Source: Nitrospira sp. (lineage in GTDB: Bacteria > Nitrospirota > Nitrospiria > Nitrospirales > Nitrospiraceae). Taken from it: a DNA stretch of 64,000 nt. The position numbers and the translations under genes were made by a program. The DNA is taken from NCBI GenBank assembly GCA_036984305.1, contig BQWY01000001.1, positions 1 to 64,000 on the forward strand, written 5' to 3'. Each line of letters opens with the position of its first letter. The first letter of the stretch is position 1. Shown here one piece after another: positions 1 through 64,000 of this stretch. The notes below the pieces were generated by a model that was not told the origin of the DNA, did no database searches, and worked only from the letters and a program-made list of their open reading frames with translations.

Positions 1-28
1 AAGCCGACCTTCCTACTCATGAACAGAC

Positions 29-88
29 TTATACACACCTTGTTTCGAGATGTGAGATATCCACAACTGTGTACAACACTGTGAATAG
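29..88. promoter_or_regulatory. DnaA-box cluster upstream of dnaA
   Basis: Four near-consensus DnaA boxes (consensus TTATNCACA) lie in 60 bp: TTATACACA at 29-37, ATATCCACA at 57-65, and on the opposite strand TTGTACACA (68-76) and CTATTCACA (80-88). All but the first carry one mismatch. The position just ahead of dnaA fits autoregulation of dnaA and/or one edge of oriC. The AT-rich unwinding element cannot be judged because the window begins here. Confidence 0.7.
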
Positions 89-100
89 TTGAGAGTTTCT

Positions 101-1450
101 ATGGTAACGACCATCGACACAATCTGGAGCGATACCCTCGCCTATCTCAAGGAGCGGGTCCCCCGCCAGGTGTTCGAAACCTGGTTTAGTCCTGCGCAGT
201 TAGAGAGCCTTGAGGATGGAAGCGCGCGTATCACGGTTCCAAATCGATTCTTCGGAGACTGGCTGGGAGAGCATTATGGTGAGCTTCTGGGAGAAGCTCT
301 CTCGGTGGCCAAGGGAGGGGGGCGCGTCGACGTCAGCTTTGTCGTCGGAGATAGGACAAAGGCTCCACTGAGAACGCAGCCGGATATGGCCGGAGCAGGA
401 CGACCTTCTCCTGTGTCCCGAAGCCGTCGCAATCCAAATCTCAATCCGAAATACACCTTTGGCACCTTCGTGGTCGGAGGAAGCAATCAATTTGCGCATG
501 CGGCGAGTATGGCGGTAGCGGAGCAACCTGCACGGGCCTACAATCCCCTGTTCATCTACGGTGGCGTCGGCCTCGGGAAAACCCATCTTCTGAATGCCAT
601 TGGGAATCACGTGGCGGAGCGGACGGAACTTCGTATCGCCTATGTCACGACCGAGCAGTTCACGAATGAAGTCATCAATTCGATCCGTTACGACAAAATG
701 ATCGATCTGCGTCGGCGCTATCGGAACGTCGATATGTTGATGATCGACGACATCCAATTTTTAGCCGGCAAGGAGCGAACGCAAGAGGAATTTTTCCACA
801 CGTTCAACGCGCTCTATGAAGCGCACAAGCAAATCGTCGTCTCGAGCGATCGCTTTCCAAAGGAAATGCCCGACATCGACGAACGCCTCCGATCCAGATT
901 CGAATGGGGATTGATCGCCGACTTGCAGTCGCCTGATGTCGAAACGCGGATTGCGATCCTCAGGAAGAAATCAGAAGACGAGGGCGTGCACTTGCCTGAA
1001 GACGTCGTGCAATTTCTGGCAGCCAACATGAAGAGCAATATCAGGGAATTGGAAGGCTCATTAGTCCGCCTGGGAGCCTATTCGTCGCTCACCGGACAGT
1101 TGATCACGCTCGACATGGCGAAAACCGTCCTGCGGGACGTCATTGGCGATAAAAAAAAGATTGTCGCCATGGACGACATCCAGGAGGCGGTGAGCACGCG
1201 GTTCCACCTGAAAGTCTCCGACTTGAAGTCGCGACGACGAAGTAAGACTCTGGTGCATCCACGCCAGATCGCGATGTTTCTCTGCCGTGAATTGACCGAT
1301 GCCTCCTTCCCGGAAATTGGTCGCCAATTCGGGGGCAAAGATCACACCACCATCATGCATGCCTGCAAGCAGGTGGCGAAGGCGCTGGAAGCCGACACGA
1401 CGTTGCGCGCGACCCTGGAAGGGCTCAAAGAACAGATCGTGCGCGGATGA
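101..1450 (+). CDS. dnaA: Chromosomal replication initiator DnaA
   Basis: DnaA binds DnaA boxes at oriC as an ATP-bound oligomer, melts the origin and recruits helicase. All four family domains are visible: an N-terminal helicase-interaction domain (IWSDTLAYLKERVPRQVFETW), a variable linker around residues 85-115, an AAA+ domain beginning NPKYTFGTFVVGGSNQFAH with Walker A GGVGLGKTH and Walker B MLMIDDIQFL, and a C-terminal DNA-binding domain with the signature FGGKDHTTIMHA. The ATG at 101 gives 449 residues, a normal length; an upstream in-frame TTG at 89 would add four residues and lies within the DnaA-box region, so I prefer 101. dnaN follows after 25 bp. Function is certain; only the start is open. 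Confidence 0.97.
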   Translation: MVTTIDTIWSDTLAYLKERVPRQVFETWFSPAQLESLEDGSARITVPNRFFGDWLGEHYGELLGEALSVAKGGGRVDVSFVVGDRTKAPLRTQPDMAGAGRPSPVSRSRRNPNLNPKYTFGTFVVGGSNQFAHAASMAVAEQPARAYNPLFIYGGVGLGKTHLLNAIGNHVAERTELRIAYVTTEQFTNEVINSIRYDKMIDLRRRYRNVDMLMIDDIQFLAGKERTQEEFFHTFNALYEAHKQIVVSSDRFPKEMPDIDERLRSRFEWGLIADLQSPDVETRIAILRKKSEDEGVHLPEDVVQFLAANMKSNIRELEGSLVRLGAYSSLTGQLITLDMAKTVLRDVIGDKKKIVAMDDIQEAVSTRFHLKVSDLKSRRRSKTLVHPRQIAMFLCRELTDASFPEIGRQFGGKDHTTIMHACKQVAKALEADTTLRATLEGLKEQIVRG

Positions 1451-1475
1451 GCGCATTCGGCGGAGGATACGCATC

Positions 1476-2603
1476 ATGAAGGTACGCATTTCCAGAGACG
1501 AACTACTGGTGGCGCTTCAGCGCGTCCAGGGCGTGGTCGAAAAGCGCAATACCATGCCGATCCTGTCGAATATCATGCTGGAAGCCAAACAGGACGGGAT
1601 CGAGGTCAGCGCCACCGATCTGGAGATCGGCATGCGGGCTTTGTACAAGGCGACGGTATTGGAATCCGGCACGTTAACGGTTTCCGCGCGCAAGCTGTTC
1701 GAGATCATCAAGGAATTGCGGGATGGGGAGATTGAACTCGGCACCGGCGAGAACAACTGGCTTCACATTCAAGCAAGCAAGAGTCAATTCAAGATTGTCA
1801 GTTTACCTGCGGGAGAGTATCCGGCACTTCCCGCCATCGATAAGGAAGGGTTGACCCCCCTCGCGAGCGCCGGGCTGTTGGAACTGATCCGCAAGACGCT
1901 GTTCGCAGCGGGCGACAATGACGCGCGCTATATTCTCAATGGGTTGCTCGTCACGCTCGTTAGTGGAGAAAAGAAGACAACCCTGCGGCTGGTCGGAACG
2001 GACGGACACCGCTTGGCTGTGGCCGAGCAGGACGTCGGGTCGGCCGGACCGAAAGACGCGCCCCGGGAGATCAAGGCGATCATCCCGAAGAAGGCGGCGC
2101 AGGAAATCCGGCGACTGCTCGAGGAGGGCGGCGATGGAGAACCCCTGATTGGATTCACAAAAAAGCTGATGATCTTTCGAAAGAGCGGGTTACTCCTCAC
2201 CTCGAGCTTGATGGAAGGCAACTACCCGAACTATCAGGGCGTGCTGCCCAAAGAAAGCGACAAGCGCATCATGATTGACCGTCAGGAACTGGAGGGCGCG
2301 TGCCGTCGCGTGGCCGTGTTGTCGCGCGATAAAGCCAATGCGGTGAAGGTCACCTTCTCCAAAGGAAAATTGACCCTCTACGCCAACAACCCGGACTTTG
2401 GAGAAGCGACCGAGGAATTGTCGGCCGAATACAAAGGCGACACCCTCACGACCGGATTCAACGCCCGCTATCTGCTGGACGTCTTTGGAGTCATGGACGG
2501 TCAACAGATTTCGCTTCAGATGGATAATCCGTTAAGCCCGTGCCTCATCCAGGAGCGCGAGAGCCCCGGTTTCAAGTGCGTGGTCATGCCGATCAAGATA
2601 TGA
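1476..2603 (+). CDS. dnaN: DNA polymerase III beta subunit (sliding clamp)
   Basis: The beta clamp encircles DNA and tethers polymerase III and other replication and repair proteins. The start MKVRISRDELLVALQRVQGV followed by the NTMPILSNIML motif is typical of clamp domain 1, and the C-terminus ends in a clamp-like VVMPIKI. The 375-residue length matches three clamp domains. The ATG at 1476 is preceded by GGAGG at about 1462; the frame stays open upstream to 1299, but that part overlaps dnaA and is not clamp-like. Its position directly behind dnaA is the usual bacterial order and suggests co-transcription. The 108 bp to gyrB contain no obvious terminator. Confidence 0.97.
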   Translation: MKVRISRDELLVALQRVQGVVEKRNTMPILSNIMLEAKQDGIEVSATDLEIGMRALYKATVLESGTLTVSARKLFEIIKELRDGEIELGTGENNWLHIQASKSQFKIVSLPAGEYPALPAIDKEGLTPLASAGLLELIRKTLFAAGDNDARYILNGLLVTLVSGEKKTTLRLVGTDGHRLAVAEQDVGSAGPKDAPREIKAIIPKKAAQEIRRLLEEGGDGEPLIGFTKKLMIFRKSGLLLTSSLMEGNYPNYQGVLPKESDKRIMIDRQELEGACRRVAVLSRDKANAVKVTFSKGKLTLYANNPDFGEATEELSAEYKGDTLTTGFNARYLLDVFGVMDGQQISLQMDNPLSPCLIQERESPGFKCVVMPIKI

Positions 2604-2693
2604 CGTCAGCCCTCGACGCGGATAGATTCCTTTCGCTGCGGCTCGAGTTCCACACCCCTCACCTTTCCGGGACATCTGCGCGTCTCGGGATAG

Positions 2694-5183
<2,490 letters not shown>

Positions 5184-5188
5184 GGAAA

Positions 5189-5263
5189 CGTCATTCGTCA
5201 ACCGTCAATCGTCAGCCGAGGGACGGGCGCAACGCTTCCCCGATTGACGACTCACGAATGATG
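5189..5263. repeat. Imperfect inverted repeat, family A, copy 1
   Basis: Two 23-bp arms (5189-5211 and 5241-5263) match in reverse complement at 19 of 23 positions, with cores TCATTCGT and CGTCAATCG, around a 29-bp loop. Related TTCGTCA/GTCAATCG arms occur at 43890-43973 and 49970-50066, always between genes. It could form a hairpin in the gyrB-gyrA transcript. There is no T-tract after it, so it is not a classical terminator. Confidence 0.65.
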
Positions 5264-5279
5264 ATGAACGGGGGCTAGA

Positions 5280-7754
5280 GTGCCACTAGATGAACGATTA
5301 GGTCAGATCAATATCGAAGACGAAATGCGCTCCTCCTATCTCGATTACGCCATGAGCGTGATCGTCGGCCGAGCGCTCCCCGATGTCCGAGACGGCCTCA
5401 AACCTGTCCACCGACGGATCCTGTTCGGCATGAACGAGATGGGGCTCGCTGCAAATCGCCCGTATCGCAAATCCGCCAAAATTGTCGGCGAAATCATGGG
5501 TAACTACCACCCGCACGGCGATGCCGCTATTTACGACACGCTCGTCCGCATGGCGCAGGACTTTAATATGCGCTACATCCTTGTGGATGGGCAGGGCAAT
5601 TTCGGTTCGATCGACGGTGACTCCCCTGCCGCCATGCGTTACACGGAGGCGCGGCTCACGAAATTGGCCGAAGCGATGCTGGCCGACATCGACAAGGAGA
5701 CGGTCGACTTTGGGCCGAACTACGACGAAAGTCGCGTCGAACCGCTCGTGCTGCCGGCCAAGGTCCCGAACTTGCTCGTCAACGGCGCGGGCGGGATTGC
5801 CGTTGGATACGCGACTAATGTGCCGACCCATAATCTGGCCGAGGTAGTGGATGCCTTGCTCCTCTTGCTCGACGATGGCGCCGTTACGATCGATCAGCTC
5901 ATGGAGAGGATACCCGGACCGGATTTCCCGACCGCCGGCTTCATCTACGGAAAACAAGGTATCAAGGATGCGTATCATACCGGCCGAGGTCTCCTAACCC
6001 TCCGGGCAAAGGCGGTCATAGAAACCGATGCGCGGACGGATCGCGAACGGATCGTGGTCACGGAAATTCCCTATCAGGTGAATAAACAGAAGCTGGTCGA
6101 GAAAATCGCCGAGCTGGTCCAGGAAAAGAAAATCGACGGGATTGCCGATCTGCGCGATGAGTCGGACCGCGACGGGTACCGCGTCGTCATCGAGTTGAAG
6201 CGGAATGAGATTCCGCTGGTCGTATTGAACAACCTCTATAAACATACACAGATGCAGACGACGTTTGGGGTCATCATGCTCGCCCTGGTGCGGAATCGCC
6301 CTGAAGTGCTCAATCTCAAGCAGATACTCGAGCACTTTGTGGAGCATCGACGCGAGGTGGTGATCCGCCGCACGGCGTTTGAGTTGCGAAAGGCGGAAGA
6401 ACGTGCCCACGTTCTCGAAGGACTCAAGATCGCGCTCGATCACTTGGATGCAGTGATCGCGCTGATTCGGCGTGCGGCGTCGCCGGATGAGGCGCGCGGC
6501 GGATTGATGCGCCAATTCGGACTGTCGCAGATCCAGGCGACCGCAATTCTGGAGATGCGGTTGCAGCGTCTGACCCAGTTGGAGCGCGACAAGCTCATTG
6601 AGGAGTACACAGAGACACTCAAGCGTATCGAATACCTGCGGTCGGTGCTGGCGAGCGAGGCCCTGGTGCGCAAAATCATCAGGGACGAGCTGGTCGAGCT
6701 TCAGGAGGAATACCGCGATCCCCGTCGAACGCAGATCGTCGCCGAGGCAGGCGAGATCAACGTGGAAGACTTGATTGCCGAAGAAGAGGTCGCCGTGACC
6801 ATTACTCACGCTGGGTACATCAAACGGAACGCGGTGTCGTTGTACCGGGCGCAGCGGCGCGGCGGCAAAGGCAAGGTCGGCATGGGCGTGAAGGAGGAAG
6901 ACTTCGTCGAAACGATGTTCACGGCTTCCACGCACGACCATCTGTTGTTTTTCACCGATGCCGGCAAGGTCTATTGGTTGAAGGTGCACGAAATTCCCGA
7001 GGCCGGCCGGGCAGCCAAGGGCAAAGCCATGGTGAACATGCTCGCGCTGGGCGCCAACGAAAAAGTCACGGCAACGGTGGCGGTCAAGGAATTTCGTGAC
7101 GACCGGTACGTGGTGATGGCCACGAAAAAGGGTCTTGTGAAAAAGACGGAACTGTCGGCCTTCGGCAATCCGCGCCAGGGTGGAATCATAGCGCTGGGGT
7201 TGGAGGAAGGGGACAAACTTATCGCCGTTCACATTACCGACGGGCGGCGGGAGATCCTGATCGGGACGCGACGCGGGATCACGATCCGGTTTACCGAGGA
7301 CGCGGTTCGCCCGATGGGTCGGACCGCGTATGGCGTCAAGGGCATCGCCCTCGAAGACGGTGATCACGTCATCGGCATGGAAACTATCACTCCGGATTCG
7401 ACGACCGCCGCGATCCTGACCGTGACCGAAGGGGGCTACGGGAAGCGGACTCCGGTCACCGAATATCGGATTCAGGGCCGCGGAGGCAAGGGCATCATCA
7501 GCGTCAAGACGACAGAACGCAACGGGTTGGCCGTCGGGTTCCTGCAGGTCCGGGACGGCGACCAATTGATGGTCATGGCGGCCCATGGCAAGGTGTTGCG
7601 CTGCCGGGTGGACGACATCCGTGAAATCGGCCGCAACACGCAAGGTGTGCGGCTCCTCGAACTCGATGGGGGTGACGACCGGGTGGTCAGCGTCGCGCGC
7701 CTGGCCGAGAGTGCCGAGCGAGAGGATGAACCGGAGGACGGCGGAACCGCCTGA
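5280..7754 (+). CDS. gyrA: DNA gyrase subunit A
   Basis: GyrA carries the DNA breakage-rejoining tyrosine and the DNA-wrapping C-terminal domain of gyrase. The N-terminus (SYLDYAMSVIVGRALPDVRDG) and the stretch around AAMRYTEARL with the catalytic tyrosine at about residue 121 are canonical. The quinolone-region motif HPHGDAAIYDTLVRMAQ is present. The C-terminal third shows the repeated beta-pinwheel blades, and the GyrA box is recognisable as QRRGGKGK. Length 824 is normal. The start is GTG at 5280; no strong Shine-Dalgarno was seen (GGGGG at about 5270). A small GC hairpin with a short T-run follows the stop. Confidence 0.97.
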   Translation: MPLDERLGQINIEDEMRSSYLDYAMSVIVGRALPDVRDGLKPVHRRILFGMNEMGLAANRPYRKSAKIVGEIMGNYHPHGDAAIYDTLVRMAQDFNMRYILVDGQGNFGSIDGDSPAAMRYTEARLTKLAEAMLADIDKETVDFGPNYDESRVEPLVLPAKVPNLLVNGAGGIAVGYATNVPTHNLAEVVDALLLLLDDGAVTIDQLMERIPGPDFPTAGFIYGKQGIKDAYHTGRGLLTLRAKAVIETDARTDRERIVVTEIPYQVNKQKLVEKIAELVQEKKIDGIADLRDESDRDGYRVVIELKRNEIPLVVLNNLYKHTQMQTTFGVIMLALVRNRPEVLNLKQILEHFVEHRREVVIRRTAFELRKAEERAHVLEGLKIALDHLDAVIALIRRAASPDEARGGLMRQFGLSQIQATAILEMRLQRLTQLERDKLIEEYTETLKRIEYLRSVLASEALVRKIIRDELVELQEEYRDPRRTQIVAEAGEINVEDLIAEEEVAVTITHAGYIKRNAVSLYRAQRRGGKGKVGMGVKEEDFVETMFTASTHDHLLFFTDAGKVYWLKVHEIPEAGRAAKGKAMVNMLALGANEKVTATVAVKEFRDDRYVVMATKKGLVKKTELSAFGNPRQGGIIALGLEEGDKLIAVHITDGRREILIGTRRGITIRFTEDAVRPMGRTAYGVKGIALEDGDHVIGMETITPDSTTAAILTVTEGGYGKRTPVTEYRIQGRGGKGIISVKTTERNGLAVGFLQVRDGDQLMVMAAHGKVLRCRVDDIREIGRNTQGVRLLELDGGDDRVVSVARLAESAEREDEPEDGGTA

Positions 7755-7762
7755 CCCCATTG

Positions 7763-7785
7763 CCCTGTCGCTTGACGGGGTTTTC
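7763..7785 (+). terminator. Intrinsic terminator after gyrA
   Basis: CCCTGTC (7763-7769), a GCTT tetraloop and GACGGGG (7774-7780) form a 7-bp stem with one G-T pair, followed by TTTTC. It lies 8 bp after the gyrA stop and 10 bp before the next start codon, so the following gene would rely on read-through or its own initiation. Confidence 0.55.
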
Positions 7786-7794
7786 TACACGTAC

Positions 7795-8427
7795 ATGACA
7801 CCGCAGGCTGCTCCCCCTCGCTCCACCTGGCCGTTCGGTTGGTGGGTCAGGCTCGACACCGTCGTGAAGTTGGCGCTCGGCGTGTTCGTCGGGTCGTTCA
7901 TGTTGATTTGGGGCGGCATGTATCTGAGTCGTCCCGATCGGACGATTCCTCCGTACAGTATCGGCTCGCAGGAGGGCACGGCCGTGGCGATACACGTCCC
8001 GCCGTGGACCAAAGAGCAGGAGTTGGCCGCCCTCATCCAGCGATTTCGGAAGGTGGCGCACGAACACCGAAACTTCGGCGCCATGAAGATCCACCCCACG
8101 ACCCCGTCGAATCCCGCTGGCCGTTACGAGTCGATGACCCTGTATATCTTCACGCACGACACCTGGGCCGAACCAGTGATGCTGCATCGCTATCTCGCCG
8201 CGGCCGACTCTCCCTCGCGGGAAGAGCGCGAATTCCGTCAGTCTTTCGAGAATGCGATTCGCGGCTATTATCGGCTGCAGGGAGAGCAGGAAGAGGGACG
8301 CGTCGGGCCCCTCCGGCCGGTAAGCCAAGCGGACGAATATGCTCGGGAATTGTTCAAAGGGACGGTCAGCGATCCGTTGCCGGCGTCGGCGGAGCCGACA
8401 CCAGCGCCTTCGCTATCACCTTTGTGA
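7795..8427 (+). CDS. Membrane-anchored protein of unknown function
   Basis: A 210-residue protein I do not recognise. After a short N-terminus containing WPFGWWVRLD comes one hydrophobic segment (about residues 24-45, LALGVFVGSFMLIWGGMYL), so it is probably anchored with the C-terminal domain outside the cytoplasm. That domain is soluble, has no motif I can name, and ends in a Pro/Ala-rich tail. ATG 7795 is the first in-frame ATG after gyrA; the frame is open upstream inside gyrA, so the start is fairly but not fully certain. The 3' end overlaps the convergent dciA gene by 62 bp, which is unusual and means the last 20 codons of both genes are constrained together. Confidence 0.7.
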   Translation: MTPQAAPPRSTWPFGWWVRLDTVVKLALGVFVGSFMLIWGGMYLSRPDRTIPPYSIGSQEGTAVAIHVPPWTKEQELAALIQRFRKVAHEHRNFGAMKIHPTTPSNPAGRYESMTLYIFTHDTWAEPVMLHRYLAAADSPSREEREFRQSFENAIRGYYRLQGEQEEGRVGPLRPVSQADEYARELFKGTVSDPLPASAEPTPAPSLSPL

Positions 8428-8863
8428 ACCGTTCCCGCAGGACGGGGTCGGTGATCCGGGAGGTGTGCGCGTGGGCCTCGCGCAGCAGCTGAGGAGTCGG
8501 TTCAAATTCCGGCCGGATCCCTTGTCCTGACTCGTTCGGGTTCGGTAACGGCATGCGGCTGAGGTCTCCGATTCGAAAGAGCAGATCCTGAACCGTCTCC
8601 CCGCCTGTGTGCACTCGAATTCGTCGGAGCAAATCCGGCTTGAGGAACGACAGCTGCTGCATCCAGACCGAGTGGTCGACCAACACCGATAGCCGCCGGC
8701 CGCGGACATATTCCGGACGCGTGTGCGCGGCAATCTGATCGCCGACGATTTCCACCCAGTCCCGCGCAATCCGTTGTTCGACGAGCTTGGCGGACAACCC
8801 CAGCCGTTGGGCCACGGCGTCAAGAATAGACGAGAAGGAATCGAAGCCGTTGTGCGATGGCAT
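8366..8863 (-). CDS. dciA: DUF721 / DciA-type protein, probable replicative helicase loader
   Basis: A 165-residue DUF721-family protein. The N-terminal half has the hallmark sequence with ARDWVEIVGDQIAAHTRPEYV and a following VLVDHSVWMQQLSFLK, which is the KH-like DciA fold. DciA loads DnaB helicase in bacteria lacking DnaC/DnaI loaders; this role is established for other members and inferred here. The C-terminal 60 residues look disordered. Placement beside dnaA, dnaN and gyrAB fits a replication role. It overlaps the convergent upstream gene's 3' end and is divergent from smpB. The start ATG at 8863 is reasonable. Confidence 0.85.
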   Translation of the reverse strand: MPSHNGFDSFSSILDAVAQRLGLSAKLVEQRIARDWVEIVGDQIAAHTRPEYVRGRRLSVLVDHSVWMQQLSFLKPDLLRRIRVHTGGETVQDLLFRIGDLSRMPLPNPNESGQGIRPEFEPTPQLLREAHAHTSRITDPVLRERFTKVIAKALVSAPPTPATDR

Positions 8864-8956
8864 GTGTGCGGCATCTTAGTGCAGTGCCGTCACGAGGTCA
8901 ATCGCCGTGTGTACCTGGCTTTCGGCCCTCCAGTGGACGTGATACAGTCTTGCTCC

Positions 8957-9448
8957 ATGGGCACGCACGAGAAGGGAAAGGACGAAGACCGTTACAAGAT
9001 CGCAGCGACGAACCGCAAGGCCTACTACGATTATGCGATTGAGGAGAAGTTCGAAGCGGGACTGGTGCTTCGCGGCACGGAAGTAAAGTCCATTCGCGAG
9101 GGGCGCGTGAATCTCCAAGATAGCTTTGCGACCATCAAGGAGGGCGAGGTCTTTCTCCACCATTGCCATATCAGTCCATATTCTCACGGCAACATGATGA
9201 ATCACGACCCGACTCGGCCCAGGAAGCTGTTGTTACACAGAAAGGAAATCAACAAGCTCATGGGCCGGACGCAGCAGCAGGGGCTGACCATCGTGCCCTT
9301 GCGGATCTATTTCAGCAAGCGCGGGCACGCCAAGGTGGAGATTGCGCTGGCGAAGGGTAAGAAGCACCACGACAGGCGCGAGTCCATCAAAGCCCGAGAA
9401 GCCGGGCGGGAGATGCAGCGGGCATTGCGGGCGCGAGCGAGGGAATAG
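8957..9448 (+). CDS. smpB: SsrA-binding protein SmpB
   Basis: SmpB binds tmRNA and delivers it to stalled ribosomes in trans-translation. Diagnostic motifs are NRKAYYDYAIEEKFEAGL, GTEVKSIREGRVNLQDSF, HISPYSHGN and the tail KGKKHHDRRESIK; the basic C-terminal tail that enters the mRNA channel is present (REMQRALRARARE after the KAREAGR segment). The 163-residue length is typical. The ATG at 8957 was chosen because sequence before it is not SmpB-like, although the frame is open to 8723. Its RNA partner, tmRNA, is in this window at 32747-33093, about 23 kb away. Confidence 0.96.
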   Translation: MGTHEKGKDEDRYKIAATNRKAYYDYAIEEKFEAGLVLRGTEVKSIREGRVNLQDSFATIKEGEVFLHHCHISPYSHGNMMNHDPTRPRKLLLHRKEINKLMGRTQQQGLTIVPLRIYFSKRGHAKVEIALAKGKKHHDRRESIKAREAGREMQRALRARARE

Positions 9449-9834
9449 TGATGTGGTTCCGATTTGCAGGACCCCAGAGCGATCCCCACGATCTGGGAAT
9501 TCTCTCGGCCCCATAGAGTTTCGTTGTCCTTCCGAGGAGTTCTTGATAGACAGGCAAAACAACCCGATCAGGATTTCCGACCGTCGACGTCTCATGGTTC
9601 GACGCGGACATGCCTTGTCAAATCCCACGTGAATCTACTCGACGAACGGATTTCATCCTCGCTCTCCTGCGACGTGACTCCTGTTCCGAATCCTTCCCTT
9701 TCCGCCGAGACCACGGGATCGGGTAGGAACCGGACTCCAGCTCGTGTGACAAGCGATCAAAGCGTGCCGGAATGAGGCACGTGTTGCGACAGACGCCACA
9801 GGGCCCCGTCGCTCAATCACCCCGGAGCGTTGAT
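9449..9834. other. Gene-free interval after smpB
   Basis: About 385 bp between smpB and a minus-strand lipoprotein gene. Open frames here (for example 9464-9775 on the plus strand) show no ribosome binding site, no recognisable domain and shadow-like composition. I see no clear promoter or terminator. It is the downstream region of both flanking genes. Confidence 0.5.
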
Positions 9835-10221
9835 CTACTCATGGCACTGGCAGCCGGTGAGATTTCGCGATTCGATATAGGTGAGATTATTCGTGTACCG
9901 TGTGAATCCCTTCTGCCGTCCGTAGAGACGCAGCACGCAGTCGTCACCCTTCTTTTCCACGAAGAAGGAATAGTCCGTTCCTGTCTGAGAACTGACCGAG
10001 AACGGCCGAGGACCGTAGTCGAACACCGAGCCCAGCAGCCCCGCCTTACCCATTAGTTGCTGTGCCCGCGCGGTCTCCTCGCCTTCAGCCACCAAGATGT
10101 CGGCCAAGGCGGCAGCAAAATTTTGCCGGCAGGGCTGTTCCCGTGGATTCGTGATTGCGGCCATCGTGGTGCAGCCGACTAAGGCGGCCGCCGCGCACAG
10201 TATAGACAAGAGACAGTGCAT
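9835..10221 (-). CDS. Small putative lipoprotein, unknown function
   Basis: A 128-residue protein beginning MHCLLSILCAAAALVGCTTM, a lipoprotein signal with a plausible lipobox (ALVGC, cysteine at residue 17), so it is probably lipidated and envelope-located. The mature part has four further cysteines, including a C-Q-C at the C-terminus. No known domain is recognised. I chose ATG 10221 because it puts the signal peptide at the N-terminus; the frame is open to 10296 but those extra residues are arginine-rich and unlikely. The SnoaL-like gene lies upstream on the same strand, about 96 bp away. Confidence 0.65.
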   Translation of the reverse strand: MHCLLSILCAAAALVGCTTMAAITNPREQPCRQNFAAALADILVAEGEETARAQQLMGKAGLLGSVFDYGPRPFSVSSQTGTDYSFFVEKKGDDCVLRLYGRQKGFTRYTNNLTYIESRNLTGCQCHE

Positions 10222-10317
10222 ACCGAGCCCCAAAGATCGATCAGCACATCGGGACGGGTCGCGGCCGACGATAGGCTCTCTCGGATAGGGTGTCAATTGG
10301 CGGGGGCACGCCGTGCT

Positions 10318-10737
10318 CTACACAGCCTGGCCGAGCTGCCGTAACATGCCGAGCGCATCGGAAACGCGCCAGTGCTCGATGATTCTCCCATCGACGAACC
10401 GATCAATCTGGAACTGCTTGACGGCGACGCGCTTGCCCGTGGGTGGGATGCCGAAGAGGGATCCTTGGTGGGTGCCGTACATCGTACAGCGGGTCGCCAC
10501 CTTCAGGTCGGTGATGACCTGATCTTCTATCACGAATTTCAGATCGGGGAAGGCCACTCGCAGGAGCGCCACCGTCGCCTTCATGCCCTGCGCCCCTGGC
10601 ATCAGATTGGGAGTGTATGGGTTATGGTTTTGGAAATCGGGATGGATGAGTTCATCGAACACCTCCAGCCGTCCCTGATTCCACCCCTCGTGGAAATACC
10701 GCTGGAGTACGGTCCTATTCGAGTCACATGCCGTCAT
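10318..10737 (-). CDS. SnoaL-like polyketide cyclase-fold protein
   Basis: A 139-residue NTF2-like protein of the SnoaL/ester cyclase group. Features include the N-terminal helix (VLQRYFHEGWNQGRLEVFDEL), HPDFQNHNP, the core AFPDLKFVIEDQVITDLKVATR and the end strand IDRFVDGRIIEHWRVSD, which is the typical DGRI-EHW motif. Substrates in this fold vary widely, so no reaction is assigned. No strong Shine-Dalgarno is visible before ATG 10737. It is divergent from the pirin gene. Confidence 0.75.
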   Translation of the reverse strand: MTACDSNRTVLQRYFHEGWNQGRLEVFDELIHPDFQNHNPYTPNLMPGAQGMKATVALLRVAFPDLKFVIEDQVITDLKVATRCTMYGTHQGSLFGIPPTGKRVAVKQFQIDRFVDGRIIEHWRVSDALGMLRQLGQAV

Positions 10738-10946
10738 GTGGGCGAGTGGAGATGACGTTGGGTCCCGGCTCTACCGGTTGGAAAGTACGTGCTTTGTTCA
10801 GCCTTCGGAGGATAGCATACTTTTTTGGCGGACCAATCAAAGAAGGTGATTCGTGAGCGAGTGTCCGCACGTCTGCTGCTCAAACGGGGCTGGCTGTTCT
10901 TGGTCGCGAGGGACAATCGACAGGACTGGGAAAGCCGCGCAAGGGC

Positions 10947-10977
10947 TTGACTCGCTCCTAACTAGAACTATTACAAT
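10947..10977 (+). promoter_or_regulatory. Candidate sigma70-type promoter ahead of pirin gene
   Basis: TTGACT at 10947-10952 is followed by TATTAC at 10969 (spacing 16) or TACAAT at 10972-10977 (spacing 19). Either could serve as -10. It lies about 90 bp before the pirin start within a 327-bp intergenic region (10738-11064) that otherwise shows nothing recognisable. Confidence 0.4.
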
Positions 10978-11064
10978 GATCGGTGCGACTCACGGAGGGC
11001 GTGAAAGGAGCCCTTGGTCAGGAGGCTTCTGTCAGCCAACGATCGCAAACGAGAGGGGGTCCAC

Positions 11065-11949
11065 ATGAATCTCGCCACCGAACAGGATAAGGCAGTTCTG
11101 GGTGTCTATCGCACGGGGTCACATCACATGGTGGGCGACGGGTTTCCGGTGCGAAATCTGTTTCCGAGCAACGAGCTGGATCGGGAGCTCAGCCCGTTTC
11201 TCCTTCTTGATTACGCGGGTCCGTTTGAGTTCCCTCCCACGCCCCATCCGCGGGGAGTCGGTGAGCACCCTCATCGTGGCTTCGAGACCGTCACGATTAT
11301 GTATCAGGGTATCCTGACCCACCGCGACTCGGCCGGCAACGGGGGCACGATTGGCCCTGGCGACGTACAATGGATGACGGCGGCCTCGGGCGTGGTCCAT
11401 GAGGAAATGCACGAGCGAGAGTTCGCCAGGCGCGGCGGTACGCTGGAAGCCGTACAGCTTTGGGTCAACCTTCCACACGCGTTAAAAATGTCTGCGCCCC
11501 GCTACCAGACCTTGCTGAACGGCGACATCCCGACGGTCACATTGAAAGGAGGCGCGGGACGACTTCGCGTAATCGCCGGGGAATACGGCGGTGTGAAGGG
11601 TCCGGCTCAATCCCATACTCCGGTGCATGTGTACGATCTGCGGTTGGTCGCCGACCGACCGACGGAATTGCCGCTCATACCCGGCTTCAACAGCGCCGTC
11701 GTGCTTCTCCAGGGTGAAGCCACAATCAATAGCACGCACGTGCTGCACGAGGCGGAGCTGGCTCTGTTGGCCAAGACGGGGGAGCGCATCGTCATCGAGG
11801 CTCGGCGCGACAGCACGCTTCTCATCCTGAGCGGGAAGCCGATCGACGAACCGATTGCCCGCTATGGGCCGTTCGTCATGACGACGCGAGCCGAGCTGGT
11901 GGAGGCGGCCCAGGACTATCAGGCCGGCAAGATGGGGCATTTGACGTGA
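11065..11949 (+). CDS. Pirin family protein
   Basis: A 294-residue bicupin pirin. The metal-binding cupin signature is clear: GEHPHRGFETVTIMYQG, HRDSAGN and GVVHEEMHE supply the His/Glu ligands, and the C-terminal cupin has the YDLRLVAD strand. Pirins range from quercetin-dioxygenase-like enzymes to redox-sensing regulators, so the exact role is open. ATG 11065 has GAGAGGGGG just upstream. The stop overlaps the GTG start of the next gene by 4 bp, indicating translational coupling with the DsbA-fold protein. Confidence 0.9.
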   Translation: MNLATEQDKAVLGVYRTGSHHMVGDGFPVRNLFPSNELDRELSPFLLLDYAGPFEFPPTPHPRGVGEHPHRGFETVTIMYQGILTHRDSAGNGGTIGPGDVQWMTAASGVVHEEMHEREFARRGGTLEAVQLWVNLPHALKMSAPRYQTLLNGDIPTVTLKGGAGRLRVIAGEYGGVKGPAQSHTPVHVYDLRLVADRPTELPLIPGFNSAVVLLQGEATINSTHVLHEAELALLAKTGERIVIEARRDSTLLILSGKPIDEPIARYGPFVMTTRAELVEAAQDYQAGKMGHLT

Positions 11950-12605
11950 GCCACACGGTCACGATCGACGTGTATTCCGATGTCGTTTGCCCATGGTGCT
12001 ACGTGGGCAAACGACGGTTGGAACGCGCGCTGAGTCAAGTCAAAGGGGACCTGAACCCTCATGTCACCTGGCGACCCTTCCAGCTGAACCCGACCATGCC
12101 GCTCGAGGGGTTGGACCGCATCGACTATCTGGAGGCTAAATTTGGGAGCCGCGAGGCCTTCGCGAGCGTAGAGGAACGCGTTGTGAGCGCCGGAGAAATG
12201 GAGGGAATTCGCTTTGCCTTTGGAAAAATCAAACGGACGCCGAATACCTTTCTCGCGCATCGACTCATCTGGCATGCCCGCCAACTTGGGCGGGAGGACG
12301 CCATGGTGGAATCACTGTTCAAAGGTTATTTCGAGGAAGGCGCGGAGATCAGCAGCATCGCGAGCTTACTGCCGCTGGCGGACCGTGCCGGCGTCCGCGC
12401 GGACACGGTGCTCTCGGGCGGGGACGGTATCGTCGAGGTCACAGCGGAGCAGGCGGTCGGACACCGGCTTGGCATTCGCGGCGTGCCCTACTTCCTCATC
12501 GATGACGCGTATGTGCTTTCCGGAGCGCAACCTCCGGAGCGGCTGGTTGCGGCGCTGAGAGCCGCGCAGTCCGGCGCCGCTCAGAAAGTCTCGCCCTCAA
12601 AATAG
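11946..12605 (+). CDS. DsbA-family oxidoreductase, FrnE type
   Basis: A 219-residue thioredoxin-fold protein with the DsbA insertion. It begins with a beta strand (VTIDVYSDVVCPWCYVGKRR) carrying a CPWC active site at residues 15-18 and ends with a cis-proline loop in HRLGIRGVPYFLIDD. These are the marks of FrnE/HCCA-isomerase-like cytoplasmic members; there is no signal peptide. The GTG start overlaps the pirin stop (GTGA). Likely roles are thiol-disulfide or glutathione-linked chemistry; the coupling to pirin suggests a redox-stress pair, which is inference. Confidence 0.88.
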   Translation: MSHTVTIDVYSDVVCPWCYVGKRRLERALSQVKGDLNPHVTWRPFQLNPTMPLEGLDRIDYLEAKFGSREAFASVEERVVSAGEMEGIRFAFGKIKRTPNTFLAHRLIWHARQLGREDAMVESLFKGYFEEGAEISSIASLLPLADRAGVRADTVLSGGDGIVEVTAEQAVGHRLGIRGVPYFLIDDAYVLSGAQPPERLVAALRAAQSGAAQKVSPSK

Positions 12606-12609
12606 GGGG

Positions 12610-13032
12610 CTAACTGCCTCGGTACGCCGTATACCCAAGCAAGCCCAGCAGCAGCGGAATGTGACAGTGCCGGTCCGTCTCGCGCGCGGTGAACGTGATC
12701 ACCACTTCGGGATGGAAGCTGGGCACGCTCTGGGAACGGAAATAGGTCGCGACGTCAAATGGCAGCCGGTATGCGTCCGACTGCGGGCGGGTCGCGGGCG
12801 GGAGCAATCCATCGAGGCGGCCGGCCTCGTTCGTGCGGTCTTGCGCGACCGCGCGCCAAGTCCGTAAGGAGGCTCGCCGCTCCGGCGGGGCCGGAACCCC
12901 ATGGGCCGGTTGTCCGGTGACCAGGTTGGGCACATGCAGACTAATGCCGCTCGCGTATAATCTCGCAGGTTGGCCGGACGGGTCACATGGAGAGCGTCGT
13001 GCGGAGCCAAGAACCGTTCGGACCATAAACAA
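12610..13032 (-). CDS. 5-hydroxyisourate hydrolase (transthyretin-like)
   Basis: The protein ends in a YRGS tetrapeptide (GYTAYRGS), the hallmark of 5-hydroxyisourate hydrolases, preceded by HCHIPLLL. The other active-site elements are SLHVPN near the N-terminal strand and SFHPEVVITF. The enzyme hydrolyses 5-hydroxyisourate in urate breakdown. The annotated start at 13032 adds about 28 non-family residues and leaves only 11 bp to the divergent VOC gene; the family domain begins near 12952, where no ATG, GTG or TTG is in frame, so the true start is unresolved. No other urate-pathway gene is in the window. Confidence 0.75.
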   Translation of the reverse strand: MFMVRTVLGSARRSPCDPSGQPARLYASGISLHVPNLVTGQPAHGVPAPPERRASLRTWRAVAQDRTNEAGRLDGLLPPATRPQSDAYRLPFDVATYFRSQSVPSFHPEVVITFTARETDRHCHIPLLLGLLGYTAYRGS

Positions 13033-13043
13033 GAGGAGCCCCC

Positions 13044-13478
13044 ATGCCGGTACAGGTATATGGCTGCAATCACGTGGTTATCGAAGTGACGGATGCCAAG
13101 AAGGCCGTGACGTTTTATTCGGATGTCTTCGGGCTCACGATGATGCGAGGGGGCGAGGGCGCGGCCTGGTGTAAGCTCGGTGAGCACCAATTTATGGCCA
13201 TTTTCGAGGTCGACCAACTTCAGCCGGATCGCGTGAAACACTTTGGTCTGATGGTCCGCGATGCCAAACAGATCAAAGAGGTGCGGCGAAAACTGATGAA
13301 GAAGTACAAACTGAAACTGCAGCCTGGTTTCCGGTGCGATTTTCGGGATCCATGGGGGAATCGCATCCAGGTGGGCGATTTGTCCGATGAGTCGCTGGTG
13401 TGGCTGCTTCCATACCAGGAGGTGCAAACAACTGGAATCAGATTTGTTACCACGCGGAGAAAAAGGAAAACTTCGTGA
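13044..13478 (+). CDS. VOC (glyoxalase/bleomycin-resistance fold) protein
   Basis: A 144-residue single VOC domain: GCNHVVIEVTDAKKAVTFYS at the start, an internal FMAIFEVD strand, KHFGLMVRDAKQI, and a final DFRDPWGNRIQVGDL strand characteristic of the fold. Metal ligands of glyoxalases are partly present (His10 region and C-terminal strand) but the glutamate is replaced, so the reaction is unknown. The C-terminal tail is basic (TTRRKRKTS). GAGGAG lies just before ATG 13044. A second VOC gene follows at 13687. Confidence 0.85.
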   Translation: MPVQVYGCNHVVIEVTDAKKAVTFYSDVFGLTMMRGGEGAAWCKLGEHQFMAIFEVDQLQPDRVKHFGLMVRDAKQIKEVRRKLMKKYKLKLQPGFRCDFRDPWGNRIQVGDLSDESLVWLLPYQEVQTTGIRFVTTRRKRKTS

Positions 13479-13686
13479 GGAGGATTCCGCCATATCTCGT
13501 CGGAGCGCGACGGAGGAGCAATGAGCACGGCACGAGGGGTTTTGCTACGGCCCAGCGAACATGGCATCATACGCACGACCGCATGAAGTGGGAGCGCGGG
13601 GCGCCCCTGCGTCCAGCCAGGTGTTGGCGCGGGCGGCCGTCGGCTCACTGCTTCGGGCGCAAGGAGGCAGCAAGGAGGAGCGTGCC

Positions 13687-14133
13687 GTGAAAGCCCTGTA
13701 CCTCGGTCATGTCGTCTTCTATGTCAGAGATCTCCGGCGGTCGCTTGCCTTCTATCGCGACCTTCTTGGTTTTCAGGAAGTAGGTCGGATTTTTGAAGGT
13801 AAGGCTGCAGCGCTGACCTCCGGACGGACCCACCATGAACTGTTGCTGATCGAAGTCGGCGACGCGCCTGGACCGCCGCGAGGTTGGAGGCGAGGTCTGT
13901 ACCACATCGGCATCAAGGTCGGCGACAGTCTGGACGAACTCCGTGCAGCCAAACGGGAGCTCGAGACGGCAGGCATCTCGATCGACGGCATGAGCGACCA
14001 CACGGTCAGTCAGAGCCTGTATCTGCACGATCCGGACGGCAATGAAGTCGAACTCTACGTGGATGCGGACCCTTCACTCTGGCGAGACGACCCCACGACG
14101 GTCCTCTCCCCGATCAAGCCACTACGTTTGTAG
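13687..14133 (+). CDS. VOC family protein, catechol-dioxygenase-like
   Basis: A 148-residue VOC protein with stronger enzyme-like ligands than its neighbour: YLGHVVFYVRDLRRSLAFYR at the start, a central YHIGIKVGD and the terminal strand YLHDPDGNEVELYVD. This His/His/Glu set matches extradiol dioxygenase or fosfomycin-resistance-like metal sites. The substrate is unknown. The GTG start at 13687 has AGGAGG 6-8 bp upstream, which outweighs the in-frame ATG at 13561 in poorly conserved sequence. Confidence 0.85.
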   Translation: MKALYLGHVVFYVRDLRRSLAFYRDLLGFQEVGRIFEGKAAALTSGRTHHELLLIEVGDAPGPPRGWRRGLYHIGIKVGDSLDELRAAKRELETAGISIDGMSDHTVSQSLYLHDPDGNEVELYVDADPSLWRDDPTTVLSPIKPLRL

Positions 14134-14315
14134 TGCGGAATCGGACCTTTCCTCTATAGAGATCCCTGGAGGGTCGTCACCGTCTGTATCGGCTTGTCGG
14201 TGTCTGACCGCGGTCGTGGCGCTGAACATCGACTTGGCCGGTAATACTGCCATACGAGTTCTCACCCGGGACGATTTTCCAGTACGGATGAATTGATGGC
14301 CGCCATGGACATGAA

Positions 14316-16346
14316 ATGGGAACGATGAGAATCATCGTGATCGGCGGGGGCTTCGCGGGTGTGCCGTGCGCGAGGACCTTGCGCAAGCAACTTTCTCAAG
14401 AGGCGTGCGAGATCGTGCTGTTCAGCCGGGAGAATAGCTTGGTGTTTTACCCGCTTCTGGCTGAGGTGGCGGGCGCAGCGATCAATCCCGGCGCAGTGAC
14501 CGTACCGTTGCGGCAGATGTTGCCCGGCGTTCGGTGCAGAACTGAGGAAGTCACCGAAATCGACCTCACCGCCTCCGAAGTGACGTATGCCGGGCACGAT
14601 GGCCGGACGAGCCGGATGCCGTTCGATCAGGCCGTCCTGGCCTGCGGTACGACCGTCGATCTCAGCCGGGTGCCCGGCATGGCCGACCATGCGTTCCCGC
14701 TGAAGTCGGTCGGCGATGCCATTGCGTTGCGATTCCACGTGACAGAACAATTAGAGAAGGCCGAAGTGTGCGCCGATCCGGAGCAACGACGCTGGTATCT
14801 GTCATTCATCGTCGTCGGGGGCGGGTTTACCGGCGTCGAAGCGGCCGGCGAGATCAATGATCTCGTGCGAGGCAGCGCGCGATTCTACCGTACGTTCAGT
14901 CGCGATGACGTCACCGTGACGCTGGTGCACAGCCGCGATCACATCCTGCCCGAGGTGCCACCGTCCCTGCAAGAATTCGCCTGCACGAAAATGGAGCAGG
15001 CCGGCATTCACATGGTGTTGAATGCACGCGCGCGGTTGGCGACGGCGGAGGGAGTGGTCCTGCATGACGATCGCATGGTCCGCGGCGCCACGGTTGTCTG
15101 CACGATCGGAAACGCGGCCCCCTTATTAATACAACGACTCGATGCCCCAAAAGCGTTCGGGCGGCTGCTCACCGATCCCGACATGCGTCTGCAAGGATCG
15201 CCGAACGTGTGGGTGGTCGGAGACTGTGCCCACATCGTCAATGCGTATGACGGTCAAGTCTCCCCCACGACCGGCCAGTTCGCCGAGCGGCAGGGTCGGC
15301 AGGCCGCTAGGAACATCATGCGCGTGCTCCAGAAACAGCCGACGCGCCCCTTTTCCTTCAAACCCTTGGGGCAATTGTGCGGGATCGGAGAACGCAACGC
15401 AGTGGCCGAGATTCTTGGTGTACGTCTCTCAGGATTTCCAGCCTGGTGGCTCTGGCGAACCGTCTATCTCCTGAAATCGCCATCCTGGTCTCGGCGGATC
15501 AAGGTCGCGTTCGATTGGACGTGGGAGTTGTTCTTTCCGCGCGACCTTGCATATCCGAAAGTGAATCAGACGGAACGGGTGAGCCGTGCCTATTATCGTC
15601 CCGGCGACTACATCGTCATGGAAGGCGAACCTGCAACGAAGTTCTATGCGATCGAGCGCGGCGAGGTCGAGGTGTTGCGCCGTGACCCCAAGGAAGGACC
15701 GGAGCATCAGCTGACGGTTCTCGGACCGGGGGACTTCTTCGGAGAAGTGGCGTTGATCGATCGGAGTCTGCGCGTCGCGAGCGTCCGCGCCCGCACGGTG
15801 GTCGAGGTACTCGTGATGGGCAAGGAGGTCTTCTCGCAAATTTCCGGCGCGTTGGCTCCGTTCCGCGAGCTCCTGTCTCAAGCCCTAAGATGGCGACGTC
15901 CCAGAATGAATCCGAGTCTGGGCTCCGCCTGGGCCCTGCTCGACCGCCAACCCTTATCCAGGTTCGCGGAGCCCATTCCCGGGTACCATCTCCTGCCGGA
16001 CGATACCTTCGAAGCGGCCATCGGTATGTTTGATCGGCATGCGGCGGAATCGTTATGCGTGCTCGACAGCCAGGGATCCCTGCGCGGCGTCGTGGCGAGG
16101 AATGAACTGTTCGAGGCGTTCGCCCAGGGACGGCCGCTGAAGACGAAGGTTCAAGACTTCATGCGGACCGACCCGCTCGTGGTCACTCCGGACCAGACGA
16201 GTCTCATGGCGGGCGATCTGATGAACAAGCACGACGTCGACTGGGTACCGATGGTCGAGAATCGCGACACCCACCGCCTGCTCGGGGTGATCCGCTCCGA
16301 ACGGATACTACACTGGCTGGTCTCGCACGTTCCTGAGGCGCTCTGA
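14316..16346 (+). CDS. Type II NADH dehydrogenase-like flavoprotein fused to cNMP-binding and CBS domains
   Basis: A 676-residue multidomain protein. Residues 1-370 are an FAD/NAD(P) oxidoreductase of the NDH-2 type: first dinucleotide fold IIVIGGGFAGVPCARTL, second VVGGGFTGVEAAGEI, and the FAD-end motif NVWVVGDCAHI. After a membrane-interacting stretch (FPAWWLWRTVYLLKSPSWSRR), residues about 425-520 form a cyclic-nucleotide-binding domain (YRPGDYIVMEGEPATKFYAI, GDFFGEVALIDRSLRVASV). The last 130 residues are a CBS pair. It probably passes electrons from NAD(P)H to quinone under ligand control. A second in-frame ATG at 14325 may be the true start. It is followed by the sigma54 activator 178 bp on. 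Confidence 0.88.
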   Translation: MGTMRIIVIGGGFAGVPCARTLRKQLSQEACEIVLFSRENSLVFYPLLAEVAGAAINPGAVTVPLRQMLPGVRCRTEEVTEIDLTASEVTYAGHDGRTSRMPFDQAVLACGTTVDLSRVPGMADHAFPLKSVGDAIALRFHVTEQLEKAEVCADPEQRRWYLSFIVVGGGFTGVEAAGEINDLVRGSARFYRTFSRDDVTVTLVHSRDHILPEVPPSLQEFACTKMEQAGIHMVLNARARLATAEGVVLHDDRMVRGATVVCTIGNAAPLLIQRLDAPKAFGRLLTDPDMRLQGSPNVWVVGDCAHIVNAYDGQVSPTTGQFAERQGRQAARNIMRVLQKQPTRPFSFKPLGQLCGIGERNAVAEILGVRLSGFPAWWLWRTVYLLKSPSWSRRIKVAFDWTWELFFPRDLAYPKVNQTERVSRAYYRPGDYIVMEGEPATKFYAIERGEVEVLRRDPKEGPEHQLTVLGPGDFFGEVALIDRSLRVASVRARTVVEVLVMGKEVFSQISGALAPFRELLSQALRWRRPRMNPSLGSAWALLDRQPLSRFAEPIPGYHLLPDDTFEAAIGMFDRHAAESLCVLDSQGSLRGVVARNELFEAFAQGRPLKTKVQDFMRTDPLVVTPDQTSLMAGDLMNKHDVDWVPMVENRDTHRLLGVIRSERILHWLVSHVPEAL

Positions 16347-16523
16347 TGGCTCTGGTCCGTTGTCTCGGCGGCATGAGTGCCGTTGATGGATCACGGGCAC
16401 ATCGCCCTCCACTCCTGCGCTCGTCTGCGTTGACGGGTGGCGACGGGTGAACCGAATGACGCTGGTGTGGAACGTGCGGGTATAGTGCTTCTCTGTAATG
16501 CCCACCTCCCTGTCGAGGAGACC

Positions 16524-18584
16524 ATGCCGCAAAGAGACCTGCTGGACCAATATCGGGCTCTGCTGGAAGTCTCAGAGACCATTGCCAATCACTCCGACCT
16601 GTCCGCCCTGGTTCGGGATCTCGCCAGCCGTCTTCCGAAGGTCATACCGGTGCACTTCGTTGGAATTTCCCTCTACGATCCCGATCGCCACGTCATGCGT
16701 CTGCACATACTTCAGGCCAACATGCCCGCCGACATCGTGGGTGGACATGAGGAGGCCCCAGATGACACGCCAGCGGGAATAGTCTGGCGCAGCCAAGAAC
16801 CGCTCCTCATTCCCGATCTCGGGGAGGAATCCCGCTGGCCGAAGATCATTCGCCTGATGCGGGAGGACGGGGTCCGGTCTTGCTGCGTGGTGCCGCTCAC
16901 GTCCGCCGCCCGCAGGCTCGGGGCGGTGGAATTTGCCAGCCTAGACCCGCAGGCGTATGACAGGTCGGATCTTGAATTCTTGCTGCACGTAGGACGGCAG
17001 GTGGCCGTAGCTGTCGACAACGTGCTCAATCGTGAAGCGGCTGCGCGGTCGACGCGCGATGTGGGACGCCAGCGCGACCGCTTCAGCTTGCTGTTGCGTA
17101 TGACGAATACGATGGGCGCGACACTTGATCTGCACGAGGTGTTCAGGGCAGTGAGCAGTTGTCTGCGCGACGTGTTGCTGCAGGACTACGCAAGTCTCGT
17201 GCTGTACGAGGAGGCCACCCAGACGTTCCGTCGATACGCGCTCGATTTTCCCGACAATCAAGGAGAGTTGACCGAGGGGGTGGCGACGCACATCGATGAC
17301 TCGCCGGTCGCGTTGGCGTGTCAGACGAAACGTCCTGTGGTGGTCAAGACTCCAGAGGAAATCAAGACCTTCTCGCACGAAGTGCCCCAACTCTTGCTTG
17401 CCAAGGGGTTCGAATCGATCTGCACGCTACCCGTCTTGTCCAGCGGCCACGTCGTCGGCTGCCTGAATGTGGCGAGTCGCCGGTCGAACGCGTTCGGCGA
17501 GGCGGACGTGGAGTTTCTCAGTCAGGTGGCTGGACAGATCGCCCTCGCCGTCGACCATGCGCTGGCGTATCGCGAGATCACCCAGCTGAAGAACCGAATT
17601 GCCGAGGAAAAGCTCTATTTGGAGGAGGAAATTCGCACCGAACATGGATTTGACGACATCGTCGGAGAGAGTCACGCCCTGAGGCAGGTGCTGGCACAAG
17701 TGGAAATCGTCGCGCCGACGGATTCGACCGTGTTGATTCAGGGAGAGACGGGCACCGGCAAGGAGTTGATTGCCCGGGCCATCCACCGCCTCAGCACACG
17801 CAGTCAACGGACATTCGTAAAGCTCAACTGCGCCGCCATTCCGACCGGCCTGCTGGAGAGTGAGTTATTCGGACACGAGCGAGGAGCATTCACGGGTGCC
17901 ATCGCGCAGAAAGTCGGTCGGTTCGAGTTGGCCCAAGGGGGGACGATTTTCCTTGATGAGGTCGGAGAGATTCCCCTGGAGCTGCAGTCCAAATTGCTGC
18001 GCGTGTTGCAGGAACATGAGTTCGAGCGGCTGGGCAGTACGCGAACGATCCGCGTGGACGTCCGGCTCGTCGCCGCGACAAATCGGGATTTGGAGAGTCT
18101 GGTTCAGGCCAACGAGTTTCGGAGCGACCTTTACTATCGGCTCAAGGTCTTCCCAGTCATCCTACCCCCGTTGCGGGAACGTCGAGAGGACATCCCCGTG
18201 CTCGTCCGTTACTTCACCCACCACTATGCTGCCAGGATGAAGCGCACAATCGAGACCATTCCAGCCAGAACGCTGGAGGCCCTCGCCCGGTACCACTGGC
18301 CGGGCAACATTCGCGAACTGGAGAATCTCATCGAGCGTGCGGTGATCCTGAGCCACGGCACGGAACTGCACGTGCCGCTCGGTGAACTCAAGTTGGCGAC
18401 GGCTCCGGTGCCTATGTTGCGGCCCACGCTGCACGACAGCGAGCGGGAACACGTCCTTCGCGCGTTGCGTGAGGCAAAGTGGGTCATCGGCGGACCAACC
18501 GGAGCCGCGGCCCGCTTGGGTCTCAAGCGCACCACCCTCAGCTCAAAAATCAAAAAGCTGGGCATCACCCGCCCCCACGAGTGA
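16524..18584 (+). CDS. Sigma54-dependent transcriptional activator, GAF-GAF-AAA+-Fis
   Basis: A 686-residue enhancer-binding protein of FhlA/NorR-like architecture. Two GAF domains (about residues 20-165 and 205-350) precede a short coiled linker and the AAA+ domain: DDIVGESHALRQVL, Walker A GETGTGKEL at about 406, the sigma54-contacting loop GAFTGA at about 453, and FLDEVGEIPLELQSKLLR. The C-terminus is a Fis-type helix-turn-helix (GAAARLGLKRTTLSSKIKKL). ATG 16524 follows GAGGAG. The signal bound by the GAFs is unknown. Its stop codon overlaps a perfect palindrome followed by a -24/-12 promoter, and the same pair recurs 1.6 kb downstream, so these are probably its targets. Confidence 0.95.
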   Translation: MPQRDLLDQYRALLEVSETIANHSDLSALVRDLASRLPKVIPVHFVGISLYDPDRHVMRLHILQANMPADIVGGHEEAPDDTPAGIVWRSQEPLLIPDLGEESRWPKIIRLMREDGVRSCCVVPLTSAARRLGAVEFASLDPQAYDRSDLEFLLHVGRQVAVAVDNVLNREAAARSTRDVGRQRDRFSLLLRMTNTMGATLDLHEVFRAVSSCLRDVLLQDYASLVLYEEATQTFRRYALDFPDNQGELTEGVATHIDDSPVALACQTKRPVVVKTPEEIKTFSHEVPQLLLAKGFESICTLPVLSSGHVVGCLNVASRRSNAFGEADVEFLSQVAGQIALAVDHALAYREITQLKNRIAEEKLYLEEEIRTEHGFDDIVGESHALRQVLAQVEIVAPTDSTVLIQGETGTGKELIARAIHRLSTRSQRTFVKLNCAAIPTGLLESELFGHERGAFTGAIAQKVGRFELAQGGTIFLDEVGEIPLELQSKLLRVLQEHEFERLGSTRTIRVDVRLVAATNRDLESLVQANEFRSDLYYRLKVFPVILPPLRERREDIPVLVRYFTHHYAARMKRTIETIPARTLEALARYHWPGNIRELENLIERAVILSHGTELHVPLGELKLATAPVPMLRPTLHDSEREHVLRALREAKWVIGGPTGAAARLGLKRTTLSSKIKKLGITRPHE

Positions 18585-18632
18585 CGAAGCCCTTCGTCAC
18601 CTGACGCGCCTTCGTCGCATTGGTTTCGTCAC
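18581..18632. promoter_or_regulatory. Probable activator-binding site (UAS) 1
   Basis: A perfect palindrome GTGACGAA-N4-TTCGTCAC occupies 18581-18600, starting within the regulator's last codons. Two more half-sites follow: TTCGTCGC at 18611-18618 and TTCGTCAC at 18625-18632. The palindrome lies about 115 bp before the -24 element, a normal enhancer distance for sigma54 systems. Caution: similar half-sites occur in the intergenic repeat family A. Confidence 0.6.
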
Positions 18633-18713
18633 CTTCCGACTCATCTCCACGTCGCTTCTCCGCACACCGCGACAATTCAACGTGTTGCCGATGGTTCGTA
18701 CGGCCGAGCCCTG

Positions 18714-18729
18714 TGGAACAGCCTTTGCC
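18714..18729 (+). promoter_or_regulatory. Sigma54 (-24/-12) promoter 1
   Basis: TGGAACAGCCTTTGCC matches the RpoN consensus TGGCACG-N4-TTGC with GG at 18715-18716 and GC at 18727-18728, exactly ten bases apart. It precedes the 40-residue membrane peptide ORF by about 42 bp. Confidence 0.7.
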
Positions 18730-18770
18730 ATTTCAGCGGGCGGCATCACATTCAAGGAGAAAGCGAACCG

Positions 18771-18893
18771 ATGGAGCAAGGGAACGACATCAACCGGTCT
18801 CAGGACGATGCGACGACCAGGCTTGTCGATGCCATGATCGCCACGGGCGTGGCCGTGCTGGCGCTCGTGATCGTGCTGGTCAACGCATGGTGA
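18771..18893 (+). CDS. 40-residue single-span membrane peptide
   Basis: A short ORF, MEQGNDINRSQDDATTRLVD followed by a hydrophobic helix (AMIATGVAVLALVIVLVNAW) to the C-terminus. The arrangement predicts an acidic/polar cytoplasmic or periplasmic head of about 20 residues and one transmembrane span. It has an AGGAG at 18754-18758, 12 bp before the ATG, and lies directly downstream of a -24/-12 promoter. I know of no family for it. Support comes from the ribosome site, the promoter and a parallel arrangement at 20385; there is no homology evidence. DoxX gene 1 follows after a 620-bp gap. Confidence 0.6.
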   Translation: MEQGNDINRSQDDATTRLVDAMIATGVAVLALVIVLVNAW

Positions 18894-19513
18894 GCAGGAT
18901 CGTTCAGCATCGCGTGACGGATACGGCCTTGCAGCTGCATCGGAGCGAGAGCATGCGGACATGCTCGGAAAGAAGACCGGAAAGCAGGACTGTTCACGGC
19001 TGCGATGGTCCTGCGGATCGCTCAACACGGGGAGGCTCGGACACATGGGTGAAGGGTGCGCTCTTTCCCGAGCCTTCGGAAAGTCATTCGCGCGTCTGTA
19101 GCGGGAGATTTGTACGTGTTCGGCGGTCTTGAGCCGAGATGAATCCCTCAAGGTCTGATCTGGCGCGTTCGTCGGCAACCGATTTGCGCCTGGTAAGCGG
19201 TGACATGCAATCAGCCGGCATCGCCGACCTGCGAGTTGTGACCGACTCGCGAGGCATCCTCAAGTTGGCGACCGGTAAGCGCCGTTGGTATGATCGGCCA
19301 GGCCCTACGATCTCGACGATCAAGAAGCAGGTACCAAGTCATCCATACGTTGACGTCGATGTCACCGCCAGGAAGCGAGCGACGGCCCGTTGCGCGGCCG
19401 AGAGGAGATTTCACGAACACGCTGTGCTGTGAATGAAGAAGAGATCGAAATCGGATGACCGGAATACGCGTCATCCACCTACCGCAGTTCACTCTTTGAC
19501 TGGAGGTCAGAAC
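18894..19513. other. Interval between membrane peptide and DoxX 1
   Basis: No convincing gene. A 97-residue open frame at 19139-19432 has no ribosome site and arginine-rich, shadow-like composition. A weaker -24/-12-like match (GG at 19174-19175, GC at 19186-19187) exists without a nearby palindrome. The interval may be a long 5' leader of the DoxX gene or hold decayed sequence. Confidence 0.4.
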
Positions 19514-19900
19514 ATGCCGACGTTCATGCGTACATTCCAGCCGCAAGCCTATGCGCTCCTGCGTGTCATGGCGGGCTTGTTATTTCTCTGGCATGGCAGC
19601 CAAAAGCTGTTCGGATTTCCCGGTGTTCCACCCAACGTTCCGCCGTTCGTCATCGCCATCGCCGGACCAATTGAGTTGATCGGGGGATTACTCGTTATGG
19701 TTGGATTGTTCGCGGGATGGGCTGCGTTTTTCTGCAGCGGGCTCATGGCCTTTGCCTACTGGATGGTCCATGGGACGCACAGCGTGTTTCCGATTGAAAA
19801 CGGCGGTGAACTCGCGGCGCTGTATTGCTTCGTCTTTCTCTTCATTTCCACGCAGGGCTCCGGAATCTGGAGCGTGGATGCGGCTCGTGGAAAAACCTAG
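19514..19900 (+). CDS. DoxX family membrane protein 1
   Basis: A 128-residue protein with four predicted transmembrane segments. The DoxX signature is visible in the first helix: ALLRVMAGLLFLWHGSQKLFGF, followed by AIAGPIELIGGLLVMVGLFAG and a third and fourth helix ending GSGIWSVDAARG. DoxX proteins are small quinone-interacting or thiol-related membrane subunits; the precise function here is unknown. ATG 19514 is preceded by GGAGG (19502). The frame is open to 19433, but that part is hydrophilic and lacks a ribosome site. A paralogous DoxX lies at 20550. Confidence 0.88.
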   Translation: MPTFMRTFQPQAYALLRVMAGLLFLWHGSQKLFGFPGVPPNVPPFVIAIAGPIELIGGLLVMVGLFAGWAAFFCSGLMAFAYWMVHGTHSVFPIENGGELAALYCFVFLFISTQGSGIWSVDAARGKT

Positions 19901-20183
19901 CGTTCGCCCTCGTCGAGCACTATGAGATCCGTTCGAATAAAGGAGACGACACCGGCGGCATATTCACATATCGCGTCGGGTGATGATCCAATACCTCCCG
20001 ACGCGAATTCACAACCTGGCAGGGGTATCCTCGGATTTCATACTTGATGGTGCACTATCAGAAGCCGAAACCGGGGAAGCCCTCAGCGTAGGTCTTCCCG
20101 TGCCCGTCTTGCCAGGCAGTCCAACCCAGCAGAAACCTCCGTAAGGACACAGACACCCTCACGTCGCAACATAGTCCTACCCT
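19901..20183. other. Interval after DoxX 1
   Basis: No gene seen in about 280 bp. It lacks an in-frame start with a ribosome site. It ends at the second activator palindrome. Confidence 0.4.
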
Positions 20184-20235
20184 GTGACGAATCACTTCGT
20201 CACGTGACGATCCATCGGCATTCTCGTCTCGTCAC
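20184..20235. promoter_or_regulatory. Probable activator-binding site (UAS) 2
   Basis: The palindrome GTGACGAA-N4-TTCGTCAC recurs perfectly at 20184-20203 with a different spacer from site 1. A second, wider pair, GTGACGA at 20204-20210 and TCGTCAC at 20229-20235, follows at once. The first palindrome lies about 128 bp before the -24 element of promoter 2. Confidence 0.6.
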
Positions 20236-20329
20236 CTGAACGGCACAAGCGATGGCTCGTCCGGTATCACCCAAGTCAATATCATTTATAATCCATAAGT
20301 TCTGGTGAACGCTGCGGCCAAGGCACAGC

Positions 20330-20345
20330 GGGTACAGTTCTTGCC
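20330..20345 (+). promoter_or_regulatory. Sigma54 (-24/-12) promoter 2
   Basis: GGGTACAGTTCTTGCC fits the RpoN consensus with GG at 20331-20332 and GC at 20343-20344, ten bases apart. It lies 40 bp before the second membrane peptide ORF, the same geometry as promoter 1. Confidence 0.65.
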
Positions 20346-20384
20346 GAAGTGCATGGCATAGCCATCGACGATCGGAGGGACACA

Positions 20385-20519
20385 ATGATGAACACGAATC
20401 TGCTATGGCTCGGATGGTATGGACTGTTTCTTGGTTTGCCGCTGTTGGTCACCGCGCTTGCGATGAAGGACCGGATGACAAAGCTCGTGTCGCAACAACG
20501 AGCCACACGCGACAAATAA
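20385..20519 (+). CDS. 44-residue membrane peptide
   Basis: A short ORF starting with tandem ATGs at 20385 and 20388, with GGAGGG at 20374-20379. The N-terminal half is a hydrophobic helix (LLWLGWYGLFLGLPLLVTALA, about residues 6-26) and the C-terminal half is basic (KDRMTKLVSQQRATRDK), predicting an inner-membrane peptide with a cytoplasmic positive tail. It differs in sequence and topology from the 40-residue peptide but occupies the same place after a -24/-12 promoter. The DoxX 2 gene follows 30 bp downstream, so the two are probably co-transcribed. No family is recognised. Confidence 0.65.
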   Translation: MMNTNLLWLGWYGLFLGLPLLVTALAMKDRMTKLVSQQRATRDK

Positions 20520-20549
20520 ACGTTCGATCCGCGTGGAAGGAGTTCGGAC

Positions 20550-21053
20550 ATGATGTTCCTAAAGACTGACCAATCGATAGCCAGTTTAATTCTCCGAGTG
20601 GCACTCGGGGGCGTGATCTTCGCGCACGGGGCTCAAAAATTGTTGGGGTGGTTCGGAGGCAACGGATTCGAGGGCACCATGGGCTATTTCACCAACGTCA
20701 TGCACTTGCCGTGGATCGTCGCCTTTCTCGTCATCATCGGCGAGTCGCTAGGCAGCGTAGGTTTGATCGCGGGATTTCTCACACGCTTCACCGCGGCAAG
20801 CTTCGTGGTGATCATGGTTGGTGCCATCACGACCGCGCACCTGCCGTACGGCTTCTTCATGAACTGGTTCGGCCGGCAGCAAGGTGAAGGATTTGAGTTT
20901 CACCTCCTTGTCATTGGGATGAGCCTCTCACTACTGATCACGGGTGCGGGCAAGTGGTCGGTGGACGGGTGGCTGGGGCGCCGCCTTGCTGTCCGCGGGC
21001 AGCGGCCGATGACCCATGTTCGTGATGTCACCTTGGCGGCGCGCCCGTCCTGA
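20550..21053 (+). CDS. DoxX family membrane protein 2
   Basis: A 167-residue paralogue of the protein at 19514, sharing the first-helix motif ([23 protein letters not shown]) and the closing [11 protein letters not shown]. Four transmembrane spans are predicted, plus a basic tail of about 25 residues. ATG 20550 follows GGAAGGAG. Its likely operon is sigma54 promoter 2, the 44-residue peptide, then this gene. DoxX-like proteins occur with quinol-oxidising and sulfur-relay partners in other organisms; the pairing here with two micropeptides and an NDH-2 fusion suggests, but does not prove, a membrane redox function. Confidence 0.9.
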
Positions 21054-21173
21054 TCCATGCAACGCCGAGGGTCCTAGGCTTGTCCGCTTAAAGGCAGTTG
21101 GCACAGCAGGGCGCATGGAAGGCGTGAGCCTGTGTGGCGGGACGTCCGGTAAGAGGGAGGGGGCCGCGACGCT

Positions 21174-21491
21174 ATGTTGAAAATCTCCACGATCTCTATT
21201 CCACACGGAACCGGCCTGGCCCTGGCGGGACGGTTGGTCGGCCCTTGGGTTCAGGAACTCCGGCGGTGCTGGCACGAGATGGAGTCCTTGGGGTCCGCGC
21301 CCCAATATGTTGACTTGCGAGAAACCACGTTTCTCGACGATGAGGGCAAAGCTCTTCTTTTTGAGATGCATCGACAAGGGATTCGGCTTGTCGCGCACGG
21401 CTGCATGATGCGGGCGATTGTGGAGAATCTGACGGCGAAGTCCGCGTCCGACAATCATTGCCCAGGATCTGATCTGGAGCCAAATACCTAA
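21174..21491 (+). CDS. STAS-domain-like small protein
   Basis: A 105-residue protein resembling a STAS or anti-anti-sigma fold: strand HGTGLALAGRLVGPWVQELRRC, then YVDLRETTFLDDEGKALLFEM (a D-x-x-x-T-F-x-D-x-x-G core) and an ending helix with VRAI-like alternation (MMRAIVENLT). The phosphorylatable serine is not obvious. It has GAGGGAGGGGG close before ATG 21174. It lies 78 bp ahead of the RND pump genes and may be co-transcribed. The assignment rests on pattern only, so moderate confidence. Confidence 0.6.
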   Translation: MLKISTISIPHGTGLALAGRLVGPWVQELRRCWHEMESLGSAPQYVDLRETTFLDDEGKALLFEMHRQGIRLVAHGCMMRAIVENLTAKSASDNHCPGSDLEPNT

Positions 21492-21569
21492 GCGACGGGT
21501 CTTGTTGTGGAGGTGAGCACCCGCTAGAATTCATAGGACATGCGGACGATACAGCGAGGGGGATCAGTG

Positions 21570-22763
21570 ATGACTATGGGCTCGAAAGCTCGCACATTAT
21601 CAGCGGCGGCGATGGTCCTGCTTGGGCTCAGCATGGGCCTCATCGGGTGTCGGCAGGATGCAGGATCCGCGCCCCCTCAGGTGATTCCCGAGGTCCAGGT
21701 GGTGACGGTATCGGCTCAGGCCATTCCAGACGAACCGGAGTTTATCGCTCAAGCCGAGGCGTCGCGCCCGGTCGAAATCCGTTCGCAGGTGACGGGCATC
21801 CTCAAGCATGTATTCTACGCGGAGGGTCGTGACGTCAAGAAGGGCGACAAGCTGTACCAGATTGACCCTGTACCGTTTCAGGCGGCCGCCGCCAGCGCCA
21901 AGGCCAGGGTGGCGGAGGCGCAGGCCAGGTTGGTTCAAGCGGGACAACAGTTGGCGCGTGTCAAACCCCTTATCGCGGAGCAAGCGGTCAGTCAGAAGGA
22001 TCTGGACGATGCCGTGGCAGAGCAATTAGCGGCAACAGCGTCCCTTCAGGGGGCCAAAGCCGAGCTGATCCGCGCGCAATTCGACTTCCAAAATACCATT
22101 ATTACCGCCCCTATCGACGGCCTGATCGAGAGGAGTCGCTTTTACGAGGGTCGGCTCGTCTCCGCGCAAACCGATTTGCTGACCGTCATTCATCGGGTCG
22201 ACCCCATGTACGTGGTCGCCAACGTGCCGGAAACGTTTCTCCTGAAACGACGACGCGATATCGAAGCGAAACGCATTCGACACCCGGAGACGTATAAGAT
22301 TCGCGGCTCCGTAACGTTCATGGACGGGACGTCCTATCCCCATGAGGGCACGCTCGACCTCCTGGAAGTCGGATTACGAACCGAGACGGGATCGCGTCAG
22401 GTTCGCATGACCTTTCCCAACCCGGAGCGGGACTTGCTCCCGGGACAATTTCTGAAACTGCGCATCAAGGGCGACGTGAAGACCGACGCAATTCTTGTCC
22501 CGCAGCGAGCGGTCATGCAGGGTCCCAAAGGCCCGTTCGTGTACGTCGTCAGCTCCGAGGAGAAGATCGAGCCTCGAGAGGTCATGGCGTCCAATTGGCA
22601 AGGGGACCAATGGCTTATCGACGAAGGGCTCAAGACCGGTGAACGCGTCGTCGTCAACGGGCTCATGAAGGTCGGCCCCGGTGCTCCCGTCAAAGCAGTT
22701 CCGCTCGAGGACGGAGCATCCCAGGACGCCCAGCCGACCCCGCCGGCCCCGGTCCAAGGTTAA
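21570..22763 (+). CDS. RND efflux periplasmic adaptor (membrane fusion protein)
   Basis: A 397-residue AcrA-type lipoprotein adaptor linking an RND pump to an outer-membrane channel. The N-terminus carries a lipoprotein signal ending LIGC. Downstream are the lipoyl half-motif (PVEIRSQVTGILKHVFYAEG), an alpha-helical hairpin (KARVAEAQARLVQAGQQLARV) and the second half-motif with ITAPIDGLIERSRFYEG, then beta-barrel strands and PQRAVMQGPKGPFVYVV. I chose ATG 21570 after GAGGGGGATCA; an upstream ATG at 21540 would extend the signal peptide. The pump gene follows within 8 bp. Confidence 0.93.
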   Translation: MTMGSKARTLSAAAMVLLGLSMGLIGCRQDAGSAPPQVIPEVQVVTVSAQAIPDEPEFIAQAEASRPVEIRSQVTGILKHVFYAEGRDVKKGDKLYQIDPVPFQAAAASAKARVAEAQARLVQAGQQLARVKPLIAEQAVSQKDLDDAVAEQLAATASLQGAKAELIRAQFDFQNTIITAPIDGLIERSRFYEGRLVSAQTDLLTVIHRVDPMYVVANVPETFLLKRRRDIEAKRIRHPETYKIRGSVTFMDGTSYPHEGTLDLLEVGLRTETGSRQVRMTFPNPERDLLPGQFLKLRIKGDVKTDAILVPQRAVMQGPKGPFVYVVSSEEKIEPREVMASNWQGDQWLIDEGLKTGERVVVNGLMKVGPGAPVKAVPLEDGASQDAQPTPPAPVQG

Positions 22764-22770
22764 GCCTGTG

Positions 22771-25700
22771 ATGTCGCACGTTTTCATCGACCGGCCGATT
22801 CTCGCGTCGGTGGTCTCCACCGTCATCGTTGTCATGGGACTGCTGTCGTTGCAGTTCCTTCCGGTTGCGCAATTTCCTGAGATCACGCCACCGGTCGTGC
22901 AGATCGACGCCGATTATCCGGGCGCAAGCGCCGAGGTCGTGGCCGAGTCGGTGGCGCGGCCGATCGAGGTCCAACTCCCCGGCATCGACAACCTTGTCTA
23001 CTTTGATAGCACCAGCAGCAACGACGGACACGTCACGATCAAGCTCACATTCGAAATCGGCACCGACCCGGATATCGCCCAGGTCCAAACGCAGAACCGG
23101 GAGAAACTCGCTGAACCGCAGCTCCCCCCGGAGGTGATCCGCCAGGGGGTCTCGGTGCGCAAAATGTCACCCGACCTGGTCGCCGTCATCACACTCAACT
23201 CCACCGACCCCCGCCACGATGCCGTGTTTCTGTCCAACTACGCCATCTTGCGGCTGGCCGACAATCTGCGCCGGGTGAAGGGCGTCGGGGATGCGCTGGT
23301 GTTCGGCCAGCAGAACTATAGTATGCGGATCATTTTGAATCCGCTGCAGATGGCTAAGCTCGGCCTCACGCCGACAGATATCGCCGAGATTATACGCGAG
23401 CAGAATCGCGATTTTCCTGCTGGCACCATCGGAAGGGAGCCGGCACCGGAAGGAACCGAACTGACTATCCCGATCATTACCAAAGGACGGTTGACCGAGG
23501 TCAGCGAATTCGAGGAATTGATCGTGCGCGCCATGCCGGACGGGTCCCTGGTGCGTCTGAAAGACGTGGCGCGAATCGAACTCGGCGCTCAGTCCTACGC
23601 CCTGGAAGGTCGGTGGAACAGTAAGCCGACGACCTTCATCCTCACCTTTTTGGCCCCTGAGGCCAATGCGCTGGATACCGTCCGACAGACTCGCGAAACC
23701 ATGGACGAACTCGCCAAGTCGTTTCCGCCGGGTATGTTCTACGACATCCCCTACGATACGACGAAATTCATTGAGGTCTCGATCAAGGAAGTCATCAAGA
23801 CGCTCATGGAAGCCATGGTCCTGGTGGTGTTGGTCGTCTACCTCTTCCTGCAAAGTTGGCGAGCCACGATTATTCCAACGGTCGCTGTGCCCGTTTCATT
23901 GATTGGGACGTTTGTCGGCCTGTTCTTGCTCGGCTTTTCGGTCAACACCATTACGCTCTTCGGCATGGTCCTGGCGATTGGGATCGTCGTGGACGACGCC
24001 ATCGTCGTCGTGGAAAATGTCGAACGGCACATGCGCGAAGACCGAGTATCGCCCAAGGAGGCGGCCAAGCGGGCCATGTCCGAAGTGACGGCGCCGGTCA
24101 TTGCCATCGTGCTCGTGCTGGTCTCCGTATTCGTCCCGGTTGGCTTTATCGGCGGGATCACCGGCGCTCTCTACAAGCAATTTGCCGCGACCATCGCCAT
24201 TTCCGTCACGGTGTCAGGGTTCGTGGCACTGACCTTGAGTCCGGCGCTCAGTGCCGTGGTGCTGAAGCCGCAGCATGGGGAACGCGGTGGATTCTGGAGG
24301 CTGTTCGACCGCATCTTCGGGCGAACGCAGCGCGGGTATACGGGGACGGTGGCCAGGTTGATCGCCAGACCCGTGCGTGTGATGTTGGTCTTTGGTGTCG
24401 TGGTAGCCGTGTCCTGGATGATGTTTACATCGCTCCCGAAGAGTTTTCTACCCGAGGAAGATCAAGGCTATTTCATCGTGGTCGCGCAACTACCGGATGG
24501 TGCCTCCAAGCAGCGGACCGATGAGGTCCTCGAGCGTGTGGAACGGTTTTTCCAGTCGATACCGGCCGTGCACTCCACCGACGCCCTGTCCGGACAAAAC
24601 TTCGTCTTCGGCACCCGTGGGCCGAACTCCGCGACCATGTTCGTGCCGCTGAGATTGTGGGATGAACGGAAGTCGCCGCAAGACCACGTGCAATCCCTGA
24701 TCGGCAGGGCCTACGGTGAGTTCGCAAAGATTCCCGAGGCCCTGTTACTTGCCTTCAATGCCCCCTCGCTACGCGGCGTCGGGACGGTCGGCGGATTCTC
24801 CGCCCAACTGCAGGACCCAAGTGGCGGAGACTTCAAGAAATTTTCGGAGGTCGCTCAGCAATTCGTCGAGCGGGCACAGAAGGAACCGTCGATCGGGCGG
24901 GTCGGAACGAACTTTCGTGTCACGGCTCCCCGCATCTATGCCCATGTCAACCGAGAGCGGGCGAAAGCGCTGGGCGTGCCGATCTCCGATATTTTCGATA
25001 CGCTTCAAGCCTACTTTGGGACGTTCTATATCAACGACTTTCTGAAGTTCGGCCGTATCTATCACGTCCAGACGGAAGCCGACGCGGAGTTTCGAGCCAC
25101 ACCGCAGGACATCTCGAAAATTTACGTTCGCGCGACGACACGAGCGCAAGGGACTCACATGATTCCGCTCGACACGGTCGTGACCACCGAGTACACGAGC
25201 GGGCCTGATCCCGTCAATCATTTCAACGGACTGAATACGGCGCTCGTCCTGGGGGCCGCCGCTCCCGGGTACAGTTCGGGCCAGGCCTTGGAGGCCTTGG
25301 AGCGGGTCGCGGCCGAAGTCTTGGAGCCGCAGGGCTACGCGATCGATTGGAGCAACATCTCGTTCCAGGAGCGCCGCGTCGGGAGTCAATCCAGTCAGGT
25401 GTTCATCATCGGGCTGTTGATGGTCTTCCTGGTGCTTGCCGCCCAATTCGAAAGCTGGGTCGTTCCGTTTGCGGTCATCCTGGCCGTTCCGTTTGCCATT
25501 TTTGGTGCCCTGAGCGCCGTGTGGATTCGTGGGTTTACCAACGACATTTACTTTCAGATCGGCCTCGTCACGTTGATCGGACTTGCGGCGAAAAATGCCA
25601 TTCTGATCGTCGAATTTGCCAATACACGTTACGAGGCCGGACGCCCCCTGATCGAAGCGGCTGCGGAGGCAGCCCGCTTGCGGTTTCGTCCGATCATCAT

Positions 25701-25947
25701 GACCTCGATGGCCTTCATCTTCGGAATGTTTCCTCTGGTTTTTGCGACCGGGGCCGGCGCCGCGAGCCGGCAGTCGATCGGGACGGGCGTGCTCGGCGGC
25801 ATGTTGGCCGCCACATTCCTGGCCATTTTCTTCGTGCCCCTCTTCTATGTACTGATCCGCAAGCTGACGGGTCGTGCACGAGTGGCACATGGGACTGCGA
25901 GTGTCCCTGCCCCGGCTCCGACGGCGACCTCGGAAGGAGAACAGTGA
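22771..25947 (+). CDS. RND multidrug efflux transporter, HAE1 family
   Basis: A 1058-residue AcrB-like pump driven by proton influx. The N-terminus (MSHVFIDRPILASVVSTVIV) and the following QFPEITPPVVQI and YPGASAEVV motifs are diagnostic. Twelve transmembrane helices are predicted with two large periplasmic loops; helix 4 has the proton-relay aspartates in GIVVDDAIVVVENVERHM, and the repeat-half equivalent KNAILIVEF appears near residue 950. ATG 22771 lies 5 bp after the adaptor stop; the frame is open upstream inside the adaptor gene. It is the middle gene of an adaptor-pump-channel operon. Confidence 0.96.
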   Translation: MSHVFIDRPILASVVSTVIVVMGLLSLQFLPVAQFPEITPPVVQIDADYPGASAEVVAESVARPIEVQLPGIDNLVYFDSTSSNDGHVTIKLTFEIGTDPDIAQVQTQNREKLAEPQLPPEVIRQGVSVRKMSPDLVAVITLNSTDPRHDAVFLSNYAILRLADNLRRVKGVGDALVFGQQNYSMRIILNPLQMAKLGLTPTDIAEIIREQNRDFPAGTIGREPAPEGTELTIPIITKGRLTEVSEFEELIVRAMPDGSLVRLKDVARIELGAQSYALEGRWNSKPTTFILTFLAPEANALDTVRQTRETMDELAKSFPPGMFYDIPYDTTKFIEVSIKEVIKTLMEAMVLVVLVVYLFLQSWRATIIPTVAVPVSLIGTFVGLFLLGFSVNTITLFGMVLAIGIVVDDAIVVVENVERHMREDRVSPKEAAKRAMSEVTAPVIAIVLVLVSVFVPVGFIGGITGALYKQFAATIAISVTVSGFVALTLSPALSAVVLKPQHGERGGFWRLFDRIFGRTQRGYTGTVARLIARPVRVMLVFGVVVAVSWMMFTSLPKSFLPEEDQGYFIVVAQLPDGASKQRTDEVLERVERFFQSIPAVHSTDALSGQNFVFGTRGPNSATMFVPLRLWDERKSPQDHVQSLIGRAYGEFAKIPEALLLAFNAPSLRGVGTVGGFSAQLQDPSGGDFKKFSEVAQQFVERAQKEPSIGRVGTNFRVTAPRIYAHVNRERAKALGVPISDIFDTLQAYFGTFYINDFLKFGRIYHVQTEADAEFRATPQDISKIYVRATTRAQGTHMIPLDTVVTTEYTSGPDPVNHFNGLNTALVLGAAAPGYSSGQALEALERVAAEVLEPQGYAIDWSNISFQERRVGSQSSQVFIIGLLMVFLVLAAQFESWVVPFAVILAVPFAIFGALSAVWIRGFTNDIYFQIGLVTLIGLAAKNAILIVEFANTRYEAGRPLIEAAAEAARLRFRPIIMTSMAFIFGMFPLVFATGAGAASRQSIGTGVLGGMLAATFLAIFFVPLFYVLIRKLTGRARVAHGTASVPAPAPTATSEGEQ

Positions 25948-25948
25948 C

Positions 25949-27391
25949 ATGCGGCGTTCCGGATTGGCGATCGTGCTGTTGTTGTGCGGGGCCTGTGCGG
26001 TTGGACCGGACTACGAACGGCCGGTGTCGGATATCGGGGACCATTTCCGAATGGCGGCGGATGATGCAGACACGCCATCGCTGGCCAATCTGCCCTGGTG
26101 GGAACTCCTACGTGACGAGCAGCTGCAGATCCTGGTACGGACTGCATTGGAGCACAACAATGATCTCCGGAGAGCGGTAGCGACGATCGATGAGTACCAG
26201 GCCAGGGCGTATCTCTCCCGGTGGGAATATTTTCCGGACGCATCGGTTAGCGCGAACGCACCGTCCTTCGGCCGAAATACTGTCTTCCTCGTTCCGGGAT
26301 TTCCCAATCCATTCAACTATTACATCCAAGGGAATCTCAATTGGGAAATCGACATTTGGGGCCGTGTTCGCCGCTCCAATGAGGCCGCGATTGCCGATCT
26401 CCTTGGGAAGGAGGAAAATCGCCGAGCCGTTGTCCTCGAGTTGGTCAGCGGCGTGGCCGAGGCGTATTTCGACCTCCTTCAATTCGACATGCAAATGGAT
26501 ATCGCCAAGCGCACCCTGCAGTCATGGGAAGAATCGGTCCGTATTGCGCAGGCCAGGCTGAGGCAAGGCATGACCTCGAGGCTTGACGCCGATCAGTTCG
26601 AGGCGGAGCGGGCGAATGCGGAGGCTCGCACCGCGGAAATCGAGCGGCAGATGATTCAGACCGAAAATCTCTTGAGCGTGCTGCTTGGACACAGGCCCCA
26701 TGCCATCATGCGGGGTCGGAAACTGACGGAGCAGGTGATTCCGCCCGCGGTACCACCCGGCCTGCCGTCGGAGTTGTTGCAACGTCGTCCAGATATTTTG
26801 GTGGCGGAACGGGACCTGGCTGCCTCCACCGCACGTATCGGAGTCGCTAAAGCAGAGCGATTTCCGAAAATCACCCTGACTGGGCTGATCGGCGCTGCCA
26901 GCCCGCAACTATCCAAGCTATTCACTGATCGAGCCGACTTCGGTGTGGCCGGAGCCGCGCTCACGGGCCCATTGATCAATGGGCAGATTCTGGGCTTTCA
27001 GCAGGATGCCGCGGAGGCGCTGGAACGGCAGGCGTTCGCTCAATATGAGCAGACCGTTCTGACTGCGTTCCGGGAGGTCGAAGACGCCCTGGCAGCGGTA
27101 CGGACGTCGCGGCAGCAGAGCGACGCCCAGCAGGCGCAGGTCAAAGCGCTTCAATCTGCGCTACACCTGGCTGAGCTTCGCTACAAAGGTGGTCTGGCCA
27201 ATTATTTGGATGTGCTGGTCGCACGGCGGAGTCTGTTTGAGGCCGAGTTGGCATTGACCGGGTCCCGCCGGCTGCATCTCGTCTCGATCGTCCAGCTCTA
27301 TAAAGCACTCGGTGGTGGATGGTCTCCGGAGGAGGAGCAATCGCAAGGAACCACTCCGGCGGCGGCGACTCCCGGCACGCCGACCAGTTAG
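25949..27391 (+). CDS. RND outer-membrane channel lipoprotein (NodT family)
   Basis: A 480-residue TolC/OprM-like efflux channel. It starts with a lipoprotein signal whose cysteine precedes AVGPDYERP, a standard NodT start. Two OEP repeats follow, with NWEIDIWGRVRRSNEAA, LDADQFEAERANAEART, the conserved LLQRRPDILVAERDLAASTA and, in the second half, RYKGGLANYLDVLVARRSL. ATG 25949 overlaps the pump region: it starts one base after the pump's TGA. The end is Pro/Ala/Thr-rich. Substrates of the pump cannot be deduced. Confidence 0.94.
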   Translation: MRRSGLAIVLLLCGACAVGPDYERPVSDIGDHFRMAADDADTPSLANLPWWELLRDEQLQILVRTALEHNNDLRRAVATIDEYQARAYLSRWEYFPDASVSANAPSFGRNTVFLVPGFPNPFNYYIQGNLNWEIDIWGRVRRSNEAAIADLLGKEENRRAVVLELVSGVAEAYFDLLQFDMQMDIAKRTLQSWEESVRIAQARLRQGMTSRLDADQFEAERANAEARTAEIERQMIQTENLLSVLLGHRPHAIMRGRKLTEQVIPPAVPPGLPSELLQRRPDILVAERDLAASTARIGVAKAERFPKITLTGLIGAASPQLSKLFTDRADFGVAGAALTGPLINGQILGFQQDAAEALERQAFAQYEQTVLTAFREVEDALAAVRTSRQQSDAQQAQVKALQSALHLAELRYKGGLANYLDVLVARRSLFEAELALTGSRRLHLVSIVQLYKALGGGWSPEEEQSQGTTPAAATPGTPTS

Positions 27392-27397
27392 TCGCCT

Positions 27398-28219
27398 ATG
27401 GATGTCGCGGCCTACGTCCGCCGGATCGGCTACACAGGTCCACTGAGGCCGTCGGCGGACACGTTGCGCGCTCTCCATGTAGCGCATACGATGACCGTCC
27501 CGTTTGAAAATCTCGACATCCACGTCGGTCGGCCGATTTCACTGGAGCCTTCCATCCTCTACGACAAAATTGTAGGAGCGCATCGTGGGGGATATTGCTT
27601 CGAATTGAACGGGCTGTTCGCGTGGCTGTTGGATTCGCTCGGGTTCGCGGTCGATCATCTGGCTGCGCGGGTGCTGCTGGGCGATACGATCATCAGGCCG
27701 CGGAGCCATCGTGTCCTTCTGGTCAGCTTGTCGAATCAGCGATGGATCGCCGATGTGGGCTTCGGAGGGAACGGTTTGATCGCCCCCATTGCACTGAGCC
27801 CTAGCCAGATGGACGTCCAGGGCATGGAACGCTTTCGGCTCATCCGAACAGCCGAACATGAGTATCACCTCGAATGGGGGCTCGATGAGCGATGGCAAGG
27901 CCTGTATCGATTTAGACTCGAATCTCAGTTCCCGGTCGACTATGTCCATGCCAACTACTTTCTGTCCCATTCGCCCGATTCGATTTTCACGCGAACGCGC
28001 ATCTGCACCAAGCCCACGACGGAAGGACGCCTCGTGCTGCAGGATCGCCGCTTCAAGGTGCGGGCGCACGGACGCACTCGCATCGAGACGATCGAACGAG
28101 TTGATGACTACCGGTGTATCCTAGAACAACGATTTGGTCTGTCTCTCTCCGAGGACGACCTCCAGACGTGTTTCGCCGGCGCATCTGCCGTCGTGAGTGG
28201 CACCACACATGAATGGTGA
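27398..28219 (+). CDS. Arylamine N-acetyltransferase
   Basis: A 273-residue NAT that transfers acetyl from acetyl-CoA to arylamines and similar amines. The catalytic triad is intact: Cys67 in RGGYCFELN, His104 in RSHRVLLV and Asp119 in WIADVGFGG. The N-terminal PFENLDIHVGRP motif is standard. It starts six bases after the efflux channel gene, so it could be the last gene of the pump operon. In that context a detoxification role is reasonable inference, but its substrate is unknown. Confidence 0.93.
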   Translation: MDVAAYVRRIGYTGPLRPSADTLRALHVAHTMTVPFENLDIHVGRPISLEPSILYDKIVGAHRGGYCFELNGLFAWLLDSLGFAVDHLAARVLLGDTIIRPRSHRVLLVSLSNQRWIADVGFGGNGLIAPIALSPSQMDVQGMERFRLIRTAEHEYHLEWGLDERWQGLYRFRLESQFPVDYVHANYFLSHSPDSIFTRTRICTKPTTEGRLVLQDRRFKVRAHGRTRIETIERVDDYRCILEQRFGLSLSEDDLQTCFAGASAVVSGTTHEW

Positions 28220-28531
28220 TGCCGATGTCGCCTTCATCAACCTGTCGGGGCACCTCATACAGCCGGGCTATGGCTGCACTGGCACTCGCAGATTTCACCA
28301 TGCGCCGTTTGAGGCGAGGCATCGGACGGTGCATGCCTGCTCCGCGCCATGGACGCACGCCCTTCGAATCGGTGTGACGCGCGAAGCCGACGCCATCACG
28401 TGGTACGATAGGAGAGCGCGGGAGGTCGTACAGGACGGTCGCAGTGTCGTGCCTATGGCGGTCGACTGATCGCGCAAAAACACGCGAGCCGGTTCCGGGC
28501 GTGACGGCGTCGTTCACGGAATTGGGAGACC
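28220..28531. other. Gene-free interval
   Basis: About 310 bp between NAT and the ferredoxin-lactamase gene. An open frame at 28197-28469 overlaps the NAT end and has no domain. No terminator with a T-tract is evident. Confidence 0.4.
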
Positions 28532-29428
28532 ATGGCTGACCGAAAAAAACGATTGGATTCAAACGTGGAGGGAAATTTTTACGTCGACTCCACGTGCATC
28601 GATTGCGATACGTGCCGACAACTAGCACCCGCCAGTTTCGAGGAGGCCGGAGACTATTCGGCCGTCACTCGTCAGCCGCGCAACGAGCTGGAGACTCTCC
28701 AAGCCTATCAGGCGCTCCTTGCCTGTCCGGTGGGATCGATCGGCACGGAGCGAAGCGACCGAGGGTGTCTCCGGACCGCCAAGGGTAGCTTCCCACTGTG
28801 GCTGGCGGATGGAGTTTACTATTGCGGCTTCAATTCGGAGAAGTCTTTTGGGGCCAACAGCTTCTTCATCCAGCACCAGGACGGGAACTGGCTTATCGAC
28901 TCACCGCGGTACATCACGCATCTGACCGATGCCTTCGCGCAGATGGGCGGTGTCCGATACATCTTTCTCACGCATGAAGATGACGTCGCCGATGCCGCCA
29001 AGTATGCGAATCACTTCGGGGCGGAGCGCATCATCCATCGGGCGGATGCGGATGCCATGCCTGGGGCGGAGCGCATCATCGATGGATGGGATCCCGTGCA
29101 TCTGGCGCGGCAGTTCGTCGTGATCCCTGTACCGGGGCACACGCCGGGTAGTTGCGCCTTGCTGTACGACGAACGGGTGCTCTGCACCGGCGATCATCTC
29201 TGGTGGGAACCTGAGACACGACGCTTGAATTCGCCCCGACGGCTGGTATCGGATCACGAACAGCTCCTGCGCTCGATCGAGCGTCTCCGCGCGCATCGCT
29301 TCGAATGGGTGCTGGCGGGACACGGCGATCGAGTCCGGCTCGATTCGGAGACGATGCGCAACAAGCTTGAGGAACTCCTCGAACGCCGCAAACCGCAGCT
29401 ATCTCATCCGGGCATCGCAACGCGATGA
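28532..29428 (+). CDS. Ferredoxin-metallo-beta-lactamase fold fusion protein
   Basis: A 298-residue two-domain protein. Residues 15-75 form a single-cluster ferredoxin: Cys22, Cys25, Cys28 (CIDCDTC) and Cys65 in ACPVGSIG, enough for one [4Fe-4S] or [3Fe-4S] cluster. From about residue 85 a metallo-beta-lactamase fold follows, with FLTHEDDVADAAKYANHF, VPGHTPGS, LCTGDHLWW and LAGHGDR. The usual H-x-H-x-D-H metal motif is replaced by H-E-D-D-V-A, so the metal site is altered; related proteins with this variant occur in plants and cyanobacteria. ATG 28532 lacks a strong ribosome site (GGGAGACC). Stop and next start overlap by 4 bp. Confidence 0.85.
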   Translation: MADRKKRLDSNVEGNFYVDSTCIDCDTCRQLAPASFEEAGDYSAVTRQPRNELETLQAYQALLACPVGSIGTERSDRGCLRTAKGSFPLWLADGVYYCGFNSEKSFGANSFFIQHQDGNWLIDSPRYITHLTDAFAQMGGVRYIFLTHEDDVADAAKYANHFGAERIIHRADADAMPGAERIIDGWDPVHLARQFVVIPVPGHTPGSCALLYDERVLCTGDHLWWEPETRRLNSPRRLVSDHEQLLRSIERLRAHRFEWVLAGHGDRVRLDSETMRNKLEELLERRKPQLSHPGIATR

Positions 29429-30204
29429 CCCGATACCTTTTCGAGGATAATGCCACCGATCGTGAATGGCATCGCCTGCGCCTGATCGAACGGGCCGTTG
29501 ATCGAGAGACGATTGCCCTTCTGGAGCAGAGCGGGATCAAGGTCGGTGCAACCTGTCTGGAAGTCGGCGCGGGAGCGGGGTCGATCGTAGAATGGATGGC
29601 AACACGGGTCGGCACCTCCGGGCTTGTGCTTGCGCTGGACAAACAGACGATCTATCTACAACGGTTTCAGGATCCTCCGGTACGGGTCCTCGAAGGGAAC
29701 TTGAAAGATGTACCGCTGGAAGCCTCAGTGGACGTGGCTCATGCACGCTACGTCCTGATCCATAATGCGAACGACTGGGAACTCCTCGCAAAGATCCGAT
29801 CGGCTATGAAGCTCGGTGGTATGATCGTGCTCGAAGAGCCCGACTTCACGGCGGCCGCGCTTCTGCAACCCAAGCAGGATGAGGTGATTCAAAGGGTCAA
29901 CGGCGCGATCTGCAAGATGTTCACCGTCGCGCGGCTCGATCCGGCCTATGGGCTTCGGCTTCCCCAGAATGTGGCCGACGCGGGGTTTGACATCGTCCAT
30001 ATGGAAAGCCGCCTGCATTTGTGTCCGGGGGGGACCCCGATTGCTCTGGTTATGGCGGAGTCGGCTCGGGTGCTGCGCCAGTCGTACCTGAAGACAGGCC
30101 TGGTCACCGATTGCGATATTGACGACTATGTCGAACTGGCGCAGAACCGAAGTCGTTGGAGCGTGTATTACGCCACGATCTCCTTGCTCGCACGGGCGGT
30201 TTAG
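29425..30204 (+). CDS. SAM-dependent class I methyltransferase
   Basis: A 259-residue Rossmann-fold methyltransferase. Motif I is CLEVGAGAGSIVEWMA, followed by an acidic residue at the end of strand 2 (ALDKQT), DVAHARYVLIH and MIVLEEPDF. The substrate is unknown. Its ATG lies inside the stop of the ferredoxin-lactamase gene (4-bp overlap), so the two are translationally coupled and may act in one pathway. Confidence 0.85.
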   Translation: MTRYLFEDNATDREWHRLRLIERAVDRETIALLEQSGIKVGATCLEVGAGAGSIVEWMATRVGTSGLVLALDKQTIYLQRFQDPPVRVLEGNLKDVPLEASVDVAHARYVLIHNANDWELLAKIRSAMKLGGMIVLEEPDFTAAALLQPKQDEVIQRVNGAICKMFTVARLDPAYGLRLPQNVADAGFDIVHMESRLHLCPGGTPIALVMAESARVLRQSYLKTGLVTDCDIDDYVELAQNRSRWSVYYATISLLARAV

Positions 30205-30310
30205 CGGCTTAAGTGGAGAGGGGGAACGCTTCGATTGACTCGCCGGAGTCAATGCGAAGGAGGCATTCTTTGCCATGCAGGTGGCATGGCCATGTCACGA
30301 GGCGGATCGG

Positions 30311-30727
30311 ATGAAACGCATCACCGTGTCGAGCGGCGGACCATGGGAGGCCAAGATCGGGTACTCACGCGCGGTCCGGGTCGGAGCGTTCGTGCAGGTG
30401 TCAGGGACGACGGCGATGACGCCGTCCGGTCTTGAGGGAAAAGGCGACCCGTACGCTCAGAGCGTCCAAGCGCTGCGTACCATCGAGGCGGCGCTCCACC
30501 AGGCTGGAGCCAGCATCGGACACGTCGTGCGGACACGGGTCTACGTGACAAAGATGGAGCACTGGCAGGAGGTGGGCCGTGCCCATGGAGAAGTCTTCGG
30601 CACCGTGCGGCCCGCGATGACTATGATAGAGATTTCCAAGCTCATCGATCCCGACATGCTCGTCGAAATCGAAGCGGAAGCCATCGTGCCGGATGTTTCT
30701 TCACCGTCGGGTGAGGGCGCCCGGTAA
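30311..30727 (+). CDS. RidA family protein
   Basis: A 138-residue YjgF/YER057c/UK114 protein; characterised RidA enzymes hydrolyse reactive enamine or imine intermediates. The conserved features are MKRITVSSGGPWEAKIGYSR, SVQALRTIEAALHQAG, the Arg-bearing VRTRVYVTKM and the C-terminal VEIEAEAIV. ATG 30311 has GAGGCGG upstream; the frame opens at 30275 but that part is not conserved. It belongs to one of the less common RidA subgroups. The next gene starts one base after its stop. Confidence 0.88.
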   Translation: MKRITVSSGGPWEAKIGYSRAVRVGAFVQVSGTTAMTPSGLEGKGDPYAQSVQALRTIEAALHQAGASIGHVVRTRVYVTKMEHWQEVGRAHGEVFGTVRPAMTMIEISKLIDPDMLVEIEAEAIVPDVSSPSGEGAR

Positions 30728-30728
30728 C

Positions 30729-32363
30729 ATGTTCAATCCGTTGTTCGTTTGGATCGATCGCAATATTCTCTCCCTGGGCCGTGAGATGCGGCTGTCGTAC
30801 CTCCCGCCGCTCATGGTCTATATGGCCTACGGTATTTCCGGGCTCACCGGCATCGTCGGCACCTTCTTCGTCAAAGACTATCTCGGGCTTTCGGCGTCGT
30901 TTCTGGCCGCGCTCGGCTTTTGGGCCGGCATCCCATGGGCCCTGAAAATGCCCATCGGCCACGCGGTCGATCTCTTGTGGAAGTGGAAGAGTTGGCTTGT
31001 CGGAGTCGGCGCGGCCTTGCTGGCGACGAGCCTGTCCATCATGGCGGCGTTGATCGGGAACCGGGAGGCGATGACGGCCATCTTTCCGGCGGAGGTCTGG
31101 TATGTCGTGAGTGTGCTATTGGCTCCGATCGGCTACGTCATCCAAGATGCCGTGGCCGATGCGATGACGGTCGAGGCCGTCCCGCGCGTGGACGAGCACG
31201 GCCAGCCGTTCGACGAGCGGACCCGCAAACTGATGCATACGACCATGCAAACACTGGGGCGCGTGGCGATCATCGGCGGGGGCATTCTCGTCGCCATGGT
31301 CAACCTGTACCTGTTCACCGGGGTGGAGGGTCTGCCTGAATCGCAGATTGTCGAGATCTACCAGCGAGTGTATCTGCTGGCGCTCGTGATCCCGTTCGTT
31401 TCGGTGTTGGGTGTCGGAGTGGCGTGGTATCTGCGTCGACGCCACAAGCGGCAGCTCCGACGTGAGGGCTATTCGGCTCAAGACGTCGACCGCATGGTCG
31501 AGATACGCCAGGAAAACAGCGAACCCACGCATCCCAACTGGTGGATCCTCGGGGGCAGCCTGGTGTTTGCCGTCTTTACCCTGACCGTTGGACTGGGAGG
31601 CTTTCCGCACAGCGAAGAGATTGTCTTCATCGGCTCGATGGGAATCGTGCTCTTTCTCATGGCTCGGTTGGTGCAAGAACTGGAGCCCGACAAACGCTTC
31701 ACCTTGGTTGGCACCGCGGTCGTTGTCTTTCTCTTCCGTGCAATTCCAGGCACCGGTCCCGGTGCGACCTGGTGGATGATCGATCACCTCAAATTCGACC
31801 AGCAATTCCTCTCGCTCCTGTCGCTCATCGGTAGCAGCCTGGCGCTGGTCGGCATGTTCGTATTCAGAAAATTTATGGCCGAGCGATCGATTGCGTACGT
31901 CGTCGGATTCCTGACCGTCATCGGTACGATCCTCGCCCTTCCAATTGTGAGCATGTATTACGGTCTCCACGAGTGGACGTCGCGGATGACGGGAGGGATC
32001 GTCGATGCTCGATTTATCGCGCTGGTGGACACGGCGTTGGAATCGCCGCTCGGACAAATCTCCATGATTCCGATGCTGGCGTGGATCGCCAATTCGGCTC
32101 CGGCGGCGCTCAAAGCGACGTTCTTCGCGGTGATGGCCTCGTTTACGAATCTCGCGCTCTCTTTGAGTCAGCTCGGAACGAAATATTTGAATGAGATCTA
32201 CATCGTCACCAGAGAGGTCAAGGATCCCGCCACGGGGGTGTTGCAGGTGCCCGAAGACTACAGCCAGCTCGGCGCCTTACTGATCACGCAGTTGGTGTTG
32301 GGCTTGCTCCTCCCCTTCTGCGCGATTGTGTTCGCGAAGATTTCCCGCTTCAAAAGCGCCTAG
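30729..32363 (+). CDS. MFS transporter, folate-biopterin (BT1)-like
   Basis: A 544-residue integral membrane protein with about 12 predicted transmembrane helices. The N-terminal LSYLPPLMVYMAYGISGLTGIVGTFFV and GLSASFLAALGFWAGIPWALKMPIGHAVDLL resemble BT1/FBT carriers, as does DAVADAMTVEAVPR. A cytoplasmic loop at about 235-270 is highly charged. The substrate cannot be told; folate/pterin is only the family namesake. The start ATG is one base from the RidA stop, so these are likely co-transcribed. A repeat with inverted ends begins at its stop codon. Confidence 0.8.
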   Translation: MFNPLFVWIDRNILSLGREMRLSYLPPLMVYMAYGISGLTGIVGTFFVKDYLGLSASFLAALGFWAGIPWALKMPIGHAVDLLWKWKSWLVGVGAALLATSLSIMAALIGNREAMTAIFPAEVWYVVSVLLAPIGYVIQDAVADAMTVEAVPRVDEHGQPFDERTRKLMHTTMQTLGRVAIIGGGILVAMVNLYLFTGVEGLPESQIVEIYQRVYLLALVIPFVSVLGVGVAWYLRRRHKRQLRREGYSAQDVDRMVEIRQENSEPTHPNWWILGGSLVFAVFTLTVGLGGFPHSEEIVFIGSMGIVLFLMARLVQELEPDKRFTLVGTAVVVFLFRAIPGTGPGATWWMIDHLKFDQQFLSLLSLIGSSLALVGMFVFRKFMAERSIAYVVGFLTVIGTILALPIVSMYYGLHEWTSRMTGGIVDARFIALVDTALESPLGQISMIPMLAWIANSAPAALKATFFAVMASFTNLALSLSQLGTKYLNEIYIVTREVKDPATGVLQVPEDYSQLGALLITQLVLGLLLPFCAIVFAKISRFKSA

Positions 32364-32527
32364 CAGGATGTTGAAAAGCGCCGCCGACTGTTCTCGCTTT
32401 GCTCCAACCCTCAACGTAGCCAGACTCAGTACGCCTCGGGCTTTCGCTTGCTGCGGCCTTGAACGGGAAGGGGCGCGTCCCGGCGCCCCTGGGGTTGGGT
32501 TATTGGCGACGCTTTTGACCATCCTGC
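32363..32527. repeat. Intergenic repeat, family B, copy 1
   Basis: A 165-bp segment with inverted ends: GCAGGATGTTGAAAAGCG at 32363-32380 and, in reverse complement, GCAGGATGGTCAAAAGCG from 32510-32527 (16 of 18 match). Inside, GGGGCGC-N6-GCGCCCC (about 32470-32490) gives another hairpin. The same end sequence recurs at 49871. Such elements without a transposase resemble the miniature or REP-like repeats I recall from Nitrospira. Confidence 0.65.
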
Positions 32528-32584
32528 GAGCGGATCAAGCCTATTCGCGACTAACTACCAAAACACCTGATAACTGCTCGCGGG

Positions 32585-32614
32585 CTGACAGAGCCTTGAT
32601 CCGTGCGGTATCAT
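32585..32614 (+). promoter_or_regulatory. Candidate promoter upstream of tmRNA
   Basis: CTGACA at 32585-32590 and TATCAT at 32609-32614 are 18 bp apart. It is about 125 bp ahead of the mature tmRNA 5' end, so it would imply a processed precursor. Confidence 0.35.
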
Positions 32615-32746
32615 GTACAGGATGATCGAACCGGCTTCCAACGAGGCCCGAGCGACTGAGTACCCGAGGCGTAGGGTTTCATGTACGTCGCAGGTCGTGA
32701 AGGAACGAGAACAAAGTTGGAAGGCGGTTTCATCATCCTGCGGAAA

Positions 32747-33093
32747 GGGGGCGACCGGTATCGACGGAGGCACTGAGGTCACTGGCGCATGTCGAGCTCC
32801 TGGGGACTCGTTAAACCTCTAGGAAAACACACAACTGCCAATCAAGAACTGGCACTCGCAGCTTAAGCTGTGACGTTCTCGCATCGCTTGCCTGCGGTGG
32901 TGCGGGGGCGTGATGTGGCAGGCTGGTGCTCCGCCGGTGTTCAGCGGCGGAGGACGAGACTATCCTGAGCTAGCGGCCGTGTTTAGCCCGTCGACGGGCA
33001 TGCACGGTGGCGAATCCTAATCGTCGACTACACATGTAGGGCCGGTGCGCTGACGGTCTTCGGACAGGGGTTCAACTCCCCTCGCCTCCACCA
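32747..33093 (+). ncRNA. ssrA: Transfer-messenger RNA (tmRNA)
   Basis: A one-piece tmRNA of 347 nt that rescues stalled ribosomes with SmpB. The acceptor stem GGGGGCG (32747-32753) pairs with CGCCTCC (33083-33089) and is followed by an encoded ACCA. The 3' side carries a T-arm-like GGGGTTCAACTCCCC. The tag reading frame is GCC AAT CAA GAA CTG GCA CTC GCA GCT TAA, giving ANQELALAA and ending in the ALAA degron, at about 32838-32867. Pseudoknot sequences are plausible between. No tRNA gene lies next to it. The cognate SmpB gene is at 8957-9448. Confidence 0.95.
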
Positions 33094-33102
33094 TTTTCCA
33101 GG

Positions 33103-33142
33103 AACGGGACATCAAGCACGTAGCTTGGTTGCCCGTTTTTTC
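33103..33142 (+). terminator. Intrinsic terminator of tmRNA
   Basis: A stem with AACGGG (33103-33108) pairing CCCGTT and flanked inner pairing (CAAG with CTTG) is followed by TTTTTTC. It lies 10 nt after the CCA end. Confidence 0.85.
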
Positions 33143-33329
33143 TTCCCATTTCCCTGAATCACCCGTTGTCCGGTAATTTTCAAAGCATCAACGAACCTTC
33201 TCTGCCGAAGTCATTCCCCGCTTGGACTGGCAAAGGGCGGTAGATCATCATGGGTCGTGCTGACCCCCAGGGACTAGTCTGGGCCGTCTCGCTTGTATGC
33301 ACTCTGCCTAAAACTGGAGAACTCTCACC

Positions 33330-33809
33330 ATGCCGAAAATCTATGCCTGCATCTGGTCCAACGACAAAGCCGCGGAGATGGCGAAATTCTACAAGTCTAT
33401 CTTCAAAGGCACCAAGGTCGGCAAGACTTCTTACTGGGGCAGCAACCCCATGGGCGTCAAGGAGGGTTCCATACTGACCATGCACCTCACCCTCTTGGGT
33501 CAGAAAATCATGCTCCTGAACGGTTACACCAAGATGACCTTCAACGAATCCATTTCCTTCGTCGTGCCCTGCAGGACCCAGCGCGAGATCGACACCTACT
33601 GGAAGAAACTGACCAGCGGTGGAGGCAAGCCGGTGCAATGCGGTTGGCTGATCGACAAGTACGGCGTTCACTGGCAGATCGCGCCGGCTGAATTCGACAA
33701 GTGGAACACCAGCAAGAACAAGAAGAAGAAGGAAGCCGTCATGCACGCGATGTGGCACATGGTCAAGCTGGACCGCAATAAGCTGAAGGAAGCCTTCGAT
33801 CGCGCCTAA
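33330..33809 (+). CDS. PhnB-like VOC protein
   Basis: A 159-residue protein of the PhnB/3-demethylubiquinone methyltransferase-like VOC group: KIYACIWSNDKAAEMAKFYKSIFKGTKVG at the start (motif summarised), then LTLLGQKIMLLNG, ESISFVVPCRTQREIDTYW and the KYGVHWQIAP closing motif. These proteins are frequently annotated as methyltransferases without good evidence; the activity is unknown. It lies about 240 bp downstream of tmRNA with its own start after CTCACC and no strong ribosome site. Confidence 0.8.
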   Translation: MPKIYACIWSNDKAAEMAKFYKSIFKGTKVGKTSYWGSNPMGVKEGSILTMHLTLLGQKIMLLNGYTKMTFNESISFVVPCRTQREIDTYWKKLTSGGGKPVQCGWLIDKYGVHWQIAPAEFDKWNTSKNKKKKEAVMHAMWHMVKLDRNKLKEAFDRA

Positions 33810-34300
33810 TGCAGCCGCGCAGAGAACCCCTCCGACCGCTGAGCCTATAGGTATGAAACCCCCACGCTCAGGCCGGTTCATTTCCCCTCCCCCCTCTTGT
33901 GCGGCTACGTCTCCGGCGCCGCGCACTTGGGCGCCCGGCAAAACACCTGTCGCGCTGTTGTCGATCAGGAAGTTGACCCTCTTTGAGTACCGGCGGCTTA
34001 TCGGCGTAGCCCCTCACCGTTTCGCCTGAATTGCAGGGTCCCACAGCATGAGCAGTTTCGTGTTTATGTTCAGAAGCAACCTCGGCGTGTCGCCGGGACG
34101 CTATCGATCTCGGAGCGGTCCGAGATCTCACTACACCTCTGCGCAGATAGTGCTACAAGTCGGAATTTTCAGTTGATCGGGGCTGGCATGGATTTGCCTC
34201 GTGGCTTCAGGTAGGCTGCGAGGTTCCATCAGTGTTACAGGACGACCATTCTCGATATAGGGTGGTCCACTCATCCAATCTGTCGAGAGGTCATGAGAGA
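33810..34300. other. Gene-free interval
   Basis: About 490 bp. The minus-strand open frame at 33868-34131 is arginine-rich and domain-free. I looked for a duplicate of the tmRNA 3' end as an island boundary and saw none. Confidence 0.45.
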
Positions 34301-35410
34301 ATGAACCGACGGAGTCGCAGCTGGGGTGTGCGCCCTCTCATCATCGGCTTGTGCGCCGTGCTGGGTCTGCAGTCAGCTTCGGGCGCCGACGAGAAGGTCG
34401 AGCCACGCCCTCCCACTCAGTCCGAAGCCACGGGGAAGGCGGCCACACCACCGGCTCCGGCGGACGGGAAAGCTAAACCCACTGAGACCACTCCAACGGC
34501 CAATGGAACCAAGACGCCTGGCCCAGCTGAGGCGAAACCCAAGGCGCCTGAGGTCCCTCCATCGAATGGCGGGGCAAAACCTGCGAACGGGGCCTCACCG
34601 GACACAAAGCCAAAAAACGGGTCGAAGAAAAACACCTCCCCTGAGCCGGCGTCGAACTCCGCAGCGGCTCCCACACTTCCGACCGAGATCATGGGACAAG
34701 ACGGTGCCACGATGCTGTTGGTACCAGCGGGCGAGTTCTCAATGGGGAGCGCGGACGCGGACGATGACGAGCGTCCTATTCACCGCATCCACCTGGACGC
34801 ATTCTATATCGACAAGATCGAGGTCACGAACGCGCGCTTTGCACGGTTTGCAGCCGCCGTGATGAGCGAGCCCCCATGGGGATTTGCCAATCAAGACACC
34901 CCTGTGAAGAAGGGAGATCAACCGGTGCGGTGGGTCAATTGGATCGAAGCCACGGCCTACTGCGCGTGGGTCGGCAAGCGGCTCCCCACCGAAGCCGAGT
35001 GGGAGAAGGCCGCTCGTGGGACCGACAACCGCGTGTTTCCATGGGGCAATGATCCGCCCACTCCTGCTCGAGCTGTCTTCGGACTGATGGATGGGGCGGA
35101 ACCGTCCCCGTCAACTGGGGCACGAGCGGACGGAAAGAGTCCCTATGGGGTGATGGATATGTCGGGAAACCTCTACGAATGGGTTGCCGATTGGTATCAG
35201 GAAGACTATTACGCGCACAGCGCGGCAAAGAATCCTAAAGGTCCCGTGCAAGGATCCGCAAAAAGCCAGCGCGGGGGGTCCTTCACAAACGCCGCCTATC
35301 GACTGCGTGGTTCGTTTCGCACGAAGGGAGAACCGACGGAGCATCACCCCCGGGTCGGGTTCCGCTGTGCACAGGACGCCCCTCGAACCGATTCCAAGCC
35401 AGCCCCGTAA
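34301..35410 (+). CDS. Secreted protein with FGE/SUMF1-fold domain, catalytic cysteines absent
   Basis: A 369-residue protein. Residues 1-29 are a signal peptide ending in SASGA; residues about 30-125 form a long Pro/Ala/Lys/Thr-rich linker; residues 130-365 are an FGE-sulfatase fold with LLVPAGEFSMGSADADDDERP, FYIDKIEVTNARF, CAWVGKRLPTEAEWEKAARG, FPWGND, DMSGNLYEWVADWY and a final VGFRCAQ. Formylglycine-generating enzymes need cysteines in the RGGSW region; here it reads RGGSFTNAAYRLRGSF with no cysteine, so it is probably a binding or structural protein and not a sulfatase activator. ATG 34301 lies behind GAGAGGTCATGAGAG. Confidence 0.85.
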   Translation: MNRRSRSWGVRPLIIGLCAVLGLQSASGADEKVEPRPPTQSEATGKAATPPAPADGKAKPTETTPTANGTKTPGPAEAKPKAPEVPPSNGGAKPANGASPDTKPKNGSKKNTSPEPASNSAAAPTLPTEIMGQDGATMLLVPAGEFSMGSADADDDERPIHRIHLDAFYIDKIEVTNARFARFAAAVMSEPPWGFANQDTPVKKGDQPVRWVNWIEATAYCAWVGKRLPTEAEWEKAARGTDNRVFPWGNDPPTPARAVFGLMDGAEPSPSTGARADGKSPYGVMDMSGNLYEWVADWYQEDYYAHSAAKNPKGPVQGSAKSQRGGSFTNAAYRLRGSFRTKGEPTEHHPRVGFRCAQDAPRTDSKPAP

Positions 35411-35511
35411 GGGCGAAAGCTTGTGGTACGGCGATTCCAAAGTCGACGGTTTTCCCGCCTCCGGGCGCTCAGCCTACTGACCGACCATGCTCGTGGCCGT
35501 GCGGCCCGCCA

Positions 35512-36006
35512 TTAGGGCCACGTTTCCACGGCGGCGATCCCCTGCTGATACGTCGCGTAGACATACACCGGAACGCTCAAGGCTCCCAGGATGTCGACGA
35601 TCAGTGGTCGTACTTCCTCCCACTTGAGTCCGCCGACTCCGGTCGCGAGTCGCGTCATGGCCAAGCTGGTGATTTTCTGATCCTTAATTTCTTTGACTAG
35701 AGCATGCAGGGCATGATTGACGTGTGGTAACGTCGCACGCCCCGGATGGCCCACACCATGCGGCGCAGCCTCCTGTGTAAGAAGACTGATGATGATCGGC
35801 GCGTTGGGACCCTTCCAGGACCACACCGTCCCCGGTCTCGGGCTGGTTGACTGACAATAATGCCGGAAATCCTTGTACATCGACGGCCACTGCTCTCGCA
35901 GGGCCAAGGCCAAGCCCTGTTTGAAGTCGTCGAGTGGCGCTACGCCGTGCGCGATGGCCACCGACTTCGACAGAAGAATGTCGCCGCTCACTTCCTTGAT
36001 TGCCAT
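35512..36006 (-). CDS. Macro domain protein (ADP-ribose binding)
   Basis: A 164-residue single macro domain. The strand-loop GDILLSKSVAIAHGVAP is the ADP-ribose-pocket start, followed by DDFKQGLALALREQWPSMYK and the TRLATGVGGLKWEEVRPLI phosphate loop. Members bind or hydrolyse ADP-ribose derivatives, for example removing it from proteins or hydrolysing O-acetyl-ADP-ribose. ATG 36006 has AAAGGAG upstream; an ATG at 36060 is in frame but behind a weaker site. It is a single gene between the FGE-like gene and an empty interval. Confidence 0.88.
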   Translation of the reverse strand: MAIKEVSGDILLSKSVAIAHGVAPLDDFKQGLALALREQWPSMYKDFRHYCQSTSPRPGTVWSWKGPNAPIIISLLTQEAAPHGVGHPGRATLPHVNHALHALVKEIKDQKITSLAMTRLATGVGGLKWEEVRPLIVDILGALSVPVYVYATYQQGIAAVETWP

Positions 36007-36532
36007 GTCCCGGGCTCCTTTCGTGGTGTCGGTTACATCTTTGTTTACATAGTGCTCCAACGGAGACGATCAAGGGGGAGGGGAAGGGAAATTTGGTCTA
36101 CTGTCCATAGTGTGAGACACCCGAGACACCTTTGGTCCGCCCTTCGTCGCTAGTTGCCTCCTCACGTTCTCGCCGATGTGATGGCTATGTGGAGGACTCG
36201 GCATTGGGGCGTCGACTGCGTGGAGAGCGGGGTCGTGCTCGATCGGCCGAACGGTTCGAAGCAGAGCGACAGGGCGGCCCTGCGACAGAATGGCAGCAAG
36301 GCGGCAAGAGTGATCAACGTATCTCGAAGGGAACGTGTCGTAAAAGACGCCATTGCCGCGTACGTAGCGCTGCGCGGTCCCGATTTGGTCTGCAGACCTC
36401 GAACTGGTAATGGCGAAGTGTCCGCCTTCGAAATCCAGTATGCGTAGACGTGCGAACACCAGGAGGCTCGTCCAACGGATCCACAAATCGGCTAAATTTG
36501 ATTTTGCATAGCAAGTAAACTAAGGTGTTGAA
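36007..36532. other. Gene-free interval
   Basis: About 525 bp between the divergent macro-domain and trehalose genes. Open frames on both strands (for example 36154-36447) have no ribosome site or domain. A promoter for each flanking gene must lie here, but I did not find a strong -35/-10 pair. Confidence 0.4.
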
Positions 36533-38779
36533 ATGCGGTTGTCTCTCCGGTTCATCCTGCCGTTGGCCGTCGTACTTGCGCTCCTAGCCTATGCCGTTAT
36601 TCCGCTGGTCGACCGGTTTACGCTGAAGTGGTTCGTTCGGGATCTGGATAGTCGTTCCAGTCTCATTGCACGTACGATGGAGCCCGCCCTGACCGATCTG
36701 CTCAGCTCCGCCTCTTCGTCGAAGCTCCTCTCGTATTTTCACCGGGTCATTCAGGATGAGCAATTGTACGCGATGGGGTTTTGCGATACGGAAAATCAGC
36801 TGCTCTACAAGACCATCACGTTCCCTGAGGTGGTAGGATGCCCTGGATTGGGCCCGCAATCTCAGGAGTCAACCTTTACGATCCGGCTCTCGCGAGGGCC
36901 AGTGCACGTGGCCTCGGTGCCCATGGAGTCGGGCGGCCGGAAGCTCGGTTCCATTGTGATGGTTCATGACATGAGTTGGGTCGAGCGACGGAGCAGCGAT
37001 ACCAAATGGTACCTCTTCTATTTGTTCGTGATGATTGGCGGCCTCATCTCGCTGGTCACCGTGCTCGTCGCCCACTTGAGCTGGCGAGGATGGATTACCG
37101 GGGTACGCGCGCTGATGCGAGGAGAAGGATTACTGAGTCCTCTCACCCAAGGGCAAGCTGCTGAGCTGCAGCCGGTTGCGCAGGATCTGCGTGCGCTCCT
37201 GCAGGAGCTTGAATCCGACCGGCGCATGCGTGACGAGGGTCAGGTGAGTTGGTCGCCGGCCGCATTGCGGACGATCTTGCGCGAACATTTGGCGGGGGAT
37301 GAAATCCTGATCGTGTCGAACCGGCAGCCGTATATCCATAATTGGCGGAACGGCAAGATCGACGTGCAGATGCCCGCCAGCGGATTGGTCACGGCACTCG
37401 AACCTGTCATGCGTGCCTGCTCGGGTGTCTGGATCGCCCATGGCAACGGCTCGGCTGATCGGGACGTGGTGGACTCCCGCGATCACATCCGTGTGCCGCC
37501 GGAGTCGCCCTCCTATGACATTCGCCGAGTGTGGATGTCTGCGGATGAAGAGATGGGCTACTACTACGGCTTTGCCAACGAAGGGCTATGGCCCCTCTGC
37601 CACGTGGCGCACGTGCGGCCGGTCTTCCGATCCTCCGACTGGAAGCGGTACGTCGACATCAACGAGCGCTTCGCGCGGGCGGTGCATGAAGAGGCCAAGA
37701 CCGACAATCCGGTCATCCTCGTTCAGGATTACCACTTTGCCCTGCTTCCTAAAATGATCCGTGACCGCCTCCCGCATGCGACGATTATTACCTTTTGGCA
37801 CATCCCCTGGCCCAACGGCGAACTCTACGGCATTTGTCCCTGGCAGGAGGAAATTCTGGAGGGGTTGCTCGGAAGCAGCATTTTGGGGTTTCATACCCGG
37901 GTCCACTGCAATAATTTCCTGGATTCCGTCGATCGGTTCCTCGAGGCTCGGATAGACCGTCATAGTTCCACGATCTCGTACGGCGGCAAGCTCACGGCTG
38001 TCAACCCGTACCCCATTTCGATCGAGTGGCCCAGCCGTTGGGCGAGCACCGCCCATCCCATCGAGGAGTGCCGCGCACACGTCCGGTCGGTCAATGAAAT
38101 CGCGCCGGCTCTCAAAGTGGCATTGGGCGTTGACCGGCTGGACTACACGAAAGGTATCCTTGAGCGATTGATGGCGGTCGAGCGGCTCCTCGAATTGCAA
38201 CCGGAATGGGTCGGCCGATTCACCTTTGTACAGATCGCCGCGCCCAGTCGGGTGATCATCGACCAGTACCAACACTTCAACGCGCAAGTGAGGGCGCTTG
38301 CAGACTCGATCAACCGCCGCTATGGTGGCGATGACTACCGGCCGGTCGTGCTCAAGATCGAGCACCATGAACCGGCCGACATATATACGTATTACAGAGG
38401 GGTCGACCTCTGCCTGGTGACTAGCCTTCACGATGGAATGAACTTGGTGGCGAAGGAATTTATCTCCTCGCGAGACGACGAACAGGGCGTGCTGATTCTC
38501 AGTCAATTCACCGGCGCCGCCCGTGAATTGCCCGAGGCCTTGGTCGTCAATCCGTACGACATCGACCAGAGCGCGACGGCGCTCCACCTGGCCCTGACCA
38601 TGTCGGCCTCCGAACAGCGGGCGCGCATGCGCAGCATGCGAAACCTGATTCAGGAATTCAATGTGTACCGGTGGGCGGGCCGCATGTTGATCGATGCCGC
38701 CCGCATGCGGCAACGTCGGCGCGTGCTCGAGAAAGTGAGCCGTACCGCGTCTCTGCACGATGCGGGTCCCTGGCGATGA
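36533..38779 (+). CDS. otsA: Membrane-anchored trehalose-6-phosphate synthase
   Basis: A 748-residue protein joining a sensor-like membrane module to a GT20 trehalose-6-phosphate synthase. Residues about 5-24 and 162-186 are transmembrane; between them lies an approximately 135-residue periplasmic domain, and after the second helix a short HAMP-like linker (RALMRGEGLLSPLTQGQAAE). From about residue 258 the glycosyltransferase starts: ILIVSNRQPYIHNW, SGLVTALEPVM, WIAHGNG, VQDYHFALLPKMI and FWHIPWP, with later LGVDRLDYTKGI and DGMNLVAKEF. Standard OtsA is near 460 residues and soluble. otsB overlaps by 4 bp. Confidence 0.92.
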   Translation: MRLSLRFILPLAVVLALLAYAVIPLVDRFTLKWFVRDLDSRSSLIARTMEPALTDLLSSASSSKLLSYFHRVIQDEQLYAMGFCDTENQLLYKTITFPEVVGCPGLGPQSQESTFTIRLSRGPVHVASVPMESGGRKLGSIVMVHDMSWVERRSSDTKWYLFYLFVMIGGLISLVTVLVAHLSWRGWITGVRALMRGEGLLSPLTQGQAAELQPVAQDLRALLQELESDRRMRDEGQVSWSPAALRTILREHLAGDEILIVSNRQPYIHNWRNGKIDVQMPASGLVTALEPVMRACSGVWIAHGNGSADRDVVDSRDHIRVPPESPSYDIRRVWMSADEEMGYYYGFANEGLWPLCHVAHVRPVFRSSDWKRYVDINERFARAVHEEAKTDNPVILVQDYHFALLPKMIRDRLPHATIITFWHIPWPNGELYGICPWQEEILEGLLGSSILGFHTRVHCNNFLDSVDRFLEARIDRHSSTISYGGKLTAVNPYPISIEWPSRWASTAHPIEECRAHVRSVNEIAPALKVALGVDRLDYTKGILERLMAVERLLELQPEWVGRFTFVQIAAPSRVIIDQYQHFNAQVRALADSINRRYGGDDYRPVVLKIEHHEPADIYTYYRGVDLCLVTSLHDGMNLVAKEFISSRDDEQGVLILSQFTGAARELPEALVVNPYDIDQSATALHLALTMSASEQRARMRSMRNLIQEFNVYRWAGRMLIDAARMRQRRRVLEKVSRTASLHDAGPWR

Positions 38780-39561
38780 AGTATTTATTGTCGGACGAGG
38801 GTCGGGCGCGGCTGGCGGAGCTCACGAAGCGGCCGGCGTTGTACGCGTTCGATTTCGACGGGACGCTGGCTCGAATCGTCAGGGAGCGACAGGCCGCGCG
38901 GTTGGCGCCGGATGTCCGGCGCTGGCTCAGCGCATTGGGTCGGTTGGTCCCGACGGCCGTCGTGTCTGGGCGGTCGCTTGCCGACCTCCGCCTTCGAGTC
39001 GGGGAGGAAATCCCCTATCTCATCGGCAACCACGGCATGGAAGCGCCGGACACCGCTCCGGAGGTTCGGCTGCACGCCATTCAGGTGTGCCAGGGTTGGA
39101 AGCAGCAACTCGAAGGGGAAGCGGCGTCCCAATTGTCCGACGTCGGCGTCCAAGTCGAAGACAAAGGCTTTTCGCTCACGTTCCACTATCGCCTGTCCGC
39201 CCAAAAGCCAAGGGCCCGAAGCTTGCTGTTCCAATGGGTGGCGCGGTTGACACCTTCGCCACGGCTGGTGCTCGGCAAGGCAGTCGTCAATGCCGTGCCG
39301 CCCGGCATGCCCCACAAGGGCTCCGCACTGGAGTCGCTGATCGACCGTGCAGAGGTCGAACAAGCCCTCTACGTCGGCGACGACGATACCGATGAGGATG
39401 TCTTCACGCTTCCCGATACGAGAATTCTGTCCGTTCGTGTGGGTATCAAGCAGACTTCGCATGCGCACTACTATCTGCGGTCTCAGGCAGAAATGACCAC
39501 GTTGCTCCAAGAATTGGTCGTCACGCTCGAATCGGCCGGGTCACACCAAAACGTCGGATAG
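38776..39561 (+). CDS. otsB: Trehalose-6-phosphate phosphatase
   Basis: A 261-residue HAD-family phosphatase that releases trehalose. The nucleophile motif is FDFDGTLARIV, motif II is AVVSGRSLADLR with IGNHGMEA, and the metal-binding motif is ALYVGDDDTDEDVF. Length and the closing VRVGIKQTSHAHYYL suit OtsB. Its ATG overlaps the otsA stop by four bases (ATGA), a classic coupled pair. Together they make trehalose from UDP-glucose and glucose-6-phosphate. Confidence 0.94.
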   Translation: MKYLLSDEGRARLAELTKRPALYAFDFDGTLARIVRERQAARLAPDVRRWLSALGRLVPTAVVSGRSLADLRLRVGEEIPYLIGNHGMEAPDTAPEVRLHAIQVCQGWKQQLEGEAASQLSDVGVQVEDKGFSLTFHYRLSAQKPRARSLLFQWVARLTPSPRLVLGKAVVNAVPPGMPHKGSALESLIDRAEVEQALYVGDDDTDEDVFTLPDTRILSVRVGIKQTSHAHYYLRSQAEMTTLLQELVVTLESAGSHQNVG

Positions 39562-39715
39562 CTAGAAGTTCGGCTGGATGCCGGGAATCCGGATGAGCAG
39601 CCTCACCTGTCGGGAGGGCGGCTCTATCTTGCTTGCGGTTGCCACGAAGCTGAGCCGATCGATCGCGCGCCTCGCTGCTCCCGAATGCAGCCATCTGGAA
39701 TAGGGACGCTCGACC

Positions 39716-40603
39716 ATGCAGAGTTTCATCCGCACGTCGGTCATCGGGCTGCTGGCACTGTGCGGGACGGGGATGGCCGATGGGCAAACGTTCGAAGGGG
39801 TAGTCCATGTGACAGTGACCGACCGCGATGGTTCTCGGATGAAGATGAACTGGATGATCAAGGATCAACGCGCCAGAATAGAAATGGTCGTCCCTGGGGA
39901 GAAGACCCGCTCCATCATTGTGAATGCACAGACGCACACGATGATCATACCAATCCCCGAGCGGAAGGCGTATATGGAAGCGACGACGGACGTCGCCGGA
40001 CCGGGTGCCGTCCGCGACGCGCTCAAGGACACACGGGTCGAGCGCACGGGAAAGTCAGACCGGGTGGCCGGGTATCCCTGCGAAATCTGGCTGGTGAGAA
40101 ACATTCGGACGAAGAGAACCGAGCATGAGATTTGTGTTTCGAAGGGGTTCGGGCGGGCAGCCAGCGTCTGGCTGGACCCCAAGGACCTCCAGCGGGGCCC
40201 GCAGCCGGCTTGGCTGAAGCAACTCGTCGATGAAGGGGGATTCGGTCTCCGGTCGATGAGCTTCGACGAAACCGGCGATGCAACGAGTCGGATGGAGGTC
40301 GTTGAGATCGAGAAAAAGACGGTGGACGCCGGGATGTTTACCGTCCCGTCCGATTGGACCAAACAGGACCTTCCCGCCATGCAGGACAACATGAAGGCCA
40401 TGCAGCAAGGCCTGAAGAGCGGACAGGATCGGCCGGGCAAGCCCAGTGGTCAAGGGGATCTCCCGCACGCGATTCAGGAAATGCAAAGACGCCAGGCCGA
40501 GCGGGAACAGAAGGAAACAACTGCGGGCGAGCCGCCCCCCGATCTCAACGAAGCCGTGAAGAAACTGGAAGAGATGCTCAAGCAACGAAAGAGCGCGGAG
40601 TAA
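39716..40603 (+). CDS. Secreted DUF4412-like protein 1
   Basis: A 295-residue protein with a signal peptide (about residues 1-23, ending MADGQ). Residues 25-210 look like a DUF4412/outer-membrane lipoprotein-sorting fold: FEGVVHVTVTDRDGSRMKMNW, IEMVVPGEK, KSDRVAGYPCEIW and KKTVDAGMFTVPSDW. The C-terminal 85 residues are charged and helical (KAMQQGLKSGQ, QRRQAEREQKE). The role of the family is unknown. It lies one base from the next gene, which is a paralogue. Confidence 0.75.
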   Translation: MQSFIRTSVIGLLALCGTGMADGQTFEGVVHVTVTDRDGSRMKMNWMIKDQRARIEMVVPGEKTRSIIVNAQTHTMIIPIPERKAYMEATTDVAGPGAVRDALKDTRVERTGKSDRVAGYPCEIWLVRNIRTKRTEHEICVSKGFGRAASVWLDPKDLQRGPQPAWLKQLVDEGGFGLRSMSFDETGDATSRMEVVEIEKKTVDAGMFTVPSDWTKQDLPAMQDNMKAMQQGLKSGQDRPGKPSGQGDLPHAIQEMQRRQAEREQKETTAGEPPPDLNEAVKKLEEMLKQRKSAE

Positions 40604-41322
40604 TGGCGATTCAGGGAGGCCGGCCGGTCCCGCGCGCCGCGCGGGTGGCTGTCGCGACGACGCTGGTCGGCGCGCTCGCGATGTGGCTCGGCCCATCCTA
40701 CGCCGATGCATTTGAAGGCACGATCACCATAGAGGATAACTCGGAAGACGAGATGGCGATACAACGGTATTCCTTCAAAGGTGAGCGGTTGCGCGTGGAG
40801 GACGTGAGCCCGAATGCGGACGGTGGGGCGGTGATTTTCGATGGCAAGATGCGTACAGGGTTCGTGATCGACACTGATGAGCAAGTCTATATCCCGTTCG
40901 CCTGGGATACCAAAACTCCGGACGAACTGAAGCAGGACAGTGCGGATTTGGTGGTGACGAAGACCGGTAAGCACGACAAGGTGGCGGGGCGAACGTGCGA
41001 CGTGTATCTCCAACGAGACAAGGTCGACGGCAGTACGGTAGAATTTTGCCTCGGCAAGGGGCTGGCGAATGCTGCACTCGTCGGCTTGGTGAACGGGGAC
41101 GCTGTCCCCACGTCCCCGCTGCCGGCCTGGCTCGTGGAAAGGACGGGAGAGGGGTTGTTTCCCCTGCGCGGGATCGAACGGACGCGGACAGGGAAGGAAG
41201 TCTCGCGGTTCGAAGCGACGAAAATCGAGTCGAAGCGGCTCGATGATCGGCTCTTTTCCCCGCCGGTTGGATTTACTCGGTTGAATGTGGATCAAGCAGG
41301 ACGGAGCCCTTCTACCCGGTAG
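40603..41322 (+). CDS. Secreted DUF4412-like protein 2
   Basis: A 239-residue paralogue of the preceding gene: N-terminal signal (residues about 1-36, ending SYADA), FEGTITIEDNSEDEM, DGKMRTGFVIDTDEQVY, TKTGKHDKVAGRTCDVYL and ESKRLDDRLFSPPVGF. It lacks the helical tail. The shared K-x-D-K/R-V-A-G-x-x-C motif aligns the two. The start ATG shares one base with the stop of the upstream gene, so they are translated together. Confidence 0.75.
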   Translation: MAIQGGRPVPRAARVAVATTLVGALAMWLGPSYADAFEGTITIEDNSEDEMAIQRYSFKGERLRVEDVSPNADGGAVIFDGKMRTGFVIDTDEQVYIPFAWDTKTPDELKQDSADLVVTKTGKHDKVAGRTCDVYLQRDKVDGSTVEFCLGKGLANAALVGLVNGDAVPTSPLPAWLVERTGEGLFPLRGIERTRTGKEVSRFEATKIESKRLDDRLFSPPVGFTRLNVDQAGRSPSTR

Positions 41323-41384
41323 GGGAGCCCTCAACCGGCGGGCCGGACAGGACCGCTGTCCCCATTTGAAGCAGGAGCCCGAGC

Positions 41385-42209
41385 ATGACGCTGCGCGCCT
41401 ATCGCATCAAGCCCAACTCGAAACTGCAACTCAAGAAGTTCGATCCCTCCGAGACCGGTCCCTACAAGAAGACGGATCGGGACAAGAAGCGCGTGAAAGC
41501 CAAGACGGAATCGGCTATCAGGCGCATCCGCGGGCTGCAGGAGCGGCTGTACGCCAGCGGACAACGGGCGTTCCTGCTTGTGCTGCAGGGCATGGACACG
41601 AGCGGGAAGGACAGCACGATCAAGCACGTCATGTCCGGAGTGAATCCCCAAGGCTGCCGAGTGGCCAGCTTCAAGGCGCCGTCCACACGGGAGATGGCGC
41701 ACGACTTTCTGTGGCGCATTCATCAGGCCGTTCCACCCAAAGGGTACATTGGCATTTTCAATCGGTCCCACTATGAAGATGTGCTCATTACGCGGGTGCA
41801 CGGTCTGATCTCCGACAAGGTGGCCAGGCGACGGTTCGAACAGATCCGGGAATTCGAGGAGATGTTGTACGAAAATGGGACCGCCATCGTGAAAGTCTTT
41901 CTCTATCTTTCGAAAGAGGAACAGCGGCGGCGGTTGGAGGCCCGCGTTCAGGACCCGGACAAGCGATGGAAATTCTCGTTGGGCGATCTCGAAGAACGTA
42001 AACTGTGGGACGACTATATGACGGCTTTTGAAGACGTGATCTCCGACACGAGCACCGAGCATGCGCCCTGGTACGTCATCCCTGCCGATCGCAAATGGTA
42101 CCGGAACCTGCTGGTTGCGCAAATTGTCGAGAGCACGCTCGCGGCCATGAAACTCAAACGGCCCAAGCCCGCGGCGGACGTGGATTGGGATCGACTGCAG
42201 ATCGAATGA
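41385..42209 (+). CDS. ppk2: Polyphosphate kinase 2 family protein
   Basis: A 274-residue PPK2 enzyme, which uses polyphosphate to phosphorylate nucleotides (or the reverse). Walker A is LVLQGMDTSGKDS, the lid region includes GVNPQGCRVASFK and FLWRIHQAVPPKG, and the Walker B region reads IGIFNRSHYEDVLITRVHG, resembling class II/III enzymes that act on AMP or ADP. The final YVIPADRKWYRNLLVAQIV is characteristic. GCAGGAG precedes ATG 41385. It overlaps the following TPR gene by 4 bp. Its exact nucleotide preference cannot be read from sequence. Confidence 0.92.
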   Translation: MTLRAYRIKPNSKLQLKKFDPSETGPYKKTDRDKKRVKAKTESAIRRIRGLQERLYASGQRAFLLVLQGMDTSGKDSTIKHVMSGVNPQGCRVASFKAPSTREMAHDFLWRIHQAVPPKGYIGIFNRSHYEDVLITRVHGLISDKVARRRFEQIREFEEMLYENGTAIVKVFLYLSKEEQRRRLEARVQDPDKRWKFSLGDLEERKLWDDYMTAFEDVISDTSTEHAPWYVIPADRKWYRNLLVAQIVESTLAAMKLKRPKPAADVDWDRLQIE

Positions 42210-43885
42210 ACTGCACAGGGTGCTCGAGGTGGTCCCGTGTCGGCTACCGCTCGATTGCGCTTTCAATGTCAGTTCTGGTACTGCTCGCCCCTGCGGCCTG
42301 GAGCGTCGACGGAAAGAGCCCATCGAATTCGACTCGGCCGGGATTGAGGAAGAATCTCGGAACGCACCACCTTCCAATCACCACACGTTCTAAACGGGCC
42401 CAGCAATACTTCGATCAAGGTCTTCGGTTGGCCTACGCCTTCAACCACGGAGAGGCGATTCGTTCGTTTGAGGAAGCGTTGCGCCACGACCCGACAGCCG
42501 GGATGGCCTACTGGGGAATCGCCTATTCACTGGGTCCCAATCTCCATGCGGGAATGTCCGCATCCCAGGAGCGACGTGCCGTCCAGGCCATTCGGAAGGC
42601 CACTGCGCTCGCCAAGCGGCTCAGCGCGCGGGAGCGGGATTATGTTGCGGCGCTCTCCTATCGATATTCGGAGGAGCCAGGCAACCATCGCCAGGTGCTC
42701 GATGATAGATATGCGGATGCCATGCGCCTGCTCGCGCGCACATATTCGCGCGATCCGGATGCCGCGACGCTGTATGCCGAGGCGCTGATGATGCGAAGTC
42801 CAGGGGAATACTGGGCTCGGGATGGCCAGCCCAAACGGTTTACCGTGGAGATCATGTCGCTTCTCGAACGAGTCCTCAAGCAGAGGCCCAGTCACCCTGG
42901 AGCCTGTCACCTCTATATCCATGTCGTCGAAGCGTCGGAACATCCGGAGCGGGGGCTGGCATGTGGCGAGCGCTTGCCGAATGTGGCGCCGGGAGCGGGC
43001 CATCTCGTGCACATGCCGGCGCATGTGTATATGCGAATCGGGCGCTATGCAGAGGCCGTCGAGCGCGCGGTGCACGGGGCGCATGCGGACGCCGCTTATC
43101 TACGGGAAAAGGATGCGGATCAGTCCTATAGGATGTTCTCCTATGTGCATAATCTTCAGGTTCTGTGGGACGCATCCGCCATGGATGGAAGAAGCGGCCA
43201 GGCGAGCAAAGCCGCTGCCGAGCTGGCGAGAGCGATTTCTCCCGCCACCCAGTCGACGGGATCGGGAAGGGAAGCCCTGTGGACAGTCCCGATGATGGGT
43301 CACGTACGATTTGGTCGATGGGAAAAAGTGCTCAAGGAGCCCGCTCCACCGGACGGCTTCCGCTATACCATGGGAGTGCGTCATTTTGCGCGGGGCCTGG
43401 CGTACATGCGTATGGACCAGCTCGAGCGAGCGGACGAAGAACGTCGCCGGTTGGGGATCGTCATCGATGAAATGACCGACGAGCGCGTGGTGGGCATCAA
43501 CCCCGCCAAGACAATACTGGAAATCGCCGAGCATGTGTTGGTCGGAGAGCTCGCCGCAGTGCGTGACCAGGAGGAACTGGCCGTGCAGGCCCTCGAAGAA
43601 GCCGTCGCGATTGAAGACACCTTGAGATATGAAGAGCCGGCCACCTGGCCCCTGCCCGTGCGTCAAACACTGGGGGCAGTGCTCCTGTCGTTCGGGCGCG
43701 CGGCGGAAGCCGAGCAGCGGTATCGGGAAGACCTGCACCGTCACCCCCGCAACGGCTGGTCGCTGTATGGACTTGCGCAGGCCTTGAACGCCCAACGGAA
43801 GGCCGAGGCGGCGCGGACGATTGAGAAGGAGTTGAGGGCAGCATGGGCCCGATCGGATGTAAAGCTCTCCGGGTCCCGGTTCTGA
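42206..43885 (+). CDS. TPR-repeat secreted protein
   Basis: A 559-residue protein with an N-terminal signal segment (about residues 15-37, LSMSVLVLLAPAAWSV). TPR helices run through the mature part: AQQYFDQGLRLAYAFNHGEAI, MAYWGIAYSLGPNLHAG, and near the end RQTLGAVLLSFGRAAEAEQRY and GLAQALNAQRKAEAA. A conserved HLYIHVVEASEHPERGLA and HMPAHVYMRIGRYAEAV marks a widespread TPR family of unknown role. Its ATG overlaps the PPK2 stop, so the two are coupled; no functional link is known. Confidence 0.82.
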   Translation: MNCTGCSRWSRVGYRSIALSMSVLVLLAPAAWSVDGKSPSNSTRPGLRKNLGTHHLPITTRSKRAQQYFDQGLRLAYAFNHGEAIRSFEEALRHDPTAGMAYWGIAYSLGPNLHAGMSASQERRAVQAIRKATALAKRLSARERDYVAALSYRYSEEPGNHRQVLDDRYADAMRLLARTYSRDPDAATLYAEALMMRSPGEYWARDGQPKRFTVEIMSLLERVLKQRPSHPGACHLYIHVVEASEHPERGLACGERLPNVAPGAGHLVHMPAHVYMRIGRYAEAVERAVHGAHADAAYLREKDADQSYRMFSYVHNLQVLWDASAMDGRSGQASKAAAELARAISPATQSTGSGREALWTVPMMGHVRFGRWEKVLKEPAPPDGFRYTMGVRHFARGLAYMRMDQLERADEERRRLGIVIDEMTDERVVGINPAKTILEIAEHVLVGELAAVRDQEELAVQALEEAVAIEDTLRYEEPATWPLPVRQTLGAVLLSFGRAAEAEQRYREDLHRHPRNGWSLYGLAQALNAQRKAEAARTIEKELRAAWARSDVKLSGSRF

Positions 43886-43889
43886 CCAC

Positions 43890-43973
43890 CGTGACTCGTC
43901 GCTCGTCAACCGTCACTCGGGAAGAAGAGCCGCTTCGTCTGTCCGACCCGTTAAGGAGTGACGAATGTCATCT
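43890..43973. repeat. Inverted repeat, family A, copy 2
   Basis: The left part (43890-43920) has tandem GTCGCTCGTCAACCGTCACTC units; the right part (43957-43973) reads GAGTGACGAATGTCATC, in reverse complement again an ATTCGTCACTC unit. It sits exactly between two convergent genes, where it may act as a hairpin for both transcripts. Confidence 0.55.
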
Positions 43974-43987
43974 CCCCTGCCCCGCAG

Positions 43988-44656
43988 CTACATGAGCCGA
44001 TCGGGAAAGTCGGAGATGATGCCGTCCACGCCCATGGCTTTTGCGGTTTGAATGTCGGCTCTTTCATTCACGGTATAGACGAAGACACGAAGCGATTTCG
44101 CATGAAGGGCGGCAAGGAACGAAGGAGTCAAGCTTTCGAACGCCAGTCCCACATGTGTGGCTTGAGCATCCGTGGCAAACGCCGTCCGATTGACCGGGAT
44201 CGCCTCCATCAAGGCGAGGGTATATGCCTGTGGTTCCGCTCGCCGGATTTCGACGAGCTGGTCGTGGAGGAACGACGCATAAATGACGGGCCCGCTGAAT
44301 TGCGAGTCCCGCACGATTCGCACCATGTCGCGAGCGATCCCCTCCGCCTTCACTTCGATCATGACACCGGTCCGCCCAGAAGCAACGCGCAGGGCGTCGG
44401 CGAGCAAAGGAAGCGGGTGATTGCCGGCCGCCTTCAGCCTCCGCACGTCGTGCCAGGTGAGATCGGCGATGCGGCCATGGCCGTTGGTGGTTCGGTCGAC
44501 GGTTGCATCGTGCAGGAGTACCAACTCCCCGTCCTGCGTCGGTTGCACGTCGAATTCGACCATGTGCGCGTGGAGGGCAATGCCTTTTTCGATGGCAGCC
44601 AGTGTATTTTCGGGCTCGTGTCCCCGGGCGCCACGATGACCGATTCGTAGGATCAT
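43988..44656 (-). CDS. ugpQ: Glycerophosphodiester phosphodiesterase
   Basis: A 222-residue GDPD of the short cytoplasmic (UgpQ) type, which hydrolyses glycerophosphodiesters to glycerol-3-phosphate and alcohol. Core motifs are RIGHRGARGHEPENTLAAI with the two catalytic histidines (HRGA and LLHDATVDRTTNG), VEFDVQPTQDGELVLLHD (metal ligands) and IEVKAEG. There is no signal peptide. The start overlaps the stop of the small upstream open frame by four bases. Confidence 0.92.
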   Translation of the reverse strand: MILRIGHRGARGHEPENTLAAIEKGIALHAHMVEFDVQPTQDGELVLLHDATVDRTTNGHGRIADLTWHDVRRLKAAGNHPLPLLADALRVASGRTGVMIEVKAEGIARDMVRIVRDSQFSGPVIYASFLHDQLVEIRRAEPQAYTLALMEAIPVNRTAFATDAQATHVGLAFESLTPSFLAALHAKSLRVFVYTVNERADIQTAKAMGVDGIISDFPDRLM

Positions 44657-44943
44657 GCGAACCTCGGCTCGACGGCTCGGGCCAGATCATCCGGCTTGCG
44701 CCAGTGAAGGTCGAACAGAGTCTTGAAACTGGCAATCATGTGTTCGGCGGCCTCGATACCGGTAGCCAACCGGAATCGCGAAGAAGGGTTCGTGCCTTCC
44801 CGCCCTCTCTGAGACAGTCCACAAAGGCGGACATGTGTGTCGCGGTAATTCAGGAGAAATTCGTGGACTTCTGGACGGGCGTGGTACGCCCGGCGTTCAC
44901 ACGATAATGACTCTTTGCCAGCCTGGATCGTTTCGACGGGCAT
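44653..44943 (-). CDS. Hypothetical small protein, possibly a gene remnant
   Basis: A 96-residue frame whose stop overlaps the GDPD start (4 bp), which favours a real coupled gene. Yet no ribosome binding site precedes ATG 44943, and the first 60 residues are not protein-like in composition (RRAYHARPEVHEFLLNYRD, RLCGLSQRGREGTNP). The end, EAAEHMIASFKTLFDLHWRKP, looks genuine and helical. It may be the 3' part of a longer decayed gene; minus-strand frames continue upstream in a different phase to about 45285. Confidence 0.35.
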   Translation of the reverse strand: MPVETIQAGKESLSCERRAYHARPEVHEFLLNYRDTHVRLCGLSQRGREGTNPSSRFRLATGIEAAEHMIASFKTLFDLHWRKPDDLARAVEPRFA

Positions 44944-46257
44944 ACGGCCGCCATATGGGAAATCATGGCGCCAGCAATGTGGACGAAACGGTCGGCCCTT
45001 CCAGCCGCTCTATTATGAAGGTGGATCGGGTGTCGATGACCAGGGATGTCCAACGGGACATGTGTGCCGCGGTCGGACAGAAGCAGGCCACCATCTCGTG
45101 CGAGTCTGTCGCGTTGAATTCCATGGTGAATATCGTCGGAAGGGCTGCATGCATAGTCGTTCCGTGGCGTCCAAGGCCGTGCGCCGAACTATACGCTGAT
45201 CGAACGGACAGCTCAATTCGCGACAGGCGGACGAAATTCGCGTGCCGCAAGCCGCCACTTCGATCAGCAATTGGATTCGGCACATGGCCGTAAGGGGCAG
45301 GAGGATGCTGGACTTGCGCGTGTGACGCGATGGTCGGGGTCGAGCTTGGGTCGCCTCCTCAGGGGTTCGAGCCGTTATGGAAGTCAGGACGGGAGCAATT
45401 TACTGCCACTATAAAGTCTCACGAATCCAGACACTTAGTGGATCCAAATGCCGCAAGGTGGGAGACAACGGCTATCCACGGTGCAGATTCGCAGCGGAAC
45501 GAAGAAACATCGGTGACATTCGAGACGTGGCGGTGGCACCTCGGTCAGGCCGGGCTCGCGGTCGGGCGAAAAGAAAGGGCGACAGGGCCACTTTCCACAT
45601 TGACAGGACGCAATGTCAGGCGTACATATGGCGTACGTCCCGTGTGAAAGGTCTTTTGTTCCGGGGACGGAAACAGTGCGCGCCTGTTGGGCTGTCCCCT
45701 GAAGAATGCTTTGATCGAAAGGGGGTGCGCGATGAGCGATCTGTCCCCACCTGGTCAGGATGGCTCGCCGAGTCGAAGGTAGGCCATCGCTCGGTCATGC
45801 AACCGGCTCTCTCCTGGCTGTGCCTCGTGGCACGTACATCACCCAGCCACTTGATCAAAACGAGCGAGCCGCAAGTTGGATGAGGAACACAATCGCCTGG
45901 GATTGACCGTGCGGTCTCCCCTGAGCGGACGGCCTGAGTGACCTTTCCCCGCGCGAGTCTTCACAGATTCATAGAAGCGACACGGCGTCATAAGCGCCAA
46001 GTTGACGGGTCACCTCCTGCCGAACGCTCAAGGTGGCCCGTTTCTTTTTCATCATCCTTCTTCGATCATCGCCAATTGTTTCTCAGCCGGTCGGGCCTTG
46101 TCCGGACACGGTGTGAGCCTCCTGTTGTAGCTCCCTCGGTGCCGCGCCGCGTATGACCTGCGTTCCCGCACACCCCCCTCATCCTCGCGTAATGTTTTCT
46201 TGATCGCTCCTGAACCGACTTTCTGATAAGAAGGCAGCATACTCGGACGAAGAGCCT
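44944..46257. other. Long interval without convincing gene
   Basis: About 1.3 kb. Frames such as 45377-45883 (plus) and 44963-45283 (minus) have no ribosome site, no domain and frequent rare residues in clusters (Cys, Trp, Arg). A pseudogene remnant on the minus strand (44.9-45.3 kb) is possible. A clear intrinsic terminator sits at 46005-46049, so something is transcribed rightward; a small RNA or short peptide is the natural candidate. I could not match it to RNase P, SRP or 6S RNA by eye. Confidence 0.45.
46005..46049 (+). terminator. Orphan intrinsic terminator
   Basis: ACGGGTCACCT (46005-46015) pairs with AGGTGGCCCGT (46031-46041) over 11 bp with a single G-T pair, followed by TTTCTTTTT. 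No gene ends immediately before it on the plus strand. Confidence 0.75.
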
Positions 46258-47154
46258 ATGCCCAATATACTGGTTCGGCTTTTGATTGCCTGCCTCTTCG
46301 TCCTCATTGCAGCAGGTTCGTCGCATGCGCTGGAAAAATACGGTCGGCCTCTCCCGTCCATGGACGGACCTGAAGGGGCCGATTCGCAAGAGCTCGAGCA
46401 GCCCCTCCTCAGTGGATACCTCCTCTCGGCAGTGTTTCTTCACAATCCCACGTTCGCCGCCCGGCCCGACAACACCGGTCTCGTGGGATTGCGGCATATG
46501 ATCCATCTGGAGGCGGACCTCTACAAGAACTACCTCCAGTTTTATACCGACCAAAACTTCTTCTCCGACCGGACAGAGAGTTGGATTAGGCTGTCGGAAT
46601 GGGATAGTACCTATGCGTTCACGGGATCCGTGGACCGATACGGCTGGCGAGTTCAATTTGAGCGTGACGCGGGTCTTGATCGACGAACGATCACGCAGGA
46701 GTATGCCGATGTACTGGCTACCGCGCGTTTTGTCGCAAGCCAGGATCTCTCGTGGTGGCGCCGGCGATTCCCACAGCAGAATTTCACGGCCTATGCAGGG
46801 GCCGGCTGGCTGTTTCACAACAGCCAATACTTTGCGCGGCCGGACAATACGGGACAGGCGCTCTTTCGATACGTGGCGCATGCCGATTTGGACCTGTACA
46901 AGAATAGGATCGTGTTGTACGTGGATACAAATATGTTCACTGATAAGGATGCCCCGAATAACGCCAGCCCATCGGAATTGGATTGGATTGTCGGTCTTGC
47001 AGTCCGTTTTCGTGACGTTGAGGTGGCGCTCTATCGCGAAGAAGATCGACCGATCGACCGAGGCGGTCTCGTCCAACAGTACGTTGCCCTCCAGTTCCGC
47101 TATGCGTTTGAAGTGTCGAACTTTCTGGCCAAGCAGCGGGTGGTACCGCGGTAG
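46258..47154 (+). CDS. Predicted outer-membrane beta-barrel protein with internal duplication
   Basis: A 298-residue protein with a signal peptide (about 1-24, ending SSHA). The remainder alternates aromatic and polar residues as in a barrel. Two halves repeat: HNPTFAARPDNTGLVGLRH with DLYKNYLQFYTDQNFFSD near residue 65, and HNSQYFARPDNTGQALFRY with DLYKNRIVLYVDTNMFTD near residue 195. The function is unknown. A weak GAAGAG precedes ATG 46258. It is followed by a gene-free 355-bp stretch. Confidence 0.75.
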   Translation: MPNILVRLLIACLFVLIAAGSSHALEKYGRPLPSMDGPEGADSQELEQPLLSGYLLSAVFLHNPTFAARPDNTGLVGLRHMIHLEADLYKNYLQFYTDQNFFSDRTESWIRLSEWDSTYAFTGSVDRYGWRVQFERDAGLDRRTITQEYADVLATARFVASQDLSWWRRRFPQQNFTAYAGAGWLFHNSQYFARPDNTGQALFRYVAHADLDLYKNRIVLYVDTNMFTDKDAPNNASPSELDWIVGLAVRFRDVEVALYREEDRPIDRGGLVQQYVALQFRYAFEVSNFLAKQRVVPR

Positions 47155-47509
47155 CGAGATTCACGTCACTGCGATGTCGCGACTTCCTTTGCCTTGAGCT
47201 TGACTTCTCCTTTCGGCACACTCGACACTTTCCGTTTAAGGATAGCAGGGCCGAGGTGTTCCAGAAGGGACGTAGGGCGAGAGCATGCTTATAACGGGCG
47301 GCCGGGGGGTGCGCTTCTCCACGGATTTCGATAAGCCGTCATCTCGACTCGGTCCGTTCTGCCTCGGTATACTGGAAGGAGGAGTGACCAGCGGATCGCG
47401 CACAGTTCGGTCCTATGCCACCCAATCGGCTACATATCGAGTAGCACTCCACCCGAAGGAATCCACATCGGTCTTGCCGGTCTTATTATTTTTTGAGGAG
47501 GCGGTCATC
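47155..47509. other. Interval before the secreted 786-residue protein
   Basis: About 355 bp. The downstream reading frame stays open back to 47285, but that part is not signal-like. I see no strong promoter or terminator; CTTTCGGCACACTC-type features are not distinctive. Confidence 0.4.
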
Positions 47510-49870
47510 GTGAAGAGGATACATGGTCGGACAGCGATATCGTTGACAATCTTAACGGTCCTATTTGGGGCGGCCCTCGGTGTATCTGAAACGGCATCAT
47601 TGGCGTCGGACGATCAGGGCGAGGTCGCATCAAAATTGGCCGTCCGCTACGCCGAGTCTTTTGCGTCCGGCCATGTCGATGAGTGGGCTGGTCGGGACCT
47701 CGGATGCCTCACCCGACAACGGCAGGCAAAGCAAAAAGATACAGAGCCGCAGGAGCTGATGGAGCGGCACTGCTGGGAAGATACTATGAAGGCTCATCGA
47801 GCCCTTGTGGAAGACGATCCGGAAACGGGCATCCTCGGCCAAGGGGGGCCGGGACAGGGGTTTGGGTTGCTGGCTCCTCGGCATCGCACGGCGGCCAAGT
47901 GGAAAACGTTCCCCCCAGGCGTGTTTCTCTCACCGGCCGTTGTCCACCCGACCCCCGAAACCATACCGGCCGTGACGGTCAAACGCGTGTTTCCAACGGA
48001 GCCGGTTGCACTGAACCAAAGCGGGGGGGACATGGTGACCGTTCCTGGGACTATGGTGGAACTGTCCGTGGACTATCCGGATCCTTTGAGCGCACCGTTG
48101 GCATTGGCGCCGAACGAGGTTTGGTGGGCGAGAGGAACCGCGCGTCGCTATCAGCCCATTGAGAGTGTCCGTGTTCGATTTGTCGTGGTCGGTGACCTGA
48201 GCCGCCTGGGGTATGCCACCGAGTATGCGGTGGTCAATGAGGCATTGCCCAAAAGTCCGCAAATTGCCGCCACGTCCTATGGGATGGGGGCGACAGAGGA
48301 CGCGCTTCAGCCTGCCGTCCGCGGGCAGTTCGTCCTGGGATCGGCCCGCTGGTGGACACGCGAGCAAGCGGGAGGCCGCTATGACGCAGCGCTGAAGCGG
48401 GCCCAGCAGCTATCGGATGTCGCAGAGCGGCGGCATCTCCTGCATGCGCTGTTGCGCATCGACCCATCCGATGCCGTTGTCAGCGGAATGCTGGGTGACC
48501 TCGAATTCGAGGCATTCCTCAAGGAAGGGTTAGCCAAGGGCGGCATTACGGCCCAGGATGAGGAGACCAGACTGCGGGCCGGAGAACTCTACTGGAATTT
48601 TGTCGCGCAATCCTGGCGCCAGGAACTGACGGAGGTAGCGCAAGGCCACTCGGCTGCGGCCGAAGCCCTCTATGGGGCGATGCGCGGTATTGAAGCGGCC
48701 GTAGCCGCGGGAAAGGACACTCCCTTGCAGCGGAATCGACTGGGTATGCTGTATCGGTGGAACAACAATGTAGAAGAGGCGCTCAAGCTGCATGAAGCGC
48801 TCCTCGAAGAAACACCCGCGCAAGACAGTGCCGCCCGCGCACGCTTGCTGTCGGAAGTGGCATGGGATCGGATCCAATGGATCAATTGGGATCGGCGATA
48901 CGACCATCCCTGGTTGGCGCAAGCCCAACGCGAGGCTCAGCAAGCGCTCGACGCCTCGACCGCTCCCCTGGACCGGCTGATGGCGGCGGAAGTGCTCTTG
49001 GTAGCCGAAGCGCTGTCGTTCGACCGTACGGAAGCAACCATGGAAGCGCGCGTCCAGGCCGTCAAACAGAGTCATGATCGATTGACCAATGTCAGTGGGC
49101 TGTGGCGGCATCTCATTGGGAACGACATGGTCAAGTCGCTGGTTCCCGAAAGCCGGCACGTTGCGTTGCCCGCACCGGTCCGCTCGGAAGAGGTCGCAAA
49201 CGTCGGCGTGCATGCTCGTGTCCCGCGGCAAGACATCACGAGGGAGTGGGAATTCGACAAAGACAGCAGCGGATCCGTTCCCTCGGGATTTAACGCGATT
49301 CCTGCCTCGACGAACGGCTCTGGACCGTGGCGCGTCCAAAACAGCGACGCAGCCGTGACGACCCCCAACATTCTCACCCACAAAGTGAGCTGTCAGTCAG
49401 AGGCGTGTGTCTCGCTGCTGGTCGGGCAACCGGTCGATTTCGCCTATCCCGACGCGACGGTACAACTCATGGTGACGGAGCAATCCGCCGATGGCGGGGC
49501 CGGCATTGCGATGTGGGAGCGAGGGGGGCAAACCGCGTATGCGGTGGTCCTGAATCCGGCTGGGAAACAGGTGAAGTTCTATCGTGTGCGAGATGGGCAG
49601 GTCGACTTGCTGGCGACGGAAACGGTAAGTCTTGGGAACGAGCGCTGGCATTCCCTGCGTGTGCAGCGGGTCAACTATGCACACGTCAGTCGGCCGCGCC
49701 TCGCTGCCTATGTCGATGGGCATCAGGTGTCGATCACGCCGGATGAAGTCATTCCCGCGATCGATCGCGTAGGCTTAATCGTACGAGGCAAAACGGCAGC
49801 GAATTTCGATTCGCTACACCTCATCGACATGGTGACCAATCGGCCGATGTCGAGCCCAGCGGCCTACTAA
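47510..49870 (+). CDS. Large secreted protein with TPR-like middle and laminin-G/DUF1080-like C-terminus
   Basis: A 786-residue protein. The GTG at 47510 is 9 bp after GAGGAG and begins a typical signal peptide (MKRIHGRTAISLTILTVLFG, cleavage near SLAS), so I prefer it to the open-frame ATG at 47285. The region about 360-600 is helical with TPR-like pairs (RNRLGMLYRWNNNVEEALKL, AARARLLSEVAWDRI). Residues about 600-785 resemble a concanavalin-like or 3-keto-disaccharide hydrolase fold (ADGGAGIAMWERGGQTAYAV, RWHSLRVQRVNYAHV, RPRLAAYVDGHQV). Its role is unknown; the stop abuts the next repeat. Confidence 0.72.
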   Translation: MKRIHGRTAISLTILTVLFGAALGVSETASLASDDQGEVASKLAVRYAESFASGHVDEWAGRDLGCLTRQRQAKQKDTEPQELMERHCWEDTMKAHRALVEDDPETGILGQGGPGQGFGLLAPRHRTAAKWKTFPPGVFLSPAVVHPTPETIPAVTVKRVFPTEPVALNQSGGDMVTVPGTMVELSVDYPDPLSAPLALAPNEVWWARGTARRYQPIESVRVRFVVVGDLSRLGYATEYAVVNEALPKSPQIAATSYGMGATEDALQPAVRGQFVLGSARWWTREQAGGRYDAALKRAQQLSDVAERRHLLHALLRIDPSDAVVSGMLGDLEFEAFLKEGLAKGGITAQDEETRLRAGELYWNFVAQSWRQELTEVAQGHSAAAEALYGAMRGIEAAVAAGKDTPLQRNRLGMLYRWNNNVEEALKLHEALLEETPAQDSAARARLLSEVAWDRIQWINWDRRYDHPWLAQAQREAQQALDASTAPLDRLMAAEVLLVAEALSFDRTEATMEARVQAVKQSHDRLTNVSGLWRHLIGNDMVKSLVPESRHVALPAPVRSEEVANVGVHARVPRQDITREWEFDKDSSGSVPSGFNAIPASTNGSGPWRVQNSDAAVTTPNILTHKVSCQSEACVSLLVGQPVDFAYPDATVQLMVTEQSADGGAGIAMWERGGQTAYAVVLNPAGKQVKFYRVRDGQVDLLATETVSLGNERWHSLRVQRVNYAHVSRPRLAAYVDGHQVSITPDEVIPAIDRVGLIVRGKTAANFDSLHLIDMVTNRPMSSPAAY

Positions 49871-50109
49871 GAGGATGTTGAAAAAGTCACCGTCTCACCC
49901 ATCCAACCTTGCGCGTTGCGACGCGCATGGTCCCGTGCTTTATTCTCGCATCGCTCAGGCGGGCCGGGATTCGTCACTCGGTCACTCGTCAATCGTTGAG
50001 CTCGAGGTCTGACCATCTTCCGATGCGAGCGTGCCTTCACGAATGACGTATGACCGATGACGAATGGCGAGCGCTTCGGGGCTGGACAGCATTTGGAACA
50101 TCCTGCGAG
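49871..50109. repeat. Composite intergenic repeat (family B ends around family A hairpin)
   Basis: It starts GAGGATGTTGAAAAAGTC (49871-49888) and ends with GGAACATCCTGC (50095-50106), the reverse complement of GCAGGATGTTCC, so it has family B-type ends. Inside are the family A arms: TTCGTCACTCGGTCACTCGT from 49970 and CACGAATGACG at 50038-50048. It separates two convergent genes. Confidence 0.6.
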
Positions 50110-50144
50110 ACCCTTTTCGTATGGTCCGCGGCCCGGCGCGACCC

Positions 50145-51533
50145 TCAGGGGCCGGGGAGATCGGTGGATCGCCGCCACCACCAGTACAGGGGAAGGCCGG
50201 CGAGGACCGTGAGCAAGCCCCACGCCGCCTCAGCCGGACGGTTGAGCGCACTGTAAGCGACGAGCCCCAAGGCCCCGACGATGAGTCCCAACGGAAGCCA
50301 TGGGTACGCGGGCGCGCGATAAGGCCGTGGCAGGTCCGGAGCGCGCTGCCGAAGCACGAGGACCGCCCCCACCGTGAGCGCCGTAAACGCAGCCAACACC
50401 ACTCCGCTGTACACCACCAGTTGTTCGAAAGACCCCGAGACGATCAGGATCGATGTCCAAACCGCTTGCAGCCACATGGCGCGGGCAGGCACCTGCGTGC
50501 GCGGGTCCAGGTCTGCCGCCCAGCGCGACCAAAGCCCGTCCCGTGCCATGGCCCAATAGGCACGAGGACCAGCCCATACCATTGCACTGACGGCACCGGC
50601 GATCGATATCGCCAGCAACGCTGCGGTTGCGCGTGCGGCAGTCGGCCCCCACAATGCCGCCGCAACCTTCTCCGCAACCGGCAGGATTGGCGGCTCGGCC
50701 AAGGCTGGAATCGGCAGTGCGGAGAGATACACCACGTTCAGCGTGAGATAAACAGCGGCTACGAAGACCGTGCCGCCGATCATGATCCGGGGAAGGAGGC
50801 GCGAGGGCTGTTCGATTTCGGAGGCGATATAGCCCGCGACGTTCCAACCCAGGTAGCAGTACACGATAAAGATCAACGCCACGGCCGTCGCGCCCGGTTC
50901 GAGTGATGGGTGCGGGTCTATCGCCAACTGACCCCAACGACTCGTCGTTGTCCAGAGTCCGCCTATGATAAAGACGGCGATGGCGAGGACCTTGACCGTC
51001 GTAACCAGTCGTTGCACCCAGCTTCCGACGTACAGACCTTGTGCATGGAGGGCCGTGAGGCTCCACACCAGGGTGAGCGCGAGCAGAACGATCGGCGCCC
51101 GCTCGTCTTCTCCAACGCGAATCGCTCGCAACAGGTACGACGCGAAACTGACCGACGAGGCGGCAATGGCGGCGCTGAATCCGATCGTAAAGGACGTCCA
51201 GCCGCTTAAAAACCCCACCACCGGACCGTAGGCCTTTTTCAGATACACGTAGTCACCGCCGGCGTGGGGCAGTGCCGAGCCAAGCTCGGCATAGGTCATG
51301 GCCCCCGCCACGGCGAGCACGGCGCCCACCATCCACAAGCTGAGGATGGCCAGAGGATCGCCGATGTCTCTCGCGAGAAACCCCGTGGTCGTAAAGACGC
51401 CTCCGCCGATGATGTTGCTGACCAACACGCATACAGCGGTGAACCACCCCACCCGACGCACCGATGCCGGGGGCGAGTCGATGACAAACCTCCTATGTGT
51501 GTCCTGGCAGACGTGAAAATGGCGGCCCAGCAT
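50145..51533 (-). CDS. APC superfamily amino acid permease
   Basis: A 462-residue (as annotated) secondary transporter with about 12 transmembrane helices. The first helix carries VLVSNIIGGGVFTTTGFLAR, the substrate-binding unwound motif of APC carriers, followed by TYAELGSALPHAGGDYVYL, a typical EL-S-hairpin. The substrate is unknown. The start is uncertain: ATG 51533 has no ribosome site, whereas a strong AGGAGG lies exactly six bases before an in-frame ATC (51482-51480). Standard starts ATG/GTG/TTG are not available there; the next GTG in frame is about 27 bp after AGGAGG. Confidence 0.88.
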   Translation of the reverse strand: MLGRHFHVCQDTHRRFVIDSPPASVRRVGWFTAVCVLVSNIIGGGVFTTTGFLARDIGDPLAILSLWMVGAVLAVAGAMTYAELGSALPHAGGDYVYLKKAYGPVVGFLSGWTSFTIGFSAAIAASSVSFASYLLRAIRVGEDERAPIVLLALTLVWSLTALHAQGLYVGSWVQRLVTTVKVLAIAVFIIGGLWTTTSRWGQLAIDPHPSLEPGATAVALIFIVYCYLGWNVAGYIASEIEQPSRLLPRIMIGGTVFVAAVYLTLNVVYLSALPIPALAEPPILPVAEKVAAALWGPTAARATAALLAISIAGAVSAMVWAGPRAYWAMARDGLWSRWAADLDPRTQVPARAMWLQAVWTSILIVSGSFEQLVVYSGVVLAAFTALTVGAVLVLRQRAPDLPRPYRAPAYPWLPLGLIVGALGLVAYSALNRPAEAAWGLLTVLAGLPLYWWWRRSTDLPGP

Positions 51534-51675
51534 AGAGTCTCAGGGGGCGTGTCGCAAGCGCCTTCGCGCGCAGTGTCGGAAGGGCTTTCTTTCTGTGGCA
51601 ACCCTGGCCTACCATACCAAGGTAGCAGATCCGCCGTCCTGGGTCGGAAGCGCGGACCGGAAGCAAAGAGGCGCG

Positions 51676-52680
51676 ATGATGGCAGAGAAGAAGCCTAAGA
51701 AGACGCGCGGAGCCGGAGGCGCACGGCGACGCCGCAAACCGGCCGGTGCGTCGGTCGGACTCGCGCCCTCAGAATTGCAAGCCGCGTCCCCTTCTGGCGA
51801 GGCGGCCGACCTGCACCGTGAAGTGGAACAGAACGGTGGCAAGGTGTTGACCGTGTATCGCGAGCCCTATGGAGGACGATGGCTCTTGTTCGCCGGCCTG
51901 CCGATCGACCTCGTGGCCGCCACCCCGTATCAGCGAAACCTGTCGGATACCCACGTGCGCAAGTTGGAGGCGGTGATCGGAAAACTGGGACGTTTTCTCG
52001 ATCCCATTATCGCGGTACGAGCCGGGCGGCATGCGGAGGGTGGCGTGAAGTATTGGACCCCCAACGGCCATCATCGCCTGTCGGCCATGAAAACGCTCGG
52101 CGCCAAGAGTATCACGGCGATCCTCGTTCCGGAGGAAAGCGCGGCCTATCAGATCTTAGCTCTCAATACGGAAAAGGCGCATAACCTCCGAGAGAAATCC
52201 CTGGAGGTCATTCGGATGTACAAGGAACTGGCCCGACTGGACGAGGCCAGCGAAGAGACCTATGCGTTGGAGTTCGAGGAGCCCTCGTTGATTACAATGG
52301 GGCTCTGCTACGAGGAACGCCCGCGCTTCAGCGGGGGGGCCTATCATCCTGTGCTGAAGCGGGTGGAGACGTTTTGTAAAGAATCGATGCACCGCGCGAT
52401 CAAGCAGCGCGAGCAGCGAGCGCGCACGGTCATGGAATTGGATGATCTCGTTGTCAAGCAGGTTGAGGCACTGAAGGCAAAGGGATTGACGAGCCCTTAC
52501 CTCAAGAGCTTCGTCGTAGCGAGGGTCAACCCGATCCGGTTCCGTCCCAAGGACGCGCCGCCGCCGAATTTCGACGAGACGTTCGACAAAATGATGAAAT
52601 CGGCCGAGAAATTCGACGCCGGCAAGATCAAAGTGGAGGATGTGGCCAGATCCGGCGGTGCGCCGGATGAAGGTGACTAA
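51676..52680 (+). CDS. ParB N-terminal-domain protein, not chromosomal ParB
   Basis: A 334-residue protein. After a basic, low-complexity N-terminus (KKPKKTRGAGGARRRRKP) comes a ParB/Srx domain: PYQRNLSDTHVRKLEAVIGK, DPIIAVRAG, TPNGHHRLSAMKTLG (the NG-H-R-L nucleotide loop) and then TEKAHNLREKSLEVIRMY. The C-terminal part is helical without a recognised DNA-binding domain. No ParA partner lies nearby. Such proteins are reported as nucleases, CTPases or kinases in other systems; the activity here is undetermined. I chose ATG 51676 after AGAGGCGCG; an ATG follows at 51679. Confidence 0.8.
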   Translation: MMAEKKPKKTRGAGGARRRRKPAGASVGLAPSELQAASPSGEAADLHREVEQNGGKVLTVYREPYGGRWLLFAGLPIDLVAATPYQRNLSDTHVRKLEAVIGKLGRFLDPIIAVRAGRHAEGGVKYWTPNGHHRLSAMKTLGAKSITAILVPEESAAYQILALNTEKAHNLREKSLEVIRMYKELARLDEASEETYALEFEEPSLITMGLCYEERPRFSGGAYHPVLKRVETFCKESMHRAIKQREQRARTVMELDDLVVKQVEALKAKGLTSPYLKSFVVARVNPIRFRPKDAPPPNFDETFDKMMKSAEKFDAGKIKVEDVARSGGAPDEGD

Positions 52681-52739
52681 CTGGGCCAAGCACGAGAGCT
52701 GTATGGGAATTCAGACGTACTCACCGAAAGGAGACTGCC

Positions 52740-53237
52740 ATGCTAGTACGAGATGTCATGTCGACCGGGGTGGTGACGGCTCAACGGCACGAAACGGTGC
52801 ACGCGACGGTGGTCAAAATGCTCAGTCGGCATTGCGGGGCAATCCCCGTGGTGGAGCAGGACAACATGTTGGTAGGAATGGTCACACTGCGAGATGTGCT
52901 GCTGCCGCTGTACCCCAATTACGGGGACTATATCCATGACAATGTTCACAGTCGGGATTTCGTCGGAATGGAAGAGGGCTATCCGGAGGTGCTGGGCAAG
53001 AAGGTCGACGATGTCATGAGTCGTCATCCCTTGACCGTGACGCCGCAGACCCCGGCGCTCGAAGCAGCGTCATATATGGGGCTAAAGAATCTGCGTCGGA
53101 TTCCGGTCATAGAGAAGGGTCGCTTGGTCGGGATGGTCAGCATCGGGGACATCAACAGAGGGCTGTTTTTTATGTCGGCCCATATGGCCCATGGAAAGGT
53201 GGGAATGAGCGACCTCGCAGGTTCGACAAGGCGTTAA
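52740..53237 (+). CDS. CBS-domain pair protein
   Basis: A 165-residue protein made of two CBS domains that probably bind adenosyl nucleotides. Motifs: MLVRDVMSTGVVTAQRHETV, GAIPVVEQDNMLVGMVTLRD in the first, and VDDVMSRHPLTVTPQTP, RRIPVIEKGRLVGMVSIGD in the second. A longer linker (PNYGDYIHDNVHSRDFVGME) separates them. It is a stand-alone regulator candidate; the partner is unknown. GAAAGGAG precedes ATG 52740. Confidence 0.9.
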   Translation: MLVRDVMSTGVVTAQRHETVHATVVKMLSRHCGAIPVVEQDNMLVGMVTLRDVLLPLYPNYGDYIHDNVHSRDFVGMEEGYPEVLGKKVDDVMSRHPLTVTPQTPALEAASYMGLKNLRRIPVIEKGRLVGMVSIGDINRGLFFMSAHMAHGKVGMSDLAGSTRR

Positions 53238-53285
53238 GGATCGACTGAAACACTCTCATGGACGTGGGTTGAGAAGGGGGCACCT

Positions 53286-53627
53286 ATGGCATTGGCCGAT
53301 AATAAATGCGTTCCCTGCCGTGGCGGCGTGCCGCCATTGCCCGCAGACAAAGCAGAAGCTCTTCTGAAGGAATTGGGTCGCGGATGGACGTTGAACGGAG
53401 CCGGGCACCTCGAACGGTTGTATACGTTCAAGGATTTTGCTCAAGCTCTCGCATTCGTCAATAAGGTCGGGGGGGTGGCCGAATCCGAGGGGCATCACCC
53501 GGATTTGTATTTGGCGTGGGGGAAGTGCAAGGTCGAGATTTGGACCCACAAGATCAATGGGCTCACGGAAAGCGATTTTTATATGGCGGCCAAAGCAGAT
53601 CGAGAGTTCGAATCGTTTCGGGGGTAG
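53286..53627 (+). CDS. Pterin-4a-carbinolamine dehydratase
   Basis: A 113-residue PCD/DCoH protein that recycles tetrahydropterin cofactor. The active-site signature is complete: SEGHHPDLYLAWGKCKVEIWTH ending in KINGLTESDF (written here in parts: HHPDLYL, KVEIWTHKINGLTESDF). The N-terminal KCVPCRGGVPPL is the usual start. No phenylalanine hydroxylase is seen, as is common. It lies 11 bp before the radical SAM gene, so the two may be co-transcribed by chance of order or for a reason not visible. Confidence 0.92.
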   Translation: MALADNKCVPCRGGVPPLPADKAEALLKELGRGWTLNGAGHLERLYTFKDFAQALAFVNKVGGVAESEGHHPDLYLAWGKCKVEIWTHKINGLTESDFYMAAKADREFESFRG

Positions 53628-53638
53628 GAACCGGACTC

Positions 53639-55525
53639 GTGACACAGACTGTTCATACACCGGCGCCGATCGCGCTGGTGAACATGCCGTTCAGCTCGTC
53701 GAAGTATCCATCGATCCAGCTCGGCACGCTCTCGGCCCTGCTCAAATCACGCGGCATCGGCGTGGACTGCCATCATTTGAACGTGCGGTTCGCGCATAAG
53801 ATCGGTCCGCCCCTGTACGAGCGGATCTGCGAAAAACGTGCGCTCTTCGGTGAATGGCTTTTCTCTTACCTGCTGTTTCGGGACAACCCCAAGCGCGTCG
53901 AATATCCGCGCGTCTTCAAACCGGTCTTTGAACAGCTTGCACAGGAAAGCGGGCAGCCAATGGGCTATTTTGAAGCCATGGCAACGAGGACCGCGCCGGA
54001 GTTCCTGACCTGGGCGATGGCCGCGATCGACTGGGGCCAGTACAAAATGGTGGGCTTCACCTCGACGTTCGATCAAAACGTCGCCAGTTTGACGATGGCC
54101 AAGCTCATCAAGGACCTCTACCCGGAGGTCCGGATCGTGTTCGGCGGAGCGAACTATGACGGCGAGATGGGCCTCGAATACTTCCGCGCGTTCTCGTTCA
54201 TCGACCATGTGGTGGTGGGCGAAGGGGAGCATGTGGTGCTCGCGCTAGTTGATCGAATCCTTGCCGGAGCCACCGACGGGTTCCCTGCGGGCGTGACGTA
54301 TCGGACGGCGAATGCCTTGAACAACGGCATCGGCTTCGAACCGAACCGGGCACTCTTCACAGAATTTGCCGAGACCGGCCCGCCCGATTATGACGATTAT
54401 TACCACCTGCTGGCGGAACTCGGGACGTCTGGACCGTCGGGTTTGGATCGCGTGCTGCTCTACGAGGGCTCGCGGGGATGCTGGTGGGGGGAAAAGCATC
54501 ACTGTACGTTCTGCGGATTGAACGCGCAGAGCATGAAATTTCGGGCGAAATCGCCGGAACAGGTGACGCGCGAGATCGGGCATCTGGCCAGCCGCTACGA
54601 CACGACGCGTTTTCGACTGGTCGACAACATCATCGAAATGAAATACGTCGATCAGTTGTTCGGCAAGTTCGCCGAGTCGCGTTGCGATCTCGACGTGTTC
54701 ATTGAAACCAAAAGCAATCTGCACAAACAGCAAATTCGTACGCTGGCCGCGGGTGGAGTGAAATGCATGCAACCCGGCCTGGAGAGCCTGAGCGTGAGCC
54801 AGCTTCGAGCGATGGACAAGGGCGTGACGCCGCTTCAGAACATCCAATGCTTGAAGTGGAGTTACTATTACAAGGTGCTGGTATCCTGGAACATTCTTCT
54901 GGGGTTTCCCGGCGAAACTAACGAAGACTATCGACGGCAGATCGATCTGATTCCCACGCTTTTTCACTTGCAGCCGCCGGAGGGGGCGGGCAAATTTTGG
55001 CTCGAACGATTCAGTCCCTATTTTACGAGGCCGGAGCAATACGGCCTCCGCATCACCGGACCTGGAATGGCCTACCAGTACGTCTATGATGCGCGTCACG
55101 TCGATCTGCACAAGATCGCCTACGACTTCGAATATGAACTCGACAATTGGCCGGTCGACCCGCATCTGTTCCAGGAGTTGGTGTCGATGATCGACGAATG
55201 GAAACAGCGATACGCCTCCGAGGATCGGCCCTTTTTGTATTTCTCCAAAGCTCCGACCTACGTGACGGTGTACGATGGGCGGATCGCGCAGCGTCCGACG
55301 AGATACCGCTTCGACGGACCGGCGGCGTACGCGATCGAAGCGTGCAACGAGCAGCCCCGTTCAGCGGAGCACATCAAGGCAGGTTGGCAGACGGCGCACC
55401 CGAACGAACCGCTCGATGCGGGCGCAGTCGCAGCCGTACTCGCAGACCTCACGACCAAGCGAATCTTGTACGAAGAGCGCGGGAAGCATTTCACGGTCGC
55501 CATTCCCGAACACGCCTATTATTGA
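53639..55525 (+). CDS. RiPP-maturation-type B12-binding radical SAM protein
   Basis: A 628-residue enzyme of the 'ribosomal peptide maturation radical SAM protein 1' type. Residues 10-210 form a cobalamin-binding-like domain (IALVNMPFSSSKYPSIQLG, VGFTSTFDQN, VFGGANYDGEMG). The radical SAM cluster motif is unusual, C281-x7-C289-x2-C292 in SRGCWWGEKHHCTFCGLN, which is diagnostic of this family. The C-terminal 75 residues (YRFDGPAAYAIEACNEQPRS onward) resemble a PqqD/RRE-like peptide-recognition module. Expected chemistry is methylation or another radical modification of a peptide. GTG 53639 has GGGTAGGA upstream. No precursor peptide is evident nearby. Confidence 0.85.
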   Translation: MTQTVHTPAPIALVNMPFSSSKYPSIQLGTLSALLKSRGIGVDCHHLNVRFAHKIGPPLYERICEKRALFGEWLFSYLLFRDNPKRVEYPRVFKPVFEQLAQESGQPMGYFEAMATRTAPEFLTWAMAAIDWGQYKMVGFTSTFDQNVASLTMAKLIKDLYPEVRIVFGGANYDGEMGLEYFRAFSFIDHVVVGEGEHVVLALVDRILAGATDGFPAGVTYRTANALNNGIGFEPNRALFTEFAETGPPDYDDYYHLLAELGTSGPSGLDRVLLYEGSRGCWWGEKHHCTFCGLNAQSMKFRAKSPEQVTREIGHLASRYDTTRFRLVDNIIEMKYVDQLFGKFAESRCDLDVFIETKSNLHKQQIRTLAAGGVKCMQPGLESLSVSQLRAMDKGVTPLQNIQCLKWSYYYKVLVSWNILLGFPGETNEDYRRQIDLIPTLFHLQPPEGAGKFWLERFSPYFTRPEQYGLRITGPGMAYQYVYDARHVDLHKIAYDFEYELDNWPVDPHLFQELVSMIDEWKQRYASEDRPFLYFSKAPTYVTVYDGRIAQRPTRYRFDGPAAYAIEACNEQPRSAEHIKAGWQTAHPNEPLDAGAVAAVLADLTTKRILYEERGKHFTVAIPEHAYY

Positions 55526-55823
55526 TCCGCCTGTGCTAGACAGTGCTGGAGATACATTCCCGCGTTATACGTGCATTTGGAGCAGTTCCCATCTTCCGAC
55601 GAAGATGGCCTAGACACTTCCTTACCCCTCGGCTACACTCCGGGCGTTGGCCCATTATTCATGGCGTTACGTGACGAACCGGCGAGACGCTAAGCGGGTC
55701 GAGCACGCGGAGCCCCGAGAGGCGAGGCTACGGGTCGTAGCAGCGTATCGGCGGTTGCAGTAGTAAGGGTCATGAATGATGTGGGCTAGAGGGGTAGCCA
55801 CTCCCCGGTCTCCCGTTTCGATC

Positions 55824-56582
55824 ATGAAAGTCCTGACTGCACTGGGCAGGTGGGGCCTGACGCTTCTCGTTGCGCTGTGCCTTCTTCTGCCTGACCGATT
55901 GTTGGCCCTCGCGCCCGAGGACTACCAAGATCGCGGCAACCGTTCCGAGGGCATCAAACCGAAGCTGGTCAGCGGCTACGATATCGAACTCCTCTCGGTC
56001 ATGGCCGATTTTCGCGAGGCCGTGACCTCCCTGCCCAAGACCCTGCGGGTTCGGTTCTTCCTGAAGGATCCGGTGCCCGTCCATCTCACGATCAGGGAGC
56101 AGCGCTACGAACACTATTACTGGCTGGATCATGTGCTTCCGTCTCCGCCGTGGCAGACGGGATTCAACGAGTTTAGTTGGCCGACCGGCGATGTGCTGCA
56201 GCGCATCGATGTCGCCTTCCCGGTCGAGAACTTGGGGGTCGTGGTCCGGCTCAACAGCGCTCGACCGTCGGTCGTCGAATCCGTGGCACCGGCTATTCTC
56301 TACCACTCCACGCCTCCGCCCACCGTGTTGGCGTACCTGTTCACGATGAAGCCCGGCCAAGATGCGCGCATCAAGTGTGAGGTCTATCGGGAGGGAACGG
56401 ACAAGCCGGTCTGGACCACGCACGTCAGCATGGCGGTTGGAGATCAACCGATGTCGGTCCGATGGGATGCCAAGTCGGCTCCTGCAGGAGCGTACCGGAT
56501 GCTGGTGACGGGGTATTTCCTGGACAACAACCAGCGGTTCGCCCAGACCATTCGGTTTTACCATCAACCGGAAGTGAAGTAG
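55824..56582 (+). CDS. Secreted protein of unknown function, first in TIR/protease cluster
   Basis: A 252-residue protein beginning MKVLTALGRWGLTLLVALCLLLPDRLLA, a long signal peptide (given here as its features). The mature part is beta-rich with YDIELLSVMADFREAV, VHLTIREQRYEHYYW and a closing VSMAVGDQPMSVRWD and YRMLVTGYFLDNNQRFAQTI, in the style of an immunoglobulin-like or carbohydrate-binding beta sandwich. No family is recognised. ATG 55824 was chosen for the signal peptide; the frame opens at 55776. It is 38 bp upstream of the TIR gene. Confidence 0.7.
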   Translation: MKVLTALGRWGLTLLVALCLLLPDRLLALAPEDYQDRGNRSEGIKPKLVSGYDIELLSVMADFREAVTSLPKTLRVRFFLKDPVPVHLTIREQRYEHYYWLDHVLPSPPWQTGFNEFSWPTGDVLQRIDVAFPVENLGVVVRLNSARPSVVESVAPAILYHSTPPPTVLAYLFTMKPGQDARIKCEVYREGTDKPVWTTHVSMAVGDQPMSVRWDAKSAPAGAYRMLVTGYFLDNNQRFAQTIRFYHQPEVK

Positions 56583-56620
56583 TCGCACCAGCGAATGGTT
56601 GCTGCACGACTGAAACAATC

Positions 56621-58216
56621 GTGAGCCAGATCTTTATCAGCTATGCCAACGAAGACCGGAACTGGGTCGAGTCGTTCGCTCGGACTTTGGAGAAGCAAGG
56701 CTGGTCGGTCTGGTGGGATCGACACACTCCCACCGGCCAAGTTTACGACAAGGTCATTTGGGACGCCCTCCAGGCGGCAACGTGTGTGGTTGTCGTGTGG
56801 TCCGGTCATTCGATCGATAGTGAATGGGTCAAAGAGGAAGCGAGTGACGCCAAGAAGCGGAACATTCTCCTGCCGGTACGCATTGACGAAGCCCGCCCCC
56901 CGTTTGGCTTCAGCCGCAGGCAGACGCAGTCTCTAGTCGGTTGGCAAGACGGTCTCCCCCACCGAGGCTACGATCAGCTCCTGACCGACATCGCCTCTAT
57001 GCTTCAAGCGCCTGTACCGCTTCCCTCCACTGTGCACGATACGCCAACGCCGGTTCTCTCCCCGTCCGGCAGCGCCACGCTCGCTCGTATCCATGGCTAC
57101 CTCTGGCTGATTGTGCCGACACTGCTCCTGTTGGTGGCGGTGGTCACGCTGATGGCCTGGCGCGTGCCGACGCATGTGCAGCTCGATCTAACGGTGAACC
57201 GCCTTGAGTTCACGGTAGGACGGATCGACGGGGGGTCCATGAGTCTCTTGGGACCGATCGAGTACCAAACCCTGACGATCAGGGAGTTTTCGCGTATTCA
57301 GACCAACCCCAAAATACTTGAGATTGCCGACCCCCGCTTGTATGACTTCGACAGGGATACTTACCCTGCCTCGGCGTGGCACCAGGTGGCCACGGCTGGC
57401 CGGGGAGTGGAATTCGTGGCCGGAGAGGCATCGCGACATCCGAGTATGACGCTCCGAGGGGAATCGACTTCACGTGATACGTCGACCACACCCGCAGGCC
57501 GACTCGATTCGCTCGCGATTGAGGACGGGGCGCGAGTGACACTTGAGCGGGCACGCGGTTCTGGAGGGTCGCTATCTCTGGACATCGGAGCCGAACGACC
57601 GAGGGCCCTTCTGACGCCCGCCCCCATGAGTCGGTTCGCGACGCGGCACACGACGCTCGAAGGGTCGACGCTTCCGGGATTTGCTCAGCCGGATGGTCAG
57701 ACGTATCGCTTGGTCGTACAACCAAGTCAGCCTATAGTTGAAGTGGATGGCGGCGCTCACGCGCTCGCATTGACCGTACGACCGATATCGAATGGCGATC
57801 ATTTCAAGGTGAATCAGGCGATCCCTATTACGGCGATCGACTTCTCTCAGCAGAGTTCGACCGGTAGTCGCATGACCAGCCTCGCCGATGGTGTCGAAGC
57901 GGTGCTCCGGTATCCACAGATTCCTGACTTGCCGGGCGTCAAATTTGCTGCCCCGGACTTCCTTGGTCTCGAGGAATTAGAGCGTTTTGTCATCAAGGCG
58001 TTGGAATGGTCCCCGACCGGTGACGGCATCCGTTTGACATTGGATGGGGTGGCCGGGCACGTGGCGACACGATCAGGCGACTTCCAACGGGACCATCGCC
58101 TTACACAATTCGAGACGTTACGGCACAACCCGAGCTTAATGACGGTGTTGGCCATCCTTGGCTGGATCGTGCCGACTCTCATTGGCGCGAGGAAGCTGTA
58201 TAAGGAACTACGGTGA
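56621..58216 (+). CDS. Membrane protein with N-terminal TIR domain
   Basis: A 531-residue protein. Residues 1-130 are a TIR domain: VSQIFISYANEDRNWVESFA, GWSVWWDRHTPTGQ (BB loop), VVVVWSGHSIDSEWVKEEAS and NILLPVRID. The glutamates at 72-73 sit where TIR NADases have their catalytic residue. A transmembrane helix (about 161-180) and a second near 510-527 flank an approximately 330-residue extracytoplasmic region, Thr/Ser/Gly-rich and beta-like, of unknown type. The GTG start at 56621 lies behind a weak ribosome site. Its stop overlaps the next start (GTGA), so TIR and protease-FGE are coupled. Confidence 0.85.
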   Translation: MSQIFISYANEDRNWVESFARTLEKQGWSVWWDRHTPTGQVYDKVIWDALQAATCVVVVWSGHSIDSEWVKEEASDAKKRNILLPVRIDEARPPFGFSRRQTQSLVGWQDGLPHRGYDQLLTDIASMLQAPVPLPSTVHDTPTPVLSPSGSATLARIHGYLWLIVPTLLLLVAVVTLMAWRVPTHVQLDLTVNRLEFTVGRIDGGSMSLLGPIEYQTLTIREFSRIQTNPKILEIADPRLYDFDRDTYPASAWHQVATAGRGVEFVAGEASRHPSMTLRGESTSRDTSTTPAGRLDSLAIEDGARVTLERARGSGGSLSLDIGAERPRALLTPAPMSRFATRHTTLEGSTLPGFAQPDGQTYRLVVQPSQPIVEVDGGAHALALTVRPISNGDHFKVNQAIPITAIDFSQQSSTGSRMTSLADGVEAVLRYPQIPDLPGVKFAAPDFLGLEELERFVIKALEWSPTGDGIRLTLDGVAGHVATRSGDFQRDHRLTQFETLRHNPSLMTVLAILGWIVPTLIGARKLYKELR

Positions 58217-59526
58217 GAGCAAACTTCGGACAGAAGTACTCGAAGAAGGTCATTACAAGGGCTGTTGCCCTTTTGGTCTTGCTGGCTTGTCTGGAAGAAA
58301 GAGACCGTTGCCTGGCTATCGTTGGGACACCGGATCTTGAGCACATGAAGTCCGGTGTGGTTAGGATCACGTCCAAGGCTGAAGGTCAGCAACCCAGGGT
58401 CGGCACGGGCTTTGTCGTGCGTGTGGATGGCGAGGCAGCCTATATCGTCACGGCCGCGCACGTGGTCGAAGGTGATTCAAGACCGCGAGTGACTTTTTAC
58501 TCGGAGCCGCAGCAGGTGTATACCGCTCAGGTTATCGGAATCGAATCGGATCGCGGTAAGGGGGTAGCGGTTATCCGTGCATCGCCCCCCCTTCCCCGCG
58601 GCGTGGTGGCCTTATCCCTCTCTTCGGGCGTCACGGTGTCGGGTGGCGAAGAGGTGTCTTTTATTGGATTCCCCCGCACACTACCGCCATGGACGGTTTC
58701 GATTGGGAGTTTGAGTGGGTGGAAGGGACCGGATCTCGCGTTTCAAGCCTTGGTTGAAGAAGGCCATTCTGGCGGACCTCTCATATGGAATGGAGAGGTC
58801 ATCGGCGTGGTCAATGAGACTCGCGAGCGGTTCGGCTATGCGGTGCCCGCCTCTATTCTCGTCGTTGCGTTGACTGGGTGGCGGATCGAGCCGAAACCGA
58901 CTGAGAGCATGACGCCACGGGCACGGGTCGGTCCAGACGGAGTGTCGATGGTTCGAGTCGATGCCGGTCGAATTCCGACGAAGCTCGTTGAGGTGTACGG
59001 CGGAGGGCGCGTAGAGGAAATTCCAGGCTCCGCACGATTTGTGTCCGTGCCGCAAGTTTTCTACATTGATGATCGACTCGTGACCAAGGCACGATTTCTG
59101 GAGTTTTTCGAAGCAACCACGGGGGGGCTCTTGCCCGCGACAGCGACCCAGGATAGCAGCGTCTTGCTCAATCCAGAGGAGCCCGTGGAAGATGTCACAT
59201 GGCACGACGCCATGGCCTATTGCCAATGGGCTCGCAAGCGCCTTCCAACGGAAGATGAGTGGGAGAAGGCGGCTCATGATACAAAGGGCCGGATTCTGCA
59301 CGATCGGGTTTCTGAGTGGACAGCGACTCCATACCAGGAGCCACCGCTAACAGGGGACTCTCGACCTGGGTCCACCCGTAAGGTCGTTCGGGGAACTCTT
59401 CGCGCCTTCAAGATCCAGCATGTCGAGGGAGCTGTCGACTATCAAGTGCGGATGTTCGGCGAGGCCTACCAAGGAGAATCGGGTATTGGCTTTCGCTGTG
59501 CGAAAGATGCACCGGGTTCCCAGTAA
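58213..59526 (+). CDS. Trypsin-like (S1C) protease fused to FGE-fold domain
   Basis: A 437-residue protein with an N-terminal hydrophobic segment (about 13-27). Residues 40-230 are a trypsin-like domain: GVVRITSKAEGQQPRVGTGF, histidine at 83 in VTAAHVVEG, and serine at 186 in EEGHSGGPL. The aspartate expected near residue 115 is absent: the position reads RGKGVAV where its paralogue has RDNGLAA. Residues about 245-432 form an FGE fold with MVRVDAGRIP, FYIDDRLVTKARFLEFF, AYCQWARKRLPTEDEWEKAA and a closing IGFRCAKD, without the two catalytic cysteines. Its start overlaps the TIR gene by 4 bp. Confidence 0.88.
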   Translation: MRANFGQKYSKKVITRAVALLVLLACLEERDRCLAIVGTPDLEHMKSGVVRITSKAEGQQPRVGTGFVVRVDGEAAYIVTAAHVVEGDSRPRVTFYSEPQQVYTAQVIGIESDRGKGVAVIRASPPLPRGVVALSLSSGVTVSGGEEVSFIGFPRTLPPWTVSIGSLSGWKGPDLAFQALVEEGHSGGPLIWNGEVIGVVNETRERFGYAVPASILVVALTGWRIEPKPTESMTPRARVGPDGVSMVRVDAGRIPTKLVEVYGGGRVEEIPGSARFVSVPQVFYIDDRLVTKARFLEFFEATTGGLLPATATQDSSVLLNPEEPVEDVTWHDAMAYCQWARKRLPTEDEWEKAAHDTKGRILHDRVSEWTATPYQEPPLTGDSRPGSTRKVVRGTLRAFKIQHVEGAVDYQVRMFGEAYQGESGIGFRCAKDAPGSQ

Positions 59527-59554
59527 GGACCTCGCGTGCACAAGGGGGAAGTAG

Positions 59555-60622
59555 ATGAGGATGAGGCGCCATACCATGCTGGGGATTGGGGTAGCCATGC
59601 TTGCCATGTGGATGTTCCCCGCCCTTCTACGGGCCGACACCTTCGAGGATCTCAAGAAGGGCGTGGTGAAAATCACCGCCAAGGCAGAAGGGCAGCAGCC
59701 CAAGGTCGGTACGGGGTTCATCGTGTCCGCCGAGGAAGGGGCGGCCTATATCGTGACGGCTGCACATGTGATCGGTGGTGACCCCCAGCCCGAGGTCGAG
59801 TTCTTTACCAAGGCCCATCAAACGTTCAAGGCGAAGGTCATCGCCAGCGAAGGGGGCCGCGACAACGGGCTGGCCGCGCTGCTCGTGCAGATGAAAATGC
59901 CTCAGGGCACCGTTGCCTTGGGTTTAGACAAAACGACGCAGTTGTCGGGGGGTGAGACGGTCTCGTCAATCGGGTTCCCGCGGCGTCGTGAAGCATGGGC
60001 GGTCACCACTGGATCGATTAGCGGGATCAAAAACCGGCAGATCACCGTGCAAGCCCCGATCGAGGAAGGCAACTCGGGCGGGCCGTTGTTGCTGAACGGT
60101 CGTGTCGTGGGGGTCATCACGCAAAGCACCGGCTCGTTCGGTCAGGCGGAGCCGACCCTGGCCCTGCAATTGCTGCTGCATTCCTGGCGAGTACCGGTTA
60201 CAGAAGAGCGCAGTTCTCACGTCCGTACCAGCGAAACTGCCGAAGACCGGGAGCTTCATAATATAGAAGACGAACTAGCCGGTCGAGAGAAGAGGGGCAC
60301 ACCACGCGTGGCGTCAAAGGCCGCAATCAATGTGACGGGGACTTGGATGGTGCCTGGTGAGCCGGGGTTCCAGTATGTCTTCAAGCAACATGGCCGGCAG
60401 GTCACAATGACGCAAACGTTCACCAATCCCGCTTTGGGATCGGAACCTCGGGTCTATGCCGAAGGCGAGATCGACGGGCGGCACCTCGAGATGGTGTATA
60501 TCAACGCATCCGGCATGGGTTCGATTGAATTGGACGTCCAGGATGATCGTACGACAATGCAAGGGGTATTCAATCTGGGGTTGGTGCCGCTCAACATCAA
60601 GCTGGTGAAGCAATCGGAGTGA
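59555..60622 (+). CDS. Trypsin-like (S1C) protease, secreted
   Basis: A 355-residue paralogue of the preceding protease domain with a signal or anchor (about residues 8-27). The triad is complete: His71 in VTAAHVIGG, Asp103 in GGRDNGLAAL and Ser174 in EEGNSGGPL. The front part is strongly similar to its neighbour (DTFEDLKKGVVKITAKAEGQ against DLEHMKSGVVRITSKAEGQ), so the pair arose by tandem duplication. Residues about 260-355 form a beta-rich domain replacing the FGE part. ATG 59555 follows AGTAGATG without a strong site. It is the last gene of the unit. Confidence 0.88.
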   Translation: MRMRRHTMLGIGVAMLAMWMFPALLRADTFEDLKKGVVKITAKAEGQQPKVGTGFIVSAEEGAAYIVTAAHVIGGDPQPEVEFFTKAHQTFKAKVIASEGGRDNGLAALLVQMKMPQGTVALGLDKTTQLSGGETVSSIGFPRRREAWAVTTGSISGIKNRQITVQAPIEEGNSGGPLLLNGRVVGVITQSTGSFGQAEPTLALQLLLHSWRVPVTEERSSHVRTSETAEDRELHNIEDELAGREKRGTPRVASKAAINVTGTWMVPGEPGFQYVFKQHGRQVTMTQTFTNPALGSEPRVYAEGEIDGRHLEMVYINASGMGSIELDVQDDRTTMQGVFNLGLVPLNIKLVKQSE

Positions 60623-60694
60623 GACCGATCGACCCCTGGCGCTGGACCTCCCGAGCGCTGCCGTCGAGGCTGAGCCTGGACCCGCTCTATGTTC

Positions 60695-61027
60695 TTACAT
60701 CGAGAGCTTTTCGGTCACGTTCCGCATCTGCACGCCGTGGACGAGTGAAGCCCCCCCTCGGATGGCACATGCGACGTGCACGGCCTCCGTCATCTCCTCC
60801 GTATTGGAGCCCTTCTCCAAACAGGCCTGTGTGTAGGCATCGATGCAGTAGGGGCACTGCACGGCATGGGCGACGCCAAGCGCTATAAGGGCCTTTTCGC
60901 GCTCCGTCAGCGCGCCTTCGGCGAAGACTGCGCTGTAATAGCTCATGAATTTGTCCCAAAGTTCCTTGTTCCCCTTGCCCATATCGCTGAAATGACCCAG
61001 ATCTTTGGGGTGATAGTAGGTGTCCAT
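60695..61027 (-). CDS. AhpD/CMD family protein, arsenosugar-associated peroxidase-like
   Basis: A 110-residue carboxymuconolactone decarboxylase-family protein. Features: MDTYYHPKDLGHFSDMGKGN at the start, EREKALIALGVAHAVQCPYC and the CxxC-containing CPYCIDAYTQACLEKG, the proton-relay site of AhpD-like peroxidases. The sequence style matches proteins listed with arsenosugar biosynthesis operons. No ArsM-type gene is nearby. ATG 61027 was preferred over the GTG at 61039, four codons upstream. Confidence 0.88.
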   Translation of the reverse strand: MDTYYHPKDLGHFSDMGKGNKELWDKFMSYYSAVFAEGALTEREKALIALGVAHAVQCPYCIDAYTQACLEKGSNTEEMTEAVHVACAIRGGASLVHGVQMRNVTEKLSM

Positions 61028-61126
61028 GGAAGCTCTCACAGATGGTTAAGGTTGTGGCGGAGGTTGAGGATTCACGCAATCCAGCGAACAGGATTCTTCC
61101 CCGTGTCTTCAACCGTGGCCGGTCCG

Positions 61127-61393
61127 CTAGGCGTTGCCGGGAGCGTCGGGTTCGACTTCTGACAGGATGCGCTTGAACCGGCCGCCGACGAGGGTCGTGA
61201 CCTTCCCCATTAGATCGACGACTTCCTTCCATTCCTCGGGACGAAGGTCATGCTTGAGCTGAGGGTGGATAGCCCACTCGGCGGAGACGGCCTGTCCGGT
61301 ACGACTGACCAGCACGCGCAACAACTCCACCTCTTTGACGGTAACCTGTTCGTGGTTGGATGGCTCGGATTGATTGGGTGTATGGGACGCCAT
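61127..61393 (-). CDS. Hypothetical protein, 88 residues
   Basis: A hydrophilic protein with predicted alpha-helical content: KEVELLRVLVSRTGQAVSA, HDLRPEEWKEVVDLMGKVTTL. No cysteine, no signal peptide and no known family. A good ribosome site (GGAGAGG) precedes ATG 61393, so I take it as a real gene. It lies between suhB and the AhpD-like gene on the same strand and may belong to one operon with them. Confidence 0.65.
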   Translation of the reverse strand: MASHTPNQSEPSNHEQVTVKEVELLRVLVSRTGQAVSAEWAIHPQLKHDLRPEEWKEVVDLMGKVTTLVGGRFKRILSEVEPDAPGNA

Positions 61394-61460
61394 GAGTGCC
61401 TCTCCATCGAGATGAAGGCGGTATCATAGCTCATCCCGTCCGCCGCTGTACACGAAGGAT

Positions 61461-62294
61461 TCAACTGGGGTGCCCGGGAGAACCGGCGGAGGACTCCGCG
61501 AGCACCTGCAGCATGGCCTCATGCAGATGCCCGTTGCTGGCGACCAGATCACGGCCGTAAATGGTGTGCGGGCCTCCATTGAAATGCGTGACGCGCCCGC
61601 CGGCCTCGCGGAGGACGACTCCGCCGGCCGCGGAGTCCCAAGGGCTGAGTTTGACCTCCCAATATCCATCGAGGCGGCCCATGGCAACGTAACAGAGGTC
61701 CAGGGCTGCCGAGCCGGTCCGCCGGACACCTTGTGCCCGAAGCGAAAACCGGCAAAAGTGATCGAGGTTGTTATTGGGCGTTTCCCGAATGTCATAGGCA
61801 AAGCCGGTGACGAGGAGCGCGTCGTCGAGTGAGGCAATGGACGAGACAGCAATGGGTAATCCATTGAGGTAGGCCCCGCGCCCAATCGTCGCGGTAAAGA
61901 GCTCGTCGCGGGTTGGATCCAGGACTACCCCCAATACACAGAACCCATTGTGCTCCAGCGCGATAGAGATCGAGTACAACGGAAAGCCGTGGGCATAGTT
62001 GGTCGTGCCATCCAACGGATCGATGACCCATTGAAATGACGACTCTCCCCGTGCCTCCCGCCCGCCTTCTTCCGCAAGCACGTGATGGTCGGGGAATGTG
62101 CTCAAAATGTGGTCGATGATGATCCGCTCGGCCTCGTGGTCGGCATCCGTGACGAGGTTGACGACCGATGTCTTCTGTTCGATGCGAAATCCTTCATGGG
62201 CTTTGGCCAGTAGTGCCGCGCCAGCTAGCCGCGCGGCCGACACGGCGGTTTCCATGTGCGGTGAGTAAGGGTCCATTTCCGAAGCGTCGCTCAT
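61461..62294 (-). CDS. suhB: Inositol-1-monophosphatase family protein
   Basis: A 277-residue Mg-dependent phosphatase. Metal and phosphate motifs: VTDADHEAE, LAEEGGREARGE, WVIDPLDGTTNYAHGFPLYS and SPWDSAAGGVVLREAGGRVT. Likely substrates are inositol monophosphate or related sugar phosphates; in E. coli SuhB also acts in rRNA transcription. ATG 62294 has AGGTG upstream. The ~500 bp upstream (62295-62790) hold a plus-strand promoter candidate. Confidence 0.93.
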   Translation of the reverse strand: MSDASEMDPYSPHMETAVSAARLAGAALLAKAHEGFRIEQKTSVVNLVTDADHEAERIIIDHILSTFPDHHVLAEEGGREARGESSFQWVIDPLDGTTNYAHGFPLYSISIALEHNGFCVLGVVLDPTRDELFTATIGRGAYLNGLPIAVSSIASLDDALLVTGFAYDIRETPNNNLDHFCRFSLRAQGVRRTGSAALDLCYVAMGRLDGYWEVKLSPWDSAAGGVVLREAGGRVTHFNGGPHTIYGRDLVASNGHLHEAMLQVLAESSAGSPGHPS

Positions 62295-62413
62295 GCTGCA
62301 CCTGTCGCCGAGAAGGAGTGAGGTCCGATGGTCGTCTCTTGGAGCGCGGGATGTATCCGCGTCGCGAGACCACCCGAAGAACGAGTTGCGCGCATCGTGT
62401 CAATACTTTTTTG

Positions 62414-62442
62414 TTGATTACCTTGCTGAGTGTTGCTATAAG
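62414..62442 (+). promoter_or_regulatory. Sigma70-type promoter of the short transcript
   Basis: TTGATT at 62414-62419 and TATAAG at 62437-62442 are exactly 17 bp apart. Transcription from about 62449 would run to the strong terminator at 62848-62890, giving an RNA of about 440 nt containing the 12-codon ORF near its 3' end. It lies in the otherwise empty 62295-62790 interval. Confidence 0.6.
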
Positions 62443-62790
62443 ACACGTGACCTTTGAGTGAGACCCTATTAGTGGAAGAACTCAAAGTATACCTTTCAAC
62501 CTGCGAACGTCTTCACGAAATCCTACACAAGCGCTTTGCGAACTTCGAGTGTGATCGGCACGGCAGTCGTTCAATCGAACGACGGCGTGTTTGGACACAC
62601 AATGATGTCGTTTCACGTCGGCGACTCTCCTTGGTCGGATATGCGATGCGAAAGATGGTGACGGTGGGACCTTGTCATAGCGGGGAGCGCCGCGCCGGCC
62701 TTGAGTTGTAGCCGCACGATGCAGCCGGGCATAGCTGCGCGTGGGATCCGTTTCGGACAGACATCCGGTGTGTGAAGGGAGGTGAGTACG

Positions 62791-62829
62791 TTGGCAACGA
62801 AGAAAGCGGCGAAGAAGAAAAAGAAGTAA
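62791..62829 (+). CDS. 12-residue lysine-rich micropeptide ORF
   Basis: An ORF encoding MATKKAAKKKKK with a TTG start at 62791. A near-perfect ribosome site, GGGAGGTG, lies six bases ahead of it; an in-frame GTG within that site at 62782 could add three residues. A perfect 11-bp terminator follows 18 bp after the stop. Lys/Ala-rich tails of this kind occur in histone-H1-like proteins, but a 12-residue product is unusual. The translation signals support it; no homology does. Confidence 0.45.
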   Translation: MATKKAAKKKKK

Positions 62830-62847
62830 GACTCCCGCCTCGTTCCA

Positions 62848-62890
62848 CACGCCGGACGTGAGGCCACTCGCGTCCGGCGTGCTTTTTTTG
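62848..62890 (+). terminator. Strong intrinsic terminator
   Basis: CACGCCGGACG (62848-62858) pairs perfectly with CGTCCGGCGTG (62871-62881) around a 12-nt loop, followed by C and seven T. It ends the micropeptide transcript and shields the convergent lpxC 3' side. Confidence 0.9.
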
Positions 62891-62966
62891 TGCTCGGGCA
62901 GCCATCGATGGCGCAGGACGACGGAGGACAAAGTCCCATTGGTCGTCTGGCAGTGGGGAACCGGAA

Positions 62967-63902
62967 TTAGGCCGCGGACGCGACGGAAGCCGCCGCATGG
63001 AATGGCTGGTGAGGAGCCGGGGATAGCTCGTGTGGCACAGAGTGATCGTCGAGGCTGAGCATCACCCAGCACTCAGGACGGCGCAGAATCTCCGTCACGA
63101 GCTTCGTGTGGAGAGCATGTCCGGAGCGGTCGGCCTTGACGTGACCGATAAACGGCATGCCCATCAGCGCCAAATCGCCGATCAGGTCGAGGATCTTGTG
63201 GCGGACGAACTCGTTCTGGAACCGAAGTCCGGTTTCGTTGACGACGCCAGTTTCGGACAGGACAACGGTATTGTCGAGCGAACCGCCCTTGCCGAGGCCT
63301 CTCGACCATAGGGCTTCCACCTCGCGCAGGAAACCGAATGTCCGAGCATCGGCAATTTCTCGCTCAAACGACAGGGGCGAATACTCGAAATCCATCGACT
63401 GCTGACCGATGAGCGGGTGATTGTAGGCGATGGTATAGGTCACACGGGGCGTCGGTGACGGTTCGATGATGACGCGGCGCACTCCGTCGGTGACTTCGAT
63501 GGGTTGGGTAACCTTCAAAAAGCGCTGTGCGCGCTTTTGCGGCACCACACCGGCAGCCCGAATCAAGCGGACAAACGGGCCTGAACTTCCGTCCAACACC
63601 GGAACTTCACCGGCGTCAATTTCGATCATGACATTGTCGACGCCGAGCCCGGATAAGGCGGCTAAGACGTGCTCAATGGTCTTGATTTGGGCACCCTGAC
63701 TCGAGATCGCCGTACATAACTCCGTCGAGACTAGGTTACGGATACTTGCGCCGAGCCGAACGGATGCTGCCCCAGACTTACGGACGAAGACTACTCCGGT
63801 GTCGGGTGCCGCCGGGGACAGGGTCATCGTGACGGGTTGACCTGAGTGGAGGCCGACTCCGGAACATGAAATAGGGGACGCTATCGTGTGTTGGTATCGC
63901 AT
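62967..63902 (-). CDS. lpxC: UDP-3-O-acyl-N-acetylglucosamine deacetylase
   Basis: A 311-residue LpxC, the committed step of lipid A synthesis, a zinc deacetylase. The N-terminal motif is CSGVGLHSGQPVTMTL; zinc ligands and catalytic residues are in IKTIEHVLAALSGLG, FVRHKILDLIGDLALMG and SGHALHTKLV. The length is typical. The ATG is at 63902, with no strong ribosome site visible. It shows that the organism builds lipopolysaccharide. The final 98 bp of the window (63903-64000) are AT-richer and probably hold its promoter. Confidence 0.96.
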   Translation of the reverse strand: MRYQHTIASPISCSGVGLHSGQPVTMTLSPAAPDTGVVFVRKSGAASVRLGASIRNLVSTELCTAISSQGAQIKTIEHVLAALSGLGVDNVMIEIDAGEVPVLDGSSGPFVRLIRAAGVVPQKRAQRFLKVTQPIEVTDGVRRVIIEPSPTPRVTYTIAYNHPLIGQQSMDFEYSPLSFEREIADARTFGFLREVEALWSRGLGKGGSLDNTVVLSETGVVNETGLRFQNEFVRHKILDLIGDLALMGMPFIGHVKADRSGHALHTKLVTEILRRPECWVMLSLDDHSVPHELSPAPHQPFHAAASVASAA

Positions 63903-64000
63903 GAGTAGACTGTGTAGGCTTATACAACTAGCGTGCCAATGGTGGGCACATGACGTTATGAACTATAAGGTATTGATATGTCAATAGAAAAATTCTGCAT

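Follow-up and report, generated by a model that had tools for sequence, protein, structure and literature searches.

An orphan B12-dependent radical-SAM C-methyltransferase conserved in the Nitrospirales and its possible link to nitrite oxidation

Radical-SAM (rSAM) enzymes of the TIGR03975 kind have the decoration of antibiotic-like peptides as their normal job. One such enzyme is encoded at 53639..55525 on the forward strand of the window, the 64,000-nucleotide stretch of Nitrospira sp. DNA analysed here, with no gene for a precursor peptide at its side. The question raised by this locus is what, in this organism, the enzyme modifies.

The ORF begins with GTG at 53639, stops at 55525 and encodes 628 aa. 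Its product matched the TIGR03975 profile (RiPP maturation radical SAM C-methyltransferase, rSAM_ocin_1) over the full length of the model, positions 1-606 of 606, scoring 592.5 bits (cut-off 281.85); in the same profile search the remaining cobalamin and rSAM families scored below 46 bits. The MgmA model, TIGR04014, gave 37.3 bits against a cut-off of 360, which places the protein outside the MgmA sequence family. The radical-SAM core spans residues 278-435 (54470..54943, forward strand; PF04055, 43.1 bits, cut-off 29.5). A putative B12-binding (Rossmann) domain was assigned to residues 130-203 (54026..54247, forward strand), where PF02310 matched at E=5.5e-6 with 26.7 bits, under its gathering score of 32.1. 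This assignment is backed by fold comparison, since the top Foldseek matches in the PDB to the full-length model, which is of moderate confidence (pLDDT 69), were all cobalamin rSAM enzymes: TsrM, TokK, MgmA, OxsB and CysS. Among solved structures TokK was the best sequence match, and TokK and TsrM were both fold matches to this pLDDT 69 model, but TokK methylates a carbapenem precursor and TsrM tryptophan, both of them small molecules.

The [4Fe-4S] motif, read from the sequence, has the spacing CX7CX2C (CWWGEKHHCTFC, 54479..54514, forward strand), and its cysteines C281, C289 and C292 were invariant in 43 orthologues. This is an unconventional motif, reported for the polytheonamide and bottromycin peptide C-methylases; the polytheonamide enzyme PoyC, a peptide C-beta methylase with CX7CX2C, carries out cobalamin-dependent methylation of a peptide sp3 carbon (PMC5682303). 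By its published description, PoyC thus resembles the Nitrospirales enzyme in its motif and, presumably, in cobalamin-dependent peptide C-methylation, but PoyC sits in a RiPP cluster and the Nitrospirales enzyme does not.

At the C-terminus, residues 533-620 (55235..55498, forward strand) are predicted by AlphaFold, Foldseek and weak PqqD Pfam matches to form an RRE/PqqD-like winged-helix domain. When the C-terminal 109 residues were folded alone with AlphaFold, a confident model was obtained (pLDDT 87.6), with a predicted bbb-aaa topology plus wing, the beta3-alpha3 winged-helix fold. The best TM-score among the Foldseek matches listed was to TbiB1, a lasso-peptide RRE, in complex with its leader (5v1u_B; TMt 0.67, 87 columns, E 0.04); there were partial matches to many other winged-helix proteins, and none of the matches passes E 0.001. 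PqqD (PF05402) was the Pfam family matched by most members, although weakly (8 of 39 orthologue C-termini, best E 0.003), and the C-terminus of the window's own rSAM protein gave no match to it. A domain of the RRE type would suit a short leader peptide no less than it would a large protein. The first-pass annotation had taken the motif and the PqqD-like end as marks of a peptide-modifying enzyme, and the TIGR03975 match, the RRE-like fold and the weak PqqD matches agree with this assignment.

A precursor was sought in a neighbourhood set of 81 loci, made up of the window and 80 other Nitrospirota loci with orthologues at 67-78% identity. Clustering of ORFs of 20-130 aa from about -870 to +2170 relative to the rSAM start revealed no conserved ORF beyond the known genes in these loci, and a precursor hidden beside the enzyme was rejected on this ground. 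Neither a transporter nor a protease was found alongside the Nitrospirales rSAM gene. The first-pass annotation had seen no precursor ORF near the window gene, and had proposed that the neighbourhoods of orthologues be compared, since a conserved precursor there would speak against its reading; the comparison found none beside the window gene or beside any orthologue. A leader search of the whole genome, also proposed there, detected no Nif11 leader. The NHLP leader model was likewise silent, but this search is uncontrolled, as the control genomes gave no match either. A pattern search of the same genome for the QSAG-type leader described below was negative as well.

The genes that do adjoin the enzyme are conserved. 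A pterin-4a-carbinolamine dehydratase (PCD) gene (53286..53627, forward strand; PF01329, 103.9 bits, gathering score 26) has its stop 11 bp upstream of the rSAM start, and the two are likely co-transcribed. PCD adjoins rSAM in 77 of the 81 loci; the earlier remark that such a dehydratase is an unusual partner therefore holds for RiPP clusters but not for the Nitrospirales lineage. Upstream of PCD are a gene for a CBS-domain protein (52740..53237, forward strand; PF00571), a neighbour in 21 of the 81 loci and in part of the lineage, and one provisionally labelled ParB-like, with no Pfam match above cut-off (51595..52680, forward strand), which is syntenic in 38 of the 81. The usual order is ParB-like, sometimes CBS, PCD, rSAM and then a convergent CMD gene. 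The PCD-rSAM and rSAM-CMD gaps are mostly shorter than 50 bp, and shorter than 250 bp in most of the others.

The distribution of the enzyme was examined in 296 Nitrospirota genomes, 109 of which were assigned to the Nitrospirales by our count. It was present as a single copy in about 97 of these 109, with 58-78% identity between orthologues across the order, and relatives outside the order were sporadic. N. moscoviensis and N. defluvii are among the carriers. In the tree, the Nitrospirales clade stands apart from the sampled RiPP-linked relatives (SH-aLRT 100), with long outgroup branches; orthologues outside Nitrospirota were sampled via plasmids only, and the wider family tree is thin. The Nitrospirales rSAM gene is a mostly vertically inherited core gene and not a stray RiPP cluster. 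The protein has the features of TIGR03975 RiPP maturases, namely the full profile match, a probable B12-binding domain with the rSAM core, the CX7CX2C motif and the RRE-like C-terminus. It differs from them in being encoded by a single-copy core gene on a branch of its own, without precursor, transporter or protease, and with PCD, modABC or nxrAB as neighbours.

RiPP-linked relatives were found within the Nitrospirales (G210, G282), in further members of the phylum (G161, G192, G197) and beyond it. Precursors or candidates adjoin several of them and include QSAG-leader peptides (L148), a 73-aa candidate (L151), a pheganomycin-family precursor (L183) and Nif11 peptides (L185, L188). L148 (G210:C13), a TIGR03975 locus of the RiPP type, contains a protease-like gene; its three short ORFs (10531-10872, 11494-11814 and 11729-12133) have the leader M[RK][LI]PxQ[SA]AG in common. 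This leader occurs three times in G210, only in its RiPP cluster, and not once in 16 other Nitrospirales genomes. At another locus, L150 (G192:C63), two proteins of 399 and 459 aa (178-1377 and 2497-3876) share the identical end CTCQSVGRGRTYYISYWYPN and adjoin a TIGR03975 enzyme and other rSAM genes; here a core peptide is possibly fused to big carriers.

These relatives bear on the first alternative to be considered, that the Nitrospirales enzyme does serve RiPP maturation, with a precursor gene at some other place in the genome and a leader that its RRE-like domain binds in trans. Both the TIGR03975 membership and the domain itself are what such an enzyme would show, and relatives in the same order do sit in typical RiPP loci with precursors, as at L148 and L151. 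It is nevertheless at odds with the want of a Nif11 or QSAG-type leader in the genome (that of NHLP being uncontrolled), with neighbourhoods in which no small conserved ORF adjoins any orthologue and neither transporter nor protease is near, and with vertical inheritance as a core gene, which is unusual for a RiPP cluster. We consider a distant precursor a serious contender, although an unlikely one. The first-pass annotation had also allowed for a substrate that is a larger protein or is encoded far away, and the evidence favours this.

Outside the PCD context, rSAM genes were found at about four destinations, two of which are molybdenum or nitrite-oxidation loci. In G006 and G023, which belong to two genera, the order on a single strand is nxrA-nxrB-rSAM-p109-p128; other Nitrospira have nxrA-nxrB-p109-p128 with no rSAM gene between, and G004 shows the same nxr-rSAM arrangement up to the contig end. 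The link to nxrAB may go back to one event shared by related genera. Each of the two linked loci has a terminator-like hairpin in the stretch that separates nxrB from rSAM. At the other such destination, the rSAM gene stands at the head of a molybdate-uptake operon, in the order cyclophilin-rSAM-XRE/PBP regulator-ModA-porin-ModA-ModB-ModC. This arrangement was seen in G019, G020, G011, G035 and L112, representing at least four genera; in the stretch of G011 that was examined, a cyclophilin gave no match. In G044, the PCD-rSAM pair is intact and nxrB is 4 kb away. The non-PCD contexts of family f2 and of genus g16 (L116/L029) have other, unrelated genes as neighbours and no molybdenum link. By a rough binomial estimate, in which the category was chosen after the data had been seen, the chance that two of four relocations fall at such loci is 0.0001-0.002. 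Members of the PCD family are reported to act in molybdenum-cofactor (Moco) metabolism (PMC3223725); taken together with this, the nxr, mod and G044 contexts have molybdenum and nitrite oxidation as their common theme.

Two small proteins of 109 and 128 aa are encoded 3' of nxrB in L162 (5484-6275) and have no Pfam match. Small proteins of the p109/p128 type are conserved at many Nitrospirales nxr loci.

Our best reading, to which we give a probability of about 0.4, is that the rSAM C-methyltransferase modifies a protein substrate within the molybdenum-dependent nitrite-oxidation machinery. The more specific proposal, that a B12 rSAM enzyme of RiPP origin, now with a housekeeping role, C-methylates nitrite oxidoreductase (NXR) itself in the Nitrospirales, is more tentative. 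Counting against a tie to NXR are the hairpin and the perhaps single origin of the nxrAB link, the f2 and g16 contexts, the fit of the RRE-like domain to a leader peptide and, as described below, the genomes that keep NXR or PCD without the enzyme. The tie to NXR is suggested by gene context and by analogy with Mmp10 and MgmA, whose target for C-methylation is the catalytic subunit of methyl-coenzyme M reductase (MCR). Only some genera have MgmA next to the MCR operon, others lack it, and its phenotypes are small (PMC11796369); loss of Mmp10 affects MCR stability and growth (PMC7581889). The Nitrospirales enzyme is similarly conserved across a metabolic guild and has the MgmA structure among its top fold matches; it differs in that its sequence falls far under the cut-off of the MgmA model and in that NXR is here a putative target.

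On our best reading, the Nitrospirales gene has left the RiPP setting and become a core gene. The enzyme would work in the cytoplasm, using a 5'-deoxyadenosyl radical and a methyl group from methylcobalamin to C-methylate an unactivated carbon of a ribosomal polypeptide product, and would hold this substrate with its C-terminal RRE-like domain. NxrA or NxrB would be the first candidate target. NxrA starts with a Tat-like SRRQFLK sequence, and modification in the cytoplasm ahead of Tat export is therefore plausible. No residue of NxrA or NxrB was found that cleanly separates genomes with the enzyme from those without it. Among the papers searched, none ties Nitrospira, NXR and a radical-SAM maturase together, the single joint match being a study of lake viruses, and TIGR03975 is named in only two.

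The enzyme is not universal in the order. In genus g6 the rSAM gene has been lost repeatedly with PCD kept; that this is gene loss is indicated by a decayed rSAM remnant in L167 (7762-7935, matching residues 148-206), located between PCD and an FGE-domain gene. In family f4, PCD is found near rnpA/yidC/trmE. NXR is present without the enzyme in G213, a single-contig genome, and in G057, G205, G210 and G294; the enzyme, and any modification it makes, is therefore dispensable for NXR. Two genomes of family f4, G039 and G045, lack the enzyme and have no recognisable NXR either, which speaks for the NXR reading. That absence of NXR tracks absence of the enzyme was first suggested and then dropped. 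Many apparent NXR absences in draft genomes were fragments at contig ends, and since missing NXR was largely due to assembly breaks, we make no claim that the two are correlated inside families f1 and f3.

The retention of NXR where the enzyme is dispensed with fits a second alternative, namely that another cytoplasmic or exported protein is methylated, perhaps one that serves translation or electron transfer, with the nxr and mod contexts being incidental. The ancestral PCD locus, which holds no molybdenum enzyme, is in keeping with this, as are the f2 copies near a cytochrome c or a prolipoprotein diacylglyceryl transferase gene. Two independent moves, one to nxrAB and one to modABC, would however be improbable by chance, and we regard a target outside the nitrite-oxidation machinery as rather improbable. 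Least probable, and in our view quite unlikely, is a pterin or Moco substrate with the adjacent dehydratase as partner and no polypeptide involved, for although PCD adjoins rSAM in nearly all loci, its family has the reported Moco role and the molybdate operon is linked, the RRE-like domain and CX7CX2C fit peptide methylases, PCD and rSAM are apart in several genera, and PCD outlasts rSAM loss.

Nitrospira NXR drives the second nitrification step worldwide and, in comammox organisms, nitrification as a whole. Were NXR indeed the target, it would be, to our knowledge, the first molybdenum enzyme of the nitrogen cycle with a C-methylation of this kind. Radical C-methylation that tunes or stabilises NXR would then parallel the catalytic-site methylation of MCR, nitrite oxidation would gain a B12 requirement, and a RiPP-type maturase would have been recruited as a core protein-modifying enzyme.

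In the window itself, the downstream neighbour has been displaced. The CMD gene, whose product is an arsenosugar-biosynthesis-associated peroxidase-like protein (60695..61039, reverse strand; TIGR04169, 193.9 bits, cut-off 120), is conserved beside rSAM in 71 of the 81 loci and is usually directly convergent with it, but here about 5 kb of inserted DUF, TIR, FGE and trypsin genes separate the two. The inserted block (55776-60622) holds genes for an unknown protein of 268 aa, a TIR-domain protein, one protein that combines trypsin and FGE-sulfatase parts, and another of the trypsin-like type. Similar blocks occur in L054, L086 and L177, where they are located upstream of rSAM or of PCD.
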